DNA of 64,000 nt from an uncultured Kangiella sp. (lineage in GTDB: Bacteria; Pseudomonadota; Gammaproteobacteria; Enterobacterales; Kangiellaceae). Below, in pieces: positions 1-64,000 of this stretch (within the stretch, counting starts at the first letter, position 1; each line of letters begins with the position of its first letter). The position numbers and the translations under genes were made by a program. The DNA is taken from contig CANMKR010000003.1 of the NCBI GenBank assembly GCA_947498625.1, positions 372,001 through 436,000 on the forward strand, read 5' to 3'. Below the pieces are notes generated by a model. The model ran no database searches. It saw nothing but the letters and a program-made list of their open reading frames with translations, and was not told the DNA's origin.

Positions 1-410
1 CAGGTGGATTATTAGGTGTTATTGCGTTAATTATCGTTTGGACGATTTCCAATTTCTTATTAGAAGCGCTGAATTTTATGGGACATTACGGCTTAATAAG
101 ACAGAAGGGAAAACCTGTTGAACATCGACATTCATGGGATAACGATAATGTTTTCACCAGTTGGTTTTTTATCGAAATCGGTCGCCAAGGTGATCACCAC
201 GTTAGAGGTGAAACCTATTTTTGGGAGCTCGATGATGTTGGGGCACCAAATTATGGCATAGGTTATTTCTCCCTGTTCATTTTAACGTTAGTGCCATTCG
301 TATTTCGTAAATTTGTAAAGCACTTACTTGAAGACTGGGATAATAACCGCGCAACTGATGAGGAGCGCTTGATTGCCAAGAAATTTCCATCCATTGGTAT
401 CGAGAGTTAA
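1..410 (+). CDS. AlkB/XylM-like membrane diiron monooxygenase, C-terminal part
   Basis: The reading frame is open from the left edge, so only the C-terminal about 135 residues are present. It shows a membrane segment, then the late histidine boxes of the AlkB/XylM hydroxylase branch of the fatty-acid desaturase superfamily: NFMGHYGLIRQ, HRHSWDND and GRQGDHH. These His residues bind the two irons in the family; known members hydroxylate alkanes or methyl-aromatics at the inner membrane with electrons from a ferredoxin or rubredoxin. A ferredoxin gene begins 5 bp after its stop, which fits that electron supply. The substrate cannot be read from this fragment. A divergent desaturase-type hydroxylase remains possible. 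Confidence 0.8.
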   Translation, partial: GGLLGVIALIIVWTISNFLLEALNFMGHYGLIRQKGKPVEHRHSWDNDNVFTSWFFIEIGRQGDHHVRGETYFWELDDVGAPNYGIGYFSLFILTLVPFVFRKFVKHLLEDWDNNRATDEERLIAKKFPSIGIES

Positions 411-415
411 AGCAG

Positions 416-748
416 ATGTTTGGTTTATTTGACAAAGCAAAAGAGCACACTGCTTACATTAACGATGAATCCTCTCCGATAATGCTTAAAGTTGAAAAAG
501 GCAAAACCCTATTAAGTGCAGCTTTAAGCTCAGGCCTCCCATGGCCGCATCGTTGTAAAGTAGGTAGTTGTGGCTCTTGTAAAAGCCAAATTTTATCAGG
601 AAAAATAAAACCACAAATTGATTTTACCTATGTTCTTAATGCTGACGAAATTGCTAACGGATACATTCTAGCTTGTCAGTCAGAACTATGCTCGGACGTT
701 AGAGTAAAAGTCAATTTGGACAAAAGCAAAAAGAGGAGTAAATTATGA
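416..748 (+). CDS. 2Fe-2S plant-type ferredoxin
   Basis: This 110-residue protein carries the plant-type 2Fe-2S signature HRCKVGSCGSCKSQ followed about 30 residues later by a fourth cysteine in ILACQSE, giving C-x4-C-x2-C-x29-C. Proteins of this fold pass single electrons to oxygenases. It lies 5 bp after an AlkB/XylM-like hydroxylase gene and overlaps the next gene by an ATGA, so it is probably the dedicated electron donor in one operon. No reductase domain is fused, so NAD(P)H oxidation must come from a reductase encoded elsewhere. Length and motif are normal for a stand-alone ferredoxin. Confidence 0.88.
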   Translation: MFGLFDKAKEHTAYINDESSPIMLKVEKGKTLLSAALSSGLPWPHRCKVGSCGSCKSQILSGKIKPQIDFTYVLNADEIANGYILACQSELCSDVRVKVNLDKSKKRSKL

Positions 749-957
749 AAAGTCTCAAAGCCTTTATTATCATGGCACTTTGGACAGCATTAATCGGTTA
801 TGGCCTATATACTGCCGAAGCTCATTGGCATTATCGCAAAATAGAATGGGCATTAGCAATATCGGTTATTCTATTATTAACGCATATGTCGAATATGGTG
901 ATTTACTTTAAACTAACCGGTAAAGAGCCTTATCAGTGGTTTAAGAGTAATAACTAA
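745..957 (+). CDS. Small two-helix membrane protein of the monooxygenase operon
   Basis: A 70-residue protein with two hydrophobic segments (about residues 5-23 and 35-54) separated by a His-containing loop (AEAHWHYRK). The start is set by an AGGAG motif 7 bp upstream, and its ATG overlaps the ferredoxin TGA stop, so translation is probably coupled. I do not recognise the family. Its position after a membrane hydroxylase and ferredoxin suggests an accessory or stabilising membrane subunit, but that is inference. The tmRNA fragment begins within about 150 bp downstream. Confidence 0.7.
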   Translation: MKSLKAFIIMALWTALIGYGLYTAEAHWHYRKIEWALAISVILLLTHMSNMVIYFKLTGKEPYQWFKSNN

Positions 958-1109
958 TATAAAAAAGGGCTTCTAACGAGCTTTGGGCTTGGTAGGAGCT
1001 CGACAGTCATTACAGGAACTAGCAGGTAACTGTGCTCGGCAGCCAACTGCGAAACTATCCTCGAAATCATCTTACTAAGCCTGCCCATCGACTCGAGTTC
1101 GATTAAATT
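958..1109 (+). other. Gene-free stretch before the tmRNA end
   Basis: About 150 bases between the small membrane protein and the recognisable tmRNA 3' end. No open frame of note. It has potential secondary structure, which may be a degraded tmRNA pseudoknot region or an element end. I see no integrase gene or clear direct-repeat copy of the attachment site inside the window. Confidence 0.4.
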
Positions 1110-1182
1110 AAAGATGGTTCTAAACATGTAGAGCCTAAAGCAGAGGATTTGCGGACGGGGTTCAATTCCCCCGCCTCCACCA
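1110..1182 (+). ncRNA. ssrA: tmRNA (ssrA) 3'-terminal fragment, likely attachment-site copy
   Basis: The last 73 bases match the conserved 3' end of tmRNA: an ACATGTAG block (1124-1131), a T-arm with TTCAATT loop and a terminal CTCCACCA (1175-1182). The tmRNA 5' end (an acceptor strand followed by a motif like ATTCGACGG) and the tag reading frame are missing; the protein genes upstream leave no room for them. Bases 960-1109 are structured (ACAGT 1003-1007 can pair with ACTGT 1029-1033) and may be more of the 3' half. The T-stem has four G against five C, leaving a C-C mismatch, which suggests a copy not under selection. Fragments like this mark elements integrated in ssrA. Confidence 0.75.
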
Positions 1183-1261
1183 ATTTAGATCCTTTCTTTA
1201 TTATCAATTAACCATTGACGAATCATTAACGTTTACAGCTATACTGTAAGAAAAAACGATA

Positions 1262-2125
1262 ATGACTTTAATGCAAGAAACCATCCTCACTACAATATTT
1301 CTTCCTTCAGCCTTGTTTATTATCATGCTGGGCATGGGGTTATCTTTAACTTTGGCGGATTTTAAGAGGTTATGGCTTTATCCGAAAGCTATAACACTGG
1401 GCCTTTTAGGACAAATTTTGCTACTGCCTTTATGCGGGCTCTTGATCATTCTAATTTTTGCTCTTCCTCCAGAGCTTGCAGTAGGAATTATGATCTTAGC
1501 AGCATGCCCAGGTGGCACCACATCCAATCTTATTAGCTATTTAGCTAAAGGGGATATGGCTCTTTCTATCAGCTTGACGGCTATCAGTAGTTTGCTCACC
1601 ATCATGACCATTCCCATTATAGTATCGATGTCTTTGATGTTTTTTATGCAAGCTGAGCAAAGCATAGAGCTGCCAATTTTTAAGACCATCAGCACCCTTT
1701 TTATGGTGACCATTCTACCAGTGATTATTGGAATGCTAATCAAACGTAAGTTTTCAGATTTTGCTAGCAAACAAGAAAAAACTGTTACTATTTTCTCTAT
1801 TAGCTTTATGAGCTTACTTGTCATTGGAATTATTTATCAGCAGCGCTCAGTTATTCTGGATGCCATTTTAGAGCTAGGCTTATCCACCTTAAGTTTAAAC
1901 TTACTGACCATGTTAGTTGGGTTTTTCATCGCCAAAATTTTTGCTTTAAACTCTAAACAAACCTTAACCATAAGTATTGAAATTGGCGTTCAAAATGCCA
2001 CTCTCGCCTTCTTAATCGCATTTACTCTCCTACAAGAACCCAACCTTGCAATACCAGCCGCCATTTATTCACTAGCAATGTATTTAACAAGCGCGATCAT
2101 TATAATTTATAGAAAGAACTCTTAA
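1262..2125 (+). CDS. BASS-family (bile acid:Na+ symporter-like) transporter
   Basis: A 287-residue, almost entirely hydrophobic protein with about nine membrane segments. It carries the family hallmarks LGMGLSLTLADF near the N-terminus and the ACPGGTTSNLISYLAKG motif around residue 80, which lies by the crossed helices that bind Na+ and substrate. A second half-motif (IEIGVQNATLAFLIA) stands near residue 240. BASS proteins import organic anions such as bile acids, pantoate or keto acids with sodium; the substrate here is not predictable. It stands alone, first on the chromosomal side of the tmRNA fragment. Confidence 0.88.
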   Translation: MTLMQETILTTIFLPSALFIIMLGMGLSLTLADFKRLWLYPKAITLGLLGQILLLPLCGLLIILIFALPPELAVGIMILAACPGGTTSNLISYLAKGDMALSISLTAISSLLTIMTIPIIVSMSLMFFMQAEQSIELPIFKTISTLFMVTILPVIIGMLIKRKFSDFASKQEKTVTIFSISFMSLLVIGIIYQQRSVILDAILELGLSTLSLNLLTMLVGFFIAKIFALNSKQTLTISIEIGVQNATLAFLIAFTLLQEPNLAIPAAIYSLAMYLTSAIIIIYRKNS

Positions 2126-2164
2126 CGATGAGTTTAAAGTGCTATGCATAAAAAATCACATGCC

Positions 2165-2190
2165 ATAAAAAAGGAGGCCTAAGCCTCCTT
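2165..2190 (-). terminator. Terminator of the DUF3016 gene
   Basis: Perfect 8-bp stem AAGGAGGC / GCCTCCTT with a 4-base loop. On the minus strand it is followed by a run of T, so it ends the leftward DUF3016 transcript. There is no T-run on the plus side. Confidence 0.8.
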
Positions 2191-2212
2191 CCGGTTGTCG
2201 GATTTCCGTATC

Positions 2213-2728
2213 TCATTTCTTTGTCACGAACTCGGAAAAAGTCTTATTGAACCAATCGCTTAATAACCTTTTTTCATACCCAAGATAGTCTCTTGCGATT
2301 TTCCTGGTGTGAATTTTATTCTGAAATGCCAGATCTTGTAACTCAACATTCCCTGAACTTACTTCTTGCTCGTTAGCACCGACAACACGATAACTGAACT
2401 TAATGGAAGGAAAGTCTATGGACTTAATCACTCTAGTTTCCCTCACATCATTAAAACCGCTCACATAACCTGGTAGTACCCGCCCTGCTAAATCTAAATC
2501 TTCCACAGTAATATATAATTTTTGCGAGCTTGGTAAGCTTTCTGACAATTTAACCAAGTGTTTCTCTAAATTGTTAAACACTCTTTTTTCGAATCTTTTT
2601 TGACTTCCATCAGTAGCCTCTACGTCTGTATAGTTTTCAGGGCTACTCCATTTAACAGACGAACCCGCAAAGCTTTGCAAGGGAATTGTTATCAGTATTG
2701 AAAGAACAAGCACTTTAAAACGTTTCAT
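2213..2728 (-). CDS. DUF3016 family exported protein
   Basis: 171 residues with a clear signal peptide (MKRFKVLVLSILITIPLQSFA, cut after SFA). The mature part has the family pattern: W.SPENYTDVEA near the start, KLYITVEDLDLAGRVLPG in the middle, and a closing LLSDWF helix. DUF3016 proteins are periplasmic or lipid-exposed proteins of unknown role, found in gamma- and betaproteobacteria. It is a single gene with its own terminator, convergent with the BASS transporter. Start chosen at the ATG that gives the signal peptide. Confidence 0.82.
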   Translation of the reverse strand: MKRFKVLVLSILITIPLQSFAGSSVKWSSPENYTDVEATDGSQKRFEKRVFNNLEKHLVKLSESLPSSQKLYITVEDLDLAGRVLPGYVSGFNDVRETRVIKSIDFPSIKFSYRVVGANEQEVSSGNVELQDLAFQNKIHTRKIARDYLGYEKRLLSDWFNKTFSEFVTKK

Positions 2729-2790
2729 AATCTTCTCACTGTATATTGCCTTTAATAATTTGACATCATAGCCACTTCAATAGTTACAAC

Positions 2791-3570
2791 TTATTTCACG
2801 GCTAGCCGAGATAAAACATGCCCCACAGCAAAGTTAGCAAAGGATGCGGTTACATGGGTTACAGAGCCTATACCTACGTCACAGGCCAGTTTTAATGCAC
2901 GCTCGCTGTCAGGTTTGGCTTGAGTAATAGTGCCATCAGGCATTGGATAGGCGGCCTGCTCCGTAGAATAGACGCAAGGCACTTGATATTTGCGCTTTGG
3001 GTTTCTGGAGTATTGATAATCATATCGTAAGATAGAGCGGGTTTTGGCTAGCAGCGGGTCATTATGTGTTTTGGTAATATCCGCTATCCCTATTTGAGTC
3101 GCGTCGACTTTACCACCTGCCCCACCGACACATATCAGTTTTATTTTACTACTTTTGCAGTGGCGAATTAAGGCAGCTTTACTACGAGCGCTATCAATGG
3201 CATCAATAACATAGTCAAATTCCTTGCTGATATATTGCCCAGTGTTTTCTGGCTTTAAAAGATCTTCAATCACTGTAACTTCGCAGTCAGGATTAATTTT
3301 ATTAATCCTTGCAACCAGCACATCAGCTTTACCAATTCCAATGGTCGAATCTAAAGCCACCAGTTGTCGATTAATATTGGTTTTACTGACATCGTCAGGA
3401 TCAATTAAAGTGAGTCGTCCAATACCTGAACGAGCTAAAGATTCTACTGCCCATGAGCCAACGCCGCCAACCCCAATCACACAGACATGACTGGCTTGAA
3501 ACTTCTCTAGGCTTTTACGCCCATAAAGCCTTTCAATGCCACCAAACCTTTGTTTAAAATCTTCTGTCAC
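2791..3570 (-). CDS. tcdA: tRNA threonylcarbamoyladenosine dehydratase TcdA (CsdL)
   Basis: E1-like enzyme that uses ATP to cyclise t6A37 of ANN-decoding tRNAs to ct6A in the cytosol. The sequence shows the nucleotide-binding GVGGVGSWAVESLARSG loop, the NINRQ motif and a CVGGAGGK segment with the C-terminal C/STEQ region. An open frame extends 27 codons further upstream to an ATG, but that extension is hydrophobic and unlike the family. The GTG start used here gives a beginning of VTEDFKQRFGGIERLYG, the usual N-terminus, and a normal 259-residue length. Stand-alone gene here, without csdE next to it. Confidence 0.9.
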   Translation of the reverse strand: MTEDFKQRFGGIERLYGRKSLEKFQASHVCVIGVGGVGSWAVESLARSGIGRLTLIDPDDVSKTNINRQLVALDSTIGIGKADVLVARINKINPDCEVTVIEDLLKPENTGQYISKEFDYVIDAIDSARSKAALIRHCKSSKIKLICVGGAGGKVDATQIGIADITKTHNDPLLAKTRSILRYDYQYSRNPKRKYQVPCVYSTEQAAYPMPDGTITQAKPDSERALKLACDVGIGSVTHVTASFANFAVGHVLSRLAVK

Positions 3571-3714
3571 TATCCAACCTAGCCAATTTTTTAAGTGATT
3601 ATAACAGCCAAAGCGAAGCGGTTCACAAAGGATAATAACTAAATTTGCCATGAATCACTTTCCAAATACTTAAAAATGGTTACAATGCGGCAAAACTTCA
3701 AGCAGGTATAAAAA

Positions 3715-4476
3715 ATGAACAAATTACAACTTATCACAGCGACCTCTTTATTAGCGGTTTCTGGAATGGCAACAGCAGATGTACTAGGCGTTTATGCAGG
3801 GGTACAACGTTGGGATTATGACGTTGATGGCAGCATCAATTCTGGAATCAGTAACATTGATGTTAACAATGACTTAGGACTTGGTAGTGACGATAACATC
3901 ACCAAATACGTTGCTTTTGAGCATCCAGTACCTTTCTTACCTAATGTCGCAATTTATCAAACAGATTTACGCGGCGTTTCAAATGGTACTGCAGGTCAAA
4001 CATTCGACTTTAATGGCATAACAGTAAACCCAAATGATTCAACCCAGCTGGTTTATAACCTTGATCACGATGAATATATCTTATACTACGAGATTTTAGA
4101 TAATTGGGTAAATTTAGACTTAGGTGTTAGTGCCAAAAAGTTTGACGGTGGCGTTACCGTAGGAGCTCGATTAGGCACTAATAACGGAGCCAATTCTTTT
4201 GTAGATATTTCCGGCACAGTGCCAATGCTTTATGGTAAAGCTCAATTTGAATTGCCTTTATCGGAACTTAGCGCAGGCGCTCAGATTTCTTTAGGCCAAT
4301 TTCAAGACGACACTTTATCTGATACCAAACTTTATATCGCTTACGGCGGTGAAGACACTAGCTTTGGTTTGGAACTAGGTTATAGAATTTTTGAACTTGA
4401 GTTTGATGATTTCGATGCTTTATCGAGTGACTTAACCATTGATGGTTTTTATGCAGGGCTTAGATTCCACTTCTAA
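3715..4476 (+). CDS. TIGR04219-type outer membrane beta-barrel protein
   Basis: 253 residues with a signal peptide cut after MATA, then alternating polar and hydrophobic strands typical of a small barrel, ending in GLRFHF, the C-terminal aromatic signature recognised by the BAM machinery. The pattern GVYAGVQRWDYDVDG near the N-terminus and the repeated LGY/YAGLRF strands fit the TIGR04219 family. The function of this family is unknown. Monocistronic: it ends in a strong terminator shared with ampG. Confidence 0.8.
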   Translation: MNKLQLITATSLLAVSGMATADVLGVYAGVQRWDYDVDGSINSGISNIDVNNDLGLGSDDNITKYVAFEHPVPFLPNVAIYQTDLRGVSNGTAGQTFDFNGITVNPNDSTQLVYNLDHDEYILYYEILDNWVNLDLGVSAKKFDGGVTVGARLGTNNGANSFVDISGTVPMLYGKAQFELPLSELSAGAQISLGQFQDDTLSDTKLYIAYGGEDTSFGLELGYRIFELEFDDFDALSSDLTIDGFYAGLRFHF

Positions 4477-4492
4477 AGTTTTCTGTAGTTTT

Positions 4493-4519
4493 AAAAAGGC
4501 CGAATTATTCGGCCTTTTT
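4493..4519. terminator. Bidirectional terminator with the ampG stop codon in its loop
   Basis: 12-bp perfect stem AAAAAGGCCGAA / TTCGGCCTTTTT with a 3-base loop TTA (4505-4507), which is the complement of the TAA stop of ampG. It has T-runs on both strands and serves the barrel gene and ampG. Confidence 0.9.
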
Positions 4520-5896
4520 TGTTTCTTGAGCTTTTAGCCTTTTTTCTCTATACATTAAAACAAAAATTAACATTATTGCCGGAACCCCTAAAAGCGCTGA
4601 ATAAGTAAAAAATATTGGGTAACCCCAATTATCAATATTAACTCCACTAAAACCGCCAATAAACTTTCCAGGTAATGTCATTAAAGAGGTGAAAAGTGCA
4701 TATTGAGTTGCAGTGAATTCTTTATTAACAAGCATCGCAAAATAGGAAATAAGAACCCCCATTGAAAAACCGCCGGCTAAATTATCTGCACTTATGACTG
4801 CAATTAAAAAATTTAAATCTTTTGGTTGTGCAGACATATATGCAAATAATAAATTGGTAACGATGACTAAAATTAATGCTAATAACATACAGCTCAAAAT
4901 TTTCATTTTATTTACAACGTAACCTGCTATAAACGCCCCAAGTATTGTCATTACTAAACCATATACTTTTGACACTGCTGCTATTTCAGTTTTCGTAAAA
5001 CCCATATCGTCATAAAAAACGTTAGCTAAAGTGCCCATCACAATGTCACTTATTCGGTAAGTAAGAATTAAAGCTATGATAGCTAATGCCCACCATTTGT
5101 AACGTGTAAAGAAATCGACAAAAGGAGATAAGATAGCCTTAACAAAGTATTGAAATGCCTTGTTATCTTGAATATTCTGTCGAGTTAACTGATTAGAAAA
5201 TAATGACGCTACTTTTCTAGAAACTTTTCGCTCTAAGTCAGATTCTCCCAAAGGCTCATTTTTATGTTCTGGCTCAGGAGACAACAACCACCCAAGTAAA
5301 CCTACTCCCATACATAAAGCCATAACTTGATAACTAGTCTCCCAAGAGTAATGCTCAGCGATAATTAAGGCGCCTGCACCAGTAACAATCATCGCTAAAC
5401 GGTATCCCATTACATAGGTAGCAGCAGCAGCTCCTTGCTTTTTGTCATCATTAGATTCAACTCTGAAAGCATCTATCACTATATCTTGGGTAGCCGCTAA
5501 AAAAGCCGTGAAAAATGCGAATAATACAACTAAGGTATAACTATTGGAGGACACTTGGGTAAATGAAATGGCTAGCAAGCAGCTAATGATCCCTAATTGA
5601 GTGACCAATAACCAACTTTTTCGTTTACCGAACAACTCTCCAAAGACTGGCAGTTTAAAGTTATCAACAACCGGCGCCCAGAAAACCTTAATTGAATAAG
5701 TTAAACCAATCCAGGTTGCAAACCCAATTTCACTTCTAGATACACCAGCATCTTTTAACAAAAAGGAAAATGTACCGAACACCAAGAGGTATGGTATCCC
5801 TGCAGAAAAACCCAGCAGAAGCATGCGCAGAACTTCTGGCTGGAAATAAACAAAGTTTTTTATTTTGGGCGAAAGTGTTATCTTTTGATTATTCAA
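4505..5896 (-). CDS. ampG: AmpG-like muropeptide permease (MFS)
   Basis: 463 residues, about 12-14 membrane segments, with the PAT-family features PEVLRMLLLGFSAGIPYLLVFGT at the start, GLTYSIKVFWAPVVDNF in the second loop and QDIVIDAFRVE in helix 4-5. AmpG imports GlcNAc-anhMurNAc-peptides from the periplasm for cell-wall recycling. The frame begins with TTG, with a GAGAT motif about 7 bp before it; the next Met is inside helix 1, so TTG is the sensible start. It is divergent from panE-msrB with only 22 bp between starts. No ampD or ampC lies nearby. Confidence 0.87.
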   Translation of the reverse strand: MNNQKITLSPKIKNFVYFQPEVLRMLLLGFSAGIPYLLVFGTFSFLLKDAGVSRSEIGFATWIGLTYSIKVFWAPVVDNFKLPVFGELFGKRKSWLLVTQLGIISCLLAISFTQVSSNSYTLVVLFAFFTAFLAATQDIVIDAFRVESNDDKKQGAAAATYVMGYRLAMIVTGAGALIIAEHYSWETSYQVMALCMGVGLLGWLLSPEPEHKNEPLGESDLERKVSRKVASLFSNQLTRQNIQDNKAFQYFVKAILSPFVDFFTRYKWWALAIIALILTYRISDIVMGTLANVFYDDMGFTKTEIAAVSKVYGLVMTILGAFIAGYVVNKMKILSCMLLALILVIVTNLLFAYMSAQPKDLNFLIAVISADNLAGGFSMGVLISYFAMLVNKEFTATQYALFTSLMTLPGKFIGGFSGVNIDNWGYPIFFTYSALLGVPAIMLIFVLMYREKRLKAQETKKAE

Positions 5897-5918
5897 GATT
5901 TATCTCTATTAGATACTT

Positions 5919-7181
5919 ATGATCTCTATTCTTGGTGCTGGCGCTATTGGTCAGCTGTTAGCCCATAAACTAACTGAAGCTTCTGTTGATTGCCAGTTTA
6001 TTATTCGCGATCAGTCTAATTATGAAGAGCAGTGGCAAATAAACGCGACTAATAGTAGCGAAAGTAGAAGCATTGCCACTAGCCAAGTCTCAGACCCTAA
6101 TGCCTTATCTTTAATAGCTGTTTGCGTTAAAGCACCGCAGCTGCATGAAGCCCTGGCGAGTATCAAACATAGGCTTGATGACAAGAGTCAGTTGATATTA
6201 TTTCAAAACGGTATGGGGCATGAGCTAGTTGCTCAGCAATTTGTGCCAGAAACCAATATCTTTTTTGCCAGCAATACCCATGGCGCCTTTAAAAACTCAG
6301 CGCGCTCAATTACCTACGCTGGTAAAGGCAATATTCAAATAGGCTCTCTTAACAGTTCACCAGAACCTTACTGGTTGGCTGACTTTAAAAGCACCGGTTT
6401 AAATGTCGAGTGGAGCAATTCCATTGAAACCGCTTTATTGAAAAAGCTCTTAATTAACTCAGTTATTAATCCGTTAGCCGCTATTTATCAGTGCAAAAAT
6501 GGTGATTTGCTTGCCGATAAATACCAGCCACGATTACTGGCTTTAATCAATGAAAATAGTCAATTCGCAAAGTCCATGCAGCTGGACTTTGCAACTAACC
6601 TTAAAGAAATTATCTTTGAGGTGTTAGAAAAAACCGCTGATAACTACAACTCCATGCTGCAAGACGTTCAAAATAACCAGCAAACTGAAATTAATTCAAT
6701 CAATGGCTATTTATTGGATCTAATGACTCGCCATGAGTTTAACGCCTCTCATAATTGGCGACTGTGGAGTGATTTTCATATAAGCTACCCTCCTTTAAAA
6801 ACTCAAGGCATTGCCAAAGCTAAAACTTTCGATCAGTTACAATACAGCATCACTCAAAACGCAGGAACAGAACGTCCTTTTACTGGAACCTACAATCAAC
6901 ATAATGAGACTGGCGATTATTTATGTGCCTGTTGTGACTCGGTTTTATTTGATGATAAAGGAAAGTTCGACTCAGGCTGTGGTTGGCCAAGTTTTGATAA
7001 AGCTAAAAATAATAAAGCCATCGCCTATCGCGATGATATATCCCATGGCATGCAACGCACTGAAATATTGTGCGCCCAATGTGGCTCTCACCTTGGTCAT
7101 GTTTTTGATGATGGTCCAACCGAAACTGGTGTAAGATATTGCGTGAATTCTGCCAGTTTAGATTTTATAAGACAGGAATAA
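5919..7181 (+). CDS. Ketopantoate reductase - methionine sulfoxide reductase B fusion
   Basis: One 420-residue frame with two complete enzyme domains. Residues 1-about 290 are ketopantoate reductase (PanE, NADPH reduction of ketopantoate to pantoate in CoA synthesis): GAGAIG at 6-11, catalytic-lysine segment KKLLINSVINPLAAI, and TEINSINGYLL. Residues about 310-420 are MsrB, which reduces methionine-R-sulfoxide: zinc pairs C336/C339 and C385/C388, FDSGCGWPSF and the catalytic Cys408 in RYCVNSAS. A short linker joins them, with no internal stop. The usual arrangement is two genes. The fusion could be real or come from a lost stop; both domains keep their key residues. Confidence 0.88.
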   Translation: MISILGAGAIGQLLAHKLTEASVDCQFIIRDQSNYEEQWQINATNSSESRSIATSQVSDPNALSLIAVCVKAPQLHEALASIKHRLDDKSQLILFQNGMGHELVAQQFVPETNIFFASNTHGAFKNSARSITYAGKGNIQIGSLNSSPEPYWLADFKSTGLNVEWSNSIETALLKKLLINSVINPLAAIYQCKNGDLLADKYQPRLLALINENSQFAKSMQLDFATNLKEIIFEVLEKTADNYNSMLQDVQNNQQTEINSINGYLLDLMTRHEFNASHNWRLWSDFHISYPPLKTQGIAKAKTFDQLQYSITQNAGTERPFTGTYNQHNETGDYLCACCDSVLFDDKGKFDSGCGWPSFDKAKNNKAIAYRDDISHGMQRTEILCAQCGSHLGHVFDDGPTETGVRYCVNSASLDFIRQE

Positions 7182-7183
7182 CC

Positions 7184-7696
7184 ATGAAAAACCTTTTACT
7201 TGTATCGCTTTTAGTTTCCTTGAATTTGGTTGCCTGCGCTACCGCTGATCAAGCAAAGCATAGCGTTAAGCCCAGCCAACACTTTGCCGTTGGCGACATC
7301 ACTACCGATGAATTAAAGGCCAAAAAGAAGTTTTTTGCTCACCATGATATTCAGCTTAATGCTAAAGATATAGAACTTATAAAAGCTATCAATCAGCCCA
7401 TTAGTATCACCACCTACTTTGGTCTATGGTGCCACGATAGTAAGCGTGAGGTGCCTGAGTTATTAGAATTGTTAGCCGCCGCCGACAACGCCAATATTAG
7501 TCACCAATTAATTGCGCTCGACATTAGTAAACAGGAACCTTTGAATCGCCAGCAAAAAGATGGCGTTAAATTCACCCCAACTATTATCATCAAAAGTGAT
7601 ACTAGTGATGATAATCAGAATAAAGAATTAGGCAGAATTATCGAAAAGCCAAAAAAGTCATTGGCTGAAGATATTGCAGAGTTTGTTAATCGCTAG
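7184..7696 (+). CDS. Thioredoxin-fold lipoprotein with a WCxxS active site
   Basis: 170 residues starting at the ATG 2 bp after the fused panE-msrB stop, with GGA upstream. The N-terminus is a lipoprotein signal ending in LVAC. The body has a thioredoxin-like core: ITTYFGLWCHDSKREVPELLELL, then a cis-Pro segment VKFTPTIII. The active site is WCHDS, so the second Cys of CxxC is Ser, as in monothiol relatives. The sequence suggests a membrane-anchored periplasmic thiol protein. The tight spacing implies cotranscription with the MsrB domain, but compartments differ, so a direct partnership is doubtful. Confidence 0.72.
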   Translation: MKNLLLVSLLVSLNLVACATADQAKHSVKPSQHFAVGDITTDELKAKKKFFAHHDIQLNAKDIELIKAINQPISITTYFGLWCHDSKREVPELLELLAAADNANISHQLIALDISKQEPLNRQQKDGVKFTPTIIIKSDTSDDNQNKELGRIIEKPKKSLAEDIAEFVNR

Positions 7697-8361
7697 TTTT
7701 TGCGAACCCAAGTATTTATCCAGGGATAAAGCTGTTTCAAGCTAGATGTAACTTTATTAGCTTCCCTGGCATTGACAAAATTCCCATAATTAACTCTGTA
7801 CCAAGTTTGTCCTTTAACTAACTTTTTAGAAACTAAAGAACCTTTAACTTTAGCTGAAAGGTCCTTGGCTTGATTTTCTTGCTTAAATGCCCCTAACTGA
7901 ATAGTCCAAGCACCCAACAGCTTATTGGTATCGAGTTCTTTATTACTTATCTGGTTACTTGGAACAGCTGTTACGTCTTCCAAAGTTAACTTTGTGGTTA
8001 TTTTCAGCTCTTCCTCAACAGTATTGCCATTGTTACTAGTTAGCTCTTGGCTGTCAGTGTCTTGCGAGCTATCATTAAGAAAATCCTTGCTGGAATTTTC
8101 TGCTGCTTGTTGCTCGATTAATGCCGCTTGATTATTTGTTTCTGCAAGGGGCTTAGTCGGAGTCACATTCTTTTCGGCGCCGAAGCTAACAAATTTTTTA
8201 TCTCCTTCAGCACACTGCCACTCTCGCTCAGTTTGCGGTTTGCACTGCCACCATCGCGAATCCTCATTAGTTTTGTTTTGATTTTGGAACGCTTGGCGGC
8301 TCGAACAGCCCAAAACTATCATTAAGCTAGCGCCAATAAAAACGAGTCGAAAAAACTGCAA
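7693..8361 (-). CDS. SPOR-domain lipoprotein
   Basis: 222 residues. Lipobox LGCS puts the acylated cysteine at residue 19. A WWQC.PQ....WQCA segment follows, then a long Ser/Asn/Glu-rich low-complexity linker (about 60-140) and a C-terminal SPOR domain beginning at WTIQLGAFKQENQA and ending with LYPWINTWVRKN. SPOR domains bind denuded peptidoglycan glycans at division sites, so this is probably an envelope protein enriched at the septum. It is convergent with the thioredoxin-like gene and overlaps its end by 4 bp. Confidence 0.85.
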   Translation of the reverse strand: MQFFRLVFIGASLMIVLGCSSRQAFQNQNKTNEDSRWWQCKPQTEREWQCAEGDKKFVSFGAEKNVTPTKPLAETNNQAALIEQQAAENSSKDFLNDSSQDTDSQELTSNNGNTVEEELKITTKLTLEDVTAVPSNQISNKELDTNKLLGAWTIQLGAFKQENQAKDLSAKVKGSLVSKKLVKGQTWYRVNYGNFVNAREANKVTSSLKQLYPWINTWVRKN

Positions 8362-8496
8362 TTCTTAAACCTAAGATTTTGAGGAATGGTTATAAATTAT
8401 CCTGTTCGCTTGTGCGCATCAAGCAGTTTCGCTTGCGCCCAATAAAAAAATTATACAAGATAGCCCATTAATAATTTTTACAGCGCTAGGTATTAA

Positions 8497-9087
8497 ATGA
8501 GCAAACCTGTATCGCAAGAAGCACTAGACACCCTGTTTAACAATGCTAGAACCTATAATTCGTGGAGCGAAGAAACCGTTTCTGATGATCTAATTAAACA
8601 ACTGGATGATCTCGTGAAAATGGGCCCAACGTCAGCCAACTGCTGTCCAATGCGTGTGATTTACGTTAAAAGCGATGAAGCCAAAGCCAAATTAAAAGAC
8701 TGCCTAATGGAAGGCAATGTTGAAAAAACCATGACTGCACCGGTATGTGCCATTATTGGTATGGATATGGAGTTTTATGAGAAGCTGCCGCAACTATTCC
8801 CACATACCGACGCAAAAAGCTGGTTTGTCGGCAAAGAGAAATTTATTGAATCCACTGCTTTTAGAAATTCAAGCTTACAAGGCGGCTACTTTATTATGGC
8901 TGCTAGAGCTTTAGGCCTAGATTGTGGTCCCATGTCAGGCTTTAGCCCGAAAAAGATAAATGAGACTTTCTTTGCGGGAACCAGCACCAAAGTTAACTTT
9001 TTATGCAACATTGGCTATGGCACGGGAAAAGACTTATTTGCAAGAAGTCCTCGCTTAGATTTTGACGAAGCCAACAGCATTGTATAA
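8497..9087 (+). CDS. rutE: Malonic semialdehyde reductase / RutE-like nitroreductase
   Basis: 196 residues of the flavin nitroreductase superfamily, RutE branch: NARTYNSWSEETVSDDLI at the start, MGPTSANCCPMR for FMN binding, and FRNSSLQGGYFIMAARALGLDCGPMSGF near the middle. RutE-type enzymes reduce malonic semialdehyde to 3-hydroxypropionate using NADPH in pyrimidine catabolism. None of the other rut genes is nearby, so a general detoxifying reductase is equally possible. Monocistronic, with the next gene 51 bp downstream. Confidence 0.85.
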   Translation: MSKPVSQEALDTLFNNARTYNSWSEETVSDDLIKQLDDLVKMGPTSANCCPMRVIYVKSDEAKAKLKDCLMEGNVEKTMTAPVCAIIGMDMEFYEKLPQLFPHTDAKSWFVGKEKFIESTAFRNSSLQGGYFIMAARALGLDCGPMSGFSPKKINETFFAGTSTKVNFLCNIGYGTGKDLFARSPRLDFDEANSIV

Positions 9088-9138
9088 ATTAAACGAGTAT
9101 AAGATTAGATTACAACAAAAGATAGAAGGATAAAGACA

Positions 9139-10005
9139 ATGAATGAACAAGATAACAACCCCTATCAAGCGCCTGAAGCTGATATTCAAACCCCTGAAAA
9201 CGAAGGTGAATTACTAACAACGCCTAATACTGTGCCTATTGGACGTGGTTTTACCTGGCTTGAAAAAGGTATCAGTAATACCTTAAAGCCGCAAATTGGC
9301 ATGTGGATGTTAATAGGCCTGGTTTATGTCATTATTTCTTTAGTGCTGAATTTTATTCCTATTATTAATATGATTGTGCCAACTTTATTGGCTCCAGTAT
9401 TTGCCGCTGGTTTAGCATTAGGTGCGCATAGAGTTTATACCGGTGAAAAGCTCGAAATTGGACAGTTGTTTGCAGGCTTCTCCTTACCTCAATCCAGCCA
9501 ATTATTCTTGTTCGGCTTGATTACGATTCTGGTTTATATCGCCTTATTTATGCTGATGTTTGCTTTTGTCGGTTTTGACTTCATCACATTAATCATGTCT
9601 GGGGATGATCCTGATCCTGCGGTTCTTTCATCAATGATGGGGAAATTCATTTTACTAATTCCATTAGGCCTTATTGCAGGTGTTATTTTCTTGCTCGCTT
9701 TATGGTTCCCACCAACTTTAATCGGTCTTCATGGTATTTCTGCAATGCAAGCTTTAAAGCTTGGCTTTAAAGGTGCAACTAAAAATATTGGAGCTGTCGT
9801 TGTATTCTTATTGATGCTAATAGTCTTAGGTATTGCCGTAGGTATTATTTTTGCATTATTAATGGGCATCATTGGATTTATCTCACAAACAATAGCTTTA
9901 GTTTTAATGTTTATTATTATGATCCCATTAGCTTTATTGGCGGTCGGCTTCTGGGCTGGTACCACTTACCACGCTTACCGTGATATTTTTATCGGTGAAG
10001 AGTAA
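9139..10005 (+). CDS. BPSS1780-type polytopic membrane protein
   Basis: 288 residues: a polar N-terminus starting NNPYQAPEAD, then about six to seven membrane segments rich in Ile, Leu and Gly. The NPYQ/SP.A beginning and the late FWAGTTYHAYRDIF segment are typical of BPSS1780-family proteins, whose function is not established. An AGAAGGA motif precedes the ATG. It ends at a strong bidirectional terminator facing the S9 peptidase gene. Confidence 0.72.
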   Translation: MNEQDNNPYQAPEADIQTPENEGELLTTPNTVPIGRGFTWLEKGISNTLKPQIGMWMLIGLVYVIISLVLNFIPIINMIVPTLLAPVFAAGLALGAHRVYTGEKLEIGQLFAGFSLPQSSQLFLFGLITILVYIALFMLMFAFVGFDFITLIMSGDDPDPAVLSSMMGKFILLIPLGLIAGVIFLLALWFPPTLIGLHGISAMQALKLGFKGATKNIGAVVVFLLMLIVLGIAVGIIFALLMGIIGFISQTIALVLMFIIMIPLALLAVGFWAGTTYHAYRDIFIGEE

Positions 10006-10028
10006 TTCATAACTAATGACTTACTATA

Positions 10029-10058
10029 AAAAAGAGGAGCATGGCTCCTCTTTTTTTT
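10029..10058. terminator. Bidirectional terminator
   Basis: 12-bp stem AAAAAGAGGAGC / GCTCCTCTTTTT with ATG loop and T-runs on both strands. It lies between the convergent membrane-protein and S9-peptidase genes. Confidence 0.9.
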
Positions 10059-10085
10059 GTTTCTTTTTTATTTAAAATATATTTG

Positions 10086-12527
10086 TTACTTTAAGTGTTC
10101 TTCAAACAAATAGTAAATACGCTTGTATTCATCCAGCCAGCTTGATGGCTCGGTAAAGCCATGCGGTTCAATGGGATAAATTGCCGTTTCAAAATATTGA
10201 GTTTTCTCGAGTTCAATTAAACGCTGAACCAGCCGTACTGTATCTTTAAAAAATACATTATCATCAACCATGCCATGAGCAATTAATAAGGGTTTATTTA
10301 AACCTTCTGCGAACTCAATCGGTGAGCTGTTCTCAAAGGCTTCTGGATCAATTTCAGGAGTATTGAGAATATTTGAAGTGTAACCATGATTGTAATGTGC
10401 CCAGTCGGTCACTGGTCTTAATGAGGCTCCGGCAGCAAAAGCTTCCGGCTCAGTAAATAGCGCCATAAAGGTTAAGAAACCGCCATAGGAACCGCCATAG
10501 ATACCAACTTTATCTCGATTAACGTTAGCATTGGCCGCTAGCCAATCCGCACCATCGCGTAAATCAACAACTTCTGGTGTGCCCATTTGGCGATAAATCG
10601 CGGTGCGCCAATCTCTGCCATAACCCTTTGAAGCACGATAATCCATATCTAAAACAACATACCCCTGCTGAGTTAAAAAAGTATGGAACATAAATTCTCT
10701 GAAGTACCCAGACCAGCCTTGATGCGCGTTTTGAAGATAACCAGCGCCATGAATAAATATCACCGCGGGATACTTATCAGCTTTGCTCGCATCAAAACCT
10801 TTAGGCTTATATAACCTAGAATAAATAGGCTGATCCACTTGGCTTGATGGAACTTCGATAAACTCTGGGGCCACCCAATCCATTCCCTTAAATTTTTCAG
10901 AAACGGTATTGGTCAATTGAGTGACTGTTTTATTCTCTTGCAAAGAAACATGGTAAAGCTCTGTAGGCATAGTTGCCGTTGAATGGCTCACCACCAATTG
11001 CTCACCATCGTTGGCTAAATTGAAACTGTTCAAACCGCCTAGGTCAGTAACTGCTTCAATTGAATTATCATCTAAAGCAACCCGGTAAATTTCATAAATG
11101 CCAGGGTGCTTTTTATTAGCTCGATAATAAAGATAGTTACCATCAGCCGATAAGCGGACATTATTAACTATATAACGACCTTTAGTCAGCGCCGATGTTT
11201 TTCGCCCTTTGCTTAAATATAAATGACTATAGCCAGTTTCTTCGGAAGTGTAATACAAAGTTTCATTATCCGTTAGCCAGCCAAAGTCATTAAAGTCCCA
11301 ATCATTAACCCAAGCCTCATCGCGCAAATGATGGATACTCTTTAACTTTTGATTTTTAACTTCTAAACTCGCAATCCAACGATCTTTGTTATCATCGGAA
11401 TACAGCATAAAGGCGACCTTAGAAGCATCCTCTGCCCAATCGATACCACCAGTGGCATTCCACTTGAAAATTGCGGTGCCACGATCGCCTTTTCGAGGTT
11501 GATATTCTTTGCCGTTTCGCTTGGCTGTTTGGCGTTTAATATCTGCTAACGGATCTTCATTGATAGTTTCTAAATCCGATAAATCGATTGGCGTTTTGCT
11601 ATGATTAACCAGATCCAATAAATATAAAGATTCGTTTCGCGGCTGATAGGTTCCTACTAACGGGCGAACCTTATCATTTTTTACATAACCATTTTCAGTC
11701 ACGAAGCGCGGCATATTATCCGGCTTGCCGAGTTGCTTAGTTTTTGCATAGGTTCCCAATAAAAGATAGCGCCCGTCTGGCGATAAAGAAGTAGTGCTAA
11801 TTTCAACTTTAGACCCCAGATACCATGGCTTATTAGCCATAAGATCTGTTGCCGCTTTTAACTGCTCTTGTCTTTTCTTTGTATCTTCAGCATTTTTTTG
11901 CTGCTTTTGGATATAATCAAAATATCGCGTTTGTTGCTTGCTTAAATAGTTATCGGGTTTTTTACTCTCAGGATCATCGTTCAATTTAAATTGAGCTACT
12001 TGATTGATAAGACCGGTATTTAAATCAATCGAATAAATATCGTTATTCAGATAAAAAGCAACAACATCATTGCCAATAAATTGCGGACGAGATTCAATCG
12101 CATTGGTTCTGGTCAATTGACGATAATCGCCACTGGATAAATATTTAACCCATATATCGCCCTGACTAGTAAATGCTTTTAAGCTATTGTTGGAGTTATA
12201 AACTGCTCTGCCTTGATCCTGTTTTACCAGATCTTTATCGGCTACTTTGCTGGTGGATTTGTCGTCTAAATTAACTTGCCAGGTGTGCCTGTTGATTGAG
12301 CCAGTTTCTTTTTGCTGATAGTAAATCGTTTTAGCATCATCACTGAAATAAGGGTTGCTGGGAGCATTACCTATCCAATCTGGATCAGCCATCACTTGTT
12401 CAAGGGTTAAAGGCTTACTAATGGTTTTTGGGGCAAGATCTTTTGTAGCCGAAGTATCAGCGATAAGACCATAAGGAACAGGTGCGATACTAACAGCGAC
12501 AAGCATAGCAATTCGACGATAAATCAT
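10086..12527 (-). CDS. S9 family (prolyl oligopeptidase/DPP4-like) exported peptidase
   Basis: 813 residues with an N-terminal signal peptide. Residues about 50-540 form a seven-bladed propeller-like region with repeated strand motifs such as SPDGRYLLLGT and SADGNYLYYR. The C-terminal alpha/beta hydrolase domain shows YPAVIFIHGAGY, the nucleophile elbow GGSYGGF (Ser), the acid in HGMVDDNVF (Asp) and the base in PIEPHGF (His). Such enzymes cleave X-Pro or short peptides in the periplasm. The M28 peptidase gene is divergent 180 bp away, so the two could serve extracellular peptide use together. Confidence 0.92.
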   Translation of the reverse strand: MIYRRIAMLVAVSIAPVPYGLIADTSATKDLAPKTISKPLTLEQVMADPDWIGNAPSNPYFSDDAKTIYYQQKETGSINRHTWQVNLDDKSTSKVADKDLVKQDQGRAVYNSNNSLKAFTSQGDIWVKYLSSGDYRQLTRTNAIESRPQFIGNDVVAFYLNNDIYSIDLNTGLINQVAQFKLNDDPESKKPDNYLSKQQTRYFDYIQKQQKNAEDTKKRQEQLKAATDLMANKPWYLGSKVEISTTSLSPDGRYLLLGTYAKTKQLGKPDNMPRFVTENGYVKNDKVRPLVGTYQPRNESLYLLDLVNHSKTPIDLSDLETINEDPLADIKRQTAKRNGKEYQPRKGDRGTAIFKWNATGGIDWAEDASKVAFMLYSDDNKDRWIASLEVKNQKLKSIHHLRDEAWVNDWDFNDFGWLTDNETLYYTSEETGYSHLYLSKGRKTSALTKGRYIVNNVRLSADGNYLYYRANKKHPGIYEIYRVALDDNSIEAVTDLGGLNSFNLANDGEQLVVSHSTATMPTELYHVSLQENKTVTQLTNTVSEKFKGMDWVAPEFIEVPSSQVDQPIYSRLYKPKGFDASKADKYPAVIFIHGAGYLQNAHQGWSGYFREFMFHTFLTQQGYVVLDMDYRASKGYGRDWRTAIYRQMGTPEVVDLRDGADWLAANANVNRDKVGIYGGSYGGFLTFMALFTEPEAFAAGASLRPVTDWAHYNHGYTSNILNTPEIDPEAFENSSPIEFAEGLNKPLLIAHGMVDDNVFFKDTVRLVQRLIELEKTQYFETAIYPIEPHGFTEPSSWLDEYKRIYYLFEEHLK

Positions 12528-12709
12528 GAGGACTCTCTTTTGCTTTAAAGTGGGACAAAGGGCATATAATCAAGCATTTAGCTTACTTGGCAGATAGATG
12601 ATGTCAAGCCTTATCAAGAGACCGGAATCGAGGCCACAAACGGTTTGAGATTTTTTGTACTCCTCAGTAAGATAAGCCTCTAAATTACCACTTAACCCTA
12701 GAGTTAATT

Positions 12710-14443
12710 ATGTCTAAGAAAACTATTCCAAACAGCTTAGTTTTGCTCTTAAGCTTTAGTTTATTGGCTGCCTGTGAAAAAGCAGAGAAACCAGAAGTAA
12801 AGCCTGAAGCAATGCCTACAAAAGCTGAAGCCAGTTCAGCTCAAGATAAAATGCAACAAGCTACTAATCCTATTGTGAAAAATAACTTCGAAGAAGTTTA
12901 TAACAGCTTTGATTTGGACTTTTATAAAGCCAACGTCAAGATTTTAGCTTCCGATGACTTTACTGGTCGTGAGCCTGCTACTGAAGGCGGCAAAAAAACC
13001 ACTGACTTTATTACCGAACAATTTAAAAATGCTGGCCTAATGCCAGGCAATGGCGATAGCTATTTGCAACAAGTTCCTCTTATTAGTATTGAAGCCGATG
13101 CCAACATGGAATTAACCCTCGGCGATGAAAAGTTAAAATATTTCGATGAATTCGTAGCCGGAACTTCTAAATCGGTTGAAAGAGCAGAACTGAAAGATTC
13201 TGAACTAGTCTTTGTTGGTTACGGTGTGGTTGCTCCTGAGTATGGTTGGAATGATTATGCAGGCATCGACATGAAGGGTAAAACTGCGGTTATCTTAGTC
13301 AATGACCCAGGCTTTATGACCGAAGATCCTGAATTATTCCAAGGCCGAACTATGACCTACTATGGTCGTTGGACGTATAAATATGAAGAAGCTGGCCGTC
13401 AAGGCGCAGCTGGCGCTATCATTGTCCACGACACTGCGCCGGCTTCTTATGGCTGGGGCGTGGTTTCAAACAGCTGGTCAGGCGCTCAGTATCAATTAGC
13501 TGATGCTGGCGATGAACCAAAGCCAGATGTGGAAGCATGGATCACTCTAGACAAGGCCAAAGCCTTATTTAAGCGTGCTGGATTAGATTTCGAAAAAGAA
13601 CAAGCTAAAGCTCTTACTCGTGAATTCCAACCAGTAGCTTTAGATCAAACCGCTTCAGTCGCCTTTACCAATAGCATCAAGCGTTCTCAATCAGCCAATG
13701 TTATCGCAACTTTAAAAGGCTCTGAGAAACCAGAAGAACATGTAATCTATATGGGACACTGGGATCACTTAGGTTTAAAAGCGCATTTTGAAGGCGATCA
13801 AATTTTCAATGGCGCGATTGATAATGCCACAGGTATCGCAGGTATTATTAGTATTGCTAAAGCCTTTAATGACATGAACATTAAGCCTAAGCGCTCGGTA
13901 ACCTTTATGGCGATTACTGCTGAAGAACAAGGCTTATTAGGTTCAAAATATTTCGCTGCTAATCCTACAGTCGCGACTAAAAATATTGTTGGAGCCTTCA
14001 ATATCGATAGTATGAATGTTAGCGGCCGAGTCAATGACCTCACCGTAGTTGGTTTTGGTAAATCGGAACTTGAGCAATACGTAACAAAGGCTGCTAAACG
14101 TCAAAACCGTGTGACTAAAGTAGAAGCCGATCCAAGCCGTGGAGGCTACTATCGCTCTGATCATTTCAGTTTAGCTAAAAAAGGCGTTCCAGCTATTTTT
14201 GCTGGCGGTGGCTCTGACTTTATCGAAGCTGACAAAGCTATGGCAGAAAAATGGAATGCGTTACGTGGTAAATGCTATCACCAGTTATGTGACGAATATC
14301 AAGAAGGCTGGGCTTGGAATGCGGCGATGCAAGATGTTAAAATCTTATTCGAAGCTGGCTATCTGTTAAGTACCGATAACAATTATCCCAATTGGTATAA
14401 AGGTACTGAGTTTAAAGCGATTAGAGATAAAGATCGTCAATAA
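12710..14443 (+). CDS. M28 family zinc aminopeptidase lipoprotein
   Basis: 577 residues. Lipoprotein signal ends in LLAACEK. A protease-associated (PA) insert occupies about 150-320, flanked by an M28 peptidase core. The co-catalytic zinc ligands are visible in order: YMGHWDHLG, NGAIDNATGIAG, AITAEEQGLLGS, FNIDSMN and YRSDHFSLAKKGVP. The family removes N-terminal residues from peptides outside the cytoplasm. It ends at a clean terminator, convergent with the SDR gene. Confidence 0.92.
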   Translation: MSKKTIPNSLVLLLSFSLLAACEKAEKPEVKPEAMPTKAEASSAQDKMQQATNPIVKNNFEEVYNSFDLDFYKANVKILASDDFTGREPATEGGKKTTDFITEQFKNAGLMPGNGDSYLQQVPLISIEADANMELTLGDEKLKYFDEFVAGTSKSVERAELKDSELVFVGYGVVAPEYGWNDYAGIDMKGKTAVILVNDPGFMTEDPELFQGRTMTYYGRWTYKYEEAGRQGAAGAIIVHDTAPASYGWGVVSNSWSGAQYQLADAGDEPKPDVEAWITLDKAKALFKRAGLDFEKEQAKALTREFQPVALDQTASVAFTNSIKRSQSANVIATLKGSEKPEEHVIYMGHWDHLGLKAHFEGDQIFNGAIDNATGIAGIISIAKAFNDMNIKPKRSVTFMAITAEEQGLLGSKYFAANPTVATKNIVGAFNIDSMNVSGRVNDLTVVGFGKSELEQYVTKAAKRQNRVTKVEADPSRGGYYRSDHFSLAKKGVPAIFAGGGSDFIEADKAMAEKWNALRGKCYHQLCDEYQEGWAWNAAMQDVKILFEAGYLLSTDNNYPNWYKGTEFKAIRDKDRQ

Positions 14444-14495
14444 GATCTATAACAATAAACTCTATACCAATAATCTCTATATCAGTACCGACAAT

Positions 14496-14521
14496 AAAAA
14501 AGCACCTCTTGGTGCTTTTTT
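14496..14521. terminator. Bidirectional terminator
   Basis: 11-bp stem AAAAAAGCACC / GGTGCTTTTTT, TCTT loop, between convergent M28 and SDR genes. Confidence 0.9.
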
Positions 14522-14559
14522 ATTTGATGATTTTAACTCGGTAGTTTCTACACAAATCC

Positions 14560-15351
14560 TTAAGTAACTTTTGCTTTTCTTATCATTCGTGCAAATATTT
14601 TTGGGAAGAAACGTTTGATGTAAACCGCGTAGGTTTCTTTACCACCAATAAAGGCTTCGTCTTTTTTAGCGAGGTAAGCTTTAATAATTTTCTTAGCACA
14701 AAGGCTAGCATCCATTCCATTGTCTTGCGCATCATCCATCTTATTTTGCTCAGAGCCATCGGCTAACAAAGCTTTGTAGGTAATATTGGTTTTAATAAAA
14801 CCCGGGTAAACCGTCATAAATTGAACACCTGTATCAGAAAGCTCTGCGCGTAAACTATCCATATAGGCGGTAATCGCATGTTTGGAAGCTGAATAAGCTG
14901 AGCGCAATGGCGTAGTAAACTTTCCAACTAAACTACTAACAGTAACAATTCCACCGGCTTTATTCGCCACCAAATGCGGCAGCAAGGCTTGGCTTAAAGC
15001 AACGGTTCCCAAATAATTAATTTCCATCAGGCGGCGATGAACTGATAGTTGTGTATCAAGCACTGGCGCTCTTTGGCTTAAACCTGCATTGTTAATTAAT
15101 AAGTCTATCGTTCCGACTTTAGAAACCACTGAATCAACCAAATTTTGGAATTCGGCATTTACCGAAAGATCTAAAGCTATAATGATATGCTGCTCGCTGT
15201 TTTCACAAGCCGCTTTCACTCTGTCTAACTCTTCTTCACGCCTAGCCGATAAGATAAGTTTCGCGCCCAGTTTGGCAAACTCGTATGCCAAAGCCTCACC
15301 AATACCAGAAGAAGCCCCTGTGATCCAAACTGTTTTGTTAGCCAATGTCAT
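14560..15351 (-). CDS. Short-chain dehydrogenase/reductase
   Basis: 263 residues with the classical SDR set: cofactor loop TGASSGIG, NNAGLS, catalytic Ser in TVSSLVG and YSASK. An upstream TTG extends the frame by 5 codons, but the ATG used here gives MTLANKTVWITGASSG, the normal spacing to the Rossmann loop. The C-terminal tail (KRFFPKIFARMIRK) is basic and could touch the membrane, as in DHRS7-like enzymes. The substrate is unknown. Divergent from glutamate dehydrogenase. Confidence 0.88.
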   Translation of the reverse strand: MTLANKTVWITGASSGIGEALAYEFAKLGAKLILSARREEELDRVKAACENSEQHIIIALDLSVNAEFQNLVDSVVSKVGTIDLLINNAGLSQRAPVLDTQLSVHRRLMEINYLGTVALSQALLPHLVANKAGGIVTVSSLVGKFTTPLRSAYSASKHAITAYMDSLRAELSDTGVQFMTVYPGFIKTNITYKALLADGSEQNKMDDAQDNGMDASLCAKKIIKAYLAKKDEAFIGGKETYAVYIKRFFPKIFARMIRKAKVT

Positions 15352-15482
15352 AAATAATACGGTCAATAGAGCATAATTATTTATAACCTAAATCGATAGC
15401 TCCGACCACTTCTAATTTCTTTTATAAAGAGTCCTGGCCGTGATATAAAAGCTGCGATTTTTAAGAATAATAAGGACAACCT

Positions 15483-16772
15483 ATGTCAGATACCATTTTT
15501 CAAGATGCACTTACTCGCGTTAAAAACATCGGCGAGAGTGGCAACGTCAGCAAAGAAGTTATCAACGCTTTAATGCATCCAATGCGCACCATGACAGCAT
15601 CACTACCCGTTCGTATGGACGATGGTTCTACCGAGTATTTTACTGGTTATCGTTGCCGTTATAACAATGCGCTGGGGCCAACTAAAGGTGGTATTCGCTT
15701 TCACCCTGACGTGAACTTAGCAGAGGTTCAAGCTTTGGCATTATGGATGAGCATTAAGTGTGCCGTAGTTGGTCTACCCTATGGTGGTGGTAAAGGCGGC
15801 GTAACGGTTGATCCCAAAAAGCTATCTCGCATGGAACTGGAGCGCTTATCACGTTCCTATGTTCGTCAAATGGCGGATGTGATTAGTCCTGAAAGAGACA
15901 TTCCTGCACCTGACGTCTATACCAATGAGCGCATTATGGGTTGGATGATGGACGAGTATGAAGCCATTACGCGTAAAAAAGCACCCGGCGTTATCACCGG
16001 AAAACCCATCAGTTTAGGTGGCAGTTTAGGTCGTGATGATGCTACTGGTCGCGGTGCCTATCTTTGTATTTTAGAGCTTGAAGCTAAACATAATTGGCAA
16101 CCCGAAGATATTACGGTTGCGGTTCAAGGATTTGGTAATGGTGGCTATCATGCAGCACGTTTATTGCATGAGCGTGGCTATAAGATCGTTGCTATCAGTG
16201 ACTCTAAGGGTGGTATCCACTCTAAAAACGGATTCGATGTACCGAGTATTTATGAAGAGAAGCAGCGTTCTCGTCAAGTTCGCGCTGTTTATTGCAATCA
16301 TTCGGTTTGCGAGCAAGTGGAACATAAACCAATTTCCAACGAAGAGTTACTAGAGCTGGATGTGGATATTTTAATTCCTGCGGCGTTAGATGGCGTAATC
16401 GGCAGCCATAATATCGATAATGTCAAAGCTAATTATATTGTAGAAGTTGCCAATGGACCTGTCTTATCCGATGTGGATGATGTGCTCCATGAGAAAGGCA
16501 TTCACGTGATCCCTGATGTACTAGCCAATGCTGGCGGTGTGACCGTTTCCTACTTTGAGTGGGTACAAAACCGCTCTGGCTATGCTTGGGAATTGACTGA
16601 TGTGCATGAACGTCTTGGCAAGATCATGTCTAAGGCATTCAATGAAATTTGGGATCTGGCCAAAGCTGAAAATCGCAGCATGAGAAATGCCGCTTATACG
16701 GTTGCGATGCGTCGCATTGGTGAAGCGATTGAAGCCCACGGCACTCGTGACTACTTCGATACCGACGCCTAA
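15483..16772 (+). CDS. gdhA: Glu/Leu/Phe/Val-type glutamate dehydrogenase
   Basis: 429 residues. It shows the substrate segment GGIRFHPDVNLAEVQALALWM.KCAVVGLPYGGGKGG with the catalytic lysine, the PAPDVYTNERIMGWMMDEY segment, and the Rossmann loop QGFGNGG in the second domain. The enzyme interconverts glutamate with 2-oxoglutarate and ammonia. Length and layout match the 420-430-residue hexameric type common in marine gammaproteobacteria. Cofactor preference cannot be assigned safely. AAGGAC precedes the ATG. Ends in a strong bidirectional terminator. Confidence 0.92.
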   Translation: MSDTIFQDALTRVKNIGESGNVSKEVINALMHPMRTMTASLPVRMDDGSTEYFTGYRCRYNNALGPTKGGIRFHPDVNLAEVQALALWMSIKCAVVGLPYGGGKGGVTVDPKKLSRMELERLSRSYVRQMADVISPERDIPAPDVYTNERIMGWMMDEYEAITRKKAPGVITGKPISLGGSLGRDDATGRGAYLCILELEAKHNWQPEDITVAVQGFGNGGYHAARLLHERGYKIVAISDSKGGIHSKNGFDVPSIYEEKQRSRQVRAVYCNHSVCEQVEHKPISNEELLELDVDILIPAALDGVIGSHNIDNVKANYIVEVANGPVLSDVDDVLHEKGIHVIPDVLANAGGVTVSYFEWVQNRSGYAWELTDVHERLGKIMSKAFNEIWDLAKAENRSMRNAAYTVAMRRIGEAIEAHGTRDYFDTDA

Positions 16773-16788
16773 ATTATACAGCGTAAAG

Positions 16789-16822
16789 AAAAAGGCTGAC
16801 TTCATTGGAAGTCAGCCTTTTT
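16789..16822. terminator. Bidirectional terminator
   Basis: 15-bp stem running from AAAAAGGCTGACTTC to its complement, with an ATTG loop, between convergent gdhA and the LysR gene. Confidence 0.92.
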
Positions 16823-16847
16823 AGTTTTCAGCTACTTTTACGAATTA

Positions 16848-17753
16848 TCAAAAGAAAATTTCGTCTTCAGAATCATCGTTAACTTTCGACAAGAGCCATT
16901 CTCTGAAAGCAACAATCTTCGGTCGATCATGAGAGTTTTCAGGGCAGACCAGATCGTAGGAATAGCCGCTATCTAAAATAATATCAAAAGGTGCCACCAA
17001 GCGCCCTGATTCCAAATCCATCTGAGATAAGACGCTATGGCCCATGGCGATCCCTTGTCCGTGACGAGCAGCCTGCAAAACCATTCCCGAGTGACTGAAA
17101 ACGGTTCCATGCGCTAAATCAATACCATCAACTTGCGCATGCTTTAACCAGCTGCGCCATTCGTCGGTAGAGATATCGTGCAGCAAAGTATGATTCTTTA
17201 AATCTTCTGGCTTCTCCACCGGCTTCTTATCCAATAATTGTGGCGAGCAGACTGGCATTAAATACTCCTCAAACAAACGATCGGAAATTAAATTATCGTA
17301 ATCACCTTTACCATAATAAACCGCGACATCAACGTCCTCTCTAACAAAGTCAACTTCTGTATCCGAAGCTTTAATACGCACATCAATATCAGGGTACAGT
17401 TCATTAAATTCAGCCAACCTTGGCACCAACCATAAAGTGGCAAAAGTAGGAATCACGCTTACGGTTAATGAGCCAGTCGCGCCTTTTGCTTTCACTTGCT
17501 CAGTGGCATTGATAAGTTTCTCAAACACATCGCGAATTTTGGGCCAATACAACTGACCTTCATCGGTTAATAAGAGTTTACGATTGCGTCTAATAAACAA
17601 CTGAATACCCAAAAAATCCTCTAGAGATTTAATCTGGTGACTGATTGCAGCCTGAGTGACGAATAATTCTTCCGCTGCTTTAGTAAAACTTAAATGTCGC
17701 GCAGCGACTTCGAAAGCTCGTAAGCTATTGAGTGGTGGTAACTTTCTGGGCAT
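16848..17753 (-). CDS. GcvA-like LysR-family transcriptional regulator
   Basis: 301 residues. N-terminal winged HTH starts LPPLNSLRAFEVAARHLSFT and includes AAISHQIKSLEDFLG; a LysR effector domain follows (SVIPTFATLWLVPRL...). The LPPLNALRAFEAAAR opening is the GcvA/AmpR subgroup signature. A TTG 5 codons upstream is open, but the ATG used has AGGAG 5 bp before it, so this start is preferred. A perfect GTTTGA-N6-TCAAAC palindrome lies about 60 bp upstream and may be its autoregulatory site. Target genes are unknown; CtlX lies on the other side of the intergenic region. Confidence 0.88.
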   Translation of the reverse strand: MPRKLPPLNSLRAFEVAARHLSFTKAAEELFVTQAAISHQIKSLEDFLGIQLFIRRNRKLLLTDEGQLYWPKIRDVFEKLINATEQVKAKGATGSLTVSVIPTFATLWLVPRLAEFNELYPDIDVRIKASDTEVDFVREDVDVAVYYGKGDYDNLISDRLFEEYLMPVCSPQLLDKKPVEKPEDLKNHTLLHDISTDEWRSWLKHAQVDGIDLAHGTVFSHSGMVLQAARHGQGIAMGHSVLSQMDLESGRLVAPFDIILDSGYSYDLVCPENSHDRPKIVAFREWLLSKVNDDSEDEIFF

Positions 17754-17812
17754 CTTTGCTCCTAGCAATACCTAGCGATTAGTTTTTTTAATGCTTCGCA
17801 TTAAAATTTATC

Positions 17813-17830
17813 GTTTGAAACTGGTCAAAC
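17813..17830. promoter_or_regulatory. Candidate LysR-type operator
   Basis: Perfect inverted repeat GTTTGA-N6-TCAAAC, which contains the T-N11-A layout of LysR boxes. It lies about 60 bp upstream of the LysR gene start. Confidence 0.4.
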
Positions 17831-18180
17831 AAGTGATTAAAATTTGCACTATAGTTGAGGTGCAGCAATTAACCTTTTCTAAATACCATTGTATAACAAA
17901 GGGTTAAGAAAAGCTTCAAGCTCCTTGCGAAAGTCCAAAGAACTGTGAAGTGAGTTCATTTTGGCAAAGTTTAACCTTAAAGATCAAATGTTTTATTAAG
18001 TTTTTTAATCGATTTGATGACTTTTTAAAGATTTGAACTTGTTAGTTTGGTTTTCATGTTTTACATGGATGTTTTGTAGTTAGTTAGAGTTTTTTCATAC
18101 ATTGACTCCTTAATTAGCGAAACTGGCATTGTTATACCTACCCCCATTTGGTTTTATGTCCAGATATTGCTAATAAATAC

Positions 18181-18207
18181 GGCTTGCAACTTGCAAGCCT
18201 TTTTTTT
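18181..18207 (+). terminator. Orphan intrinsic terminator just upstream of ctlX
   Basis: 7-bp stem GGCTTGC / GCAAGCC with an AACTT loop and eight T, rightward. No gene precedes it on this strand; ctlX starts 32 bp later. It may act as an attenuator or end a small RNA. Confidence 0.7.
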
Positions 18208-18238
18208 ATCTTGCCTAAAAGTATTAATTGAAAACACT

Positions 18239-19159
18239 ATGCGTCATACCACTCACTCTGTATTTATGGTTCCGCCTACCGATTTTTGTTTTAACGAGCA
18301 AACTGGAGCCGACAACGAATTTCAAAATCGACCTAAAATTGATCCGCAAATGCTCAAAGAAGATGCCATGGCGGAGTTTAACCAAATGGTTAATATTCTT
18401 AGAGATAACTTTGTCGAAGTTTTAGTTTTAAATAAAACACAAGCTTTACCTGAACTTCCTGATGCGGTTTTCCCCAATAATTGGTTTTCTACAGACGAGT
18501 CCGGACAAATTACTTTATTCCCAATGAAAACGGAAAATCGTAAAGCAGAAGTTAGGCCTAGTGAGCTGATTGCTTTAGCTAACAAAAGTGGTTATCAACA
18601 AAAAGGGCTTACCAATATATCTGACTCTCAACAGATTTTAGAAGGTACCGGCTCCATTATTTTCGACCACAAAAATAAGGCTGCCTATGCCGCTATTTCT
18701 GATCGCTGTGAAAAATATATTTTTGAACAGTACGCGCAAGATAATGGTTATCAAGCGATTAGTTTTGAGACTAAAAGCTCCAATGGAAAACCTTTTTATC
18801 ATACCAACGTCATGCTAAGTATTGGCGAAGGCTTCGCCGCTATTTGTGTGGATGCCATTGCGGAATCCGATCGGAAAAATGTGATTAGTAGCCTAAAAGC
18901 TAGTCATAAACAGATTATTGAGTTAAGCCTTGAGCAAACCGAAAAAAGTTTTTGCGCTAATATTTTACAATTACGCAATTTGCGAGGCGAGCTACTGGTT
19001 GTAATGTCAGACTCCGCCTATCATGGCTTCAGTAAAGAACAAAAAAACTTGCTTAAACTGCATGGTAAGTTAGTTCCTTGCCCTATTGATACCATCGAGT
19101 CAGTGGGCGGCGGTAGTGCCCGCTGTATGCTAGCTGAGAACTTTTTGCCCCAAGCGTGA
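18239..19159 (+). CDS. ctlX: CtlX-type amidinohydrolase (arginine deiminase-related)
   Basis: 306 residues of the pentein (amidinotransferase/arginine deiminase) fold. Visible catalytic parts: PDAVFPNNWFS (Asp region), ILEGTGSIIFD (Glu/Gly), FYHTNVMLSIG (His) and the C-terminal GGGSARCMLAEN with the nucleophilic Cys. CtlX is annotated as a citrulline-utilisation hydrolase; related enzymes act on guanidino substrates, so the exact substrate is uncertain. The open frame extends 24 codons upstream, but that part spans a terminator hairpin, so the ATG at 18239 is the real start. No strong SD is visible. Confidence 0.85.
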   Translation: MRHTTHSVFMVPPTDFCFNEQTGADNEFQNRPKIDPQMLKEDAMAEFNQMVNILRDNFVEVLVLNKTQALPELPDAVFPNNWFSTDESGQITLFPMKTENRKAEVRPSELIALANKSGYQQKGLTNISDSQQILEGTGSIIFDHKNKAAYAAISDRCEKYIFEQYAQDNGYQAISFETKSSNGKPFYHTNVMLSIGEGFAAICVDAIAESDRKNVISSLKASHKQIIELSLEQTEKSFCANILQLRNLRGELLVVMSDSAYHGFSKEQKNLLKLHGKLVPCPIDTIESVGGGSARCMLAENFLPQA

Positions 19160-19186
19160 ATTAAAAACTCATAAAAAAATCTTAGT

Positions 19187-19212
19187 AAAAAAGCGGCAAC
19201 AGCCGCTTTTTT
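19187..19212. terminator. Bidirectional terminator
   Basis: 11-bp stem AAAAAAGCGGC / GCCGCTTTTTT, AACA loop, between convergent ctlX and the DUF819 gene. Confidence 0.9.
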
Positions 19213-19232
19213 ATTTATACCTTTAGCCACAG

Positions 19233-20573
19233 CTATCCGCCAACAACAGCCCGCATCATAATGGCCGTTGCTATCGCTCCTACTGAACCAACCGCATAAC
19301 CTAAAATGGCTAGTAGAACCCCTACCGGCGCTAATGATGGGTGGAAAGCCGAAGCAACCACTGGCGCAGAAGCGGCACCGCCGATATTAGCTTTAGAGCC
19401 AACCGCTACAAAAAAGTATGGTGCTCGAATCAACTTAGCCACAATAAACAAAATCGCCACGTGGATAATCATCCATACAATACCTATAAAGAACACTTGG
19501 TAATGTTCAAATATTTTAGTTAAATCCATTTTCATACCAATGGCTGCTACTAAAACATAAATGAAGACAGAGCCAATTTTTGATGAGCCGGCATGGTCCA
19601 TTTCGCGAACTTTGGTTCGCGACAATATTAACGCTGCAATAGTAGCTGTCATGATCATCCAAAAGAAATGACTCGCCAATCCTGTGTAAGAAACTAGAGT
19701 CTCCATAGATACAACATTTTCTACAAACCCTGGATAATTTAAATCAAAAGATTTAGCCCAAGGCAACATATTAGGGGCTAAATAATTACCAAGTAAATGA
19801 GCAACCGCAACAACACCAAAGCCCAAACCTAAAATCATCATAAAATCATTTAAATTAGGGATACGTTCGTTTTCTTTAGTATATTTTTCTACTGTAACTT
19901 TCAATTCTTCAATAGCAGAGTTATCGGCTTTTAACCAACGATCCACAGAGTCCGATTTCTTAATCAAAAATAATAGAATAACCATCCATATTTCTGCTAC
20001 CAATACATCCATCACTGCCATGGTGCCGAATAAAGTATCACTCACTTCATACAAGACTTGCATAGACGCTTGGTTAGCACCACCGCCAATCCAGCTTCCG
20101 GCTACTGTAGCTAGTCCAGCCCAGATTTCTTCACCTTTTGGTACTACGCCGTCAGTGATACCAACCCATTCAGGAGCTACCATGGCAAAAATTAACACGG
20201 CTAAAGGGCCACCAATAATGACACCAACAGTTCCCGCAAAAAACATCGCAACTGCACGCCAACCAAGACCAATGATTTTTTCAAAATCGATACTTAGAGT
20301 CAGCAAAAATAAACTGGCAGGCAATAAATAACGAGAGGCTATATAGTAAATATTATCGGCAGAGCCTTTATCAAAAAAACCTAAAGTATTTAGTAGGCCA
20401 GGGATAAAATAGCACAATAATAAGGCTGGAATATGCTTATAAAAACTATGCCAAAAGCCTTGCTTACGGCTGGAGGTATAAAAAATTAAACCTAGTACAG
20501 CCATGATGACGCCAAATGCTACGGCATCAGATTGGATAAAAGCTACTTTCTCAGTAGTTTCTGAAATTGCCAT
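19233..20573 (-). CDS. DUF819 (YjcL-like) membrane protein
   Basis: 446 residues with about 11-12 membrane segments and one polar loop (about 210-240). Family hallmarks are the WIGGGANQASM segment near 165 and KANIGGAASAPVVASAFHP near 400, two Gly-rich re-entrant-like motifs arranged like those of secondary transporters. DUF819 proteins are uncharacterised but look like permeases. SD GGGGAGAG precedes the ATG. The Mpo1-like gene is 30 bp upstream on the same strand, so both may be one transcript. Confidence 0.85.
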   Translation of the reverse strand: MAISETTEKVAFIQSDAVAFGVIMAVLGLIFYTSSRKQGFWHSFYKHIPALLLCYFIPGLLNTLGFFDKGSADNIYYIASRYLLPASLFLLTLSIDFEKIIGLGWRAVAMFFAGTVGVIIGGPLAVLIFAMVAPEWVGITDGVVPKGEEIWAGLATVAGSWIGGGANQASMQVLYEVSDTLFGTMAVMDVLVAEIWMVILLFLIKKSDSVDRWLKADNSAIEELKVTVEKYTKENERIPNLNDFMMILGLGFGVVAVAHLLGNYLAPNMLPWAKSFDLNYPGFVENVVSMETLVSYTGLASHFFWMIMTATIAALILSRTKVREMDHAGSSKIGSVFIYVLVAAIGMKMDLTKIFEHYQVFFIGIVWMIIHVAILFIVAKLIRAPYFFVAVGSKANIGGAASAPVVASAFHPSLAPVGVLLAILGYAVGSVGAIATAIMMRAVVGG

Positions 20574-20603
20574 TAAACTCTCCCCAAACTCAATTATTTA
20601 TAG

Positions 20604-21071
20604 TTATTTAATAAATCCAATTTTTCTAAACAGATAGTTAATTTCCCAAGCCGGGCCAACTAACAAGAATTGTACATCTTTCATAAAAGAAGGTTTTTTA
20701 CCTTCAATATGATGGCCTATAAATTGACCTATCCAAGCAAGAATAAAAACAGCCACGGCAATTTGCCAAATAGGTATGGTTGTTGCTTGCGATAACCAAG
20801 CGGTAAACCAAAGCATCCCAACCGCCATTAACAACATGGCTGAAAATATCTTGATGCCAAATGTTAAATAGAAAAACATCGCGAATAGCATAAAAATACT
20901 CGCCCAATTTAGCCAAGGGCTGATTTGCATAAATTCTGGGACTGGAATTGACCATAACAAGGCAATAACCGTCCAAACGATAACTGGAACACAAATCCAA
21001 TGAATAAGTTTATTGGTTGGATTTCTATGGCTTTCACTGTATTCAGCAATCCACTGGTGACCTGATCTCAT
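20604..21071 (-). CDS. Mpo1-like (DUF962) membrane protein
   Basis: 155 residues, four membrane helices. The family histidines are present in HRNPTNKLIHWICVP (N-terminus) and GQFIGHHIEGKKPSF (late). In yeast Mpo1, equivalent His residues bind the iron used for oxidative alpha-cleavage of 2-hydroxy fatty acids. The bacterial role is unproven but a lipid-oxidising function is plausible. Probably cotranscribed with the downstream DUF819 gene. Confidence 0.85.
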   Translation of the reverse strand: MRSGHQWIAEYSESHRNPTNKLIHWICVPVIVWTVIALLWSIPVPEFMQISPWLNWASIFMLFAMFFYLTFGIKIFSAMLLMAVGMLWFTAWLSQATTIPIWQIAVAVFILAWIGQFIGHHIEGKKPSFMKDVQFLLVGPAWEINYLFRKIGFIK

Positions 21072-21252
21072 CTTTATATTCTAGTATCTTTAAATGAGAA
21101 TAATGGTATCACAATGTTTCGCGGATATCTTATTGAAAAAACAGAATGTTAAATTTTTTCAAACTATTGTTAGTTCCTTGATTTTTCAAGCTTTTTATCC
21201 ATAATAACCTTGCTAGTAAGCATTTCAATTTAACAATATGGGGATTAATACA

Positions 21253-21654
21253 ATGGGTATGATGAGTGAATTTAAAGCCTTTGCAATGAAAGGCAACGTA
21301 GTAGATATGGCTGTTGGTATCATTATTGGTGGTGCTTTCGGTAAAATCGTAAGCTCTTTTGTAAATGACGTTTTGATGCCACCTTTAGGCGTCTTGTTAG
21401 GCGGTGTTGATTTCAAAGACCTAGCATTTACCATTCAAGAAGCCGCAGGAGAGACACCTGCAGTTACTCTAAACTATGGTAACTTTATTCAAACCGCGCT
21501 CGATTTTTTAATTATTGCTTTTGCAATCTTCATGATGATCAAAGCAATGAACTCAATGAAGAAGAAAGAAGAAGAAGCTCCTGCAGAGCCACCAAAACCT
21601 TCAAATGAAGAAGTACTTCTTTCAGAAATCAGAGATCTCTTAAAGAAAGACTAA
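21253..21654 (+). CDS. mscL: Large-conductance mechanosensitive channel MscL
   Basis: 133 residues, two membrane helices. [27 protein letters not shown] forms TM1 and the pore; [17 protein letters not shown] is TM2; the C-terminus has [15 protein letters not shown], the helical bundle. MscL opens under membrane tension to release solutes in hypo-osmotic shock. An ATG 5 codons upstream overlaps the SD itself; the ATG chosen has GGGGA 9 bp before it. A perfect palindromic terminator follows. Confidence 0.95.
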
Positions 21655-21662
21655 TATCTCGA

Positions 21663-21700
21663 GCATAAAAAAAGCCTGCAGCTGCAGGCTTTTTTTATGC
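21663..21700. terminator. Bidirectional terminator in a 38-bp perfect palindrome
   Basis: The two 19-base arms are exact reverse complements: GCATAAAAAAAGCCTGCAG and its complement. It sits between convergent mscL and the PLP-enzyme gene, with T-runs on both strands. Confidence 0.9.
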
Positions 21701-21712
21701 TGGTAAGTTAGA

Positions 21713-22582
21713 TTAAGCTCGCTCGCCTTGAAGTCCGCCAGTATTGATCAATAAAACACTGGAACCTTCTGGGATCTCTCCACTGGCAATTAAATCATGT
21801 AAGGCGTAAACCATTTTAGCGTTGTACACCTTATCGAATTTAAATCCATTATAGCCTTCGAACTCAGCTTTGATTTCCATTAATTGCGCATTAATTTTGG
21901 CAAAACCGCCACAGTGATGATCTAAATCCAACTGCCAATTATCCGATTTTGATAAGTAGCCTGATAGCTCATCTTTCAAATAACCTGCACCATTAAAAGC
22001 TGCTACCCCAATAACCTTTGATTTAGGAAAGCCTTTTGCCAATCCCACCAAGGTAGCCCCTGAACCGGTGGCCGTCATTACAAAATCATAATGTTTGTTT
22101 ACTTCCTCAGCGATCTCAGTAACACCCTTAATGGCATGTTCGGAAAAACCACCCTCAGCAATCCAAAAACTATTATCATCGTCTTTAACACAATTATTTA
22201 AGTCTTTTTGTTCTCTAAGCGCCTGATACTGTTTGCGTGACACAAACTCTAGCTCCATCCCCCAAGCGATACAGTCGCGCAAAGTTGGAGTTAAGTCTTG
22301 TTGCGAATTCGCGCGGACAAACCCTTTAGCGGCCAACCCTGCTGCTTTTGCCGAATAAGCCAGCGCATGCAGATGATTCGAGTAGTTGCCGCCCATGGAT
22401 ATTAATTGGCTTTTACCAAGCATTTGCGCTTCTTGGATTAAGTATTTTAACTTGCGCCACTTATTTCCCGAAACGACCGGATGAATTAAATCATCTCGTT
22501 TGATATCAACAGCAATTTTTTTCTTATCAAAAATCGGATGCTTAAATGGCTCGACAGGCGAAGGGATTTTAATTTCAAGCAT
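21713..22582 (-). CDS. ACC deaminase / D-cysteine desulfhydrase-like PLP enzyme
   Basis: 289 residues of the fold-type II PLP family. The PLP lysine region is SGNKWRKLKY, followed by SMGGNYSNHLHALA for the phosphate/carboxylate site and TGSGATLVGLAKGF for PLP-phosphate binding. The family includes ACC deaminases and D-cysteine desulfhydrases, which cannot be separated by eye. Its start is 2 bp from the stop of the upstream HxlR gene, so the two are cotranscribed. Confidence 0.85.
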   Translation of the reverse strand: MLEIKIPSPVEPFKHPIFDKKKIAVDIKRDDLIHPVVSGNKWRKLKYLIQEAQMLGKSQLISMGGNYSNHLHALAYSAKAAGLAAKGFVRANSQQDLTPTLRDCIAWGMELEFVSRKQYQALREQKDLNNCVKDDDNSFWIAEGGFSEHAIKGVTEIAEEVNKHYDFVMTATGSGATLVGLAKGFPKSKVIGVAAFNGAGYLKDELSGYLSKSDNWQLDLDHHCGGFAKINAQLMEIKAEFEGYNGFKFDKVYNAKMVYALHDLIASGEIPEGSSVLLINTGGLQGERA

Positions 22583-22584
22583 GA

Positions 22585-22920
22585 TTATAGTTCACTTTGT
22601 AAAGATTCTAATTGATCCAAAACTTTTAAAAATTTTTGCCCAAACTCAGTAAAGGAATACTCTACTTTTAGCGGCGTCTGATTAAATACTTCTTTATGTA
22701 AAATGCCAAACTCAATATTTCTTCGCAAACAATCATTCAATACTTTAGTTGTTAAGCCCTCGACGCTTTTCACCATTTCGCCGGGTCGATTAATGTCATT
22801 GGCCAATAATTGATATACCGTTAATGACCATTTGCAACCAAAAATAGTCTCAACCATTCTGGCGATTTTTTGTGGTGACGATTTTCTTGAAAATATTTTT
22901 TCTTTATTTTTCATAAACAT
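22585..22920 (-). CDS. HxlR-family winged-helix regulator
   Basis: 111 residues. The core matches Hxl[23 protein letters not shown] (helix 2-3), [20 protein letters not shown] (recognition helix region), then the wing [11 protein letters not shown]. Unlike YodB or HypR there is no cysteine close to the N-terminus except in FGCKW, so redox sensing is possible but not shown. It is divergent from an SDR/cupin unit, which it may control, and is cotranscribed with the PLP enzyme. An AGTGC-N5-GCACT repeat lies 10 bp upstream of its ATG. Confidence 0.87.
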
Positions 22921-22929
22921 ATACCAAAA

Positions 22930-22944
22930 AGTGCCTACCGCACT
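22930..22944. promoter_or_regulatory. Candidate operator between hxlR-like and SDR genes
   Basis: Inverted repeat AGTGC-N5-GCACT in the 105-bp divergent region, 10 bp from the HxlR start. Position fits an autoregulatory site; only 5-bp arms. Confidence 0.35.
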
Positions 22945-23025
22945 AATTTGTACTTACTTTTATCAAATCAAATTTGGCTTAAGATTATCACACTCCAAAA
23001 TTTTTTTTATAGTGAGATCATTCAA

Positions 23026-23790
23026 ATGTTTTCAACAAATCATAGTGCTTTGATTATTGGCGGCTCCAGCGGCATGGGATTAGCTACAGCGAAACAGTTA
23101 ATCGAAAGTGGCGTCCACACCATCATTGTCGGCAACAACCAAGATAAACTTAACAGCGCAGTTGCAAAATTAACTCCATTAGGTTCAGTTGAATCGTTAC
23201 AAGCCAATTTATACGATAACAGCAGCGTTTCATCTTTAATTGAAAGTATTCAAACTCATAAAAACAACATTAAATACCTGGTTAATGCCGCAGGATATTT
23301 TAGTCCTAAAAGCTTCCTAGAACATACCGCTGATGACTATGAGCTTTATATGGGTTTAAACAAAGCGATCTTTCAAATTTCACAAACTGTTGCTGAAAAA
23401 ATGCAACAAGCAGATGGCGGTAGTATCGTGAATATCGGCTCTATGTGGGCTAAACAAGCGATTAAAGCCACACCCTCTTCTGCTTATTCAATGGCAAAGG
23501 CGGGACTGCATGCGCTAACTCAACATATGGCGATGGAGCTAGCTGAGGCTAATATACGTGTGAATGCGGTATCTCCTGCAGTAGTTAAAACCCCTATTTA
23601 TAAATCCTTTATTGATCCCTCAGAGCTAGATGAGGCGATTGCAGGCTTTAATGATTTCCACCCAATTGGTAGAGTAGGCACTAGCCAAGACATCGCCAAT
23701 ACCATCTGTTATCTGCTATCCGATCACGCCAGTTGGGTTACTGGTGCTATTTGGGACACTGATGGCGGCGTAATGGCAGGAAGAAACTAA
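23026..23790 (+). CDS. SDR oxidoreductase next to an HxlR regulator
   Basis: 254 residues with SDR motifs: [13 protein letters not shown] (cofactor loop), NAAGYF, Ser in NIGSMWA, Tyr/Lys in YSMAKAG, and a C-terminal [14 protein letters not shown] typical of the enoyl-reductase-like group. The frame continues 26 codons upstream into AT-rich leader; the ATG used is the one giving a standard N-terminus. The substrate is unknown. The divergent HxlR gene and the cupin gene 41 bp downstream suggest one stress- or electrophile-responsive unit. Confidence 0.87.
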
Positions 23791-23831
23791 AACTCAAGTT
23801 CAGCTTATCCAAAAGCTACCGAGAAACTGTT

Positions 23832-24485
23832 ATGTTAAATATGAACTTCAGCCAACGGTTGGTGATTAATACGACTCAAAAAGATTGGTTGCCATCGCCG
23901 ATGCCAGGGGTATCCAGAATTCCGTTAGAGCGGGAAGCAGCGGAATCTGGCCGCACAACCAGTGTCGTTAGATATGACGCTGGTTCTGAATTCAGCGAGC
24001 ACTTTCACCCTGCTGGCGAAGAAATATTCGTTTTGGAAGGCACATTTTCCGATGAAAACGGAGACTACCCTGCCGGTACTTATATTCGCAACCCGCCTGG
24101 CTCAAGTCATGCACCTTTTAGTGAAGAAGGTTGCTTACTTTTCGTCAAACTCAACCAGTTCTCCAACGACGATAAATCTCAAGTTATCATCGGCACCACG
24201 AAAACAGCTTGGCATCAAGGCATCGGTAACTTACAAGTGATGCCACTGCATAATTTTGAGCATGAAAATATCGCTTTAGTAAAATGGCCAGCTCATGAAA
24301 AATTTCAGCCACACCGTCACTTTGGTGGTGAGGAAATTTTTGTATTAAGTGGAACCTTCAAGGATGAATTTGGGGACTACCCTAAATATAGCTGGATCAG
24401 AAGCCCCCACTTAAGCGATCATTTTCCCTTTACCGAAGAGGAAACGGTTATTTTGGTAAAAACAGGACACCTGCCAATAGATTGA
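23832..24485 (+). CDS. Double cupin protein (ChrR-like cupins)
   Basis: 217 residues made of two similar cupin halves. Each has the metal-binding pattern: HFHPAGEEIFVLEGTFSDENGDY (about 58-80) and PHRHFGGEEIFVLSGTFKDEFGDY (about 160-183), each with two His and one Glu, closing with SSHAPF and SDHFPF. The family includes the C-terminal cupin of the anti-sigma factor ChrR, but no sigma factor is near and no anti-sigma domain is present. A metal-dependent enzyme or sensor is likely. Probably cotranscribed with the SDR. Confidence 0.82.
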   Translation: MLNMNFSQRLVINTTQKDWLPSPMPGVSRIPLEREAAESGRTTSVVRYDAGSEFSEHFHPAGEEIFVLEGTFSDENGDYPAGTYIRNPPGSSHAPFSEEGCLLFVKLNQFSNDDKSQVIIGTTKTAWHQGIGNLQVMPLHNFEHENIALVKWPAHEKFQPHRHFGGEEIFVLSGTFKDEFGDYPKYSWIRSPHLSDHFPFTEEETVILVKTGHLPID

Positions 24486-24496
24486 TTAAGAGCGAA

Positions 24497-25081
24497 TTAA
24501 TCACAAACCTTTTTTTCGGTTTCTTGAAAAAATATAGTGATATCTGACGCTTGATTGCTACTAGACATATTCAAGTTAGTGGTATTAAATAAAGTCAATT
24601 CGCATTCATCCGTCAAATGAACCTCGTATTCAGCATTTTCTTTTGGCGTAAGCGCATGGTATTGGTAATAACAAATATTACTACTGTCATTGCTTAGCAC
24701 AGTCGATAAAGAAATCGCCAGGGTTAAAGGGCGTGCAGCTTCTACCTGTATACTTGGATAACCCTTATCTTTACTACTAGTTTTACTGCTATCCTGATAC
24801 AACAATATTCCCATATAATCTTCACTCGATTTATCAAGACTTCGCCGTCTTGGGCATTCAAGTTTTTGATAACCTTCAACTACCAATATTCTTTTGCTAT
24901 CTCCCGCCTCTGTCACTGCAGGCGTTATGAAGTGGATACTAGCGCCAGAGGATGACTTGTTCGGCATTTGGCTGCAAGAAAATAAGGCAGCACTCATTGC
25001 AATAATAAACAAGCGTCCTGTGACTTTTAACTTTTCTCTTAATTTCACTTTAAACTCGATTGTAAAACCAGCTGTTACCAT
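24497..25081 (-). CDS. Hypothetical lipoprotein
   Basis: 194 residues. A lipobox LFSCS lies about residue 36 after a basic segment, so the true start may be a few codons inside (a GTG at 25048 is available). The remainder contains two pairs of cysteines (about 76-140 and 170-193) and a strand-rich pattern ending in ITIFFQETEKKVCD. I do not recognise the family. It stands alone between the cupin and pstS genes and is convergent with the former. Confidence 0.6.
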   Translation of the reverse strand: MVTAGFTIEFKVKLREKLKVTGRLFIIAMSAALFSCSQMPNKSSSGASIHFITPAVTEAGDSKRILVVEGYQKLECPRRRSLDKSSEDYMGILLYQDSSKTSSKDKGYPSIQVEAARPLTLAISLSTVLSNDSSNICYYQYHALTPKENAEYEVHLTDECELTLFNTTNLNMSSSNQASDITIFFQETEKKVCD

Positions 25082-25124
25082 AGCCTGTAAATAAAATTCA
25101 AACTGTGCACATTTATCAATAGCA

Positions 25125-25154
25125 TAAAAAAAGCCGACCCAAATGAGCCGGCTT
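25125..25154 (-). terminator. Probable pstS terminator
   Basis: 6-bp stem AAGCCG / CGGCTT with a 12-base loop, then a T-run on the minus strand. It is 60 bp past the pstS stop. Confidence 0.65.
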
Positions 25155-25212
25155 AGAGAGGGATTTTACGACTTTCGTCTAATTGTTTTTATACCCGCAT
25201 GAAGTCAGACAA

Positions 25213-26172
25213 TTACTTCATTAATTTTTCAAGTTGCTTTTCAGCTACTTTTGCAGGTAATGGGATATAACCATCTTTTACTACAACTTCTTGACCTACT
25301 TTAGAAAGAACCATTTTCAAGAATTCTAACTCAATAGGCGAAACAGGCTTGTTAGGATGCTTATTTACATAAACGATAAGCTGACGACCTAACGGATAAG
25401 TTTTGTTGATAGCGTTCTCTGGAGTTGCTGCAACAAAAGGCTTGCCTTCTTTTTTCGCTAAAGGAACCGCTTTTACACCAGAAGTGATATAGCCAATACC
25501 TGAGTAGCCAATGCCGTTTTTAGACAAACTTACTGATTGTACTACTGACGCAGAACCTGGTTGCTCGTTTACTGTATTTTTGAAGTCGCCTTTACAAAGA
25601 CCTTTCTTCTTGAAGTAACCGTAAGTACCCGATACAGAGTTACGACCATACAATTGGATGTCGCCGTTAGCTAAGCCTAATTCGCTCCAATCAGAAATAT
25701 CGCCTTCTAAACCACACTTTCGAGTTGAAGAGAAGATAGCGTCAACTTGAGGAATCGTTAAACCTTCAATTGGATTATCTTTGTGTACATATACCGCTAA
25801 TGCGTCGATAGCAACCGCGATAGGCGTAGGCTTATAACCGTGTTTCTTTTCGAAAGCTTCTAACTCTTTGTCCTTCATTTTACGGCTCATAGGACCGAAG
25901 TTAGAAGTACCTTCTGTTAAAGCTGGTGGCGCAGTAGAAGAACCGGCCGCTTGAATTTGAATGTTAACGTTAGGGTATTGACGCTTGAACTCTTCTGCCC
26001 ATAAGGTCATTAAGTTAGCAAGAGTGTCAGAACCTACTGATGAAAGGTTGCCTGAAATACCACTAGTTTTTTTGTATACGTTTAAGTTTTCATCAACCTT
26101 AGCTTCAGCAAAAACGCCTAATGAAAAAGTTGAAACAGTTGCTGCTAGAGCTACCTTTTTGAATAGATTCAT
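25213..26172 (-). CDS. pstS: Phosphate-binding periplasmic protein PstS
   Basis: 319 residues with a signal peptide ([22 protein letters not shown]). Phosphate-site motifs are visible: [37 protein letters not shown] and [10 protein letters not shown], where Ser/Thr/Arg/Asp side chains clasp phosphate. It delivers phosphate to PstCAB. An ATG 6 codons upstream sits before the SD; GGAG before the second ATG decides the start. It has its own Pho-box promoter and lies after phoR rather than ahead of pstC. Confidence 0.94.
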
Positions 26173-26218
26173 TACGAACTCTCCAAACATTTATAGATTA
26201 AGTTAAATTACGAGAGAG

Positions 26219-26274
26219 ATTATGAAGTGGAAATGTTAAGCGGGTGTGACTTAAATATTACGGTTTTATGACAA
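26219..26274 (-). promoter_or_regulatory. Pho-box promoter of pstS
   Basis: Read on the minus strand: four 7-base units exactly 11 bp apart. They are TTGTCAT and CCGTAAT (a good Pho box), then AAGTCAC and GCTTAAC (a degenerate second box). A -10 CATAAT stands 10 bp after the last unit. This tandem layout resembles the two-box pstS promoter of E. coli. Confidence 0.75.
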
Positions 26275-26300
26275 TATCAGCTGCTGTTTTTATATCTCGC

Positions 26301-27587
26301 TTAATCCTTTGGAAAATAACAACAAAAACAACTGCCCTTGCCCGCGGCGCTGACTATCTTAAGCTCTGCTTTATGGTATTCCAGCACATGTTTCACAATA
26401 GCCAAACCAAGGCCTGTGCCACCTTGTGAGCGATTTCTACCGGCATCAACGCGATAGAATCTCTCCGTTAAACGAGGGATATGCTCAGGATCAATACCAG
26501 GACCATTATCTTCGACCTTAGCTATCAAGTGAGTTTCAGTTTCTTGCCAATAAATATTAATTTTGCCGTTAGCAGGCGTATAACGTACGGCATTGAATAC
26601 TAGATTAGAAAAAGCACTTCTCAGTTGTTTTTCTGAAGCTTTTAAAGTGGCATTGGTATGTGAGTGGAACAGAATTGATTGATTTTTATCGCCACTTAAA
26701 GCTCTAGCTTCGGCGCAAATCGAGTCGAGCAATAAGTTAATATCAATCTCTTTATGCCCATTGGCTTCAGCTTTTGAGTCTAGTTTAGATAGCAATAATA
26801 AATCATCGACTAAGTGTCCCATATTTAGTGCTTGCTGACGCATCATCGCCAACGGCTTGCTAACCGCGGCGAGATTAGGATTCATATCCGGATCAAGCAT
26901 TTCAAGATAGCCGGTAATCACGGTTAAAGGCGTTCTTAATTCATGCGAAACATTAGCTACGAAATCTTGACGTACCCGTTCCAAGTGATGCTTTTCGGTA
27001 ATATCACGAATAATCACTAAGCGTTGATCTTTATTATAAGGAGTAATACTAATGCTGAGCATTATCTCGCCATCAATTGGCGATGGAATGGTTAAAGGTT
27101 TACCATAATCTCTTACTGCTTCATATTCGATGAAATCAGGATGACGCAATAAGTTAAATAAACGTTGACCGATATCGGTACTTGGCTTTAGTCCAAGTAA
27201 TTTTGCTGATGCTTTATTAAACCAACGAATTTGGCCAAGATTAGAAATGATCATAGCGCCTTCTTTTAAAGCTCGAGTCGAATCTCGAAATTCAGAGACA
27301 ATGTTATTGAGCTTCTTAAGATCTTTCCGATGCTTACGCTGGCGACTGTAGAGCTGATTAAAAACTTCGCCCCAGACACCTGGCGCAGAAGGCGGATAAA
27401 TAGCCTTAGAAATAAAAACCCAATGAAATAAACGAGAAAGTTGAACCAGTTGCCAAAGCAGATAAAAAAATAAAACCACTGCAATAAGCAAAGCAGCTTT
27501 ATCGAATAAAGAACCTATTAAGCCAAGCACAAAAAGTATGAACAATAACGCCCATAACTCAGCTTGCCAAAAACGGTTCTTCCACAT
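26301..27587 (-). CDS. phoR: Phosphate-regulon sensor kinase PhoR
   Basis: 428 residues. Two N-terminal membrane helices (about 10-50), a short linker, a PAS domain (about 100-200), HisKA with the phospho-acceptor in VANVSHELRTPLTVITGYLE, and an ATPase domain with NLVFNAVRYTP, VEDNGPGID and GGTGLGLAIVKH. PhoR phosphorylates PhoB when PstSCAB/PhoU signals low phosphate. It starts 19 bp after phoB in the same operon. All kinase boxes are intact. Confidence 0.95.
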   Translation of the reverse strand: MWKNRFWQAELWALLFILFVLGLIGSLFDKAALLIAVVLFFYLLWQLVQLSRLFHWVFISKAIYPPSAPGVWGEVFNQLYSRQRKHRKDLKKLNNIVSEFRDSTRALKEGAMIISNLGQIRWFNKASAKLLGLKPSTDIGQRLFNLLRHPDFIEYEAVRDYGKPLTIPSPIDGEIMLSISITPYNKDQRLVIIRDITEKHHLERVRQDFVANVSHELRTPLTVITGYLEMLDPDMNPNLAAVSKPLAMMRQQALNMGHLVDDLLLLSKLDSKAEANGHKEIDINLLLDSICAEARALSGDKNQSILFHSHTNATLKASEKQLRSAFSNLVFNAVRYTPANGKINIYWQETETHLIAKVEDNGPGIDPEHIPRLTERFYRVDAGRNRSQGGTGLGLAIVKHVLEYHKAELKIVSAAGKGSCFCCYFPKD

Positions 27588-27606
27588 TTAAGTTAACCCC
27601 AAAAGA

Positions 27607-28299
27607 TTATTTAGAAGAAAAACGATAGCCAGAGCCGCGCACGGTTTGTACGTAATTCTCAACTTCATACGGCGCTAATGCTTTTCTTAAACGACGAATA
27701 TGTACATCAACCGTTCGCTCTTCTACCACCACTTGTTGTCCCCATACCGAGTCCAACAACTGGTTACGCGAATATACTCGACCAACATTATTCATAAAGA
27801 AGTTAAGGATTTTGTACTCGGTAGGTCCTAAATGAACCTCCTGCCCTCGAATAGTCACTCTATGACCAGCGATATCGATACTGATATCACCATGTTGTAA
27901 CTGCTCACTGACTTTGGTGGTAGCGCCTGTTCTTCTCAGAACTGCCTGCACTCGCGCTAATAGCTCGCGTGGTGAAAAAGGTTTAACCACATAATCATCA
28001 GCTCCAGCCTCTAACCCTTGCACCCGGTCATCTTCTTCACCTCGTGCAGTCAGCATAATCACAGGCAGATCTTGATTTTCCGGATCTTTCTTAAGCTTAC
28101 GGGTAAACTCGATACCTGATGCGCCAGGTAGCATCCAATCCACTAAAAACAAATCCGGTTGAAAGCCTTCTTTTAATAAACCAAAAACACGTTCTGCGGT
28201 AGCAGCCTGCTCAACTTCATAACCAGCCTGCTCCATGCAAAATGCTAACATTTCTCGAATGTCGCGCTCATCTTCCAAGATTAATATTTTTGCGCTCAT
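27607..28299 (-). CDS. phoB: Phosphate-regulon response regulator PhoB
   Basis: 230 residues. Receiver domain with acidic pocket EDERD, phospho-acceptor in LFLVDWMLPG and K in VVKPFSPREL; C-terminal OmpR-type winged helix with VGRVYSRNQLLDSVWG and ERTVDVHIRRLRKAL. It binds Pho boxes; several are visible in this window. SD AAAAGG is upstream. It lies between phoU and phoR, with 18 bp to phoU. Confidence 0.96.
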   Translation of the reverse strand: MSAKILILEDERDIREMLAFCMEQAGYEVEQAATAERVFGLLKEGFQPDLFLVDWMLPGASGIEFTRKLKKDPENQDLPVIMLTARGEEDDRVQGLEAGADDYVVKPFSPRELLARVQAVLRRTGATTKVSEQLQHGDISIDIAGHRVTIRGQEVHLGPTEYKILNFFMNNVGRVYSRNQLLDSVWGQQVVVEERTVDVHIRRLRKALAPYEVENYVQTVRGSGYRFSSK

Positions 28300-28317
28300 G
28301 CCTTTTCTCGACTATTT

Positions 28318-29052
28318 TTACTGTACTTCCCGGGCTTTACGACTCATTTCGTCCCAACTCATGTGACGCACGTCTTGGCCTTGCACCATATAAACCACAT
28401 ATTCACAAATGTTGTTCGCATGATCGCCGATTCTTTCTAGTGCACGCGCAGACCACATAAAGTCTAATACTTCTGAAATACGACGAGGCTCTTCCATCAT
28501 ATAAGTAATTAACTGACGGGAGATAGCATCATATTCGTCATCCGCTTGATTATCCAGCTTAGCTACTTCTATTGCAGTATCAACATCCATGCGGGCAAAG
28601 GCATCTAACGCATCATGCAACATTTTCTTAACATGATTCCCCAGATGGATCATAGCGCCATAATGCAACTTACCATCTAAAGGATTGGTTTTACCTGTTG
28701 CAATATCTTTTGCTAAACGGGCAATTTTCTCCGCTTCGTCACCAATTCTTTCCAAATCGGTAATGGTTTTTAATACAGTAATGATTAAGCGTAAATCACC
28801 TGCTGCTGGCTGACGCTTAGCTAAAATTTTAGTGCAATCATCATCAATTTTAACTTCAAGAGCATTAACCTTTTCATCATTATCAATAACTTCTTGCGCC
28901 AGTTGTGAGTCGTGCTTGGTAAAAGCATCTAAGGCTTTGCTCATTTGCTCTTCGACCAAACCACCCATAGCCAAAACGTCTTCTCTGATATTTTCTAAAT
29001 CAGCATTAAACTGTTGCGAGATATGCTGACCTAATACTTCATTATCCATCAT
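28318..29052 (-). CDS. phoU: Phosphate signalling protein PhoU
   Basis: 244 residues, all helical, with two PhoU repeats. Metal-binding motifs EVIDNDEKVNALEVKIDDDC and LERIGDEAEKIARL occur in the first repeat, and AKLDNQADDEYDAI and LERIGDHANNICEY in the second. PhoU couples PstB/PhoR so that the pathway is silent when phosphate is plentiful. It sits between pstB and phoB. The frame begins with two Met codons; either can start it. Confidence 0.95.
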   Translation of the reverse strand: MMDNEVLGQHISQQFNADLENIREDVLAMGGLVEEQMSKALDAFTKHDSQLAQEVIDNDEKVNALEVKIDDDCTKILAKRQPAAGDLRLIITVLKTITDLERIGDEAEKIARLAKDIATGKTNPLDGKLHYGAMIHLGNHVKKMLHDALDAFARMDVDTAIEVAKLDNQADDEYDAISRQLITYMMEEPRRISEVLDFMWSARALERIGDHANNICEYVVYMVQGQDVRHMSWDEMSRKAREVQ

Positions 29053-29092
29053 TGCTAGTTACCTCTTGTTCCGCATTTATTGTGCTTGCTGA

Positions 29093-29899
29093 TTAGCCGT
29101 AACGGCCAGTAATATAATCTTCAGTTTTCTTTTGCGACGGATTAGTGAAAATCTTATCCGTGTTATCAAACTCAACCAAATCTCCAATATACATAAACGC
29201 AGTATAATCAGAAACACGCGCCGCCTGTTGCATATTGTGAGTCACGATGACAATGGTGTAATCCTTTTTCAAGTCATGAATCAGCTCTTCAATTTTTAAA
29301 GTTGAAATGGGATCCAAAGCTGAAGCTGGCTCATCTAATAGTAAAACTTCTGGTTGTACTGCAATGGCACGAGCAATACATAATCTTTGTTGCTGACCGC
29401 CAGACATTCCCAGTGCATTGTCATGCAAACGATCTTTAACTTCATCCCAAAGCGCAGCGCCTTTTAATGCCCACTCAACCACTTCATCTAGAGTGCGTTT
29501 TTTATTGATGCCTTGAAGACGCAAACCGTAAGCCACATTTTCATAAATAGATTTTGGAAACGGATTTGGTTTTTGAAATACCATACCAACTTTACGACGC
29601 AGCTCAGCCACATCCATACCTGGTTGATAAATATTTTGTCCATTCATGCGAATTTCGCCATTAATACGCGCGATATCAACCAAGTCGTTCATTCGGTTAA
29701 AGCAGCGTAATAAGGTAGACTTACCACAACCTGAAGGCCCGATAAAGGCAGTCACTTTCTTTTCAGGGATCTGCAAGTCAATATCATACAAAGCTTGCTT
29801 GTCGCCATAAAATAAATTGAGTTTCTCAACTTCAACGGCAATTTTTTCATTTGCTAATGGATTGTTTTCAATAGCTGTTTTTTTAGTAACTTCAGTCAT
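29093..29899 (-). CDS. pstB: Phosphate ABC transporter ATPase PstB
   Basis: 268 residues. Walker [11 protein letters not shown]-loop region [16 protein letters not shown], signature [14 protein letters not shown] and Walker [14 protein letters not shown] are all present. It powers phosphate uptake through PstC/PstA. The N-terminus is slightly longer than the E. coli protein, by an acidic leader. Located between pstA and phoU, 24 bp after pstA. Confidence 0.96.
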
Positions 29900-29923
29900 A
29901 TCTCTTTCACCAATTAAAGTTGA

Positions 29924-31537
29924 TTATTGCTCAAGCGATTTATATTTTTCGCGTAAATTATTACGGATCTTAATCGCCGCAATATTCAATAAAATAATAA
30001 TTAAAACTAATAATAATGCCGTCGCATAGACTAAAGGTCTTGCTGCCTCAACATTCGGACTTTGGAAGCCTACATCATAAATATGGAAGCCTAGGTGCAT
30101 AAACTTACGTTCTAAATGTAAGAAAGGTGCATTGCCATCTAATGGTAAAGTTGGCGCTAGTTTTACCACCCCTACCAACATCAATGGTGCAACCTCACCT
30201 GCTGCGCGCGCCACCGCTAAAATCAAACCCGTCATCATTGCTGGGCTAGCCATTGGCAATACGGTTTTCCATAGTGTTTCAAATTTGGTCGCGCCTAACG
30301 CCAAACTACCTTCGCGGATAGCGCTCGGAATTCGAGATAAACCTTCTTCCGTGGAAACAATCACTACTGGCAAGGTTAATAGCGCTAAGGTTAAGGATGC
30401 CCAAATTAATCCAGGAGTACCAAACATCGGTGAAGGTTTAACTTCTGGGTAAAACAATTCATCAATTGAGCCACCTAAGAAATAAACAAAAAAGCCTAAA
30501 CCAAAAACACCGTAAACAATAGAGGGAACACCGGCTAAGTTATTTACCGCAATACGAATGGTTCGAGTTAATGGTCCTTGCTTAGCATATTCACGCATAT
30601 AAACCGCTGCAATTACCCCTAATGGCGTTACTACAATTGACATCAACAAAACCATTAATACAGTACCGAAAATTGCTGGGAATACCCCGCCTTCGGTATT
30701 GGCTTCACGCGGCTCGTCAAAAATAAATTCGCCAATTTTTGAAAAGTAATGTCCAATTTTAGAGAAGACGCCCATCGCATTTGGCTGGAAAGAACGCACC
30801 ATCATGGAAGCATTAACAGTTCTTGTTTGACCGCCTATCAACTCAAACTCTGCGGTATCTCGTTTAATATCCGCATACAACTTTTGTAAATTGTCTTGAT
30901 AACTTAAAAACTCTTGATTCAGGTCTGATTTTTGCTTTTCGATATCCGCTAAAGCGTCATTGGTTAGCTCATCATCCAACTCAAGTCTACGCTGCTCTAA
31001 ACGTAACTCTTCTAAAGCATAGTTAATGCTACCTATTTCACCAGCTTCAATTTCACGGATTTCATGATGTAAATCATTGGCTCGCTCAATAATCGCAGCT
31101 AAATTTTCTGCCGAAGCTTCTACCGACTTACCATCCATAGAAATAGATTTGATGTAGCCGTATAAATTTCCCCACTCGCGACGTTCAAGCACAACAACAT
31201 TTTCATCAACGCTTGTTTCTTCAATATTTTTTAAATCTAACCAACGAAAATCGATACCGTATTGATCACGATTACCGGTTTTAATTAAATATTGTTCACG
31301 TTCAAGTCCGTCTTGAATATCTTCTTCAAAGTTATGAATTTCACCCATAACCAATTCAATCGAACTGCCTTCTTTTACTTTAAAAGTATTCACTTCTGCA
31401 GGCCAGAAATGACTTAAACCACGTACGGCGATCAATAACAAAAGACCGACTACCATAATGATAGAAATACTGATTGCTCCAGCATTTAACCAAACCCAGT
31501 GTTGGCCGCCTTTAAAGAATTTTTTATCAGAACTCAT
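29924..31537 (-). CDS. pstA: Phosphate permease PstA with a large periplasmic insertion
   Basis: 537 residues, much longer than the about 296 of E. coli PstA. TM1 lies at about 17-40. A periplasmic region of about 200 residues follows, including a charged coiled coil around 170-215 (EELRLEQRRLELDDE...). The permease core from about 285 carries the EAA-like loop EGSLALGATKFETLWKTVLPMASP. Long forms with an N-terminal DUF3333-like region are known in marine gammaproteobacteria. It starts 13 bp after pstC. Confidence 0.93.
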   Translation of the reverse strand: MSSDKKFFKGGQHWVWLNAGAISISIIMVVGLLLLIAVRGLSHFWPAEVNTFKVKEGSSIELVMGEIHNFEEDIQDGLEREQYLIKTGNRDQYGIDFRWLDLKNIEETSVDENVVVLERREWGNLYGYIKSISMDGKSVEASAENLAAIIERANDLHHEIREIEAGEIGSINYALEELRLEQRRLELDDELTNDALADIEKQKSDLNQEFLSYQDNLQKLYADIKRDTAEFELIGGQTRTVNASMMVRSFQPNAMGVFSKIGHYFSKIGEFIFDEPREANTEGGVFPAIFGTVLMVLLMSIVVTPLGVIAAVYMREYAKQGPLTRTIRIAVNNLAGVPSIVYGVFGLGFFVYFLGGSIDELFYPEVKPSPMFGTPGLIWASLTLALLTLPVVIVSTEEGLSRIPSAIREGSLALGATKFETLWKTVLPMASPAMMTGLILAVARAAGEVAPLMLVGVVKLAPTLPLDGNAPFLHLERKFMHLGFHIYDVGFQSPNVEAARPLVYATALLLVLIIILLNIAAIKIRNNLREKYKSLEQ

Positions 31538-31550
31538 TACTCAAGACTCC

Positions 31551-33794
31551 TTAAAGCGAACCGTATTTGGTGCGTAAACGTTGGCGAACAATTTCTGCAA
31601 TAGTGTTAAAAGCAAAAGTAAATAAGAAGAGTACAAATGCCGCCAAGAACAGTACACGATAGTGTGAAGAACCTACTTCAGACTCAGGCATTTCAACCGC
31701 GATATTGGCTGACAAAGTACGCATACCTTCAAAGATATTCATATCCATAATTGGCGTATTACCGGTCGCCATTAAGACGATCATGGTTTCACCAACCGCA
31801 CGACCCAAACCAATCATTAGGGCTGAGAAAATACCAGGGCTAGCCGTTGGTAACACTACTCTAACCATGGTTTGCCAAGGACTTGCGCCTAACGCCAAAG
31901 AACCATTGGTTAGATGCTTAGGAACACTAAATACGGCGTCTTCAGTGATTGAGAAGATGGTCGGTATTACCGCAAATCCCATTGCAATACCAACAACGAG
32001 TGAATTCCGTTGATCATAATTAATACCAACAGAATTCAACCAAGCAGGCATATTGCCATCGAACATCGCGGCTTCAATTGGCTCGCCTAACCAAAATGCA
32101 AACAAGGTTCCTAAGATAATCACAGGGATTAACAAGGCCGCTTGCCAGCCGTCAGGAATGCGGCTTTTGTATTTAACTGGCAAGTTATGCCAAGTGTAAC
32201 CAAAAATTACTGTCAGCAGCGGTAGCATGAGAATAATTAAAATAATTCCCATCAGGTTCTCTTCCACCATGGGTGCTAACCATAAACCCGCTAAGAAACC
32301 TAGAATAACCGTAGGCAAGGCTTCCATGATTTCAACAGTTGGCTTTACCATGCCGCGCATTTTTGGCGACATAAAATAAGCGGTAAAAATAGCTCCAAAA
32401 ATAGCCAATGGCACCGCAAACAACATGGCGTAAAAAGCGGCTTTAAAAGTACCAAAACTTAAAGGTACTAATGAAAACTTTGATTCAAAATCATTGGTCG
32501 AAGCGGAAGACTGCCAAGTGACTGACGGCTCTTCATAGCTTTCGTACCAAACTTCATTCCATAGGGCTGACCAAGAAATTTCTGGGTGCTCATTTTCCAC
32601 ATCAAACAAATCGGTGGTGCCGTCTTTTGCTAAAACCACCAACTTATTACTGCGCGAATTAATGGCCATTGCCGATAGTGGCTTAGCAAAATTAACCGTT
32701 TCTAAATGTCTTTCGGAAGTAGTATAGAAAACCCCTACTTTGCCTTCATCATCAGCGGCTAGAAAACCTTTACGACGAGCTTCTGGAATAATCTCAGTTA
32801 TTGGCTTTTCAGATAATTGGAAATCACGAATCTTAGTCAGAATAAAATCATTCTTTTGCTCGCGCACGGGAAACCATTGAGTGATAGTACCTTTACTATC
32901 GCCAATTAATAATGACGTTTGACCGAGTAAGAAAACTGCTTGCGAAACCCTAGTATTATCATTAGCTAATGATTTTCTTTCCGATAGTTGCCAATCACTT
33001 GAGCGCCATTTATAAACTTCTGACAAACCATTTTCAGCAATAAGGTATAACCAGCCTGGTCCTTCAGTCGCTAATATATATTTAGGATTAAAATTGAGTT
33101 GAAGACTCGAGTCTGTATCTTCTTCTAGGGTAAAGCCGTCATCAAATAATGATTCTTCAACTGTGTATAGTTTTGTGACCAACTGATTATCTACGGTTAA
33201 AGCAGTTACTAATAAACCATCTTCCCAACGTTTACCGTTAATCGCTTTAATTTCAGAGTCAGCCAATTCAAACGCGTCTTCACCAAACGGGTATTCAACA
33301 CTTGGGGTAATTTTGCGCTTATCATTTGGGTAGGTGATTTGATACTTCTGAGAAACCAATTTAAAGGTCCCATCTTCAAAAGCCACAATCAATAAGCCTT
33401 TTAAGTCCATCAAACCATAAGCAGTCATGGCGCTATCTGAGTCTAAGTTTTGCTCTAAAACCACTTGATCCGACTCAATATCCAGAAATTGCATATCGCC
33501 ATTAGCATTCAAACTAAAGGCAATTTCGCCATATTCTTCTACCCCTAAATATTCAACCTGCTGTTGCTGCCACTGAAACTCTTTATTTAGCTCAAGATCG
33601 GCAGGTTTAAAAATAGGTAAAACTACCCAAAGTAAGTAGAAACAAATCAAAACCACAGCAGCAATAACTGACAAACCACCTGCAGCGATGCCATACCTAG
33701 CTAGTAAGTCTTTGATTTTGCGACGTTTATGTTTGCCACTGTGAGTCTGCTGATCAAGTAGCTTTCGCGTCTTGTCTTTTATCGATAGTTCCAT
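31551..33794 (-). CDS. pstC: Phosphate permease PstC with a propeller-like periplasmic domain
   Basis: 747 residues against about 320 in E. coli. TM1 is at about 37-60, followed by roughly 370 periplasmic residues with repeated strand motifs (for example NGDMQFLDIESDQ, DGTFKLVSQ, KGTITQWFPV) that look like beta-propeller blades. Six membrane helices and the permease loop NGSLALGASPWQTMVRVVLPTASPG follow after about 440. It is the first gene of pstCAB-phoU-phoBR and is preceded by a Pho box and a TATAAT -10. The role of the extra domain is unknown. Confidence 0.93.
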   Translation of the reverse strand: MELSIKDKTRKLLDQQTHSGKHKRRKIKDLLARYGIAAGGLSVIAAVVLICFYLLWVVLPIFKPADLELNKEFQWQQQQVEYLGVEEYGEIAFSLNANGDMQFLDIESDQVVLEQNLDSDSAMTAYGLMDLKGLLIVAFEDGTFKLVSQKYQITYPNDKRKITPSVEYPFGEDAFELADSEIKAINGKRWEDGLLVTALTVDNQLVTKLYTVEESLFDDGFTLEEDTDSSLQLNFNPKYILATEGPGWLYLIAENGLSEVYKWRSSDWQLSERKSLANDNTRVSQAVFLLGQTSLLIGDSKGTITQWFPVREQKNDFILTKIRDFQLSEKPITEIIPEARRKGFLAADDEGKVGVFYTTSERHLETVNFAKPLSAMAINSRSNKLVVLAKDGTTDLFDVENEHPEISWSALWNEVWYESYEEPSVTWQSSASTNDFESKFSLVPLSFGTFKAAFYAMLFAVPLAIFGAIFTAYFMSPKMRGMVKPTVEIMEALPTVILGFLAGLWLAPMVEENLMGIILIILMLPLLTVIFGYTWHNLPVKYKSRIPDGWQAALLIPVIILGTLFAFWLGEPIEAAMFDGNMPAWLNSVGINYDQRNSLVVGIAMGFAVIPTIFSITEDAVFSVPKHLTNGSLALGASPWQTMVRVVLPTASPGIFSALMIGLGRAVGETMIVLMATGNTPIMDMNIFEGMRTLSANIAVEMPESEVGSSHYRVLFLAAFVLFLFTFAFNTIAEIVRQRLRTKYGSL

Positions 33795-33824
33795 AGCGCC
33801 AAGGAATTAAATAGATTGGGGGCG

Positions 33825-33858
33825 ATTATAACGATCAAATATGACAGTTATATGAAAC
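33825..33858 (-). promoter_or_regulatory. Pho-box promoter of the pstCAB-phoUBR operon
   Basis: On the minus strand, GTTTCAT-ATAA-CTGTCAT forms an 18-bp Pho box (33841-33858). A perfect -10 TATAAT (33825-33830) follows exactly 10 bp later, the canonical spacing for PhoB activation. A lone CTGTCAT lies further upstream at 33893-33899. Confidence 0.88.
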
Positions 33859-33970
33859 TCAACCAGCTAAATTTGGCTTATTATGACAGTTGGCTGCCTA
33901 TTTTTCAGCCAATACAAGATTCAGCAAGTTGAACTCATCCGGTAACAAGTTTCATACTTCTTTAGCTTTA

Positions 33971-34003
33971 TTGTCATTGAATTGTCACATTTTAGCTATA
34001 CAA
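33971..34003 (+). promoter_or_regulatory. Pho-box promoter of the OprP-like porin
   Basis: TTGTCAT-TGAA-TTGTCAC (33971-33988) is an 18-bp Pho box. A -10 TATACA begins 9 bp later at 33998. The porin SD and start follow about 45 bp downstream. Confidence 0.87.
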
Positions 34004-34049
34004 TGCGCAGCGTCTATTAAATAAAACCCCTCTTTCTTAGGAGATGACA

Positions 34050-35177
34050 ATGAAATTGAAATTATTAGCCGTAGCTGTTGCAGCTGCAATTACAACACCT
34101 GCAGCATTTGCTGAATCTAGTTCTTCAGTTAAAGCTGGTAAAGGCATCACAGTTGAAACTGGTGATACTTCATTAAACATCGGTGGTCGATTACAGTTTG
34201 ACCTTGACTACTTTGATGGCGACGCTTTCGCAAGTGGCGATACATCAGGATCTGACTCAGAGATTCGTCGCGCGCGTTTATTCGCAAAAGGAAAAGTTGG
34301 CAAAAACTGGGAAGCAAAATTACGTGCAGACTTTAAAGAAGACGGCACAACAAAATTTGACGAAGCATACTTAAAGTATAAAGGCTGGGACTTCGCAGAC
34401 TTAACTATCGGTACTCACAAAGCAAACTTTGGTTTAGAGCAAGTGACTTCATCTAAAGATATCACTGCTATCGAGCGTACTATGGCAACTAATGCTTTCA
34501 CCATCGGTAACAAAAAAGGTATTGCTTTAGGTAAAGGCACTAACGATTACACTTGGGGTTTAGGCGTTTATGATTTAGGTGATGAAGGTGATCATATTGC
34601 TACAGCGGTAACTGGTCGTTTTACTTTCTCACCTGTAAACACTAAAGAAGAAATTTTCCACTTAGGTGCTGGCTTTACAAAGCAGCGTTTAGCAAATGAT
34701 GAATTTAAAAATGCTGATCAGCGTTTAGAAATCCACTTAGCTGATGAAAAAGTTGGCTCAGGCACAATCGTTGGCCAAAGCTTTAGCGGTTATAACTTAG
34801 AAGTAGCCTATGCTGCAGGTCCTTTCCATGCACAAGGTGAATACTACGATGGCGAAGTTGATGGCGTTACTGACACTGATTTAACTGGTTACTATGCTCA
34901 GGTCGGCTACATCATCACAGGTGAATCTCGTCCATACAGCAAAGGTAAATTCAAGCGTGTTAAACCAAAAGGTAAAGATGGTGCTTGGGAAGTATTCGGT
35001 CGCTGGAGTTCTTATGAGCCAGGTACAGATGAAGCTGAAGCTTTAACTTTAGGTTTAAACTACTATGCTAACAATGCTATCCGCGTTGGTTTGAACTACG
35101 TAATGGGTGATTTAACTGAAGGCGGCGTCAACAAAGACGGTAATGCTTTCGCAGTACGCGTTCAATACGTATTCTAA
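34050..35177 (+). CDS. OprP/OprO-like phosphate-selective porin
   Basis: 375 residues with a signal peptide ending TPAAFA. The mature protein begins with VKAGKGITVETGDTSLNIGGRLQFDLDYFDG and SEIRRARLFAKGKVG, the OprP/OprO opening, and ends in AVRVQYVF, the C-terminal Phe barrel signal. OprP-type trimers admit phosphate through basic residues. A Pho box upstream strengthens this reading. An ATG 6 bp upstream abuts the AGGAG, so the second ATG (6 bp from AGGAG) is used. Confidence 0.9.
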   Translation: MKLKLLAVAVAAAITTPAAFAESSSSVKAGKGITVETGDTSLNIGGRLQFDLDYFDGDAFASGDTSGSDSEIRRARLFAKGKVGKNWEAKLRADFKEDGTTKFDEAYLKYKGWDFADLTIGTHKANFGLEQVTSSKDITAIERTMATNAFTIGNKKGIALGKGTNDYTWGLGVYDLGDEGDHIATAVTGRFTFSPVNTKEEIFHLGAGFTKQRLANDEFKNADQRLEIHLADEKVGSGTIVGQSFSGYNLEVAYAAGPFHAQGEYYDGEVDGVTDTDLTGYYAQVGYIITGESRPYSKGKFKRVKPKGKDGAWEVFGRWSSYEPGTDEAEALTLGLNYYANNAIRVGLNYVMGDLTEGGVNKDGNAFAVRVQYVF

Positions 35178-35192
35178 TAAGTTATCACTTAT

Positions 35193-35219
35193 AAAAAAGC
35201 GCCTTTATGGCGCTTTTTT
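35193..35219 (+). terminator. Porin terminator
   Basis: 11-bp stem AAAAAAGCGCC / GGCGCTTTTTT, TTTAT loop, followed by more T. Confidence 0.9.
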
Positions 35220-35342
35220 TGTGTCTTTAATGCTCCACTATAAGTACATAGTAAGGTGAAAATTTACTAGCCGTTTTCTCACTGTTGCAACTTAACCTGA
35301 AACATTTAAGATGTAGTAATTACTAATAGCCTATATAAAACT

Positions 35343-36422
35343 ATGTGGGACAAGTTTTTAAATTCAATTACTAATAATTGGCAAGGAATTGCATGGCCGG
35401 CTCTAACCTTAATTCTTGGCTATTTCATCTATCAGCTTTTGCAAAGATATTTCTTACACAAAGAAAAAGCATCTAATAATGCGGTTCTACAAAGACAGAT
35501 CACCAGCTTCATTTTTATCCTTTTCTTGGTGATCACCTTCGTATTAGTTTTACCGATTAAAGACAGTATGCAAAGCCAAATTATCGGACTTATCGGTATA
35601 TTGCTTTCGGCTTCAATTGCTTTAAGTTCGACTACTTTTCTTGGTAATTTGATGGCTGGTATTTGGCTTCGCTCGGTCAAAAACTTTCGAGTAGGAGATT
35701 TTGTAGAAATAAAAGATAATTTTGGTAGGGTTTCTGCCCGGGGATTACTGCATATAGAAATACAAAATCGTGAGCGGGATTTAATTACCTTGCCGAATAT
35801 GTTTTTAGTAGCCAACCCAGTTACGGTTATGCATAACGATGGCACCATCATTAGTATTGAAGTATCACTGGGCTATGACGTGGACCACTCTGTAATAGAA
35901 CCAATTTTATGCGAAGCTGCAGCTAAAGCCGGATTAGAAAATCCCTATGTCTATATAGAATCTTTAGGTGACTTTTCTATTGTTTATAAAATTCATGGCT
36001 TAGCAAAAGAGCTAAACACCATGCTTTCAGCCCGTTCAAGACTAAACTCCTGCGTTTTAGATGCATTGCATGAAGCCAATGTTGAAATTGTGTCTCCTTC
36101 TTTTATGAATCAGCGCCAAGTTTCAGAACAAGTATTTATTCCAACAGAACGAATTAGTAAGCGATACTCAAAAACAAAACCCGAGGATGTCATATTCGAT
36201 AAAGCTCAAAAAGCTGAGAAGCTTGATGACTTGCGTAAGACCCATCGCGACTTGTTAGCTGAAATTGAAGAGATGAAATTAGCTATCAAGGAAGAAACGA
36301 ATACTGAAACAAAGCAATCTTTAAAAGTGAGACTAGAGAAACTCGTAGAGCGTGAAGATAAAACTCATCAGTACTTATTAAGTAAAGAACAAGAAATTAA
36401 CTTAGAAGGAAAGGATAAGTAA
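35343..36422 (+). CDS. MscS-family mechanosensitive channel with C-terminal coiled coil
   Basis: 359 residues. Three membrane helices in the first 120 residues, the last with the pore-like ALSSTTFLGNLMAGIWLR, then the MscS beta domain starting FRVGDFVEIKDNFGRV. The C-terminal about 70 residues (KAQKAEKLDDLRKTHRDL..) form a charged coiled coil that standard MscS lacks. No convincing SD precedes the ATG; a -10-like TATATAAA lies just upstream, so the message may have almost no leader. It probably protects against osmotic down-shift. Confidence 0.87.
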   Translation: MWDKFLNSITNNWQGIAWPALTLILGYFIYQLLQRYFLHKEKASNNAVLQRQITSFIFILFLVITFVLVLPIKDSMQSQIIGLIGILLSASIALSSTTFLGNLMAGIWLRSVKNFRVGDFVEIKDNFGRVSARGLLHIEIQNRERDLITLPNMFLVANPVTVMHNDGTIISIEVSLGYDVDHSVIEPILCEAAAKAGLENPYVYIESLGDFSIVYKIHGLAKELNTMLSARSRLNSCVLDALHEANVEIVSPSFMNQRQVSEQVFIPTERISKRYSKTKPEDVIFDKAQKAEKLDDLRKTHRDLLAEIEEMKLAIKEETNTETKQSLKVRLEKLVEREDKTHQYLLSKEQEINLEGKDK

Positions 36423-36463
36423 TCTCCACCTTTAGGTAATAAAAACAGGTAAAAAAAGACAAT

Positions 36464-36491
36464 AAAAAAGCAGGCTATAGCCTGCTTTTTT
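36464..36491. terminator. Bidirectional terminator
   Basis: 12-bp stem AAAAAAGCAGGC / GCCTGCTTTTTT with TATA loop, between convergent mscS-like and BI-1 genes. Confidence 0.9.
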
Positions 36492-36505
36492 ATTGCTTTG
36501 CTTTA

Positions 36506-37207
36506 TTAATCACGACTCATGAAGAAGCGTAATAAGTACCAGAACATAAGAGCAACACTGGCAAATAACTCTAATGCAGCGGCTACATACTTGTCTTCAG
36601 GATAATGGTGGATAATGTTTGATGTGTCATAAAGAATAGCAGCTCCAGCAAATGCCACCATACCTAATGAGAACCAAGTTCCCATGTTATAACCAAAAAT
36701 GACACCGCCAACGATACCAACTAAAGCCAAAACACCACCCCACATCAAAACACCTTTCAAGAATGAAAAGTCTTTTTTAGTGAAGAAAGCAATACCGGTC
36801 AAACCAGCAAAACCAAGCAAGGTCAAAGTCGCTGCGCTAGTAATAGCACCAGGTGCGTATGCATTTGCAATATATAGCATTGGTACAAAAATGATCGCTT
36901 CAGCTAATACAAAACCTGCTAATGCTGAATATTGGGTCGCTTTCGATTGAGCATTGTGGGCAAAACGGCTCGCTAACCAACTCACCAACATGAAAGCACC
37001 AAGAATAATTAGCCAATTCATACTTAACATGAATGTGGCAATTTTTTGTGCCATGCCAGATTCAAACAAGGCAAGTTCGATTAAGATAAACCCAACAATC
37101 GCGCCTAATAAATGATTGTAAGTTTTCGAGATAAACTGGCCACGACGATCAACGCTGATTTGACTCACTGGCGCGTTATAGGCTTCATTGACTTCTTCGT
37201 AATTCAT
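36506..37207 (-). CDS. Bax inhibitor-1 / YccA family membrane protein
   Basis: 233 residues with seven membrane helices. Family marks: RRGQFISKTYNHLLGAI at the start, GITSAATLTLLGFAGLTGIAFFTKKDFSFL in the middle, ILYDTSNIIHHY and the closing ALELFASVALMFWYLLR. Bacterial relatives (BsYetJ, E. coli YccA) are pH-sensitive calcium leak channels or FtsH modulators. SD AAGGAG precedes the ATG. It is monocistronic. Confidence 0.92.
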   Translation of the reverse strand: MNYEEVNEAYNAPVSQISVDRRGQFISKTYNHLLGAIVGFILIELALFESGMAQKIATFMLSMNWLIILGAFMLVSWLASRFAHNAQSKATQYSALAGFVLAEAIIFVPMLYIANAYAPGAITSAATLTLLGFAGLTGIAFFTKKDFSFLKGVLMWGGVLALVGIVGGVIFGYNMGTWFSLGMVAFAGAAILYDTSNIIHHYPEDKYVAAALELFASVALMFWYLLRFFMSRD

Positions 37208-37284
37208 ACTGCTGCTCCTTTTATATAAGCTTATGGTTTTATATTATTCTTTGATTAGCAATTCTGCAAATCTATACCGTTAAT

Positions 37285-37749
37285 TTAGAACGGAATATCA
37301 TCATCAAAATCGTCATCGACTGGCGGGGCTACTGGCGCCTGTTGTTGTGGCTTTTGTGGCGCAGAACCTTGTCCACCAAACGCAGCTTCACCGCCACCTT
37401 GACGTCCACCCAACATTTGCATCACACCATTAAAATCTAATACTACTTCGGTGGTATAGCGATCGGCACCCGATTGATCTTGCCATTTACGGGTTTGTAA
37501 CTTGCCTTCTAAATAGACCTGCGAACCTTTGCGTAAATATTCACCAGCAATTTCCGCCAACTTGCCAAAGATAACCACACGATGCCATTCGGTTTTTTCT
37601 TGTTGCTGCCCGGTATTCTTATCTTTCCAAGTTTCCGAAGTGGCTATAGTAAGGTTGGCGATACCTCGACCATCTGGGGTATACCTAACTTCCGGATCTT
37701 TTCCTAAATTACCGACTAAAATAACTTTATTCACGCCACGACTGGCCAT
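37285..37749 (-). CDS. ssb: Single-stranded DNA-binding protein Ssb
   Basis: 154 residues. OB-fold with [27 protein letters not shown] at the start, ETWKDKNTG and [16 protein letters not shown]; a Gly/Gln/Pro-rich linker; and the acidic tip [10 protein letters not shown] that recruits replication and repair partners. SD GGAGG lies 5 bp before the ATG. Divergent from uvrA, as in E. coli and many relatives. Confidence 0.97.
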
Positions 37750-38113
37750 ATTGCCTCCAAAATACTTTTTATTTCAATTAGTTATTAACTTTCTGTTAAT
37801 TATAATTGGGCTAATTTTATAAAATTCAATCGCACTATCTTATCTGCTTTTATGGGCTAAAGGTAGCTCTGATTCAGCAAATTAAGAGTAAAATAATATG
37901 AGTTTAAGCTCCATGGCCTTTTTCTCAAACAAGCCCAGTTGAAGTCTGCAAAAAATTACAGAGATCCGCTTAATTTAAATCAGCTTTAGCATTTCGCCAA
38001 CTCGCAAAAACGGTTATAGTTACTGGTTTGTTGGGCTCTTTTAAGCAAGCCCATGATTCTGAATTTTTACTGAAAACTGACTTTAAATTAGCATTGATTT
38101 GCGGAATATCTCT
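37750..38113. other. Divergent ssb-uvrA control region
   Basis: 364 bases, AT-rich. I looked for a CTGT-N8-ACAG LexA box, expected in this position from E. coli, and did not see one. A weak GGGCT / AGCCC hairpin lies near 38033-38052. No protein gene is supported. Confidence 0.5.
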
Positions 38114-40939
38114 ATGGATAAAATCGAAATACGCGGCGCCAAAACCCATAACCTAAAAAACGTCGATTTGACCTTACCTCGCGATAAGCTGATTGTGATC
38201 ACCGGCTTATCTGGTTCTGGTAAGTCATCTTTGGCTTTTGATACTTTATACGCTGAAGGCCAGCGTCGTTATGTAGAGTCATTATCGGCTTATGCGCGTC
38301 AGTTTTTATCCTTGATGGAAAAACCCGATGTTGATCATATTGAAGGATTATCACCGGCGATTTCGATTGAGCAAAAATCCACTTCGCACAATCCGCGCTC
38401 AACCGTAGGGACTATCACCGAAATTTATGACTACTTGCGTTTATTATTTGCGCGAGTCGGAACGCCTCATTGTCCCAGTCACCAATTGCCTTTGGAAGCC
38501 CAAACCGTTTCGCAGATGGTTGACTTGGTATTAGAGCAACCTGAAGGCTCTAAACTGATGCTGTTATCGCCAGTGGTTCAAAACCGTAAAGGTGAGCATG
38601 TGCAACTGATACAAGAGTTACAAGCTAAAGGTTTTGTGCGCGCTCGAATTGATGGCACTGTGTATGATCTTGCTGAAGCGCCAGAACTCGACCTCTATAA
38701 AAAACATACGATCGAAGTGATAGTTGACCGCTTTAAAGTCAAAGAGGGCTTACAACAACGATTAGCAGAATCGTTTGAAACAGCCTTAGAGCTATCTGAA
38801 GGCATTGCTCGTGTGATTTCGATGGATGAAGATCCTAGCTTTGAAGAGATGGTCTTCTCGGCAAAATACGCCTGCCCCACTTGTGGCCATTCAATTCCAG
38901 AATTAGAGCCAAGAATTTTCTCGTTTAATAATCCTGCGGGAGCTTGCCAAACCTGTGATGGTTTAGGCGTAGATCAATTCTTCGACCCTGACAAAATCAT
39001 TACGAATGATGATGTGTCACTGGCGGGAGGAGCTATCCGCGGCTGGGATAGACGTAACGTTTATTATTTCCACATGCTGAAATCGCTAGCCAAGCACTAT
39101 AAATTCGATATTGAATCGCCTTGGTCATCCCTAACTAAAAAGATTCAAAAGGTCATTTTGTTTGGTAGCGGCAACACCGAAATTGAGTTTGAATACAATA
39201 ATGATAAAGGCGCTGTCTACCGTCGCACTCATACCTTTGAAGGCATTATTCCTAATATGCAGCGTCGTTTCCGCGAAACTGAATCTGGTGCTGTGCGCGA
39301 TGATTTAATCAAATACATGACCACTCAATCATGTGGAGATTGTGACGCTACCCGTTTAAATGAAAATTCACGCAATGTATTTATTGATGGCACCGCCATT
39401 CATCAAGTGACTCGCTGGTCTATCGAAGATGCTTATCACTATTTTGAAAACTTATCACTACCCGGTAAGCGAGGCGAAATTGCTTCCAAGGTTCTCAAAG
39501 AGATTGGCGATCGCTTAAGTTTCTTGGTCAATGTTGGCCTTGATTATCTCACTATGGAGCGAAGTGCTGATACTTTATCGGGCGGTGAGGCACAGCGAAT
39601 TCGACTGGCGAGCCAAATTGGTGCTGGGCTAGTGGGCGTTATGTATATTCTCGATGAACCATCAATTGGTTTGCATCAAAGAGATAATGATCGCTTATTA
39701 AAAACCCTAAACCACCTGCGCGATTTAGGTAATACCGTCATCGTAGTTGAGCATGACGAAGATGCTATTCGAGCTGCTGACTATATCGTCGATATTGGCC
39801 CTGGTGCAGGTGTGCATGGCGGCGAAGTGGTTGGTAAAGGTTCGCTTGCACAAATTAAGAAAAATAAAAATTCTTTAACCGCGCAATATTTAACTGGCGC
39901 TAAAGAAATATCAGTACCAACGGAGCGAACTTCGTACGATAAAAAGAAAACTATTCAGTTAACTGGCGCTGAAGGTAACAACTTAACGAGTGTTAATCTT
40001 GAAATCCCTGTTGGCTTAATGACTTGTGTAACCGGCGTTTCAGGTTCAGGTAAATCAACACTAATTAACGATACACTTTACCCAATTGTTGCTCGCGAAA
40101 TTAACCGCTCAAGCTTACAACCTAAAAAATATGACTCCATTTCTGGTTTAGAGCATATTGATAAAGTGGTTGATATTGATCAGTCGCCAATTGGCCGAAC
40201 GCCTCGTTCGAACCCAGCAACTTACACTGGAATTTTCACACCTATTCGCGAGTTGTTTGCTGGTACTCAAGAGTCGCGCTCACGTGGTTATAAACCGGGG
40301 CGCTTTAGTTTCAATGTAAAAGGTGGACGTTGTGAAGCCTGTCAGGGCGATGGCGTTATCAAAGTCGAGATGCACTTTTTACCGGACGTTTACGTGGCTT
40401 GTGATGTCTGCAAAGGTAAACGCTATAACCGGGAAACTTTAGAAATCACCTACAAAGGTAAGAATATTCATGAGGTTTTAGACTTAACGGTTGAAGACGC
40501 GCGAGAATATTTTGATGCCATCCCGGTGATAGCTCGTAAACTGCAAACCTTGATCGATGTTGGCCTGTCTTACATCAAGCTGGGACAATCCGCTACTACC
40601 CTTTCCGGTGGTGAAGCACAAAGGGTCAAGCTCTCACGCGAACTCTCGAAACGCGATACTGGCAAAACCTTATACATATTAGATGAACCTACTACCGGCT
40701 TACACTTCCATGATGTTAATCAGCTACTGCAGGTACTGCATCGATTACGCGATCACGGCAATACCTTAATCGTTATTGAGCACAATTTAGATGTCATCAA
40801 AACAGCTGACTGGATTGTAGACCTAGGCCCAGAAGGTGGCAGTAAAGGCGGACAGATTATTGCTACCGGCACTCCAGAAAAAGTCTCAAAAACTAAAGGC
40901 TCATTTACCGGCAAATACCTAAAGCCACTTTTGAAATAA
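38114..40939 (+). CDS. uvrA: Excinuclease ABC subunit A (UvrA)
   Basis: 941 residues. Two ABC modules: first Walker [14 protein letters not shown] and signature [17 protein letters not shown]; second [13 protein letters not shown] and [16 protein letters not shown]. Zinc centres [10 protein letters not shown]...CQTCDGLG and CEACQGDG...CDVCKG are intact. UvrA scans DNA for bulky lesions and loads UvrB. A TTG 5 codons upstream is open; the ATG starting [15 protein letters not shown] is the family start. Confidence 0.97.
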
Positions 40940-40952
40940 TATCTGAAGACAT

Positions 40953-40982
40953 AAAAAAGCCGGCATCGTGCCGGCTTATAGT
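40953..40982. terminator. uvrA / orphan-gene terminator
   Basis: 9-bp stem AAGCCGGCA / TGCCGGCTT with TCG loop. The T-run is better on the minus strand, so it also ends the orphan gene at 41025. Confidence 0.8.
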
Positions 40983-41024
40983 TTCAAATGTAAAAAGTAA
41001 TTCTGACCCACTTATTCTAATTAG

Positions 41025-41426
41025 TTAATAGTTCGCTTTTAAGAAGGAATCTCTAAAAACAGTCATAATTATCAATAATGCACTAAAAGCAATAGGGGTT
41101 AACGAAAGTCCAAGTACCTGATATGTTTTTTTTGTTTGAGAGCTTAATGCGTTAAATTTCTCAATTATCATGTCATGTTTTTTAGGGCCTGAAATGTACA
41201 TAGATATAAAATACTCTAGCAATGTTAAACAGATTATTGGAATCCATTTATTATAATAATTTATATTAAAAACATCATATAAATCTAAGAGCATAAATAT
41301 TCCAATATATAAAGCTATTCTCAATGAGTTAACATATACCAAAATATTTTCTTTACTAATCTTCCACCCTTTTGATTCAGATAGGCTATAAAATCCGCCA
41401 TATAAATATCTAAAAAAACTTATCAT
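41025..41426 (-). CDS. Orphan AT-rich membrane protein
   Basis: 133 residues with three hydrophobic segments (about 34-50, 58-78, 102-122) and a basic loop. I do not recognise the family. The gene is visibly richer in A and T than its neighbours and uses many ATA/TTA/AAT codons, suggesting recent arrival or weak selection. The ATG has no clear SD. It lies alone between uvrA and a repeat-bearing gene-free stretch. Confidence 0.5.
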   Translation of the reverse strand: MISFFRYLYGGFYSLSESKGWKISKENILVYVNSLRIALYIGIFMLLDLYDVFNINYYNKWIPIICLTLLEYFISMYISGPKKHDMIIEKFNALSSQTKKTYQVLGLSLTPIAFSALLIIMTVFRDSFLKANY

Positions 41427-41712
41427 AGTTTTTATCTTATGTTAGGAATTTGGAACCTATCACTCATCAAGCTTTCGGAGTTCTGCTAACGCTATAAAGG
41501 AACGCTAAAGGGGTCATAAAGTTCCTGCTTAGAAAAAATAAAAAGGGATCAGAGACAAATAATAATCACTCTCAGAGCCCTCCTTAAGTTCCTGCTTAAG
41601 TTTCTTCTTTTTAATTTAGTTAATTATTTACTACAACCCTTTTAAATACAATCCCTTGTTTTATTAGTTTTTCAGCTTTGCAAAACGTCGCTTTATAATT
41701 TTAAACATTAAT
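41427..41712. other. Gene-free stretch with short repeats
   Basis: No supported gene in about 285 bases. AGTTCCTGCTTA occurs twice (41520-41531 and 41587-41598), flanking a degenerate segment AAAAGGGATCAGAGA that resembles the GGGTCAGAGT element at 52805. This looks like debris of a repeat element. Confidence 0.45.
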
Positions 41713-41746
41713 AAAAAAGCCCAGAGGGGGTAGTATCTCTGGGCTT
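41713..41746 (-). terminator. Terminator of the microprotein unit
   Basis: 10-bp perfect stem AAGCCCAGAG / CTCTGGGCTT with a 10-base loop and a T6 run, read on the minus strand. Confidence 0.88.
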
Positions 41747-41800
41747 ACTTGCTGTCCTTGGCTTTAACTGACAATTCCTTTAATTGTTCTCTTATTTTCT

Positions 41801-41881
41801 CTACGAAAGCATTACCACTAAAGTACCGAATATTATCGTACAGGTAATGATCCAAGATAAATCTTCGAAATACTCATTCAT
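41801..41881 (-). CDS. Predicted single-span microprotein, possibly PhoB-controlled
   Basis: A 26-residue frame beginning MNEYFEDLSW followed by a hydrophobic span (IITCTIIFGTLVVML). AAGGAG stands 5 bp before the ATG, one of the best SD sites in the window. A Pho-box-like promoter lies upstream and a strong terminator downstream, so this is a complete small transcription unit. In the -1 frame an open tail (FVEKIREQLKELSVKAKDSK, stop at 41744-41746) runs right up to the terminator; a frameshift or indel could join it to give a roughly 45-50-residue protein. No known family recognised. Confidence 0.6.
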   Translation of the reverse strand: MNEYFEDLSWIITCTIIFGTLVVMLS

Positions 41882-41916
41882 GGCGTCTCCTTAAGTGGGT
41901 TAGTTAAGATGACGCT

Positions 41917-41961
41917 ATCTTATAATTCACAGATGACAAGTTAATGTCAGTTCAATGGCAA
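41917..41961 (-). promoter_or_regulatory. Pho-box-like promoter of the microprotein
   Basis: On the minus strand, three 7-base units stand exactly 11 bp apart: TTGCCAT, CTGACAT and TTGTCAT. A -10 TAAGAT follows 10 bp after the last (or TATAAG at 8 bp). Spacing is identical to the pstC promoter here. The start codon is about 35 bp downstream. Confidence 0.65.
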
Positions 41962-42091
41962 CTATTTGAATCTGGCACTTTTTAACAATTGTTATATCTC
42001 GTTACATTTTGCCATTGAGGCTTGCGGGATATCTTGGTACAACGAGTGTTGGTCAATTTTAATCAACTTATTTTGTAAAGTGGGGACAACC

Positions 42092-44689
42092 ATGACAAAG
42101 AGTAAAATCAGTCAAGCGCTAGCCATTGCTGTATTTGGCGCTAGCATGACTTTTGCTATACCAGCCGCTGAGGCAGCTGCTCCAGCCAAAGGCAAGAAAG
42201 AACAGAAAAAAGAAAAATCCATCCAAGATGCCGTTAAGGATATGACAAAAATCGAAGGTTTATTCGATTTATACCAAGATCCAAAAACTGGCGGCTTAAA
42301 AATGGTCATCAAAAAAGACCAGCTAGGTAAAGAATTCCTCCACTTTGTACAAGTTAGAGACGGCTTAGTCGATGTGGGCATGTTCCGTGGCGCTTATCGC
42401 GGCACTCGTATTTATTCTATCGATCGTCATTATAAGAATATTGAGTTTAAAGCTGAAAATACCAGCTTCTATTTTGATCCGGAAAATGCGGTTTCAAAAG
42501 CAAAAGATGCCAATATCAACAGCCCTGTTATTACCAGCTTAAAAATTGAAGCTGAAGATAAAGAGACAGGTGATGTGTTAGTCGATGCTAGTCAATTGTT
42601 CTTATCTGAATCATTAATGCAGATCAAACCTTCTCCACGCCCAGGCGCACGACCTGGTCAGAGTTTAGGCTTAGGTAAATTAAGCAAAAGCAAAACCAAG
42701 TTTATTGAAATTGATAACTACCCCGAAAATACCGACTTTGAAGTTGAATACGTTTATGACAACCCAGCCCCAGTAGTTCCTGCTGCGAGAACGGTAACGC
42801 CTGGTTTGTTTGCTTTAACTGACGCTCGCTCGATTGAAGTCAGCATGCGTCATTCATTAATCGAAGTACCTGATAATAACTATCAGCCTCGCTTTGATGA
42901 TCCGCGTGTTGGTTATTTTATGAATCAAGTTCACGATATGACTGCGGTTGGTGATTATACGCCTTACCGTGATGTTATTCGTCGCTGGCATTTAGAGAAA
43001 AAAGATCCAACGGCAGCTATGTCTGAGCCAGTTGAGCCAATCGTATGGTGGATAGAAAACACTACTCCTGAGTACATTCGCGAAACGGTAAAAAATGCAA
43101 CGCTTGAGTGGAACAAAGCTTTCGAAACAGCTGGTTTTAAAAACGCTGTACAGGTAAAAGTTCAGCCAGATGATGCCGACTGGGATGCAGGGGATATCCG
43201 TTATAACGTATTACGCTGGACTTCATCGCCACGCCCTCCTTTCGGCGGTTATGGCCCAAGTTTTGCTAATCCTCGTACTGGCCAGTTATTGGGCGCCGAC
43301 ATTATGTTGGAATACTCAGTCTTTAACCGTATTGCTTTTGCTGAAGACTTAATGGCGACCGAAGCTATGAGTATCGAGCAAGCGATGGAGCAATCGTTAG
43401 AATATAAACACGATGTTCATCAGGCTATGTATCAAGATGCTATGGACGGTCGCATGATGATGGAAGCGATGGCCAATAATCCTGAAGAAGTTAGCGATTT
43501 CTTGCATGATTTCATTCACTTTTTAGTATTGCATGAAGTTGGCCATACGCTTGGACTAAACCACAATATGAAGTCTAGCCAATTACACGATTTAGCTTCT
43601 GTAAGCGATAAAGCCAAAACCTCGAGCATGGGCTTAACTGGTTCAGTAATGGATTACCCAGCTATTAACTTCAGCACTGATGGTAAGCAAGGTCATTATT
43701 ATACGACTACTCCAGGTCCATACGATTTATGGGCGATTGAGTTTGGTTATAAGCCATCGCTTAGCGATGCGGCGGCTGAAGAAGCTCGTATGAATGCACT
43801 GCTAGCTCGTTCAACAGAGCCTGAGTTAGCCTTTGGTAATGATGCCGACGATATGCGCTCGCCTGGTAAAGCGATTGACCCACGAATTAACGTTGGTGAT
43901 ATGACTTCAGATGCGGTTGGCTTTGCCATTGGTCAGATGGATCATATTCGCAGCGTTGAAGATAAATTAATTGAACGCTTAGTAAAAGAAGGTGATTCTT
44001 ATCAAGGTTTAGTGAGCGGCTTTAGCGCCTTACAACGTCAATATGGCGGCCATGCTAGAACTATCTCACGCTATATTGGAGGCGTTTATTTAGATCGCGG
44101 CTTTGCCGGACAAAATGGTGCGACTGAGCCATTCCGCCCAGTGGAAAAAGCCAAACAAAAAGAAGCTATGGAAGCTTTATCTAAGTATGTGTTTGCTGAA
44201 GATGCCTTTGAGTTTAACAAAGATATTTTAAGTAAGTTACAGCTTCAACGCCGTGGCTTTAACCACTTCTCTTTCACTGAAGATCCAAAGTTGCACGATA
44301 TGGTATTAAATATGCAGCGCGGAATTTTAGTTCAAGTGCTTCATCCAGTCGTTCAAAAACGTATCATTGACTCTAGTATGTATGGCAATGAATACAGCTT
44401 GTCTGAAGTGATGGGTGATTTAACCAATGCAGTATTTAAAGGTGACTCAGGCGATGTTAATTCAATGCGTCAAAACCTACAAATCGAATACTTGAAAGGT
44501 TTGGCACGAATTGCAAAAGCAGATCCAAAAGCTGGTTATAGTAACCAAAGCGTTTCATTAGCTCGTCAGCAGTTGAAAAACATCGACTCTGATACCAGTG
44601 TTGCTTTCTGGCAATCTGATGCTACAAGAGCGCATAATCAATATGTTAAAGATATGATTAAAGCTGCACTGGAGATGAAAAAAGTTTAG
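42092..44689 (+). CDS. DUF5117/DUF5118-type zinc metalloprotease
   Basis: 865 residues with a signal peptide ending PAAEAAA. The catalytic motif HEVGHTLGLNHN (HExxHxxGxxH, metzincin type) lies about residue 530, followed by the Met-turn-like SVMDYPAINF. Upstream regions match the DUF5117/5118 layout common in secreted or periplasmic zinc proteases of marine gammaproteobacteria and Bacteroidetes. The frame is open 42 codons further upstream, but GGGGA 6 bp before this ATG and the signal peptide decide the start. Confidence 0.88.
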   Translation: MTKSKISQALAIAVFGASMTFAIPAAEAAAPAKGKKEQKKEKSIQDAVKDMTKIEGLFDLYQDPKTGGLKMVIKKDQLGKEFLHFVQVRDGLVDVGMFRGAYRGTRIYSIDRHYKNIEFKAENTSFYFDPENAVSKAKDANINSPVITSLKIEAEDKETGDVLVDASQLFLSESLMQIKPSPRPGARPGQSLGLGKLSKSKTKFIEIDNYPENTDFEVEYVYDNPAPVVPAARTVTPGLFALTDARSIEVSMRHSLIEVPDNNYQPRFDDPRVGYFMNQVHDMTAVGDYTPYRDVIRRWHLEKKDPTAAMSEPVEPIVWWIENTTPEYIRETVKNATLEWNKAFETAGFKNAVQVKVQPDDADWDAGDIRYNVLRWTSSPRPPFGGYGPSFANPRTGQLLGADIMLEYSVFNRIAFAEDLMATEAMSIEQAMEQSLEYKHDVHQAMYQDAMDGRMMMEAMANNPEEVSDFLHDFIHFLVLHEVGHTLGLNHNMKSSQLHDLASVSDKAKTSSMGLTGSVMDYPAINFSTDGKQGHYYTTTPGPYDLWAIEFGYKPSLSDAAAEEARMNALLARSTEPELAFGNDADDMRSPGKAIDPRINVGDMTSDAVGFAIGQMDHIRSVEDKLIERLVKEGDSYQGLVSGFSALQRQYGGHARTISRYIGGVYLDRGFAGQNGATEPFRPVEKAKQKEAMEALSKYVFAEDAFEFNKDILSKLQLQRRGFNHFSFTEDPKLHDMVLNMQRGILVQVLHPVVQKRIIDSSMYGNEYSLSEVMGDLTNAVFKGDSGDVNSMRQNLQIEYLKGLARIAKADPKAGYSNQSVSLARQQLKNIDSDTSVAFWQSDATRAHNQYVKDMIKAALEMKKV

Positions 44690-44711
44690 ATAACAATCTA
44701 AATATTTCGAT

Positions 44712-44740
44712 AAAAAACCGGCTTAATGCCGGTTTTTTTT
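44712..44740. terminator. Bidirectional terminator closing the borosin operon
   Basis: 11-bp stem AAAAAACCGGC / GCCGGTTTTTT with TTAAT loop, between the convergent metalloprotease and methyltransferase genes. Confidence 0.9.
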
Positions 44741-44760
44741 ATCTTATAAGAATCGATTGT

Positions 44761-45564
44761 TTATTTTGACTCTTGCCCAAAATCAGTAATCTTTAACCCA
44801 AACTCATCCAGCGCAGTTTGATCTAATTTAAGCTCTGTTAATGGCGGAATGACCATGGTTGAAATGGACTTCAATTCAATCTCCGGTAATCGCTCTAGTG
44901 GAAACTTTTCTATCCTAGGTTCTTGAATCGGTAAAAAAGGTGCTTCATAAATAATGCATTCGTGATCTAGAGGATAATATTTATTTAAAATCCTCACTGT
45001 CGCTTGTAAGTTTTCTTTGCTGGTCTTAAATGTTTTTAAGGTGTGCTCACCCGCTAAACTAATTTGCCATAAAATTAAATGCGCACCAACGTTTGGCCGA
45101 ATACCACCAAATAAAAACTGACTGGCTTCATAGTTTTGACAGCCATAAGTTCCTGGGTCAATTCCAAGATCTGCATACAAGCAAGCATCAGCAGAAATGC
45201 CAGGCAGCATTCGTGCAGAGTAACCTTCAGATTTAAGATCTTGGATAGCAAAATGACCAACGCAAGCAAAAATACCAGGATGACCATACAAGGCCAAAAC
45301 AACTTGAGCCCCCTCCTTTACTGCATTTACCACTTCCGCAGCCATTTCTCGGTAAGTCTGTCGACGCGACTTGCCTTCACCATAGAGGTATTGCAAGCTC
45401 TTGTAGTTTGGATTAACAGCTTTGAGCCAATCTTCAGACATAAAGTCAGGTAAAATCCCATAAACTTTATCTGCTGATTGTAAATAGCTTTCAGATAATT
45501 TAGTAATTTGACCAGCTAAAGTGATACCTGTACCAATACAGGTTAAAGAACCATTTTTATTCAT
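44761..45564 (-). CDS. Split-borosin peptide alpha-N-methyltransferase (SonM-like)
   Basis: 267 residues of the tetrapyrrole-methylase fold: CIGTGITLAGQI, ALYGHPGIFACVGH, MLPGISADACLYADLGIDPG and HLILWQISLAGEHTL. In borosin enzymes this fold methylates backbone amides of a peptide with SAM. The residues Tyr61, Arg67, Tyr71 and Tyr93 have exactly the spacing of the catalytic Tyr66, Arg72, Tyr76 and Tyr98 of OphMA. Unlike OphMA no core peptide is fused to its C-terminus; a separate precursor gene heads the operon. It is the last of three genes, 24 bp after the GGDEF gene. A cobalamin-type methylase is much less likely, given the context. Confidence 0.85.
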   Translation of the reverse strand: MNKNGSLTCIGTGITLAGQITKLSESYLQSADKVYGILPDFMSEDWLKAVNPNYKSLQYLYGEGKSRRQTYREMAAEVVNAVKEGAQVVLALYGHPGIFACVGHFAIQDLKSEGYSARMLPGISADACLYADLGIDPGTYGCQNYEASQFLFGGIRPNVGAHLILWQISLAGEHTLKTFKTSKENLQATVRILNKYYPLDHECIIYEAPFLPIQEPRIEKFPLERLPEIELKSISTMVIPPLTELKLDQTALDEFGLKITDFGQESK

Positions 45565-45588
45565 TTTTTAACTTTTAATTGTATTTCA

Positions 45589-47319
45589 TTAAGTGAAACT
45601 GAAAACCTGATTACGACCCATTTGTTTTGCTTTATACATAGCATCATCGGCTGATTGCAACAAGTCTTCTAACGATTTCAGCTGAGGGTAACTTGCAACC
45701 CCAAAACTTGCCGTTATAGCAAATTGCTCTTTAAACGATGGGTGAGATATACTTTTAAATGATTCCAAACATCGACTTGCAAAAACTTCTGCATTTTCTT
45801 TAGCTGTGTTTGGAAGTACCACTATAAACTCTTCCCCACCAAGGCGCCCGAAAATATCCTGCTCTCGAATTTCAGCTGTAACCTTTGCCGCCACTTGCTT
45901 CAAAACCCAATCACCAACCGCATGTCCATACCTATCATTAATCGATTTAAAATAATCTAAATCAAAAGCTACTAAGCTGTACTTATCACTATTCCTAGTT
46001 GCTGATTCATGTAAATCTTTGGCGCGTTGCAGAACATAACGTCTTGAAAAAATTCCTGTTAAACCATCTTTCCTAGATAATTCTTGGTACCTTTCTTTTT
46101 GTTTTTTAAACTTAAAGGTTAATAATAAGACAAGACCAATTAAAAATGCTGCCCCTACAGAAAGTAACTGATATAGTTGCTTAGAGTTTTTCTCTACTTC
46201 TGAGTTTAACTTTAATAATTGATTCTCTTGGTCCAAGATCTTTACTTGAACCTCATTTTCTAATTGTGAATGCTTAACCTGTTGATAGGCAAGATTCCGA
46301 CTCGCCAAATCTTTTTGTATCGCTTGGTTCTGCTTATAAGCTTGCTCATAAAGCTTAATTGCAGCGGATTCATTGCCTAAGTTACTAGAAACTTGAGCTT
46401 GTAAATATAAAGCCTGCTGCCTAATAGCAGACAAAGGCAACTCTTTAGTTTTGTGAATTATTTGTTCTAGCTTAGTAGCAGTCGAATCATACTCTTTATT
46501 TTCAAAATCAATTTTTGCCAGATAAAGCAGCACATCGATTTCTTCTGGTAAATAAGGGGTTTGCTCAAGAAAATTATTAGCCAACTCTAGATTTAGCTTT
46601 GCTTCCCGATATTCTTTCTTATAGAGCAAATTTTTACCTAAGGTTTTGTGTAAATTTGCCAACACTAGATTAGCACCAATGTCTTTGCAGTAGTCCAAAT
46701 CAGCGTTGATAGCTTGGGTTAGGTCTACATCATTATTTTGATTCCAAAGGATGGAGCTATTTTGCGCTTTTGCATAACACTGATCTTTTTTATCTTCTTT
46801 ATCGCTAGCAATCTTCATTGCTAATTCTGAATACTTAAAAGCCTCTGGCCACGCTTCAATATTTTGAAAAAGATTAGCGGCACTATGGTAAAAATTAAAG
46901 CTGGTTTCTATACCAGGACTATCTTCAAGGATTGCTATTGCGCTATAGAGATATTCGAAAGCTTGATTGTAGTTTTGAAGATTCAGCTCTGTTTGCGATA
47001 AGAGGTTATAAGCAGCCATCCTGCTTTTGGCACCTAGATTATCCATCTCCAATATTTTTTTGAACTCGACTACAGAAGATTCATAATCGAGTTTTAAAGA
47101 GTAGTAATAACCACTATATAGAAACAACCTTGCTTTTTGCTCGTTAGAATCAAACTCTGGAAGTAGTGATTTTAAATGCTGGATTTTTTTGTATGCTTGC
47201 TCTGGATTGGTTGGGTTTAAAACTCTAATTTCATCAAGTGCATCTTCGATACTTGGGTTAGCAAGTACCGAAGAAGTGCTCAAAATGCATAATAAAATTA
47301 CTAGTAATACTTTATTCAA
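45589..47319 (-). CDS. TPR-containing membrane diguanylate cyclase (GGDEF)
   Basis: 576 residues: signal peptide (MNKVLLVILLCILSTSSVLA), a helical periplasmic region of TPR-like repeats (about 30-340), a coiled segment, one membrane span at about 382-402, then a cytosolic GGDEF domain with DGLTGIFSRR and GGEEF (494-498). GGEEF is an active-site variant that makes c-di-GMP, and REQD (485-488) is an intact RxxD product-inhibition site. The TTG start lies 8 bp past the borosin precursor stop, with no clear SD, so translation may be coupled. The periplasmic TPRs could sense a peptide or wall signal. Confidence 0.9.
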   Translation of the reverse strand: MNKVLLVILLCILSTSSVLANPSIEDALDEIRVLNPTNPEQAYKKIQHLKSLLPEFDSNEQKARLFLYSGYYYSLKLDYESSVVEFKKILEMDNLGAKSRMAAYNLLSQTELNLQNYNQAFEYLYSAIAILEDSPGIETSFNFYHSAANLFQNIEAWPEAFKYSELAMKIASDKEDKKDQCYAKAQNSSILWNQNNDVDLTQAINADLDYCKDIGANLVLANLHKTLGKNLLYKKEYREAKLNLELANNFLEQTPYLPEEIDVLLYLAKIDFENKEYDSTATKLEQIIHKTKELPLSAIRQQALYLQAQVSSNLGNESAAIKLYEQAYKQNQAIQKDLASRNLAYQQVKHSQLENEVQVKILDQENQLLKLNSEVEKNSKQLYQLLSVGAAFLIGLVLLLTFKFKKQKERYQELSRKDGLTGIFSRRYVLQRAKDLHESATRNSDKYSLVAFDLDYFKSINDRYGHAVGDWVLKQVAAKVTAEIREQDIFGRLGGEEFIVVLPNTAKENAEVFASRCLESFKSISHPSFKEQFAITASFGVASYPQLKSLEDLLQSADDAMYKAKQMGRNQVFSFT

Positions 47320-47327
47320 ACTAATAG

Positions 47328-47546
47328 TTACATCTTATGCTCGTCGATATGATGGATGATGGTTAAATAATCACACTCATCACCAACTAGCTCCTTAATT
47401 TTATCCATATCTAATTTACGAACAGCTTCAATTTCTTCTTCTGATAAACCATAGTTTTGCATGGTCTTCACTGGGTCCTTTTTATAACACTCTAATAATT
47501 CAGCATTACAACCGATTTCTTTTAAAAATTCTTTTAACTTTGACAT
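47328..47546 (-). CDS. Split-borosin precursor peptide (SonA-like)
   Basis: 72 residues. Residues 1-about 55 are helical: MSKLKEFLKEIGCNAELLECY, then KDPVKTMQNYGLSEEEIEAV, the same pattern as the borosin-binding domain of SonA from Shewanella. The C-terminus has a short core, YLTIIHH (60-66), followed by IDEHKM. In SonA the Leu and Ile of its YLVIS core are N-methylated, so Leu61 and Ile63 are the predicted targets here. Two in-frame ATG codons lie upstream, but GGAG 7 bp before this ATG and the alignment fix the start. It heads the operon with the GGDEF and methyltransferase genes. Confidence 0.82.
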   Translation of the reverse strand: MSKLKEFLKEIGCNAELLECYKKDPVKTMQNYGLSEEEIEAVRKLDMDKIKELVGDECDYLTIIHHIDEHKM

Positions 47547-47581
47547 TATCATCTCCATTTATGATTTAAAATCAGCTATTT

Positions 47582-47609
47582 ATCATAATGATTTCAGATT
47601 AATATTCAA
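47582..47609 (-). promoter_or_regulatory. Candidate promoter of the borosin operon
   Basis: On the minus strand, -35 TTGAAT, 16-bp spacer, -10 TATGAT, in the 68-bp gap after terC. About 35 bp lie between the -10 and the precursor ATG. Confidence 0.5.
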
Positions 47610-47614
47610 TGCAT

Positions 47615-48415
47615 TTATGACTTGTTCGCTGCAGCTTCTTGCGCCATACGTTGTTTTTTCTTTAACAAATTCTTTTGATACTTGGATTGCACAATATCAC
47701 TCAGTACTAGAATAGTAATGACAAAATAGAATGTCGCTTTGCTCATTGGCGTTATTTCACTACCAAAGAAGCTTAAGTTTGCTTTATGACCACCATCAGC
47801 AAGTAGCATGACGCCAACAATTAATAGAATAAATAAGCCCAATACTTCAAACATGCGGTTCTTTTCTAAGAAAGTCGAAACCGTATCCGCCAACCAAATC
47901 ATGGCTACACCACTAAAAATGATGGCAATGGCCATAATCCAGAAATTATCCGTTAGCGCCATAGCACTTAGAATTGAGTCGAATGAGAATACTAAGTTCA
48001 TCATTACTATTAAAGCAATAATCTTGGCTGCGGACTGGGGCTTTCTCTCTACTCCACCATCGACTTCTAAGGCCATCATGTGCCAAATCTCTTTTACCGC
48101 GGTATACATAATAAATACACCACCAAATAAGATAATCACACTTTCAAAGGTAAAGGTAGCTTCCATTACCCCGCTCCAATTAACGCTAAATAAGTCGCCT
48201 TGGATGTAATCGATTAAAGTCATCAAAACGAACAGCAAGACAATTCGCAGTGCTACCGCAATACCAATACCGAGCCAGCGAACTCTCTTTTGCTCTGATG
48301 CCGGAGCGCGTTTTGATTCTAACGAGATATAAAGAAGGTTATCAAAGCCTAACACCGCCTGTAAGGCGATAAGCATTAATAAGGTAAATAAGTTTTCAAT
48401 GGTAAAAAGATCCAT
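47615..48415 (-). CDS. TerC-family integral membrane protein
   Basis: 266 residues with seven to eight membrane segments. The family acids are present in LQAVLGFDNLLYI near the N-terminus and MNLVFSFDSILSAMAL around 145. TerC/Alx relatives move manganese or other metals and protect exoenzymes or against tellurite. Upstream of the borosin precursor on the same strand by 68 bp, but a promoter candidate lies between, so cotranscription is uncertain. Confidence 0.92.
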   Translation of the reverse strand: MDLFTIENLFTLLMLIALQAVLGFDNLLYISLESKRAPASEQKRVRWLGIGIAVALRIVLLFVLMTLIDYIQGDLFSVNWSGVMEATFTFESVIILFGGVFIMYTAVKEIWHMMALEVDGGVERKPQSAAKIIALIVMMNLVFSFDSILSAMALTDNFWIMAIAIIFSGVAMIWLADTVSTFLEKNRMFEVLGLFILLIVGVMLLADGGHKANLSFFGSEITPMSKATFYFVITILVLSDIVQSKYQKNLLKKKQRMAQEAAANKS

Positions 48416-48499
48416 TAGAACCCCTGTTATTTATTTTTGAATAATACTAACATATAAAAAAGCAATTTAGAGCAAAAGTTATCTATTTGGAGTTCGACC

Positions 48500-48991
48500 A
48501 TCGATACCAATAATCAAGCAGCCAGATTAAAGATCTTAGACTTTGCTGATGTTAGCGAAAACCACTTTAGAAGCCTCAACCTTGAGTGGATAGAGCAATA
48601 TTTCGAGGTCGAGGCGGAAGATAGAAAAGTCTTAAACGACCCTAATCGATATATCGTCAAGCCTGGTGGGGTTATTCTTTACGCCGAATACCAAGGGGAG
48701 ATCGTTGGGACTTGTGCCTTAAAAAAACACTCTAGAGATCTTTTTGAACTATCCAAAATGGGGGTAAAGCCGCAATATCAAGGCTTGCAGATTGGTAAAA
48801 CCTTAGCTACTGAAATTATTCAGCAAGCTAAGCTGCTAGGCTGTAAACGCTTATTCCTAGACTCCAACCGAAAACTTGAAACCGCCATTCACTTATATAG
48901 AAAACTTGGCTTCACTGAGGTCAGTAAAGCCAAAGATGACAGCCCTTATCAGCGCTGCGATATCACGATGGAGCTGTTTCTAGACTCTTAG
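48500..48991 (+). CDS. GNAT acetyltransferase with an apparent ATC start
   Basis: 163 residues if read from ATC at 48500, giving a full GNAT domain: N-terminal DTNNQAARLKILDFAD, LNLEWIEQYFEVE, GTCALKKH, the acetyl-CoA loop GVKPQYQGLQIGKTLA and LYRKLGFTEV. No ATG, GTG, TTG or CTG is available in frame after the last upstream stop until an ATG deep inside at 48758, which would delete half the domain. GGAG stands 7 bp before the ATC, the ideal place for a start. Either initiation occurs at ATC or an ATG was lost by a G-to-C change, making a pseudogene. The substrate is unknown. Confidence 0.7.
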   Translation: MDTNNQAARLKILDFADVSENHFRSLNLEWIEQYFEVEAEDRKVLNDPNRYIVKPGGVILYAEYQGEIVGTCALKKHSRDLFELSKMGVKPQYQGLQIGKTLATEIIQQAKLLGCKRLFLDSNRKLETAIHLYRKLGFTEVSKAKDDSPYQRCDITMELFLDS

Positions 48992-49363
48992 TTGATTATT
49001 TATTAAGAATAGAACATTCATTATCGCTAGAGCAAAAGAGCAAGCCGCAAAACCAGCATTTAGTTTATTTCGCTTTGTCTTGTTGGCAATTACTGAGTTA
49101 ATAAAAACAGAAATTGCTAAAATCAACGAACAGATAAAACTTATCAAAACCACTTTATCTTCATAAAGAATAAAACTTCCAGAAGCCTCTACTATCAACT
49201 CTGTTGTTACTGGCTCCTTTGGATACGCAAAGAAAAAATAAACATTCATCAGCCCCTCGGTAAGCCAAGGCCACATATTTGAATAATGCCAGTAAGAGTG
49301 ATATCCCAAAAAATACAATAAAGTCGCTAATATAAAACTAACGCTGTTAAACCAACTTCTCAA
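48980..49363 (-). CDS. Hypothetical membrane protein
   Basis: 127 residues with three hydrophobic segments (about 7-22, 72-90 and 104-122). I do not recognise the family. It overlaps the 3' end of the GNAT gene by 12 bp on the opposite strand and starts 9 bp after the stop of the HEAT-cyclophilin gene, so it may be its downstream partner in one transcript. Confidence 0.6.
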   Translation of the reverse strand: MRSWFNSVSFILATLLYFLGYHSYWHYSNMWPWLTEGLMNVYFFFAYPKEPVTTELIVEASGSFILYEDKVVLISFICSLILAISVFINSVIANKTKRNKLNAGFAACSFALAIMNVLFLINNQLRV

Positions 49364-49372
49364 TAAAAATAT

Positions 49373-51034
49373 CTAATTAAGTACCTTGATAGTAACTATT
49401 TGGTCATTCTGTTCGAGTTTCAAGGCAACTTCCATTCCAGCAATCACCTCGCCAAAAACAGTGTAGTTACTATCAAGATGCAAATTCGGCGCTAAGTTGA
49501 TAAAAAACTGACCGCCGCCGGTGTCTTTTCCTGAAGTAGCCATGCCTATAGTACCAAATCGGTGTGAACGCTGACTTAATTCTTCTCGAATGGAATAACC
49601 TACGGAACCTGAACCATCGCCAAATCGTCCGCCACCTTGCGCCACAAAGTTTGGGATCACTCGATGAAAATAACTCTTATCGTAAAACCCCTGCTGCGCT
49701 AGTTTGATAAAATTAGCGGCGGTGTATGGCGTATCTTCAAATAATCGAATCACAATATCGCCTTGAGTGGTCTTTAAGGTTAAGGATTGAGGAAGCGCTA
49801 GTACCTTTTCAGGAGTTGCGCTCGCAGCAGTTTCAGGAGCTTGATAGGTGCCCAATTTTTGTTGTGCACCAGTAGCGATAATAGACTTAGCACTATTAGC
49901 CAGTTTTTCTAAAGTGTTTTTATCATTCTGTTTTACATAAAACTCAATCGCTGCTCGCTGTAAATTAGGCTCATCAGTTTCTAGCCATTGAGCTGCAACT
50001 TTCTGTAAAGCTTGTGGTTGTTTATTATTAATGGCATTAAAAGCCGCAGCTTGAATCCAGGAATTACTATCAGTCGTTAGTTGCATAAGCTCTCTAAGGG
50101 GTAACCAGTTGCTAGCTGATTCTAAACTCGTTAAACGACTAATCAGCTTGTCGGAAGTCAATAGTTGAATCACTTTTCCCTGCTGGTTTTTATCACTAGT
50201 CGGCAGTTTACCCAAAGCTTGTATGGCGCTAACACTAATCCCAACATCATTACTTAGCGCTTTTTCATATAGCCAGTCAAAATGGTCACTCGACTTTAGA
50301 TTCCCGATCGCTCGAATAGCAAAGGCTTGTGAATCACTATCCAGCTTGTCAGTAATTTCGATCATTTTGGCTAGATGACTTGAGTTTATTAACGGTACTC
50401 GCGCCAATAAGAAACTAGCTTCTAGCGCAGTATTAGGATTGGCCAAGTATTCAATAACTTTATCGATATTAAGGTTGTGTTTGCCGATTAACTCATCAGG
50501 GTGAAACAAAGCCAAAATACCTAAGCCTTGCATGGCACCTTTGGCCGCTGCGTCTTCTTTGGTGGTATTAATAATTGTGTATAAAGCCGCGGCAGATTTA
50601 TCATGGCCTAGGTTACCCATGGCTAAAGTTAGCGCTTGTTTTACACTTGGATTCGATTCTTGATCAAACTGCTCCGCCAAAGCTGCCACTAGCTCTGGGT
50701 ATAAACTTATCCCTGCCGCAAATGCAGCTTTAGCACGAACACTGCTCGATTGGTGCTTTAGTTGTGCCTCGATCAATTTCGCCGCATCTTCACCGCCAAT
50801 TCGTCCTAAATTGATCAATGCTATTTCGACAGTTTGCGGATTGTCGCAACTTAAAGCTTGTGTGAACAATGGCGTATCCACTTGTCTTAAGTCTGCGTTT
50901 TTGTACAAAGCGGCTGGCGCAACACAATGCTCCAACGGTACCGGCGTCATATGGCCACAGGCGGTTAAAAGTAGCAGTGCTATAGTGCTGCTAATCCATT
51001 TAATTGAATGATGATTTTGTGTTTTTTTTAGCAT
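49373..51034 (-). CDS. Lipoprotein with HEAT repeats fused to a cyclophilin domain
   Basis: 553 residues. The lipobox LLLTACG puts Cys26 as the acylated residue. Residues about 45-390 are HEAT-like helical repeats (for example SSVRAKAAFAAGISLYPELV). The last 130 residues are a bacterial cyclophilin: TTQGDIVIRLFEDTPYTAANFI, FHRVIPNFVAQGGG and GGQFFINL. It should be a periplasmic peptidyl-prolyl isomerase with a protein-binding scaffold. Most bacterial cyclophilins are single-domain, so the fusion is noteworthy. Confidence 0.88.
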   Translation of the reverse strand: MLKKTQNHHSIKWISSTIALLLLTACGHMTPVPLEHCVAPAALYKNADLRQVDTPLFTQALSCDNPQTVEIALINLGRIGGEDAAKLIEAQLKHQSSSVRAKAAFAAGISLYPELVAALAEQFDQESNPSVKQALTLAMGNLGHDKSAAALYTIINTTKEDAAAKGAMQGLGILALFHPDELIGKHNLNIDKVIEYLANPNTALEASFLLARVPLINSSHLAKMIEITDKLDSDSQAFAIRAIGNLKSSDHFDWLYEKALSNDVGISVSAIQALGKLPTSDKNQQGKVIQLLTSDKLISRLTSLESASNWLPLRELMQLTTDSNSWIQAAAFNAINNKQPQALQKVAAQWLETDEPNLQRAAIEFYVKQNDKNTLEKLANSAKSIIATGAQQKLGTYQAPETAASATPEKVLALPQSLTLKTTQGDIVIRLFEDTPYTAANFIKLAQQGFYDKSYFHRVIPNFVAQGGGRFGDGSGSVGYSIREELSQRSHRFGTIGMATSGKDTGGGQFFINLAPNLHLDSNYTVFGEVIAGMEVALKLEQNDQIVTIKVLN

Positions 51035-51110
51035 TGCTCTGCTCCTCTTCTAGCATCCATCAGGCAACATGGTAAAATAGCGCCATTATTTTTGGTCAAT
51101 AGAGTAACCC

Positions 51111-52778
51111 ATGGCTCAATATATTTATACCATGAATCGTGTGGGCAAAATCGTACCGCCCAACAAAACCATTTTAAAAGATATTTCTTTATCATTTTTC
51201 CCTGGTGCCAAAATTGGTGTACTAGGTCTTAATGGTGCTGGTAAATCAACCTTGCTTAGAATTATGGCCGGCATTGATACGGATATTGAAGGTGAAGCGC
51301 GCCCACAACCAGGTATTAATATTGGGTACTTGCCGCAAGAACCGCAATTAGATGAATCAAAAAATGTTCGTGAAATTATCGAACAAGCCGTTAGTCATGT
51401 TAAAGATGCACTAACCGAATTGGATCAAGTCTACGCTGCTTATGCGGAAACGGATGCAGACTTTGACGCTCTAGCAAAACGCCAAGGTCAATTAGAAGCT
51501 ATTATCCAAGCCTCAGATGGGCATAATTTAGAGAATGCTTTAGAGCGTGCAGCGGATGCCTTACGACTACCGCCTTGGGATGCTAAAGTTGAACATCTTT
51601 CTGGTGGTGAGCGTCGTCGAGTGGCCATTTGCCGGTTGCTATTAGAAAAGCCCGATATGTTATTGCTGGATGAGCCCACTAACCACTTGGATGCAGAGTC
51701 AGTTGCCTGGTTAGAGCGCTTCTTAGTCGATTATTCTGGTACCGTTGTAGCCATTACTCACGATAGGTATTTCTTGGATAATGCTGCTGGTTGGATTTTG
51801 GAATTAGACCGCGGTTATGGTATTCCTTGGGAAGGTAACTACTCTTCTTGGCTTGAACAAAAGTCAGCTCGTTTAGAAATTGAAGCTAAACAAGAAGCTT
51901 CTCGCCAAAAAACCATGAAAGAAGAATTAGAGTGGGTTCGCTCTAATGCCAAGGGGCGTCAAGCAAAATCCAAAGCCCGTATGGCACGCTTTGAAGAGTT
52001 ATCCAGCAAAGAAGTGCAAGAAAGAAATGAAACAAAAGAGTTGTACATTCCGCCAGGACCAAGACTTGGCACCCAAGTGATTACGGCAAACAACTTAACC
52101 AAATCATTCGGCGATAAGTTTCTATACAACGACTTAAGCTTTAATTTACCGCAAGGTGGTATCGTCGGTGTTATTGGCCCCAATGGCGCCGGTAAATCGA
52201 CCATGTTCAAGCTGATTACGGGCCAAGAGCAACCTGATTCAGGTGAGCTAATTGTCGGTGAAACCGTTGAGTTATCTTATGTCGATCAAAGCAGAGACTC
52301 GTTGGACGATTCAAAAACCGTTTGGGAAGAAATCTCTGATGGTCTAGATTTAATCACTGTCGGTAACTACACCACTTCGTCTCGTTCTTATTGTGGGCGT
52401 TTCAACTTTAAAGGTTCCGATCAACAAAAACGGATCGGCAACTTATCCGGGGGTGAGCGTAACCGTGTTCACTTAGCAAAACTTTTAAAGTCTGGCGGTA
52501 ATGTTTTACTACTGGATGAGCCAACTAATGATTTGGATGTTGAAACTTTGCGTGCATTGGAAGATGCTTTATTGGCCTTTCCAGGTTGCGCGGTAGTTAT
52601 TTCGCACGATCGCTGGTTCCTGGATAGAATCGCAACTCATATTCTAGCTTTTGAAGGTGATAGTGAAACCGTATGGTTTGAAGGTAACTATCAAGAATAT
52701 GAAGCGGATAAGAAGCGTCGCCTTGGTGCTGATGCCGATCAACCGCATCGCATTAAGTACCGCAAGATTTCTAAATAA
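51111..52778 (+). CDS. ettA: Energy-dependent translational throttle EttA (ABC-F)
   Basis: 555 residues with two ABC domains and no membrane part: GLNGAGKSTLL and SGGERRRVAICRLLL in the first, GPNGAGKSTMF and SGGERNRVHLAKLL in the second; the P-site-tRNA linker is between them (about 240-315). EttA binds the ribosomal E site and holds back the first peptide bond when ATP is low. The opening MAQYIYTMNRVGKIVPPNK is specific to EttA. No SD is obvious before the ATG. Ends 26 bp before a palindromic repeat element. Confidence 0.95.
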   Translation: MAQYIYTMNRVGKIVPPNKTILKDISLSFFPGAKIGVLGLNGAGKSTLLRIMAGIDTDIEGEARPQPGINIGYLPQEPQLDESKNVREIIEQAVSHVKDALTELDQVYAAYAETDADFDALAKRQGQLEAIIQASDGHNLENALERAADALRLPPWDAKVEHLSGGERRRVAICRLLLEKPDMLLLDEPTNHLDAESVAWLERFLVDYSGTVVAITHDRYFLDNAAGWILELDRGYGIPWEGNYSSWLEQKSARLEIEAKQEASRQKTMKEELEWVRSNAKGRQAKSKARMARFEELSSKEVQERNETKELYIPPGPRLGTQVITANNLTKSFGDKFLYNDLSFNLPQGGIVGVIGPNGAGKSTMFKLITGQEQPDSGELIVGETVELSYVDQSRDSLDDSKTVWEEISDGLDLITVGNYTTSSRSYCGRFNFKGSDQQKRIGNLSGGERNRVHLAKLLKSGGNVLLLDEPTNDLDVETLRALEDALLAFPGCAVVISHDRWFLDRIATHILAFEGDSETVWFEGNYQEYEADKKRRLGADADQPHRIKYRKISK

Positions 52779-52804
52779 TGCTTTAAATCAAGTCCATGTG
52801 AAAA

Positions 52805-52843
52805 GGGTCAGAGTGAGGCGTTACTCTGACCCTAGTTTTTTTT
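52805..52843. repeat. GGGTCAGAGT palindromic (REP-like) element, also a likely terminator
   Basis: 10-bp perfect stem GGGTCAGAGT / ACTCTGACCC with an 8-base loop, then a T8 run on the plus strand. The GGGTCAGAGT core is the kind of palindrome scattered through many gammaproteobacterial genomes as REP elements. It fills the gap between convergent ettA and the DUF885 gene. Confidence 0.65.
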
Positions 52844-54686
52844 AAGCTTGAAGCTTGGTTTCAATATAACGATTAATTAATTTCTCTAAAACACTCAAAG
52901 GAACCGCGCCATTTTTTAACACTTGGTCGTGGAAATCTCTCAGATCAAATTTATCACCCAACGCTGCCTTGGCTTTTTCACGCAACTCTAATATTTTCAT
53001 CATGCCCACTTTATAAGCCGTTGCTTGGCCTGGCATCACAATATAACGCTCAATTTCAGAAACCACGTCACTTTCAGCCATACCCGTATTTTCTTGCATA
53101 TAATCAATAGCTTCTTCACGTGTCCAACGCTTAGCATGAATACCCGTATCAACCACCAAGCGAACCGCTCTAAATAACTCTGCTTGTAATCGACCAATGT
53201 TATCGTAAGGATTATTCTGGAAACCTAACTCCCAAGCTAAGCGCTCAGTATATAAAGCCCAACCTTCAGAATAAGCTGTGAACAATGAGAAGTTCCTGAA
53301 AATAGGCATATCTTCAAGCTCTTGGGTTATCGCAATTTGGAAATGATGACCAGGAACTGCCTCATGATAGGCCAAAGTTCTCATGCCATATTTTGGGGTA
53401 GCTTTAATATCATATAAATTGGCATAAAAGATTCCTGGGCGAGAACCATCCAAAGATGGCCCTTGATAATAAGCACCAGGTGAAGTTTTTTCTTTAAATA
53501 ACGGAATACGTTTTACTTCGACAGAAGCCTTTGGTTTAACTCTAAAAGCTGAATCCAAACCACCGCTAATTTCATCTATCATCACTTGATAATCGTCTAA
53601 GATTTGCTGACGACCTTCATCAGTATCTGGATAATAAAATCTTGAATCGTCCGATAAGGTTTTCATTGCCGAAGTAAAGCCAACAGAAACATCAAAGCCT
53701 TCATTGCTCAAAATATCAAGGATCTCAGCCTGTATTCTTTGTACTTCTGAGACGCCGGTATTATGGATGTAATCCGCCGAGTAATCCGTAGTGGTAAATT
53801 GCTTTAAGGCGTATTTATAAGCTTCACCGCCATCCGGCAATTTCCAGATCCCATCGTCAGTAGTAGCGTTATCATCTAATGATGAAAAGTAGCTAATAAA
53901 GCCATTGTAAGCACGGTGTACATCATCTTTAATTACTGCTTTAGCTTTGGCAAGAACCTCATCTTTTTCTGCGTTTTCGATATCCACTTTTTCTAACTTT
54001 TTAGCTAAAGACGCATATAAAATATTTTCTTCAATAGGCTGCTCAACAAAAGCATTCATCTCATCCAAAACTCGTTTAATCACAAACTTTGGCGGAACCA
54101 CCCCCATACTGGTGCGTAATTTTATACCTTCCAGAATTTGCTCAAACTTAGTATCAACCTTGCTTAAACGAGTGACATAATCTTCCGCATCGCGTAATGA
54201 GTTAACTTGATGCTGCGCATCCATAAAGCTAGGGAAATTTGATTGAGCACCAAAAAGTTGATTGACCGGATAGTTGTGATAACGGAATTTTTCGCCATCA
54301 ACGTCTTGTTGCAACAAGTAAACCATCAGCTCTTTGGACAATTTTTGCCCTTCGGTTAAATCCGAATCCTCATAGCTTTTTAGTATTTCTAGATTTTTCT
54401 TGGTTTTTTCAAAACCTTTATTGCCCGCTTCAATACTTGCGTCATCTAAATCATCTTGATGACCTTTGATGCCAAATTGCTCTAGCACTCTCAAACTAGA
54501 TAAAGTTTCTGGGCTGTCTTCAATAAAGCTAATCGCCACACGATTAAAAAATACATCAATACTATCCGCCATGAACGGAAAGCCAAGAGGCTTATCTTTT
54601 TTGGCAGCCTGCCAAACCCATAAGCCCAATAAAGCAATTAGGATAAAGAGCAGAATAAAAAACCATTTAAATATTTTCTTAATCAT
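52842..54686 (-). CDS. DUF885 family membrane-anchored putative metallopeptidase
   Basis: 614 residues with one N-terminal membrane span (about 5-25) and a long helical body. The metal motif HEAVPGHHFQ (HExxxGHH type) lies near residue 435, with a downstream EGWALYTERLA (Glu ligand) and PGQATAYKVG. This is the DUF885 hallmark set, distantly related to M32/M3 peptidases. It probably hydrolyses peptides on the periplasmic side. Monocistronic. Confidence 0.88.
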   Translation of the reverse strand: MIKKIFKWFFILLFILIALLGLWVWQAAKKDKPLGFPFMADSIDVFFNRVAISFIEDSPETLSSLRVLEQFGIKGHQDDLDDASIEAGNKGFEKTKKNLEILKSYEDSDLTEGQKLSKELMVYLLQQDVDGEKFRYHNYPVNQLFGAQSNFPSFMDAQHQVNSLRDAEDYVTRLSKVDTKFEQILEGIKLRTSMGVVPPKFVIKRVLDEMNAFVEQPIEENILYASLAKKLEKVDIENAEKDEVLAKAKAVIKDDVHRAYNGFISYFSSLDDNATTDDGIWKLPDGGEAYKYALKQFTTTDYSADYIHNTGVSEVQRIQAEILDILSNEGFDVSVGFTSAMKTLSDDSRFYYPDTDEGRQQILDDYQVMIDEISGGLDSAFRVKPKASVEVKRIPLFKEKTSPGAYYQGPSLDGSRPGIFYANLYDIKATPKYGMRTLAYHEAVPGHHFQIAITQELEDMPIFRNFSLFTAYSEGWALYTERLAWELGFQNNPYDNIGRLQAELFRAVRLVVDTGIHAKRWTREEAIDYMQENTGMAESDVVSEIERYIVMPGQATAYKVGMMKILELREKAKAALGDKFDLRDFHDQVLKNGAVPLSVLEKLINRYIETKLQA

Positions 54687-54800
54687 AATGTGTATTTGTC
54701 ATTAAAAAATTAGTCACAGCATAGCTAAGATCAAGCCATTAGCACAGACTATTTTTGTGACAAAGTTTTACTACTTAACTAATGCAGGTGTTTAGTACTT

Positions 54801-54830
54801 AAAAAAGCGGTAAGCTAGTCTTAGTAGCTT
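54801..54830 (-). terminator. Terminator overlapping the DUF11-gene stop
   Basis: Minus strand: AAGCTA-N7-TAGCTT hairpin with a T6 run shortly after. The stem includes the last codons of the gene. Confidence 0.65.
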
Positions 54831-56572
54831 GCAGGATCAGTTGCTGCTGTGACTGGTACGTTAATTATGACGGTTTGGCCATTATCAATATCTAATACTA
54901 TATCGACTTGCTGTCCTGTAACACTGATTGAAGTACATGCAGAAGCAACAGAGCACGATACTGAGCCAATGGTAAACCCATCTGGAATAAGGTCCGAGAT
55001 TAAAGCGCTAGCTATATTGGCTGGACCACTATTTGAGATAGAAATTTGATAGGTTGATGATTGACCAGGCGTATAATTCAAAGAACTATCATCTTTTGTA
55101 ACACTCAAATCTGCCGCACAAGGATATAAGATATTTTCTGAAGTATCAGAACCCGTTGTTCCAGGAGTGGAGCCAAAGGTCTCCCCTCGAGTCGTGGTAG
55201 TACCATTATTACCACTAGCAACCGATACGTTTGGAGTTCCAGCCCCAGATGAGTAAATCACATAGCCACCAGCCCCGCCGCCGCCAGGACCATGCATAGC
55301 ATTAGCCCCAGAGTTACCAGCCCAGGCATCGCCTCCATCACCGCCAACGGCTGAAACAGTAATCCCCGTGAGACCGCTTGTTGCAATGATAACCGCTGAG
55401 CCAGCTGCTCCAGCACCACCGGCGCCATCGTTGCTTGGTGAAGTGGTACCATCAGCGCCATCGATATTAATCGTAAAAGAACCGCTAACAACATTACTTC
55501 TAATAATCGCAATACCGCCACCATTTCCGCCATGAGGGGAGTTCGCATTATTGGCTAATCCTGCTCCGCCACCGCCGCCAAACACCACGCGCGCTTGAGT
55601 AGCTGGAAAGGTACCGCCTCCTAAGCCTCCGACATTTTCGGTAACAGGATCTTGGTTCCAACCAGCACCGCCTTGACCTCCTTGGCCAAAGTTACCACCA
55701 CCACCACCGGCTGAATCATTACCATTATTCCACTCATTACCGCCGCCGCCAGCGTTACCTGGGGCTCCCCGAGCGTAATCACCGGCAGGGTAACCATCTG
55801 CAGTAGAGGCTCCGTTAGTATCAATCACTGACGTTCCGTTAAAAACAAATTGGGGTGTACCGGCGATTCCTTCGCCTTTGCTTGCGTGACGTATTCTGCT
55901 TGAAGCAGCAGTATTAGTAGCATCATTAGCTACATAGTCTTGCCTCTGGGTAGCATTAGTAGCGACACCTGTGGCCCTGTAAGCACCACCTCGGAAGCCT
56001 AAACCTTCAAGATCAATGGTAGCCCCTCCGCCAGTAACAGTGTCAACCACATCTACCACAAATACTCCACCGGTTACACCATCCCAAGCCGAGGCCGTCA
56101 AAGTGCCGCTAAAAGTTACATCTTGATACTGAGGCACTCGTATGACTTGATAAGTTTTCTGTCCGGCTGATAATGTAGCGGCACTTAAATTGTAAGAGTT
56201 AACTAATCCATCATTTAAGGTAATAGCAGAACCAGCAACAGAAGCCACGCTAGCAAACTCATACAAGCCAGTACTGTTTACAGCAGTAAAACCTCGACCT
56301 GAGGCTCCATCCCCATAACTAATAGAATTACTACTATTAATCGATGCATCCTGATTCTGAATCACTAAAACCAAATCGCCACTTGCTAGACCTGCAGTTG
56401 AGTTAAGACTTATATTAGTCGCTCCAGAGCTCACACTGGAAATAGGTTCATAGTAATTATTAACCACTCCAGAGATAGTAGGACTGCCATCAGTGCCAGG
56501 CGCAGCACAAAAAGCTGCGTTAATTTTATCGCTGATAAAAAAAGCGAATAGTAAGAATAAGAACTTCGGCAT
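54821..56572 (-). CDS. Secreted Gly-rich protein with a shortened C-terminal DUF11 domain
   Basis: 583 residues. Signal peptide ends KINA; a strand-rich N-terminal part with NSTAGLASGDLVLVIQNQ (about 55-150) follows; residues about 265-460 are strongly Gly/Asn-rich (GGGGNEW, GGGGGNFGQGG, FGGGGGAGLA); and the end is a DUF11-type repeat starting AADLSVTKDDSSLNYTPGQ. DUF11 repeats normally continue about 20 more residues after the final strand; here the stop follows ATDPASY, inside a terminator stem. Probably a surface or secreted adhesive protein. No sorting signal is seen. Confidence 0.75.
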   Translation of the reverse strand: MPKFLFLLFAFFISDKINAAFCAAPGTDGSPTISGVVNNYYEPISSVSSGATNISLNSTAGLASGDLVLVIQNQDASINSSNSISYGDGASGRGFTAVNSTGLYEFASVASVAGSAITLNDGLVNSYNLSAATLSAGQKTYQVIRVPQYQDVTFSGTLTASAWDGVTGGVFVVDVVDTVTGGGATIDLEGLGFRGGAYRATGVATNATQRQDYVANDATNTAASSRIRHASKGEGIAGTPQFVFNGTSVIDTNGASTADGYPAGDYARGAPGNAGGGGNEWNNGNDSAGGGGGNFGQGGQGGAGWNQDPVTENVGGLGGGTFPATQARVVFGGGGGAGLANNANSPHGGNGGGIAIIRSNVVSGSFTINIDGADGTTSPSNDGAGGAGAAGSAVIIATSGLTGITVSAVGGDGGDAWAGNSGANAMHGPGGGGAGGYVIYSSGAGTPNVSVASGNNGTTTTRGETFGSTPGTTGSDTSENILYPCAADLSVTKDDSSLNYTPGQSSTYQISISNSGPANIASALISDLIPDGFTIGSVSCSVASACTSISVTGQQVDIVLDIDNGQTVIINVPVTAATDPASY

Positions 56573-56647
56573 AATATGATTAAATATAGGTTTGCCGAAT
56601 TTTAATATATATTCGCATAAAATACCGTAAACAATTGTAAAAATAAA

Positions 56648-57244
56648 CTAGTCATCAAAGCGTGTACTGTAATTTTTAGGTTTAGTGATATCTAATTGAT
56701 AACAGGTTTCATCTCGTGCTAAATACTTAATTTCAAAGTGAGTTCGTTTGGAGTTTTTATCCACTTCAAAATCCTCAAAAGGCAATTGCCAAAGCTGTTT
56801 CGCCTGTTCTATAGCTTCAGTAAAGTAATCATGGATATTAGTCGCTAAAGTAACTTTTGCACCTGGCTTCATTCTTGATAGTAGAAATTCAAAAAAAGGC
56901 ATATTTAACCAGCGTTGCGAGGCACTTTTCGGTTCTGGATTGGGGTAAAGTAAAAATACCCCATCCAATGATTCTGGTGGCAATGCATGCACAACCCACG
57001 GGATAGCATCCGCATGCACAGGTGTTAAATTATCCAAGGGTTGTTGCGCGCAACGTTTAGCAAAACCTTCAAATTTAACTCGAGTTCTTTCAATAGCAAT
57101 TAACTGCTTATCAGGGTTCGCTTGTGCAAACTGGATAGCATGTAAACCTCGACCAGCACCAATCTCTAAATAACAATTATTCGATAGCTCAGGCTGAACA
57201 AAATCACGAGGTTCAAAAAGCTTTTCAGGTTTAAATTGACGCAT
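56648..57244 (-). CDS. TrmB-related SAM-dependent methyltransferase
   Basis: 198 residues. SAM motif LEIGAGRGLHAIQFAQANP, then IAIERTRVKF and VFLLYPNPEPKSASQRW, with FFEFLLSRMKPGAKVTLATN. The arrangement is TrmB-like (tRNA m7G46), but the family PDPWxKxRHxKRR box is replaced by YPNPEPKSASQRW, so it may be a paralogue with another target. The ATG lies 7 bp after the radA stop, so it is cotranscribed with radA. Confidence 0.72.
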   Translation of the reverse strand: MRQFKPEKLFEPRDFVQPELSNNCYLEIGAGRGLHAIQFAQANPDKQLIAIERTRVKFEGFAKRCAQQPLDNLTPVHADAIPWVVHALPPESLDGVFLLYPNPEPKSASQRWLNMPFFEFLLSRMKPGAKVTLATNIHDYFTEAIEQAKQLWQLPFEDFEVDKNSKRTHFEIKYLARDETCYQLDITKPKNYSTRFDD

Positions 57245-57251
57245 AATGATA

Positions 57252-58616
57252 TTAAAGCAGCCCTAAGACTTCTTCCATCCGACTAACGCCATGCACTTGC
57301 AAACCTTTTATCGGTTTCGAAGGTACATTGCCTTGCGGAACTATAGCTTTTTTAAAGCCATGTTTAACTGCTTCATTTAATCTTTCTTGGCCATTAGGAA
57401 CTGGACGTATTTCTCCGGCTAAGCCAATCTCACCAAAAATAACTTGGTGTTGCTCCAAAGGTCGATTGCGTAGACTCGAAATAATAGCTGCTATTAAAGC
57501 TAAATCTGCGGAGGTTTCCATAACTCGAACACCACCAACTACATTGGCAAACACATCTTGATCAAAAGTAGCGATACCGCCATGACGATTCAAAACCGCC
57601 AATAACATAGCAATACGTTGATGATCTAAACCTACCGCAATGCGTTTTGGTTGTGGTGCATGGGAAGAATCTACTAATGCTTGAATCTCCACCAGCATTG
57701 GACGAGTACCTTCCCAAGTGGCCATGACTGCACTACCAGCAACTGGGTCTTGATATTTCGATAAGAAAATTGCCGATGGGTTTTTGACTTGCTTGAGACC
57801 CGTACCGGTCATAGCAAATACGCCAAGCTCGTTAACCGCACCAAATCGATTTTTAACTGCTCGTAATAAACGCAAACGCCCATCACGCTCACCTTCAAAA
57901 TATAAAACGGCATCCACCATATGCTCAAGCACTCTTGGTCCAGCTAAGGCGCCATCTTTGGTCACATGCCCTACCACTAATAAAGTGGTTCCTGTTTGTT
58001 TAGCAAAACGAACCAGTTGCGCCGCCGACTCTCTGACTTGCGCTACCCCGCCCGGTGCTGACTGTAAGATTTCGGTATAGATGGTTTGAATCGAATCAAC
58101 TACCATGACTTTAGGTTTTAGCAACAAAGCTTGTGCGGTGATGTTTTCAACTTGAGTTTCCGTCAGCAAATCAAATTCACCCGTTGCCAGCCCAAGCCGT
58201 TGGGCGCGCATGGTTACTTGTTGCATAGATTCTTCGCCGGTGACATATAGCACTGAATCTGTTTCGCTAATTTTGCATAAACTTTGCAATAAAATAGTCG
58301 ACTTACCTATTCCAGGATCGCCGCCCATCAATACCACTGAGCCTGGAACTAACCCGCCACCCAAAACTCTATCAAGCTCGGTTAAACCTGAAGACATACG
58401 CGGCAACTCGGATAAATCCACTTTATCCATTCTCACCACTTTGGTTTTTGCACCCGCGTAACCTGTAAAACGTGAGCTTTTGCCACTCGCTGCTTTCTTG
58501 TCATCAAGATGTTCTATCAATGAATTCCAGGCTTTGCACTGACCGCATTGACCAGCCCATTGCGGGGTTTCTGCGCCACATTCTTGACAGACATAGATTG
58601 TTTTTGTCTTCGCCAC
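57252..58616 (-). CDS. radA: DNA repair protein RadA (Sms)
   Basis: 454 residues. N-terminal C4 zinc finger CQECGAETPQWAGQCGQC, a RecA-like core with Walker A GGDPGIGKST, the RadA-specific KNRFG (in AVKNRFGAVNELG), and a C-terminal Lon-protease-like domain. RadA drives branch migration in recombination. It is divergent from the DAHP synthase gene and followed by the TrmB-like gene. Confidence 0.96.
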   Translation of the reverse strand: MAKTKTIYVCQECGAETPQWAGQCGQCKAWNSLIEHLDDKKAASGKSSRFTGYAGAKTKVVRMDKVDLSELPRMSSGLTELDRVLGGGLVPGSVVLMGGDPGIGKSTILLQSLCKISETDSVLYVTGEESMQQVTMRAQRLGLATGEFDLLTETQVENITAQALLLKPKVMVVDSIQTIYTEILQSAPGGVAQVRESAAQLVRFAKQTGTTLLVVGHVTKDGALAGPRVLEHMVDAVLYFEGERDGRLRLLRAVKNRFGAVNELGVFAMTGTGLKQVKNPSAIFLSKYQDPVAGSAVMATWEGTRPMLVEIQALVDSSHAPQPKRIAVGLDHQRIAMLLAVLNRHGGIATFDQDVFANVVGGVRVMETSADLALIAAIISSLRNRPLEQHQVIFGEIGLAGEIRPVPNGQERLNEAVKHGFKKAIVPQGNVPSKPIKGLQVHGVSRMEEVLGLL

Positions 58617-58707
58617 TTTTTATAAATACTTTGTTATTCGATAGTCTGCCCCTATATTATGGGATAGAATCTTATTAATGAAGCTTTAGAGCAAACTATT
58701 TCAAACC

Positions 58708-60078
58708 ATGGGTAAAAACCAAACAGCTGATTGGCAACCCGACAGCTGGAAGCAAAAACCTGTTAGTCAGCAGATTAACTATGGTGATCAAGAAGCGTTA
58801 TCAGATGCAATTGAGGAGTTGCGTCAATTACCGCCATTGGTTTCTGCCATTGAAGTGGATAATCTCAAAGCACAAATTGCACTCGCACAAGAAGGTAAGC
58901 AATTTATTTTACAAGGCGGCGACTGCGCCGAATCTTTTGCAGACTGCAATGCCGAATCCATCTCTAAAAAAGTTCGCTTGATGGTTAACCTGAGCTTATT
59001 GCTCAGCCAGAAACTTAAGAAACCTATCAGTCGCATTGGCAGAATTGCCGGTCAATATGCAAAGCCCCGCTCGCAACTGATGGAAACCATACTGGATGAA
59101 AGCTTGCCTAGTTATCGCGGCGATCTGGTAAATCATATCCATTTTTCTGAGTCAGCTCGCACGCCTGATCCAAAACGGATGTTACAAGGCTACAGTTACG
59201 CTTCATTGACGTTGAATTATATTCGTTCCATGTTGGAGTCTGATCTCGACCAGATTTATCAGCTAGAGCAAGAAACTGAAAGCTTACGCAACCTAAAGCA
59301 ATCGAAACAACTGCATCAAAGCCTACGCCAATTCCAAGAAATGGCGCAAATGTTCCATACCTTTAATGGTTCGCAACCTATTACTAAAAGCCTGATGGAG
59401 TTTTATACCAGCCATGAAGCTTTACACTTACACTATGAACAAGCTCTTACCCGTCAAGATAACAATGGCCAATGGTATAACTTATCCACCCACTTCCCAT
59501 GGGTGGGTATGCGCACAGCTTCAGCAAACAGTGCCCATATAGAATACTTGCGCGGCATTTCCAATCCAGTAGCGATAAAAGTTGGTCCACAAATAGAACC
59601 GGAGCAACTGGTTAGTTTATGCAAAACGCTGAACCCCGAGAATGAAGCTGGTCGACTCACCTTAATTCACCGCTTTGGTCACCAAGAGATAGCTAAAAAG
59701 CTGCCAGCATTGATTCGAGCTATTCAAGCGGCAAAGATACGAGTCTTATGGTGTTGCGATCCCATGCATGGCAATGGCCGCCTAACCAGCCAAGGCATAA
59801 AAACTCGTGATTATGCCGATATTGAATCTGAGCTATCACAAGCCATGCTCATTCACGCCCAAGAAGGCTCTATTTTAGGCGGATTACATCTGGAAATGAC
59901 CGCAGAAGCGGTTATGGAATGTACCGGTAGCAGTTATCAGGTGGCTGAAACGGAATTAAACCAAGCCTATACCAGTTTAGTCGACCCAAGGCTAAATATG
60001 AGCCAAGCATTTGAATTAATTGATAATCTTGACAATTCTATACAAAGAAACTCTAAAATTCGCCAACTCAAGTATTGA
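58708..60078 (+). CDS. Class II 3-deoxy-7-phosphoheptulonate synthase
   Basis: 456 residues matching the type II (plant-like) DAHP synthase: WQPDSWKQKPVSQQ at the start, the metal cysteine in LQGGDCAESFADC, ISRIGRIAGQYAKPRS and a C-terminal DPMHGNGRL with LGGLHLEMTAEAVMECTG. It joins PEP and erythrose-4-phosphate in the first shikimate step. Type II enzymes are normal outside enterics. No other aro gene is adjacent. Confidence 0.94.
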   Translation: MGKNQTADWQPDSWKQKPVSQQINYGDQEALSDAIEELRQLPPLVSAIEVDNLKAQIALAQEGKQFILQGGDCAESFADCNAESISKKVRLMVNLSLLLSQKLKKPISRIGRIAGQYAKPRSQLMETILDESLPSYRGDLVNHIHFSESARTPDPKRMLQGYSYASLTLNYIRSMLESDLDQIYQLEQETESLRNLKQSKQLHQSLRQFQEMAQMFHTFNGSQPITKSLMEFYTSHEALHLHYEQALTRQDNNGQWYNLSTHFPWVGMRTASANSAHIEYLRGISNPVAIKVGPQIEPEQLVSLCKTLNPENEAGRLTLIHRFGHQEIAKKLPALIRAIQAAKIRVLWCCDPMHGNGRLTSQGIKTRDYADIESELSQAMLIHAQEGSILGGLHLEMTAEAVMECTGSSYQVAETELNQAYTSLVDPRLNMSQAFELIDNLDNSIQRNSKIRQLKY

Positions 60079-60185
60079 TTTAATCTAGCTAATTACTCTA
60101 TATTGTGTGGTGCTCAAAAAGATTTATTGAGCGTATCTATTGAATTAATCATTCACAGTATTTAAGGAAAGCTAGGGAGTTCAGT

Positions 60186-60515
60186 GTGAAAAGCTTAAGA
60201 ATTAATAATTTCCTATTGGTTCTACTGATTACGACAGCTGCTGTTATGGCTACGGATAAGTTATCCGCTGCTAGTGCTGGTTGTAAATCAACTTTTTATG
60301 CCGCTGACGAAAGCTACTACACTGCAAAATCTTCTGAAGAAATAAATGTGATTGCGCATGCTGAGCCAGACTTACCTGCTGTAACCGTTAGTCCTCAGCA
60401 AAAAAAGAAATCTAAATCGTCCACTAACTTCTTTTCATGGTTAACCAAAAGCCATACAATGCCAAGCCTACACTTTATAGAATTTATAGAGTTATTTGGC
60501 GATGACGAATCCTAG
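60186..60515 (+). CDS. Small exported hypothetical protein
   Basis: 109 residues starting at GTG, with AGGGAG 8 bp before it. An N-terminal hydrophobic segment (about 8-28) looks like a signal peptide or anchor; the rest is short, with a KKKSKSS basic stretch and FFSWLTKSH. No family recognised. The DUF2970 gene starts inside its last codons, so the pair is probably coupled. Confidence 0.55.
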   Translation: MKSLRINNFLLVLLITTAAVMATDKLSAASAGCKSTFYAADESYYTAKSSEEINVIAHAEPDLPAVTVSPQQKKKSKSSTNFFSWLTKSHTMPSLHFIEFIELFGDDES

Positions 60516-60753
60516 TTCAAACCCCGAAAAATCAGCCACCGAAAACAGCCCTGCTGAAAAACCTCCAGGCTTTTTATCCACGGTAAAAAGTGTCATGGGC
60601 GCAATGATTGGCGTCCAGAGCGAATCGCAAAGAGAAAAAGACTTCGAAAAAGCCGATCCGGTCAAATTGATTCTAGGTGGAATCATTTTCACAGTTGCTT
60701 TTATTTTTACGATTTTATTCTTTGTGAATAAGATTCTGGAAAGCGGAGCTTAA
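60502..60753 (+). CDS. DUF2970 family small membrane protein
   Basis: 83 residues: a polar N-terminus rich in Ser/Pro/Glu, the family core STVKSVMGAMIGVQSESQREKDFEKADP, and one C-terminal membrane span (about 58-78). A TTG two codons earlier is open, but ATG is preferred. DUF2970 has no known function. The start overlaps the end of the previous gene by 14 bp. Confidence 0.8.
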   Translation: MTNPSSNPEKSATENSPAEKPPGFLSTVKSVMGAMIGVQSESQREKDFEKADPVKLILGGIIFTVAFIFTILFFVNKILESGA

Positions 60754-60775
60754 TATTAGTTGTCAAAGCTAGGCG

Positions 60776-61615
60776 CTACTTCCTATTATAAATAGCCATC
60801 ACTTCTTGCGCGTTAGTTCTACCTTTGCCATCGCAAGAAATAAAACGCCTTACCGGGTAGGATTCAATCTTGCTCGCTTTTTCGTATATCATCCGCGCGA
60901 ATGGCGTATCATGGTTAGCAACCACAACGGGTACTCCTCTTTCGGCAAGGTGCGCCGCTTCAAGCGCTAAATCTCTTTGCTCATCTAATGAAAAATCTTG
61001 TTTGGCATAGCTAGTAAAGTTAGCCGTTAATGACCAAGGCAAATAAGGCGGATCACAGTAGATGACACTACCCTTACGAGAATGAGCCATTGTTTTTAGA
61101 AAGGGCTGGCATCGAAATTCAGCTTTTTGTGATTTTTGATAAAAAACTTCCATTTCCTGAGCAGGAAAATAAGGACGCTTGTAACGTCCAAAAGGAACAT
61201 TAAAACCACCGGAACGGTTATAACGGCATAAGCCATTATAGCCATGACGATTAAAATACAAGAATAAAGCAGAGCGCTCTTTACCAGCTTTCAATTGATT
61301 AAAATGTTCGCGTAATTGATAGAAATACTTTTCGTCATTCGTTTTTTCGGTAAAAAACTCTGAGCAATAATCAATAAACTCACTCTTACCTTTTTTTAAA
61401 TCGTTAAATAAATTGATGAGATCTGGATTAATATCCGAGAGTAAATAACGGTCATAATTTGTATTTAAGAACACTACGCCTGAACCAACAAATGGTTCAA
61501 TCAATTTTTTACCCGTAGGTAGTGCTTTTAGAATTCTAGGGAGCAATCGATATTTTCCACCAGCCCATTTAAGAAAGGGTCTTTGAAACTTTTCTGGGTT
61601 TTGCTTCATATTCAA
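60776..61615 (-). CDS. dam: DNA adenine methyltransferase Dam
   Basis: 279 residues, class D12 adenine-N6 methyltransferase. SAM motif FLKWAGGKYRLLP at the start and EPFVGSGVVFLN, catalytic DPPYLPWSLTANFTSY, and the target-recognition region between them. The order and the TANF block are those of Dam, which methylates GATC for mismatch repair and replication timing. The second Met (MKQNPEKF) is an equally good start. It is monocistronic here, away from aroKB-damX found in some relatives. Confidence 0.93.
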   Translation of the reverse strand: MNMKQNPEKFQRPFLKWAGGKYRLLPRILKALPTGKKLIEPFVGSGVVFLNTNYDRYLLSDINPDLINLFNDLKKGKSEFIDYCSEFFTEKTNDEKYFYQLREHFNQLKAGKERSALFLYFNRHGYNGLCRYNRSGGFNVPFGRYKRPYFPAQEMEVFYQKSQKAEFRCQPFLKTMAHSRKGSVIYCDPPYLPWSLTANFTSYAKQDFSLDEQRDLALEAAHLAERGVPVVVANHDTPFARMIYEKASKIESYPVRRFISCDGKGRTNAQEVMAIYNRK

Positions 61616-61697
61616 AGATGTTAATCTGGCTCAGAGTAGTAAACTGTTGCTAGTGTAACAAAACCGATCCAGATTAAAAGCCTTCAATAAGAATATT

Positions 61698-62312
61698 ATG
61701 AGTAAAGCGACCTTCTTGTTTGCCCACGGTGCTGGCGCAGATTCACAATCAGACTTTATGCTGCAAATGACAGGACTTATCCAAGCGGATGACATTGAAG
61801 TGATTCGATTTGACTTTCCTTATATGCTCAAAAGAAAACAGACGGGCAAAAAGTCACCGCCTGATCGGATGCCCAAACTTGAGTTGGCTTTCATGGAGCA
61901 AATAAAGAGCCTTTCAACGAAGCGATTGTTTATTGGTGGTAAATCGATGGGCGGCCGGGTTGCTACCTTGATCGCAGATAAACTTCCTGTGGCAGGAGTA
62001 ATTTGTTTTGGCTACCCTTTTCACCCTCCGGCTAAACCAGATAAGCTACGCACAGAACATTTACAGCATCTACAAAAGCCCACTTTGATTATTCAAGGAA
62101 CTCGAGATACCTTTGGTAAACCTCAAGAAGTTGCCAGTTATCAGCTTTCCAAATCAATAGATATACGCTGGATTGAAGATGGTAATCATAGTCTTGAAAC
62201 CTTAAAGCGCTCTACCCTTACCAGCCAAGCAGCATGGCAACTTTCAGCACAATACGCTCAAGACTTTATACGAGCGCGAGCAAAGTTATGTAAAAGCTCG
62301 CAAAAAGATTGA
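61698..62312 (+). CDS. Alpha/beta-hydrolase (KANL3/Tex30-like)
   Basis: 204 residues. Opening TFLFAHGAGADSQSDFM gives the oxyanion HGAG loop; the nucleophile elbow is GGKSMGGRV (Ser), with IIQGTRDTFG (Asp) and IEDGNHSLE (His). This matches the small KANL3/Tex30 dienelactone-hydrolase-like group. The substrate is unknown. Divergent from dam. Confidence 0.87.
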   Translation: MSKATFLFAHGAGADSQSDFMLQMTGLIQADDIEVIRFDFPYMLKRKQTGKKSPPDRMPKLELAFMEQIKSLSTKRLFIGGKSMGGRVATLIADKLPVAGVICFGYPFHPPAKPDKLRTEHLQHLQKPTLIIQGTRDTFGKPQEVASYQLSKSIDIRWIEDGNHSLETLKRSTLTSQAAWQLSAQYAQDFIRARAKLCKSSQKD

Positions 62313-62391
62313 AGTTTGTGGCAAACTGTTCCACAGTTAAATCCGTATTAGAAAACAATAAATTTACGCGTTTATTATAAAAAGGTTGATT

Positions 62392-62835
62392 ATGAAAAAA
62401 TCTATTATGAAAAGAATGCTCACCATTTTAAATATCTCAACCATCAGTCTACTGTTAGTTGCTTGTCCAAGCGAAAGCAACTCGGATAAGTCTGACAAAG
62501 CAGCAAGCTATGCAGCCACCGAAGATGGTTTAAAGTCGATGCATAATGAAATATACGAATTGATTAAAGATAAGAGCTGTCAGCAAGATTCTGATTGTGC
62601 GATTGTTGGGCTAGGCGCGCGCGCTTGCGGCGGACCAGATAGTTATGCGGTTTACTCGAAAGCGAACATAGACGCAGAGCAACTTGAGAGCATGACCAAA
62701 CAACTAGAAAGCCTGCATAAAACTTATAACCAAGAAAATCAAATCATGAGCATTTGTATGATGGAACCAAAGCCAGGCTTTGCTTGCATTAACAATCAGT
62801 GTAAGACCAAAGCGGTATCTAACTTAATTCAATAG
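62392..62835 (+). CDS. Hypothetical Cys-containing lipoprotein
   Basis: 147 residues. Lipobox LLVAC after a basic start. The mature part has Cys in KSCQQDSDCAIVG, RACGGPD, SICMMEP and FACINNQCKTK, probably disulfide-bonded in the periplasm. A TTG two codons upstream is open; the ATG with AAGG upstream is used. Similar short DSDC.IV...CGGP lipoproteins occur widely, without known function. It overlaps bioD by 12 bp at the ends. Confidence 0.7.
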   Translation: MKKSIMKRMLTILNISTISLLLVACPSESNSDKSDKAASYAATEDGLKSMHNEIYELIKDKSCQQDSDCAIVGLGARACGGPDSYAVYSKANIDAEQLESMTKQLESLHKTYNQENQIMSICMMEPKPGFACINNQCKTKAVSNLIQ

Positions 62836-63501
62836 CCAGCCTAGCTGCTGAATTTTTGGGTTCTCACTATCAGCTTGAAATTCGATTTCAGCTAATAATG
62901 GCTCAGAAAAATAGTTTTTAAGCCAATCTAAATTCTCGCGATAAACTTGCATATCGCTAGTTAACTGATTGGCAATCCAACCTTTAATCGATAAACCTTT
63001 GGCTTTTATTGACTCGGCAGTTAATTGAGCATGATTCAAACAACCTAATTTCATACCCACCACCAGTATGACTTCATAATCATTTTGCCCCACCCAGTCG
63101 GCATAAGTTTCAGACTCATTAAGCGGTGTTAACCAGCCACCGGCACCTTCAATCAATACTAGCTCTGCATCTGGCACAATGACACTGTTCGTTAATGAAG
63201 CGCAGTTTAAGTCGACACCCGCCTGTTTGGCGGCAATATGCGGTGCAATAGGGTCTGCAAAAACCCAAGGATTAACCTGCGGGTATTTTAAACTCAAACT
63301 TGAGGCTTTCATTAGTTGCCTAGCATCTGAGTTCACCAAGCCGCTATAGGAGCCCATTATTCCAAACTGACTGTCTGAAGCTATCGGCTTTAAGCCTGCA
63401 ACTGAATGACCTTTATCAGCTAAGGCTTTTAAGATGTAGTGGGTCACAAAGGTTTTACCAACCTCAGTATCAGTCCCAGTTACGAAATAAGTCTTTGTCA
63501 T
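62824..63501 (-). CDS. bioD: Dethiobiotin synthetase BioD
   Basis: 225 residues. P-loop TDTEVGKT at the start, KPIAS for the substrate, and IEGAGGWLTPL for the second site. It closes the ureido ring of dethiobiotin with CO2 and ATP, the penultimate biotin step. No other bio gene is visible in the window. Divergent from the last gene. Confidence 0.95.
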   Translation of the reverse strand: MTKTYFVTGTDTEVGKTFVTHYILKALADKGHSVAGLKPIASDSQFGIMGSYSGLVNSDARQLMKASSLSLKYPQVNPWVFADPIAPHIAAKQAGVDLNCASLTNSVIVPDAELVLIEGAGGWLTPLNESETYADWVGQNDYEVILVVGMKLGCLNHAQLTAESIKAKGLSIKGWIANQLTSDMQVYRENLDWLKNYFSEPLLAEIEFQADSENPKIQQLGWLLN

Positions 63502-63617
63502 TTTGTGCTCTAATTGGTAAATTTAAATTATTGTGTCAATTTGTAGCCCAGTAGCTATTGAATTTTAACATAAGGATATACACTTAATAACAGTTGCACA
63601 GGTAATTTGAGAACAAT

Positions 63618-64000
63618 ATGGAAACCGCTTCAAACTTTTTAGCCGATAACGTTTTATTACTCGGCATTCTTATCGTCACTGGATTAGTGATCGCAGTAGT
63701 ATATGCTGCATTAAAACATGCTGTAGTAAGGCAGCTAGAATCTAAAGTTTCAGAACTAAACACCGTATTAGAAACAAACACCAAAAATATTGCCAAGAAA
63801 CAACAATTGCTAGATGCAAAGTCAGAAGCACATGATGAGCTTAAAAGCTCCTTACAAGATTTATCTAATCGTCATACTGATTTAAGGCATCAATTTAATG
63901 AATCTCAAAAAAGCCTACAAAAGACTCAGGAAAGTTTTGATAACACCCATCAAGACTATTTGAACTCCATGCAAACTATCGCCAGTAATAACAAAGAGCA
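63618..64000 (+). CDS. RmuC-like protein, N-terminal part
   Basis: Runs off the right edge. One N-terminal membrane span (about 12-32), then a long charged coiled coil (LESKVSELNTVLETNTKN, ELKSSLQDLSNRH). A TM followed at once by a coiled coil is the layout of RmuC, which limits recombination at inverted repeats, but the nuclease-like domain is beyond the window, so another coiled-coil protein remains possible. Confidence 0.5.
   Translation, partial: METASNFLADNVLLLGILIVTGLVIAVVYAALKHAVVRQLESKVSELNTVLETNTKNIAKKQQLLDAKSEAHDELKSSLQDLSNRHTDLRHQFNESQKSLQKTQESFDNTHQDYLNSMQTIASNNKE

Follow-up and report, generated by a model that had tools for sequence, protein, structure and literature searches.

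A type IV split borosin locus in Kangiella and the TPR domain that recurs beside split borosins

We found that a 64,000-nucleotide stretch of a Kangiella sp. genome (the whole of the DNA analysed, hereafter the window) carries an operon in which a borosin precursor, a TPR-GGDEF protein and an alpha-N-methyltransferase are encoded in that order, all on the (-) strand and with intergenic gaps of only 8 and 24 bases (Table 1). Judged from sequence comparisons with other genomes, the constant partner of the borosin is the TPR domain, and it is the output attached to it that varies: GGDEF, histidine kinase or none. By homology the operon is confirmed as an intact type IV split borosin locus and it is near certain that it makes a borosin, with methylation itself being inferred. 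We lean, by a small measure, to the view that the TPR domain senses as its ligand either the peptide once methylated or the precursor in modified form, and would so set c-di-GMP or a phosphorelay; the binding in this proposal is inferred. Promoter-like sites were no more frequent than in shuffled sequences.

Table 1. Features of the borosin operon, with positions in the window
Feature	Position	Strand	Basis or remark
Terminator-like hairpin	44712..44738	. (listed on + strand only)	between the convergent operon and zincin gene
SonM-like alpha-N-methyltransferase, 267 aa, with Y61, R67, Y71, Y93	44761..45564	-	SonM match; Kangiella alignment
TPR-GGDEF protein, 576 aa, TTG start as listed	45589..47319	-	PF00990 E 1.1e-42
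GGDEF domain, residues 417-571; GGEEF at 494, RxxD site	45607..46071	-	PF00990 match; motif check
Second hydrophobic (putative transmembrane) segment, residues 381-406	46102..46179	-	hydropathy
TPR sensor domain (putative), residues 25-370, cysteine pair C181/C211	46210..47247	-	AF2; cysteine survey
N-terminal hydrophobic segment, putative signal peptide, residues 1-24	47248..47319	-	hydropathy
Borosin precursor, 72 aa	47328..47546	-	SonA match E 1.6e-11; Kangiella orthologues
Putative core region DYLTIIHHIDEHKM, residues 59-72	47331..47372	-	alignment to SonA L63/I65; inferred
Leader, putative borosin binding domain, residues 1-56	47379..47546	-	alignment to SonA

The methyltransferase matches SonM (PDB 7ltc) over residues 5-263 with an E-value of 7.9e-90; for OphMA-type enzymes the value is about 1e-47. 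In a pairwise alignment its Y61, R67, Y71 and Y93 correspond to SonM Y58, R67, Y71 and Y93, and all four are invariant across 15 aligned Kangiella methyltransferases, which were selected from 43 places in Kangiella genomes; their spacing is presumably that of OphMA Tyr66/Arg72/Tyr76/Tyr98, the OphMA numbering being taken over from a preliminary description of this DNA. A separate methyltransferase with such a Tyr/Arg/Tyr/Tyr set was what that description had claimed, and the SonM match and the invariance of the four residues bear it out. Could the enzyme nevertheless be one of tetrapyrrole metabolism, and the small ORF be unrelated to it? The protein does match PF00590, the tetrapyrrole methylase family, but that identity was rejected on the strength of the SonM match and of the cobalamin and siroheme models, which stay below their cut-offs, and it is a SonA homologue that adjoins the enzyme gene; we regard this reading as scarcely tenable.

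The precursor matches SonA (PDB 8t1s) with the E-value given in Table 1. Its ORF has 76 codons and is open from 47558; the numbering of L61 and I63 follows the 72-aa form, which begins at the ATG at 47546. In the alignment the precursor's YLTIIH lies opposite YLVISH of SonA, placing L61 and I63 opposite SonA L63 and I65, which are the residues shown to be methylated in the available passages of PMC8429565, where the borosin binding domain (BBD) of SonA is given as residues 1-53. By homology with SonM/SonA, L61 and I63 are probably the N-methylation sites. A check of the precursor against family models had been proposed in the preliminary description, and its outcome was divided: the top Pfam match, PF07746 (LigA), reached 20.5 bits against a curated cut-off of 25.3, and the NCBIfam search likewise gave sub-cut-off matches only, whereas SonA was matched clearly. 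Since every Pfam and NCBIfam match is below its cut-off, the SonA match is the evidence for the identity of the precursor, and it upholds the earlier reading of a 72-residue precursor with a leader and a C-terminal core. A type IV split borosin is expected to have its enzyme and precursor as separate proteins, the former SonM-type with the conserved Tyr/Arg/Tyr/Tyr and the latter with an N-terminal BBD and a C-terminal core; the window meets all of this, as regards the precursor by sequence only. The type is further defined by iterative N-methylation of the core backbone, which for the window is inferred.

As far as the available parts of its description go, SonM/SonA of Shewanella oneidensis has the same separate enzyme and precursor, the counterpart of the BBD leader, the catalytic residues and the aligned methylation sites. 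It differs from the window in gene order (SonM, SonA, TPR-GGDEF as against precursor, TPR-GGDEF, methyltransferase) and in the core, which is YLVISHGNGD in SonA and YLTIIHHIDEHKM in the window. These matches, together with relatives that are Kangiella by name and have methyltransferases 94% and 83% identical to that of the window, support the claim of an intact split borosin locus with its own core in a lineage other than Shewanella. That a signalling gene lies within the operon, as had also been suggested, holds as well, the TPR-GGDEF gene being placed between precursor and methyltransferase and its GGDEF domain being matched at E 1.1e-42, but this gene cannot serve as a distinction from SonM/SonA. 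At the CHARACTERISED locus, which belongs to a genome whose SonM is 100% identical, SonM has 263 aa and SonA 71 aa, with no difference in the 67 residues compared. Next comes a TPR-GGDEF ORF of 596 aa (GGDEF E 1.3e-38), open from the first base past the SonA stop. Because this locus has a TPR-GGDEF gene, the signalling gene is also part of the known type IV locus and not a peculiarity of the window, and we dropped the idea of a GGDEF gene special to the latter. Since one of its genomes has SonM at 100% identity, we took the genus concerned to be Shewanella, and we refer to its genomes and loci as Shewanella-type.

How much of this has been noticed before? In the main text of PMC8429565, its supplements apart, the available part does not mention GGDEF, TPR, tetratricopeptide or diguanylate. 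A link between borosins and GGDEF is already in print, in the Figure 1 legend of PMC11395268, where GGDEF is explained among the borosin architectures drawn; that legend gives no borosin type, and the passages available from that paper describe no TPR or receptor. Our literature search on borosins returned no account of a TPR partner, but the split-borosin papers of 2022 were outside its reach and prior notice is possible.

For residues 1-370 of the TPR-GGDEF protein, AF2 predicts a TPR solenoid (pLDDT 92.2, pTM 0.84). An N-terminal hydrophobic segment is present in 70 of 89 TPR-family proteins; 68 of the 89 have another that begins between 300 and 470, and this one is missing from the TPR-only forms. 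The cysteines C181 and C211 occur together in 80/89, are jointly missing from 9/89 (all kinase-type) and are never found singly; in the Shewanella-type set both are present in 53/53. Such an all-or-none pattern would be expected of a disulphide outside the cytoplasm, although no disulphide was observed directly, and the TPR domain is predicted to be extracytoplasmic. On the output side, the GG[DE]EF motif is kept in 102 of 110 TPR-GGDEF proteins, 78 of the 102 also having RxxD; the window protein has what is expected of a diguanylate cyclase, a GGDEF domain with this motif, as far as its sequence goes, and activity is inferred. Among the Foldseek matches of the TPR domain are Rap-pheromone complexes, with a Rap-CSF complex in second place, and NprR; 4gyo, from this group of matches, has a TM of 0.59. 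The matches also include designed TPRs and LGN, so the search shows only that the fold is of a type able to bind peptides; TPR folds would in general be expected to resemble one another, which weakens the likeness of the predicted model to peptide receptors. The RRNPP peptide receptors are cytoplasmic TPR proteins with HTH or phosphatase function that bind a small peptide in the TPR groove. With Rap and NprR the window protein shares the TPR solenoid, and as regards peptide binding the likeness is one of fold only; its signal-type segment, its transmembrane helix and its GGDEF output do not answer to the definition of a cytoplasmic receptor with HTH or phosphatase function.

At least one borosin methyltransferase occurs in every one of 20 Kangiella genomes, in arrangements that differ. 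Besides the order seen in the window we found enzyme, precursor and TPR-GGDEF in succession, and also enzyme and precursor beside 1-4 TPR proteins of ~350-390 aa without GGDEF, the latter sitting between gcvP and mutH/nudH (names given by eye). In 4 genomes, including that of the window, this last place keeps its TPR genes and has no match to the methyltransferase or the precursor. There are 60 full-length TPR copies in the 20 genomes, and by hand count 55 of them lie within ~7 kb of a borosin methyltransferase. The TPR profile (A1) was built from 27 Kangiella TPR domains.

Outside Kangiella, a TPR-family member was present in the span of 41/49 fetched methyltransferase loci, the 8 without one being L085-L090, L123 and L134; a methyltransferase match at a contig end (genome G845) falls outside the fetched loci. 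The output domain beside these borosins is GGDEF in most cases. A hybrid histidine kinase takes this role in L083 and L084, of which L084 also has a TPR-GGDEF, and there is a kinase match in L106, L108, L115-L117 and L125-L129. These kinase forms and the TPR-only forms rule out GGDEF as the constant partner. In 24 borosin genomes chosen from outside Kangiella, there were 34 TPR matches of at least 100 bits, and 30 of these are near a methyltransferase (hand count); of the remaining 4, one (L135) is beside a precursor-like ORF and three are by what look, by eye, like maltose-type transporter genes. In a midpoint-rooted tree of 90 methyltransferases, from which L134 (the only ORF >500 aa) was left out, all rows with a TPR neighbour fall on the same side of a branch (support 100/94). 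That side has 85 rows and also includes L123, L089 (on a long branch) and one contig-end row, as well as the Kangiella rows L049, L051 and L055, which are labelled in the tree as without TPR and yet have TPR matches; the opposite side holds five rows without TPR. L106 and L108, which are kinase loci, branch from within GGDEF loci, from which it appears that the output changed while TPR and borosin stayed.

The two families also travel together when whole genomes are compared. Across 129 Shewanella-type genomes the methyltransferase and the TPR family are both present in 112 and both missing from the same 17, with no discordant genome, and the TPR family is beside the borosin at 62 of 63 loci (L165 has none in its span). 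An order sample of 148 genomes gave 34 with both, 3 with the methyltransferase only, 4 with the TPR family only and 107 with neither. In one of the 34 (G400) the TPR match is away from the borosin, and the three methyltransferase-only genomes (G398, G421, G440) have lower-scoring kinase-type TPRs; by the TPR genes of the four TPR-only genomes (L140-L143) there was no precursor match, L142 and L143 being short contigs. In a class sample of 369 genomes the TPR family was found in 4, all with the methyltransferase, and 6 more methyltransferase-bearing genomes were without it. The profile searches scored the best candidates only (5 per genome for the class, up to 13 for the order and up to 15 for the Shewanella-type genus), and weak members were possibly missed. 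Because the genomes are related, no probability is attached to these counts. Some TPR-GGDEF relatives have no adjoining borosin.

Do precursor and TPR domain diverge together, as a ligand and its receptor should? At 9 window-type Kangiella loci, with methyltransferase distance removed, TPR and core are correlated at r 0.62 (0/3000 permutations as high), and TPR and leader at 0.12 (763/3000), while the leader follows the enzyme at 0.71 (0/3000); when the set was cut to 6 loci, the TPR-core and TPR-leader values were 0.71 (36/3000) and 0.41 (184/3000). The 13 acidic-tail loci gave 0.27 for TPR-core (15/3000) and -0.05 for TPR-leader, and here enzyme-core with TPR removed (0.39, 0/3000) at least matches TPR-core. 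Seven Shewanella-type loci gave 0.80 (36/3000) and 0.49 (146/3000) for TPR-core and TPR-leader, respectively. In the larger Shewanella-type set of 53 loci (63 less 6 that are acidic-tail or multi-precursor and 4 with a TPR frame <560 aa), the TPR-core correlation is 0.56 once enzyme, GGDEF and leader are taken out, but TPR-leader reaches 0.55; the values are -0.20 for enzyme-core and 0.21 for GGDEF-core (0/5000). In this set it is the entire precursor, leader and core alike, that follows the TPR domain. What the small Kangiella set had shown, a core that follows the TPR domain and a leader that follows the enzyme, was not repeated in either the 53 Shewanella-type or the 13 acidic-tail loci. 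Partial Mantel tests are liberal, and the GGDEF control of the B-type set mixes two kinase-type rows and was not used. Moreover, because the precursor and TPR genes adjoin, exchange of one DNA block could mimic the covariation. For joint divergence, then, the partial correlations are positive, but they are confounded by linkage, equalled by the leader in the Shewanella-type set and exceeded by enzyme-core in the acidic-tail set.

How might the parts work together? The SonM-like enzyme would bind the helical leader of the precursor and N-methylate the backbone of the C-terminal core, probably at L61 and I63, an inference from SonM/SonA, for which there is experimental proof. A TPR domain outside the inner membrane would then have as its ligand either the peptide after release or the precursor in modified form, and would relay the signal via one transmembrane helix to the GGDEF domain and so set c-di-GMP; in relatives the same TPR domain would drive a histidine kinase or be a secreted TPR protein without output. 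There is support for the linkage, for a conserved TPR domain whose outputs can be swapped, for the topology as predicted, for the pair of cysteines and, within the limits given above, for joint divergence of precursor and TPR, while binding, direction of the signal, export, processing and a change in c-di-GMP are inferred. We recognised no exporter or leader protease among the neighbours, for which no systematic search was made. Given a near-constant partner whose TPR domain is predicted to be extracytoplasmic and whose outputs are exchangeable, a receptor for the borosin product is the simplest reading. Counting against it are the TPR-only Kangiella forms, which have no output of their own, and also the GGDEF-core link, the covariation of the leader, the enzyme-core link of the acidic-tail loci, the TPR-GGDEF relatives free of borosins, the methyltransferase genomes free of TPR, L165 and the kinase-type TPRs without cysteines. 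A wider proposal, which we put forward only tentatively and would not ourselves expect to hold in full, is that type IV split borosins are Gram-negative peptide pheromones: N-methylation would give stability and passage through membranes without an exporter, the peptide would be read outside the inner membrane by a TPR receptor that a disulphide braces and that acts through exchangeable outputs, either c-di-GMP or a phosphorelay, and pherotypes would arise as precursor and receptor co-diverge. That N-methylation lets this peptide cross membranes is speculation from a general property given in the abstract of PMC8429565.

The same secreted-type TPR-only forms beside Kangiella borosins, and the leader that covaries with TPR as the core does in the Shewanella-type set, would suit a TPR protein that is a maturation, chaperone or export factor, with GGDEF or kinase only tying production to the state of the cell. 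Such a factor would have no need of outputs, which are kept (the GGDEF motif in 102/110) and exchanged (kinases elsewhere), and we think this account doubtful. It is also conceivable that the TPR-GGDEF protein senses some other cue, such as envelope stress or a neighbour's compound, and turns on a borosin that acts elsewhere, for example as an antagonist, so that the genes are merely co-regulated. Biosynthetic loci often have their own regulators, and an operon is the arrangement one would look for, but c-di-GMP is a general second messenger and unusual as a local regulator, and precursor and TPR diverge jointly beyond methyltransferase and GGDEF, even if physical linkage could mimic this; we hold this explanation to be unlikely. 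Mere neighbourhood by chance, without functional link, might be read into the TPR-GGDEF members that lack borosins and the 6 class-sample methyltransferase genomes that lack the TPR family, but it is very improbable in view of the same 112 Shewanella-type genomes having both, the same 17 missing both, and a link that survives several gene orders and swaps of output. If the TPR domain is indeed linked to the borosin in function, backbone N-methylation would play a part in bacterial signalling, and the presence of a sensor-like gene beside most of the borosins examined suggests that these peptides of unknown role may be chemical signals. As the TPR family is in all 112 enzyme-bearing Shewanella-type genomes and missing in the 17 others, function can be tested directly in a laboratory strain.

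The genome from which the window comes has a second borosin methyltransferase, at C1:483543, that is 45% identical to the first. Its locus reads PepA-like, GNAT-like (both names given by eye), methyltransferase, acidic-tailed precursor and TPR-GGDEF.

A second split borosin locus (L002 and L069) is present in the genome from which the window derives, and its 82-aa precursor has an acidic tail after ILVPAE; a GNAT-like gene is recurrent in Kangiella loci of this type. The same genome also has a TPR-only gene (L094) at the gcvP/mutH place (names by eye), the site of a borosin locus in other Kangiella genomes. Neither a methyltransferase nor a precursor was matched at L094, which looks as if it were a third locus after loss of the biosynthetic genes. 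The zincin gene adjoining the window operon is probably unrelated to it, because our homology scan did not find that gene beside the operon at the same locus in L037-L041.

Features located in the window, its source genome and other genomes
Feature	Location	Description
Second split borosin locus	G000:C1:483543-485743	PepA-like, GNAT-like (both named by eye), methyltransferase, precursor, TPR-GGDEF
Zincin gene	window 41966-44689	DUF5117/DUF4953; convergent with borosin operon, adjoining
TPR-only gene	L094:6110-7204 (C1 near 72.6-73.7 kb)	gcvP/mutH place
Precursor-like ORF	L135:7337-7594	E 5.8e-6; immediately before TPR-family gene
1174-aa ORF	L134:4440-7964	contains borosin-type methyltransferase match
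Run of TPR-family matches	G956:C1:1977654-1985460	one methyltransferase, then 5 consecutive TPR-family matches

No methyltransferase match was obtained in the span of L135, and its precursor-like ORF may be served by the methyltransferase present elsewhere in the same genome. At four further loci (L136, L137, L138 and L145) TPR-GGDEF relatives adjoin maltose-type transporter genes (named by eye) and borosin matches are absent; it is possible that these represent a non-borosin branch of the TPR-GGDEF family.

More distant methyltransferases were observed in L085 and L087, which lack a TPR match, have a transporter-like gene (by eye) nearby and share a protein of ~450-470 aa near the methyltransferase. 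The long ORF of L134 is perhaps a fused architecture, and a methyltransferase relative (match H8, 31% identity) was found on a plasmid of the archaeon Haloarcula. In addition to the TPR array of G956, three Shewanella-type loci (L163, L164 and L165) each have one methyltransferase with two or three tandem precursor-like ORFs alongside.
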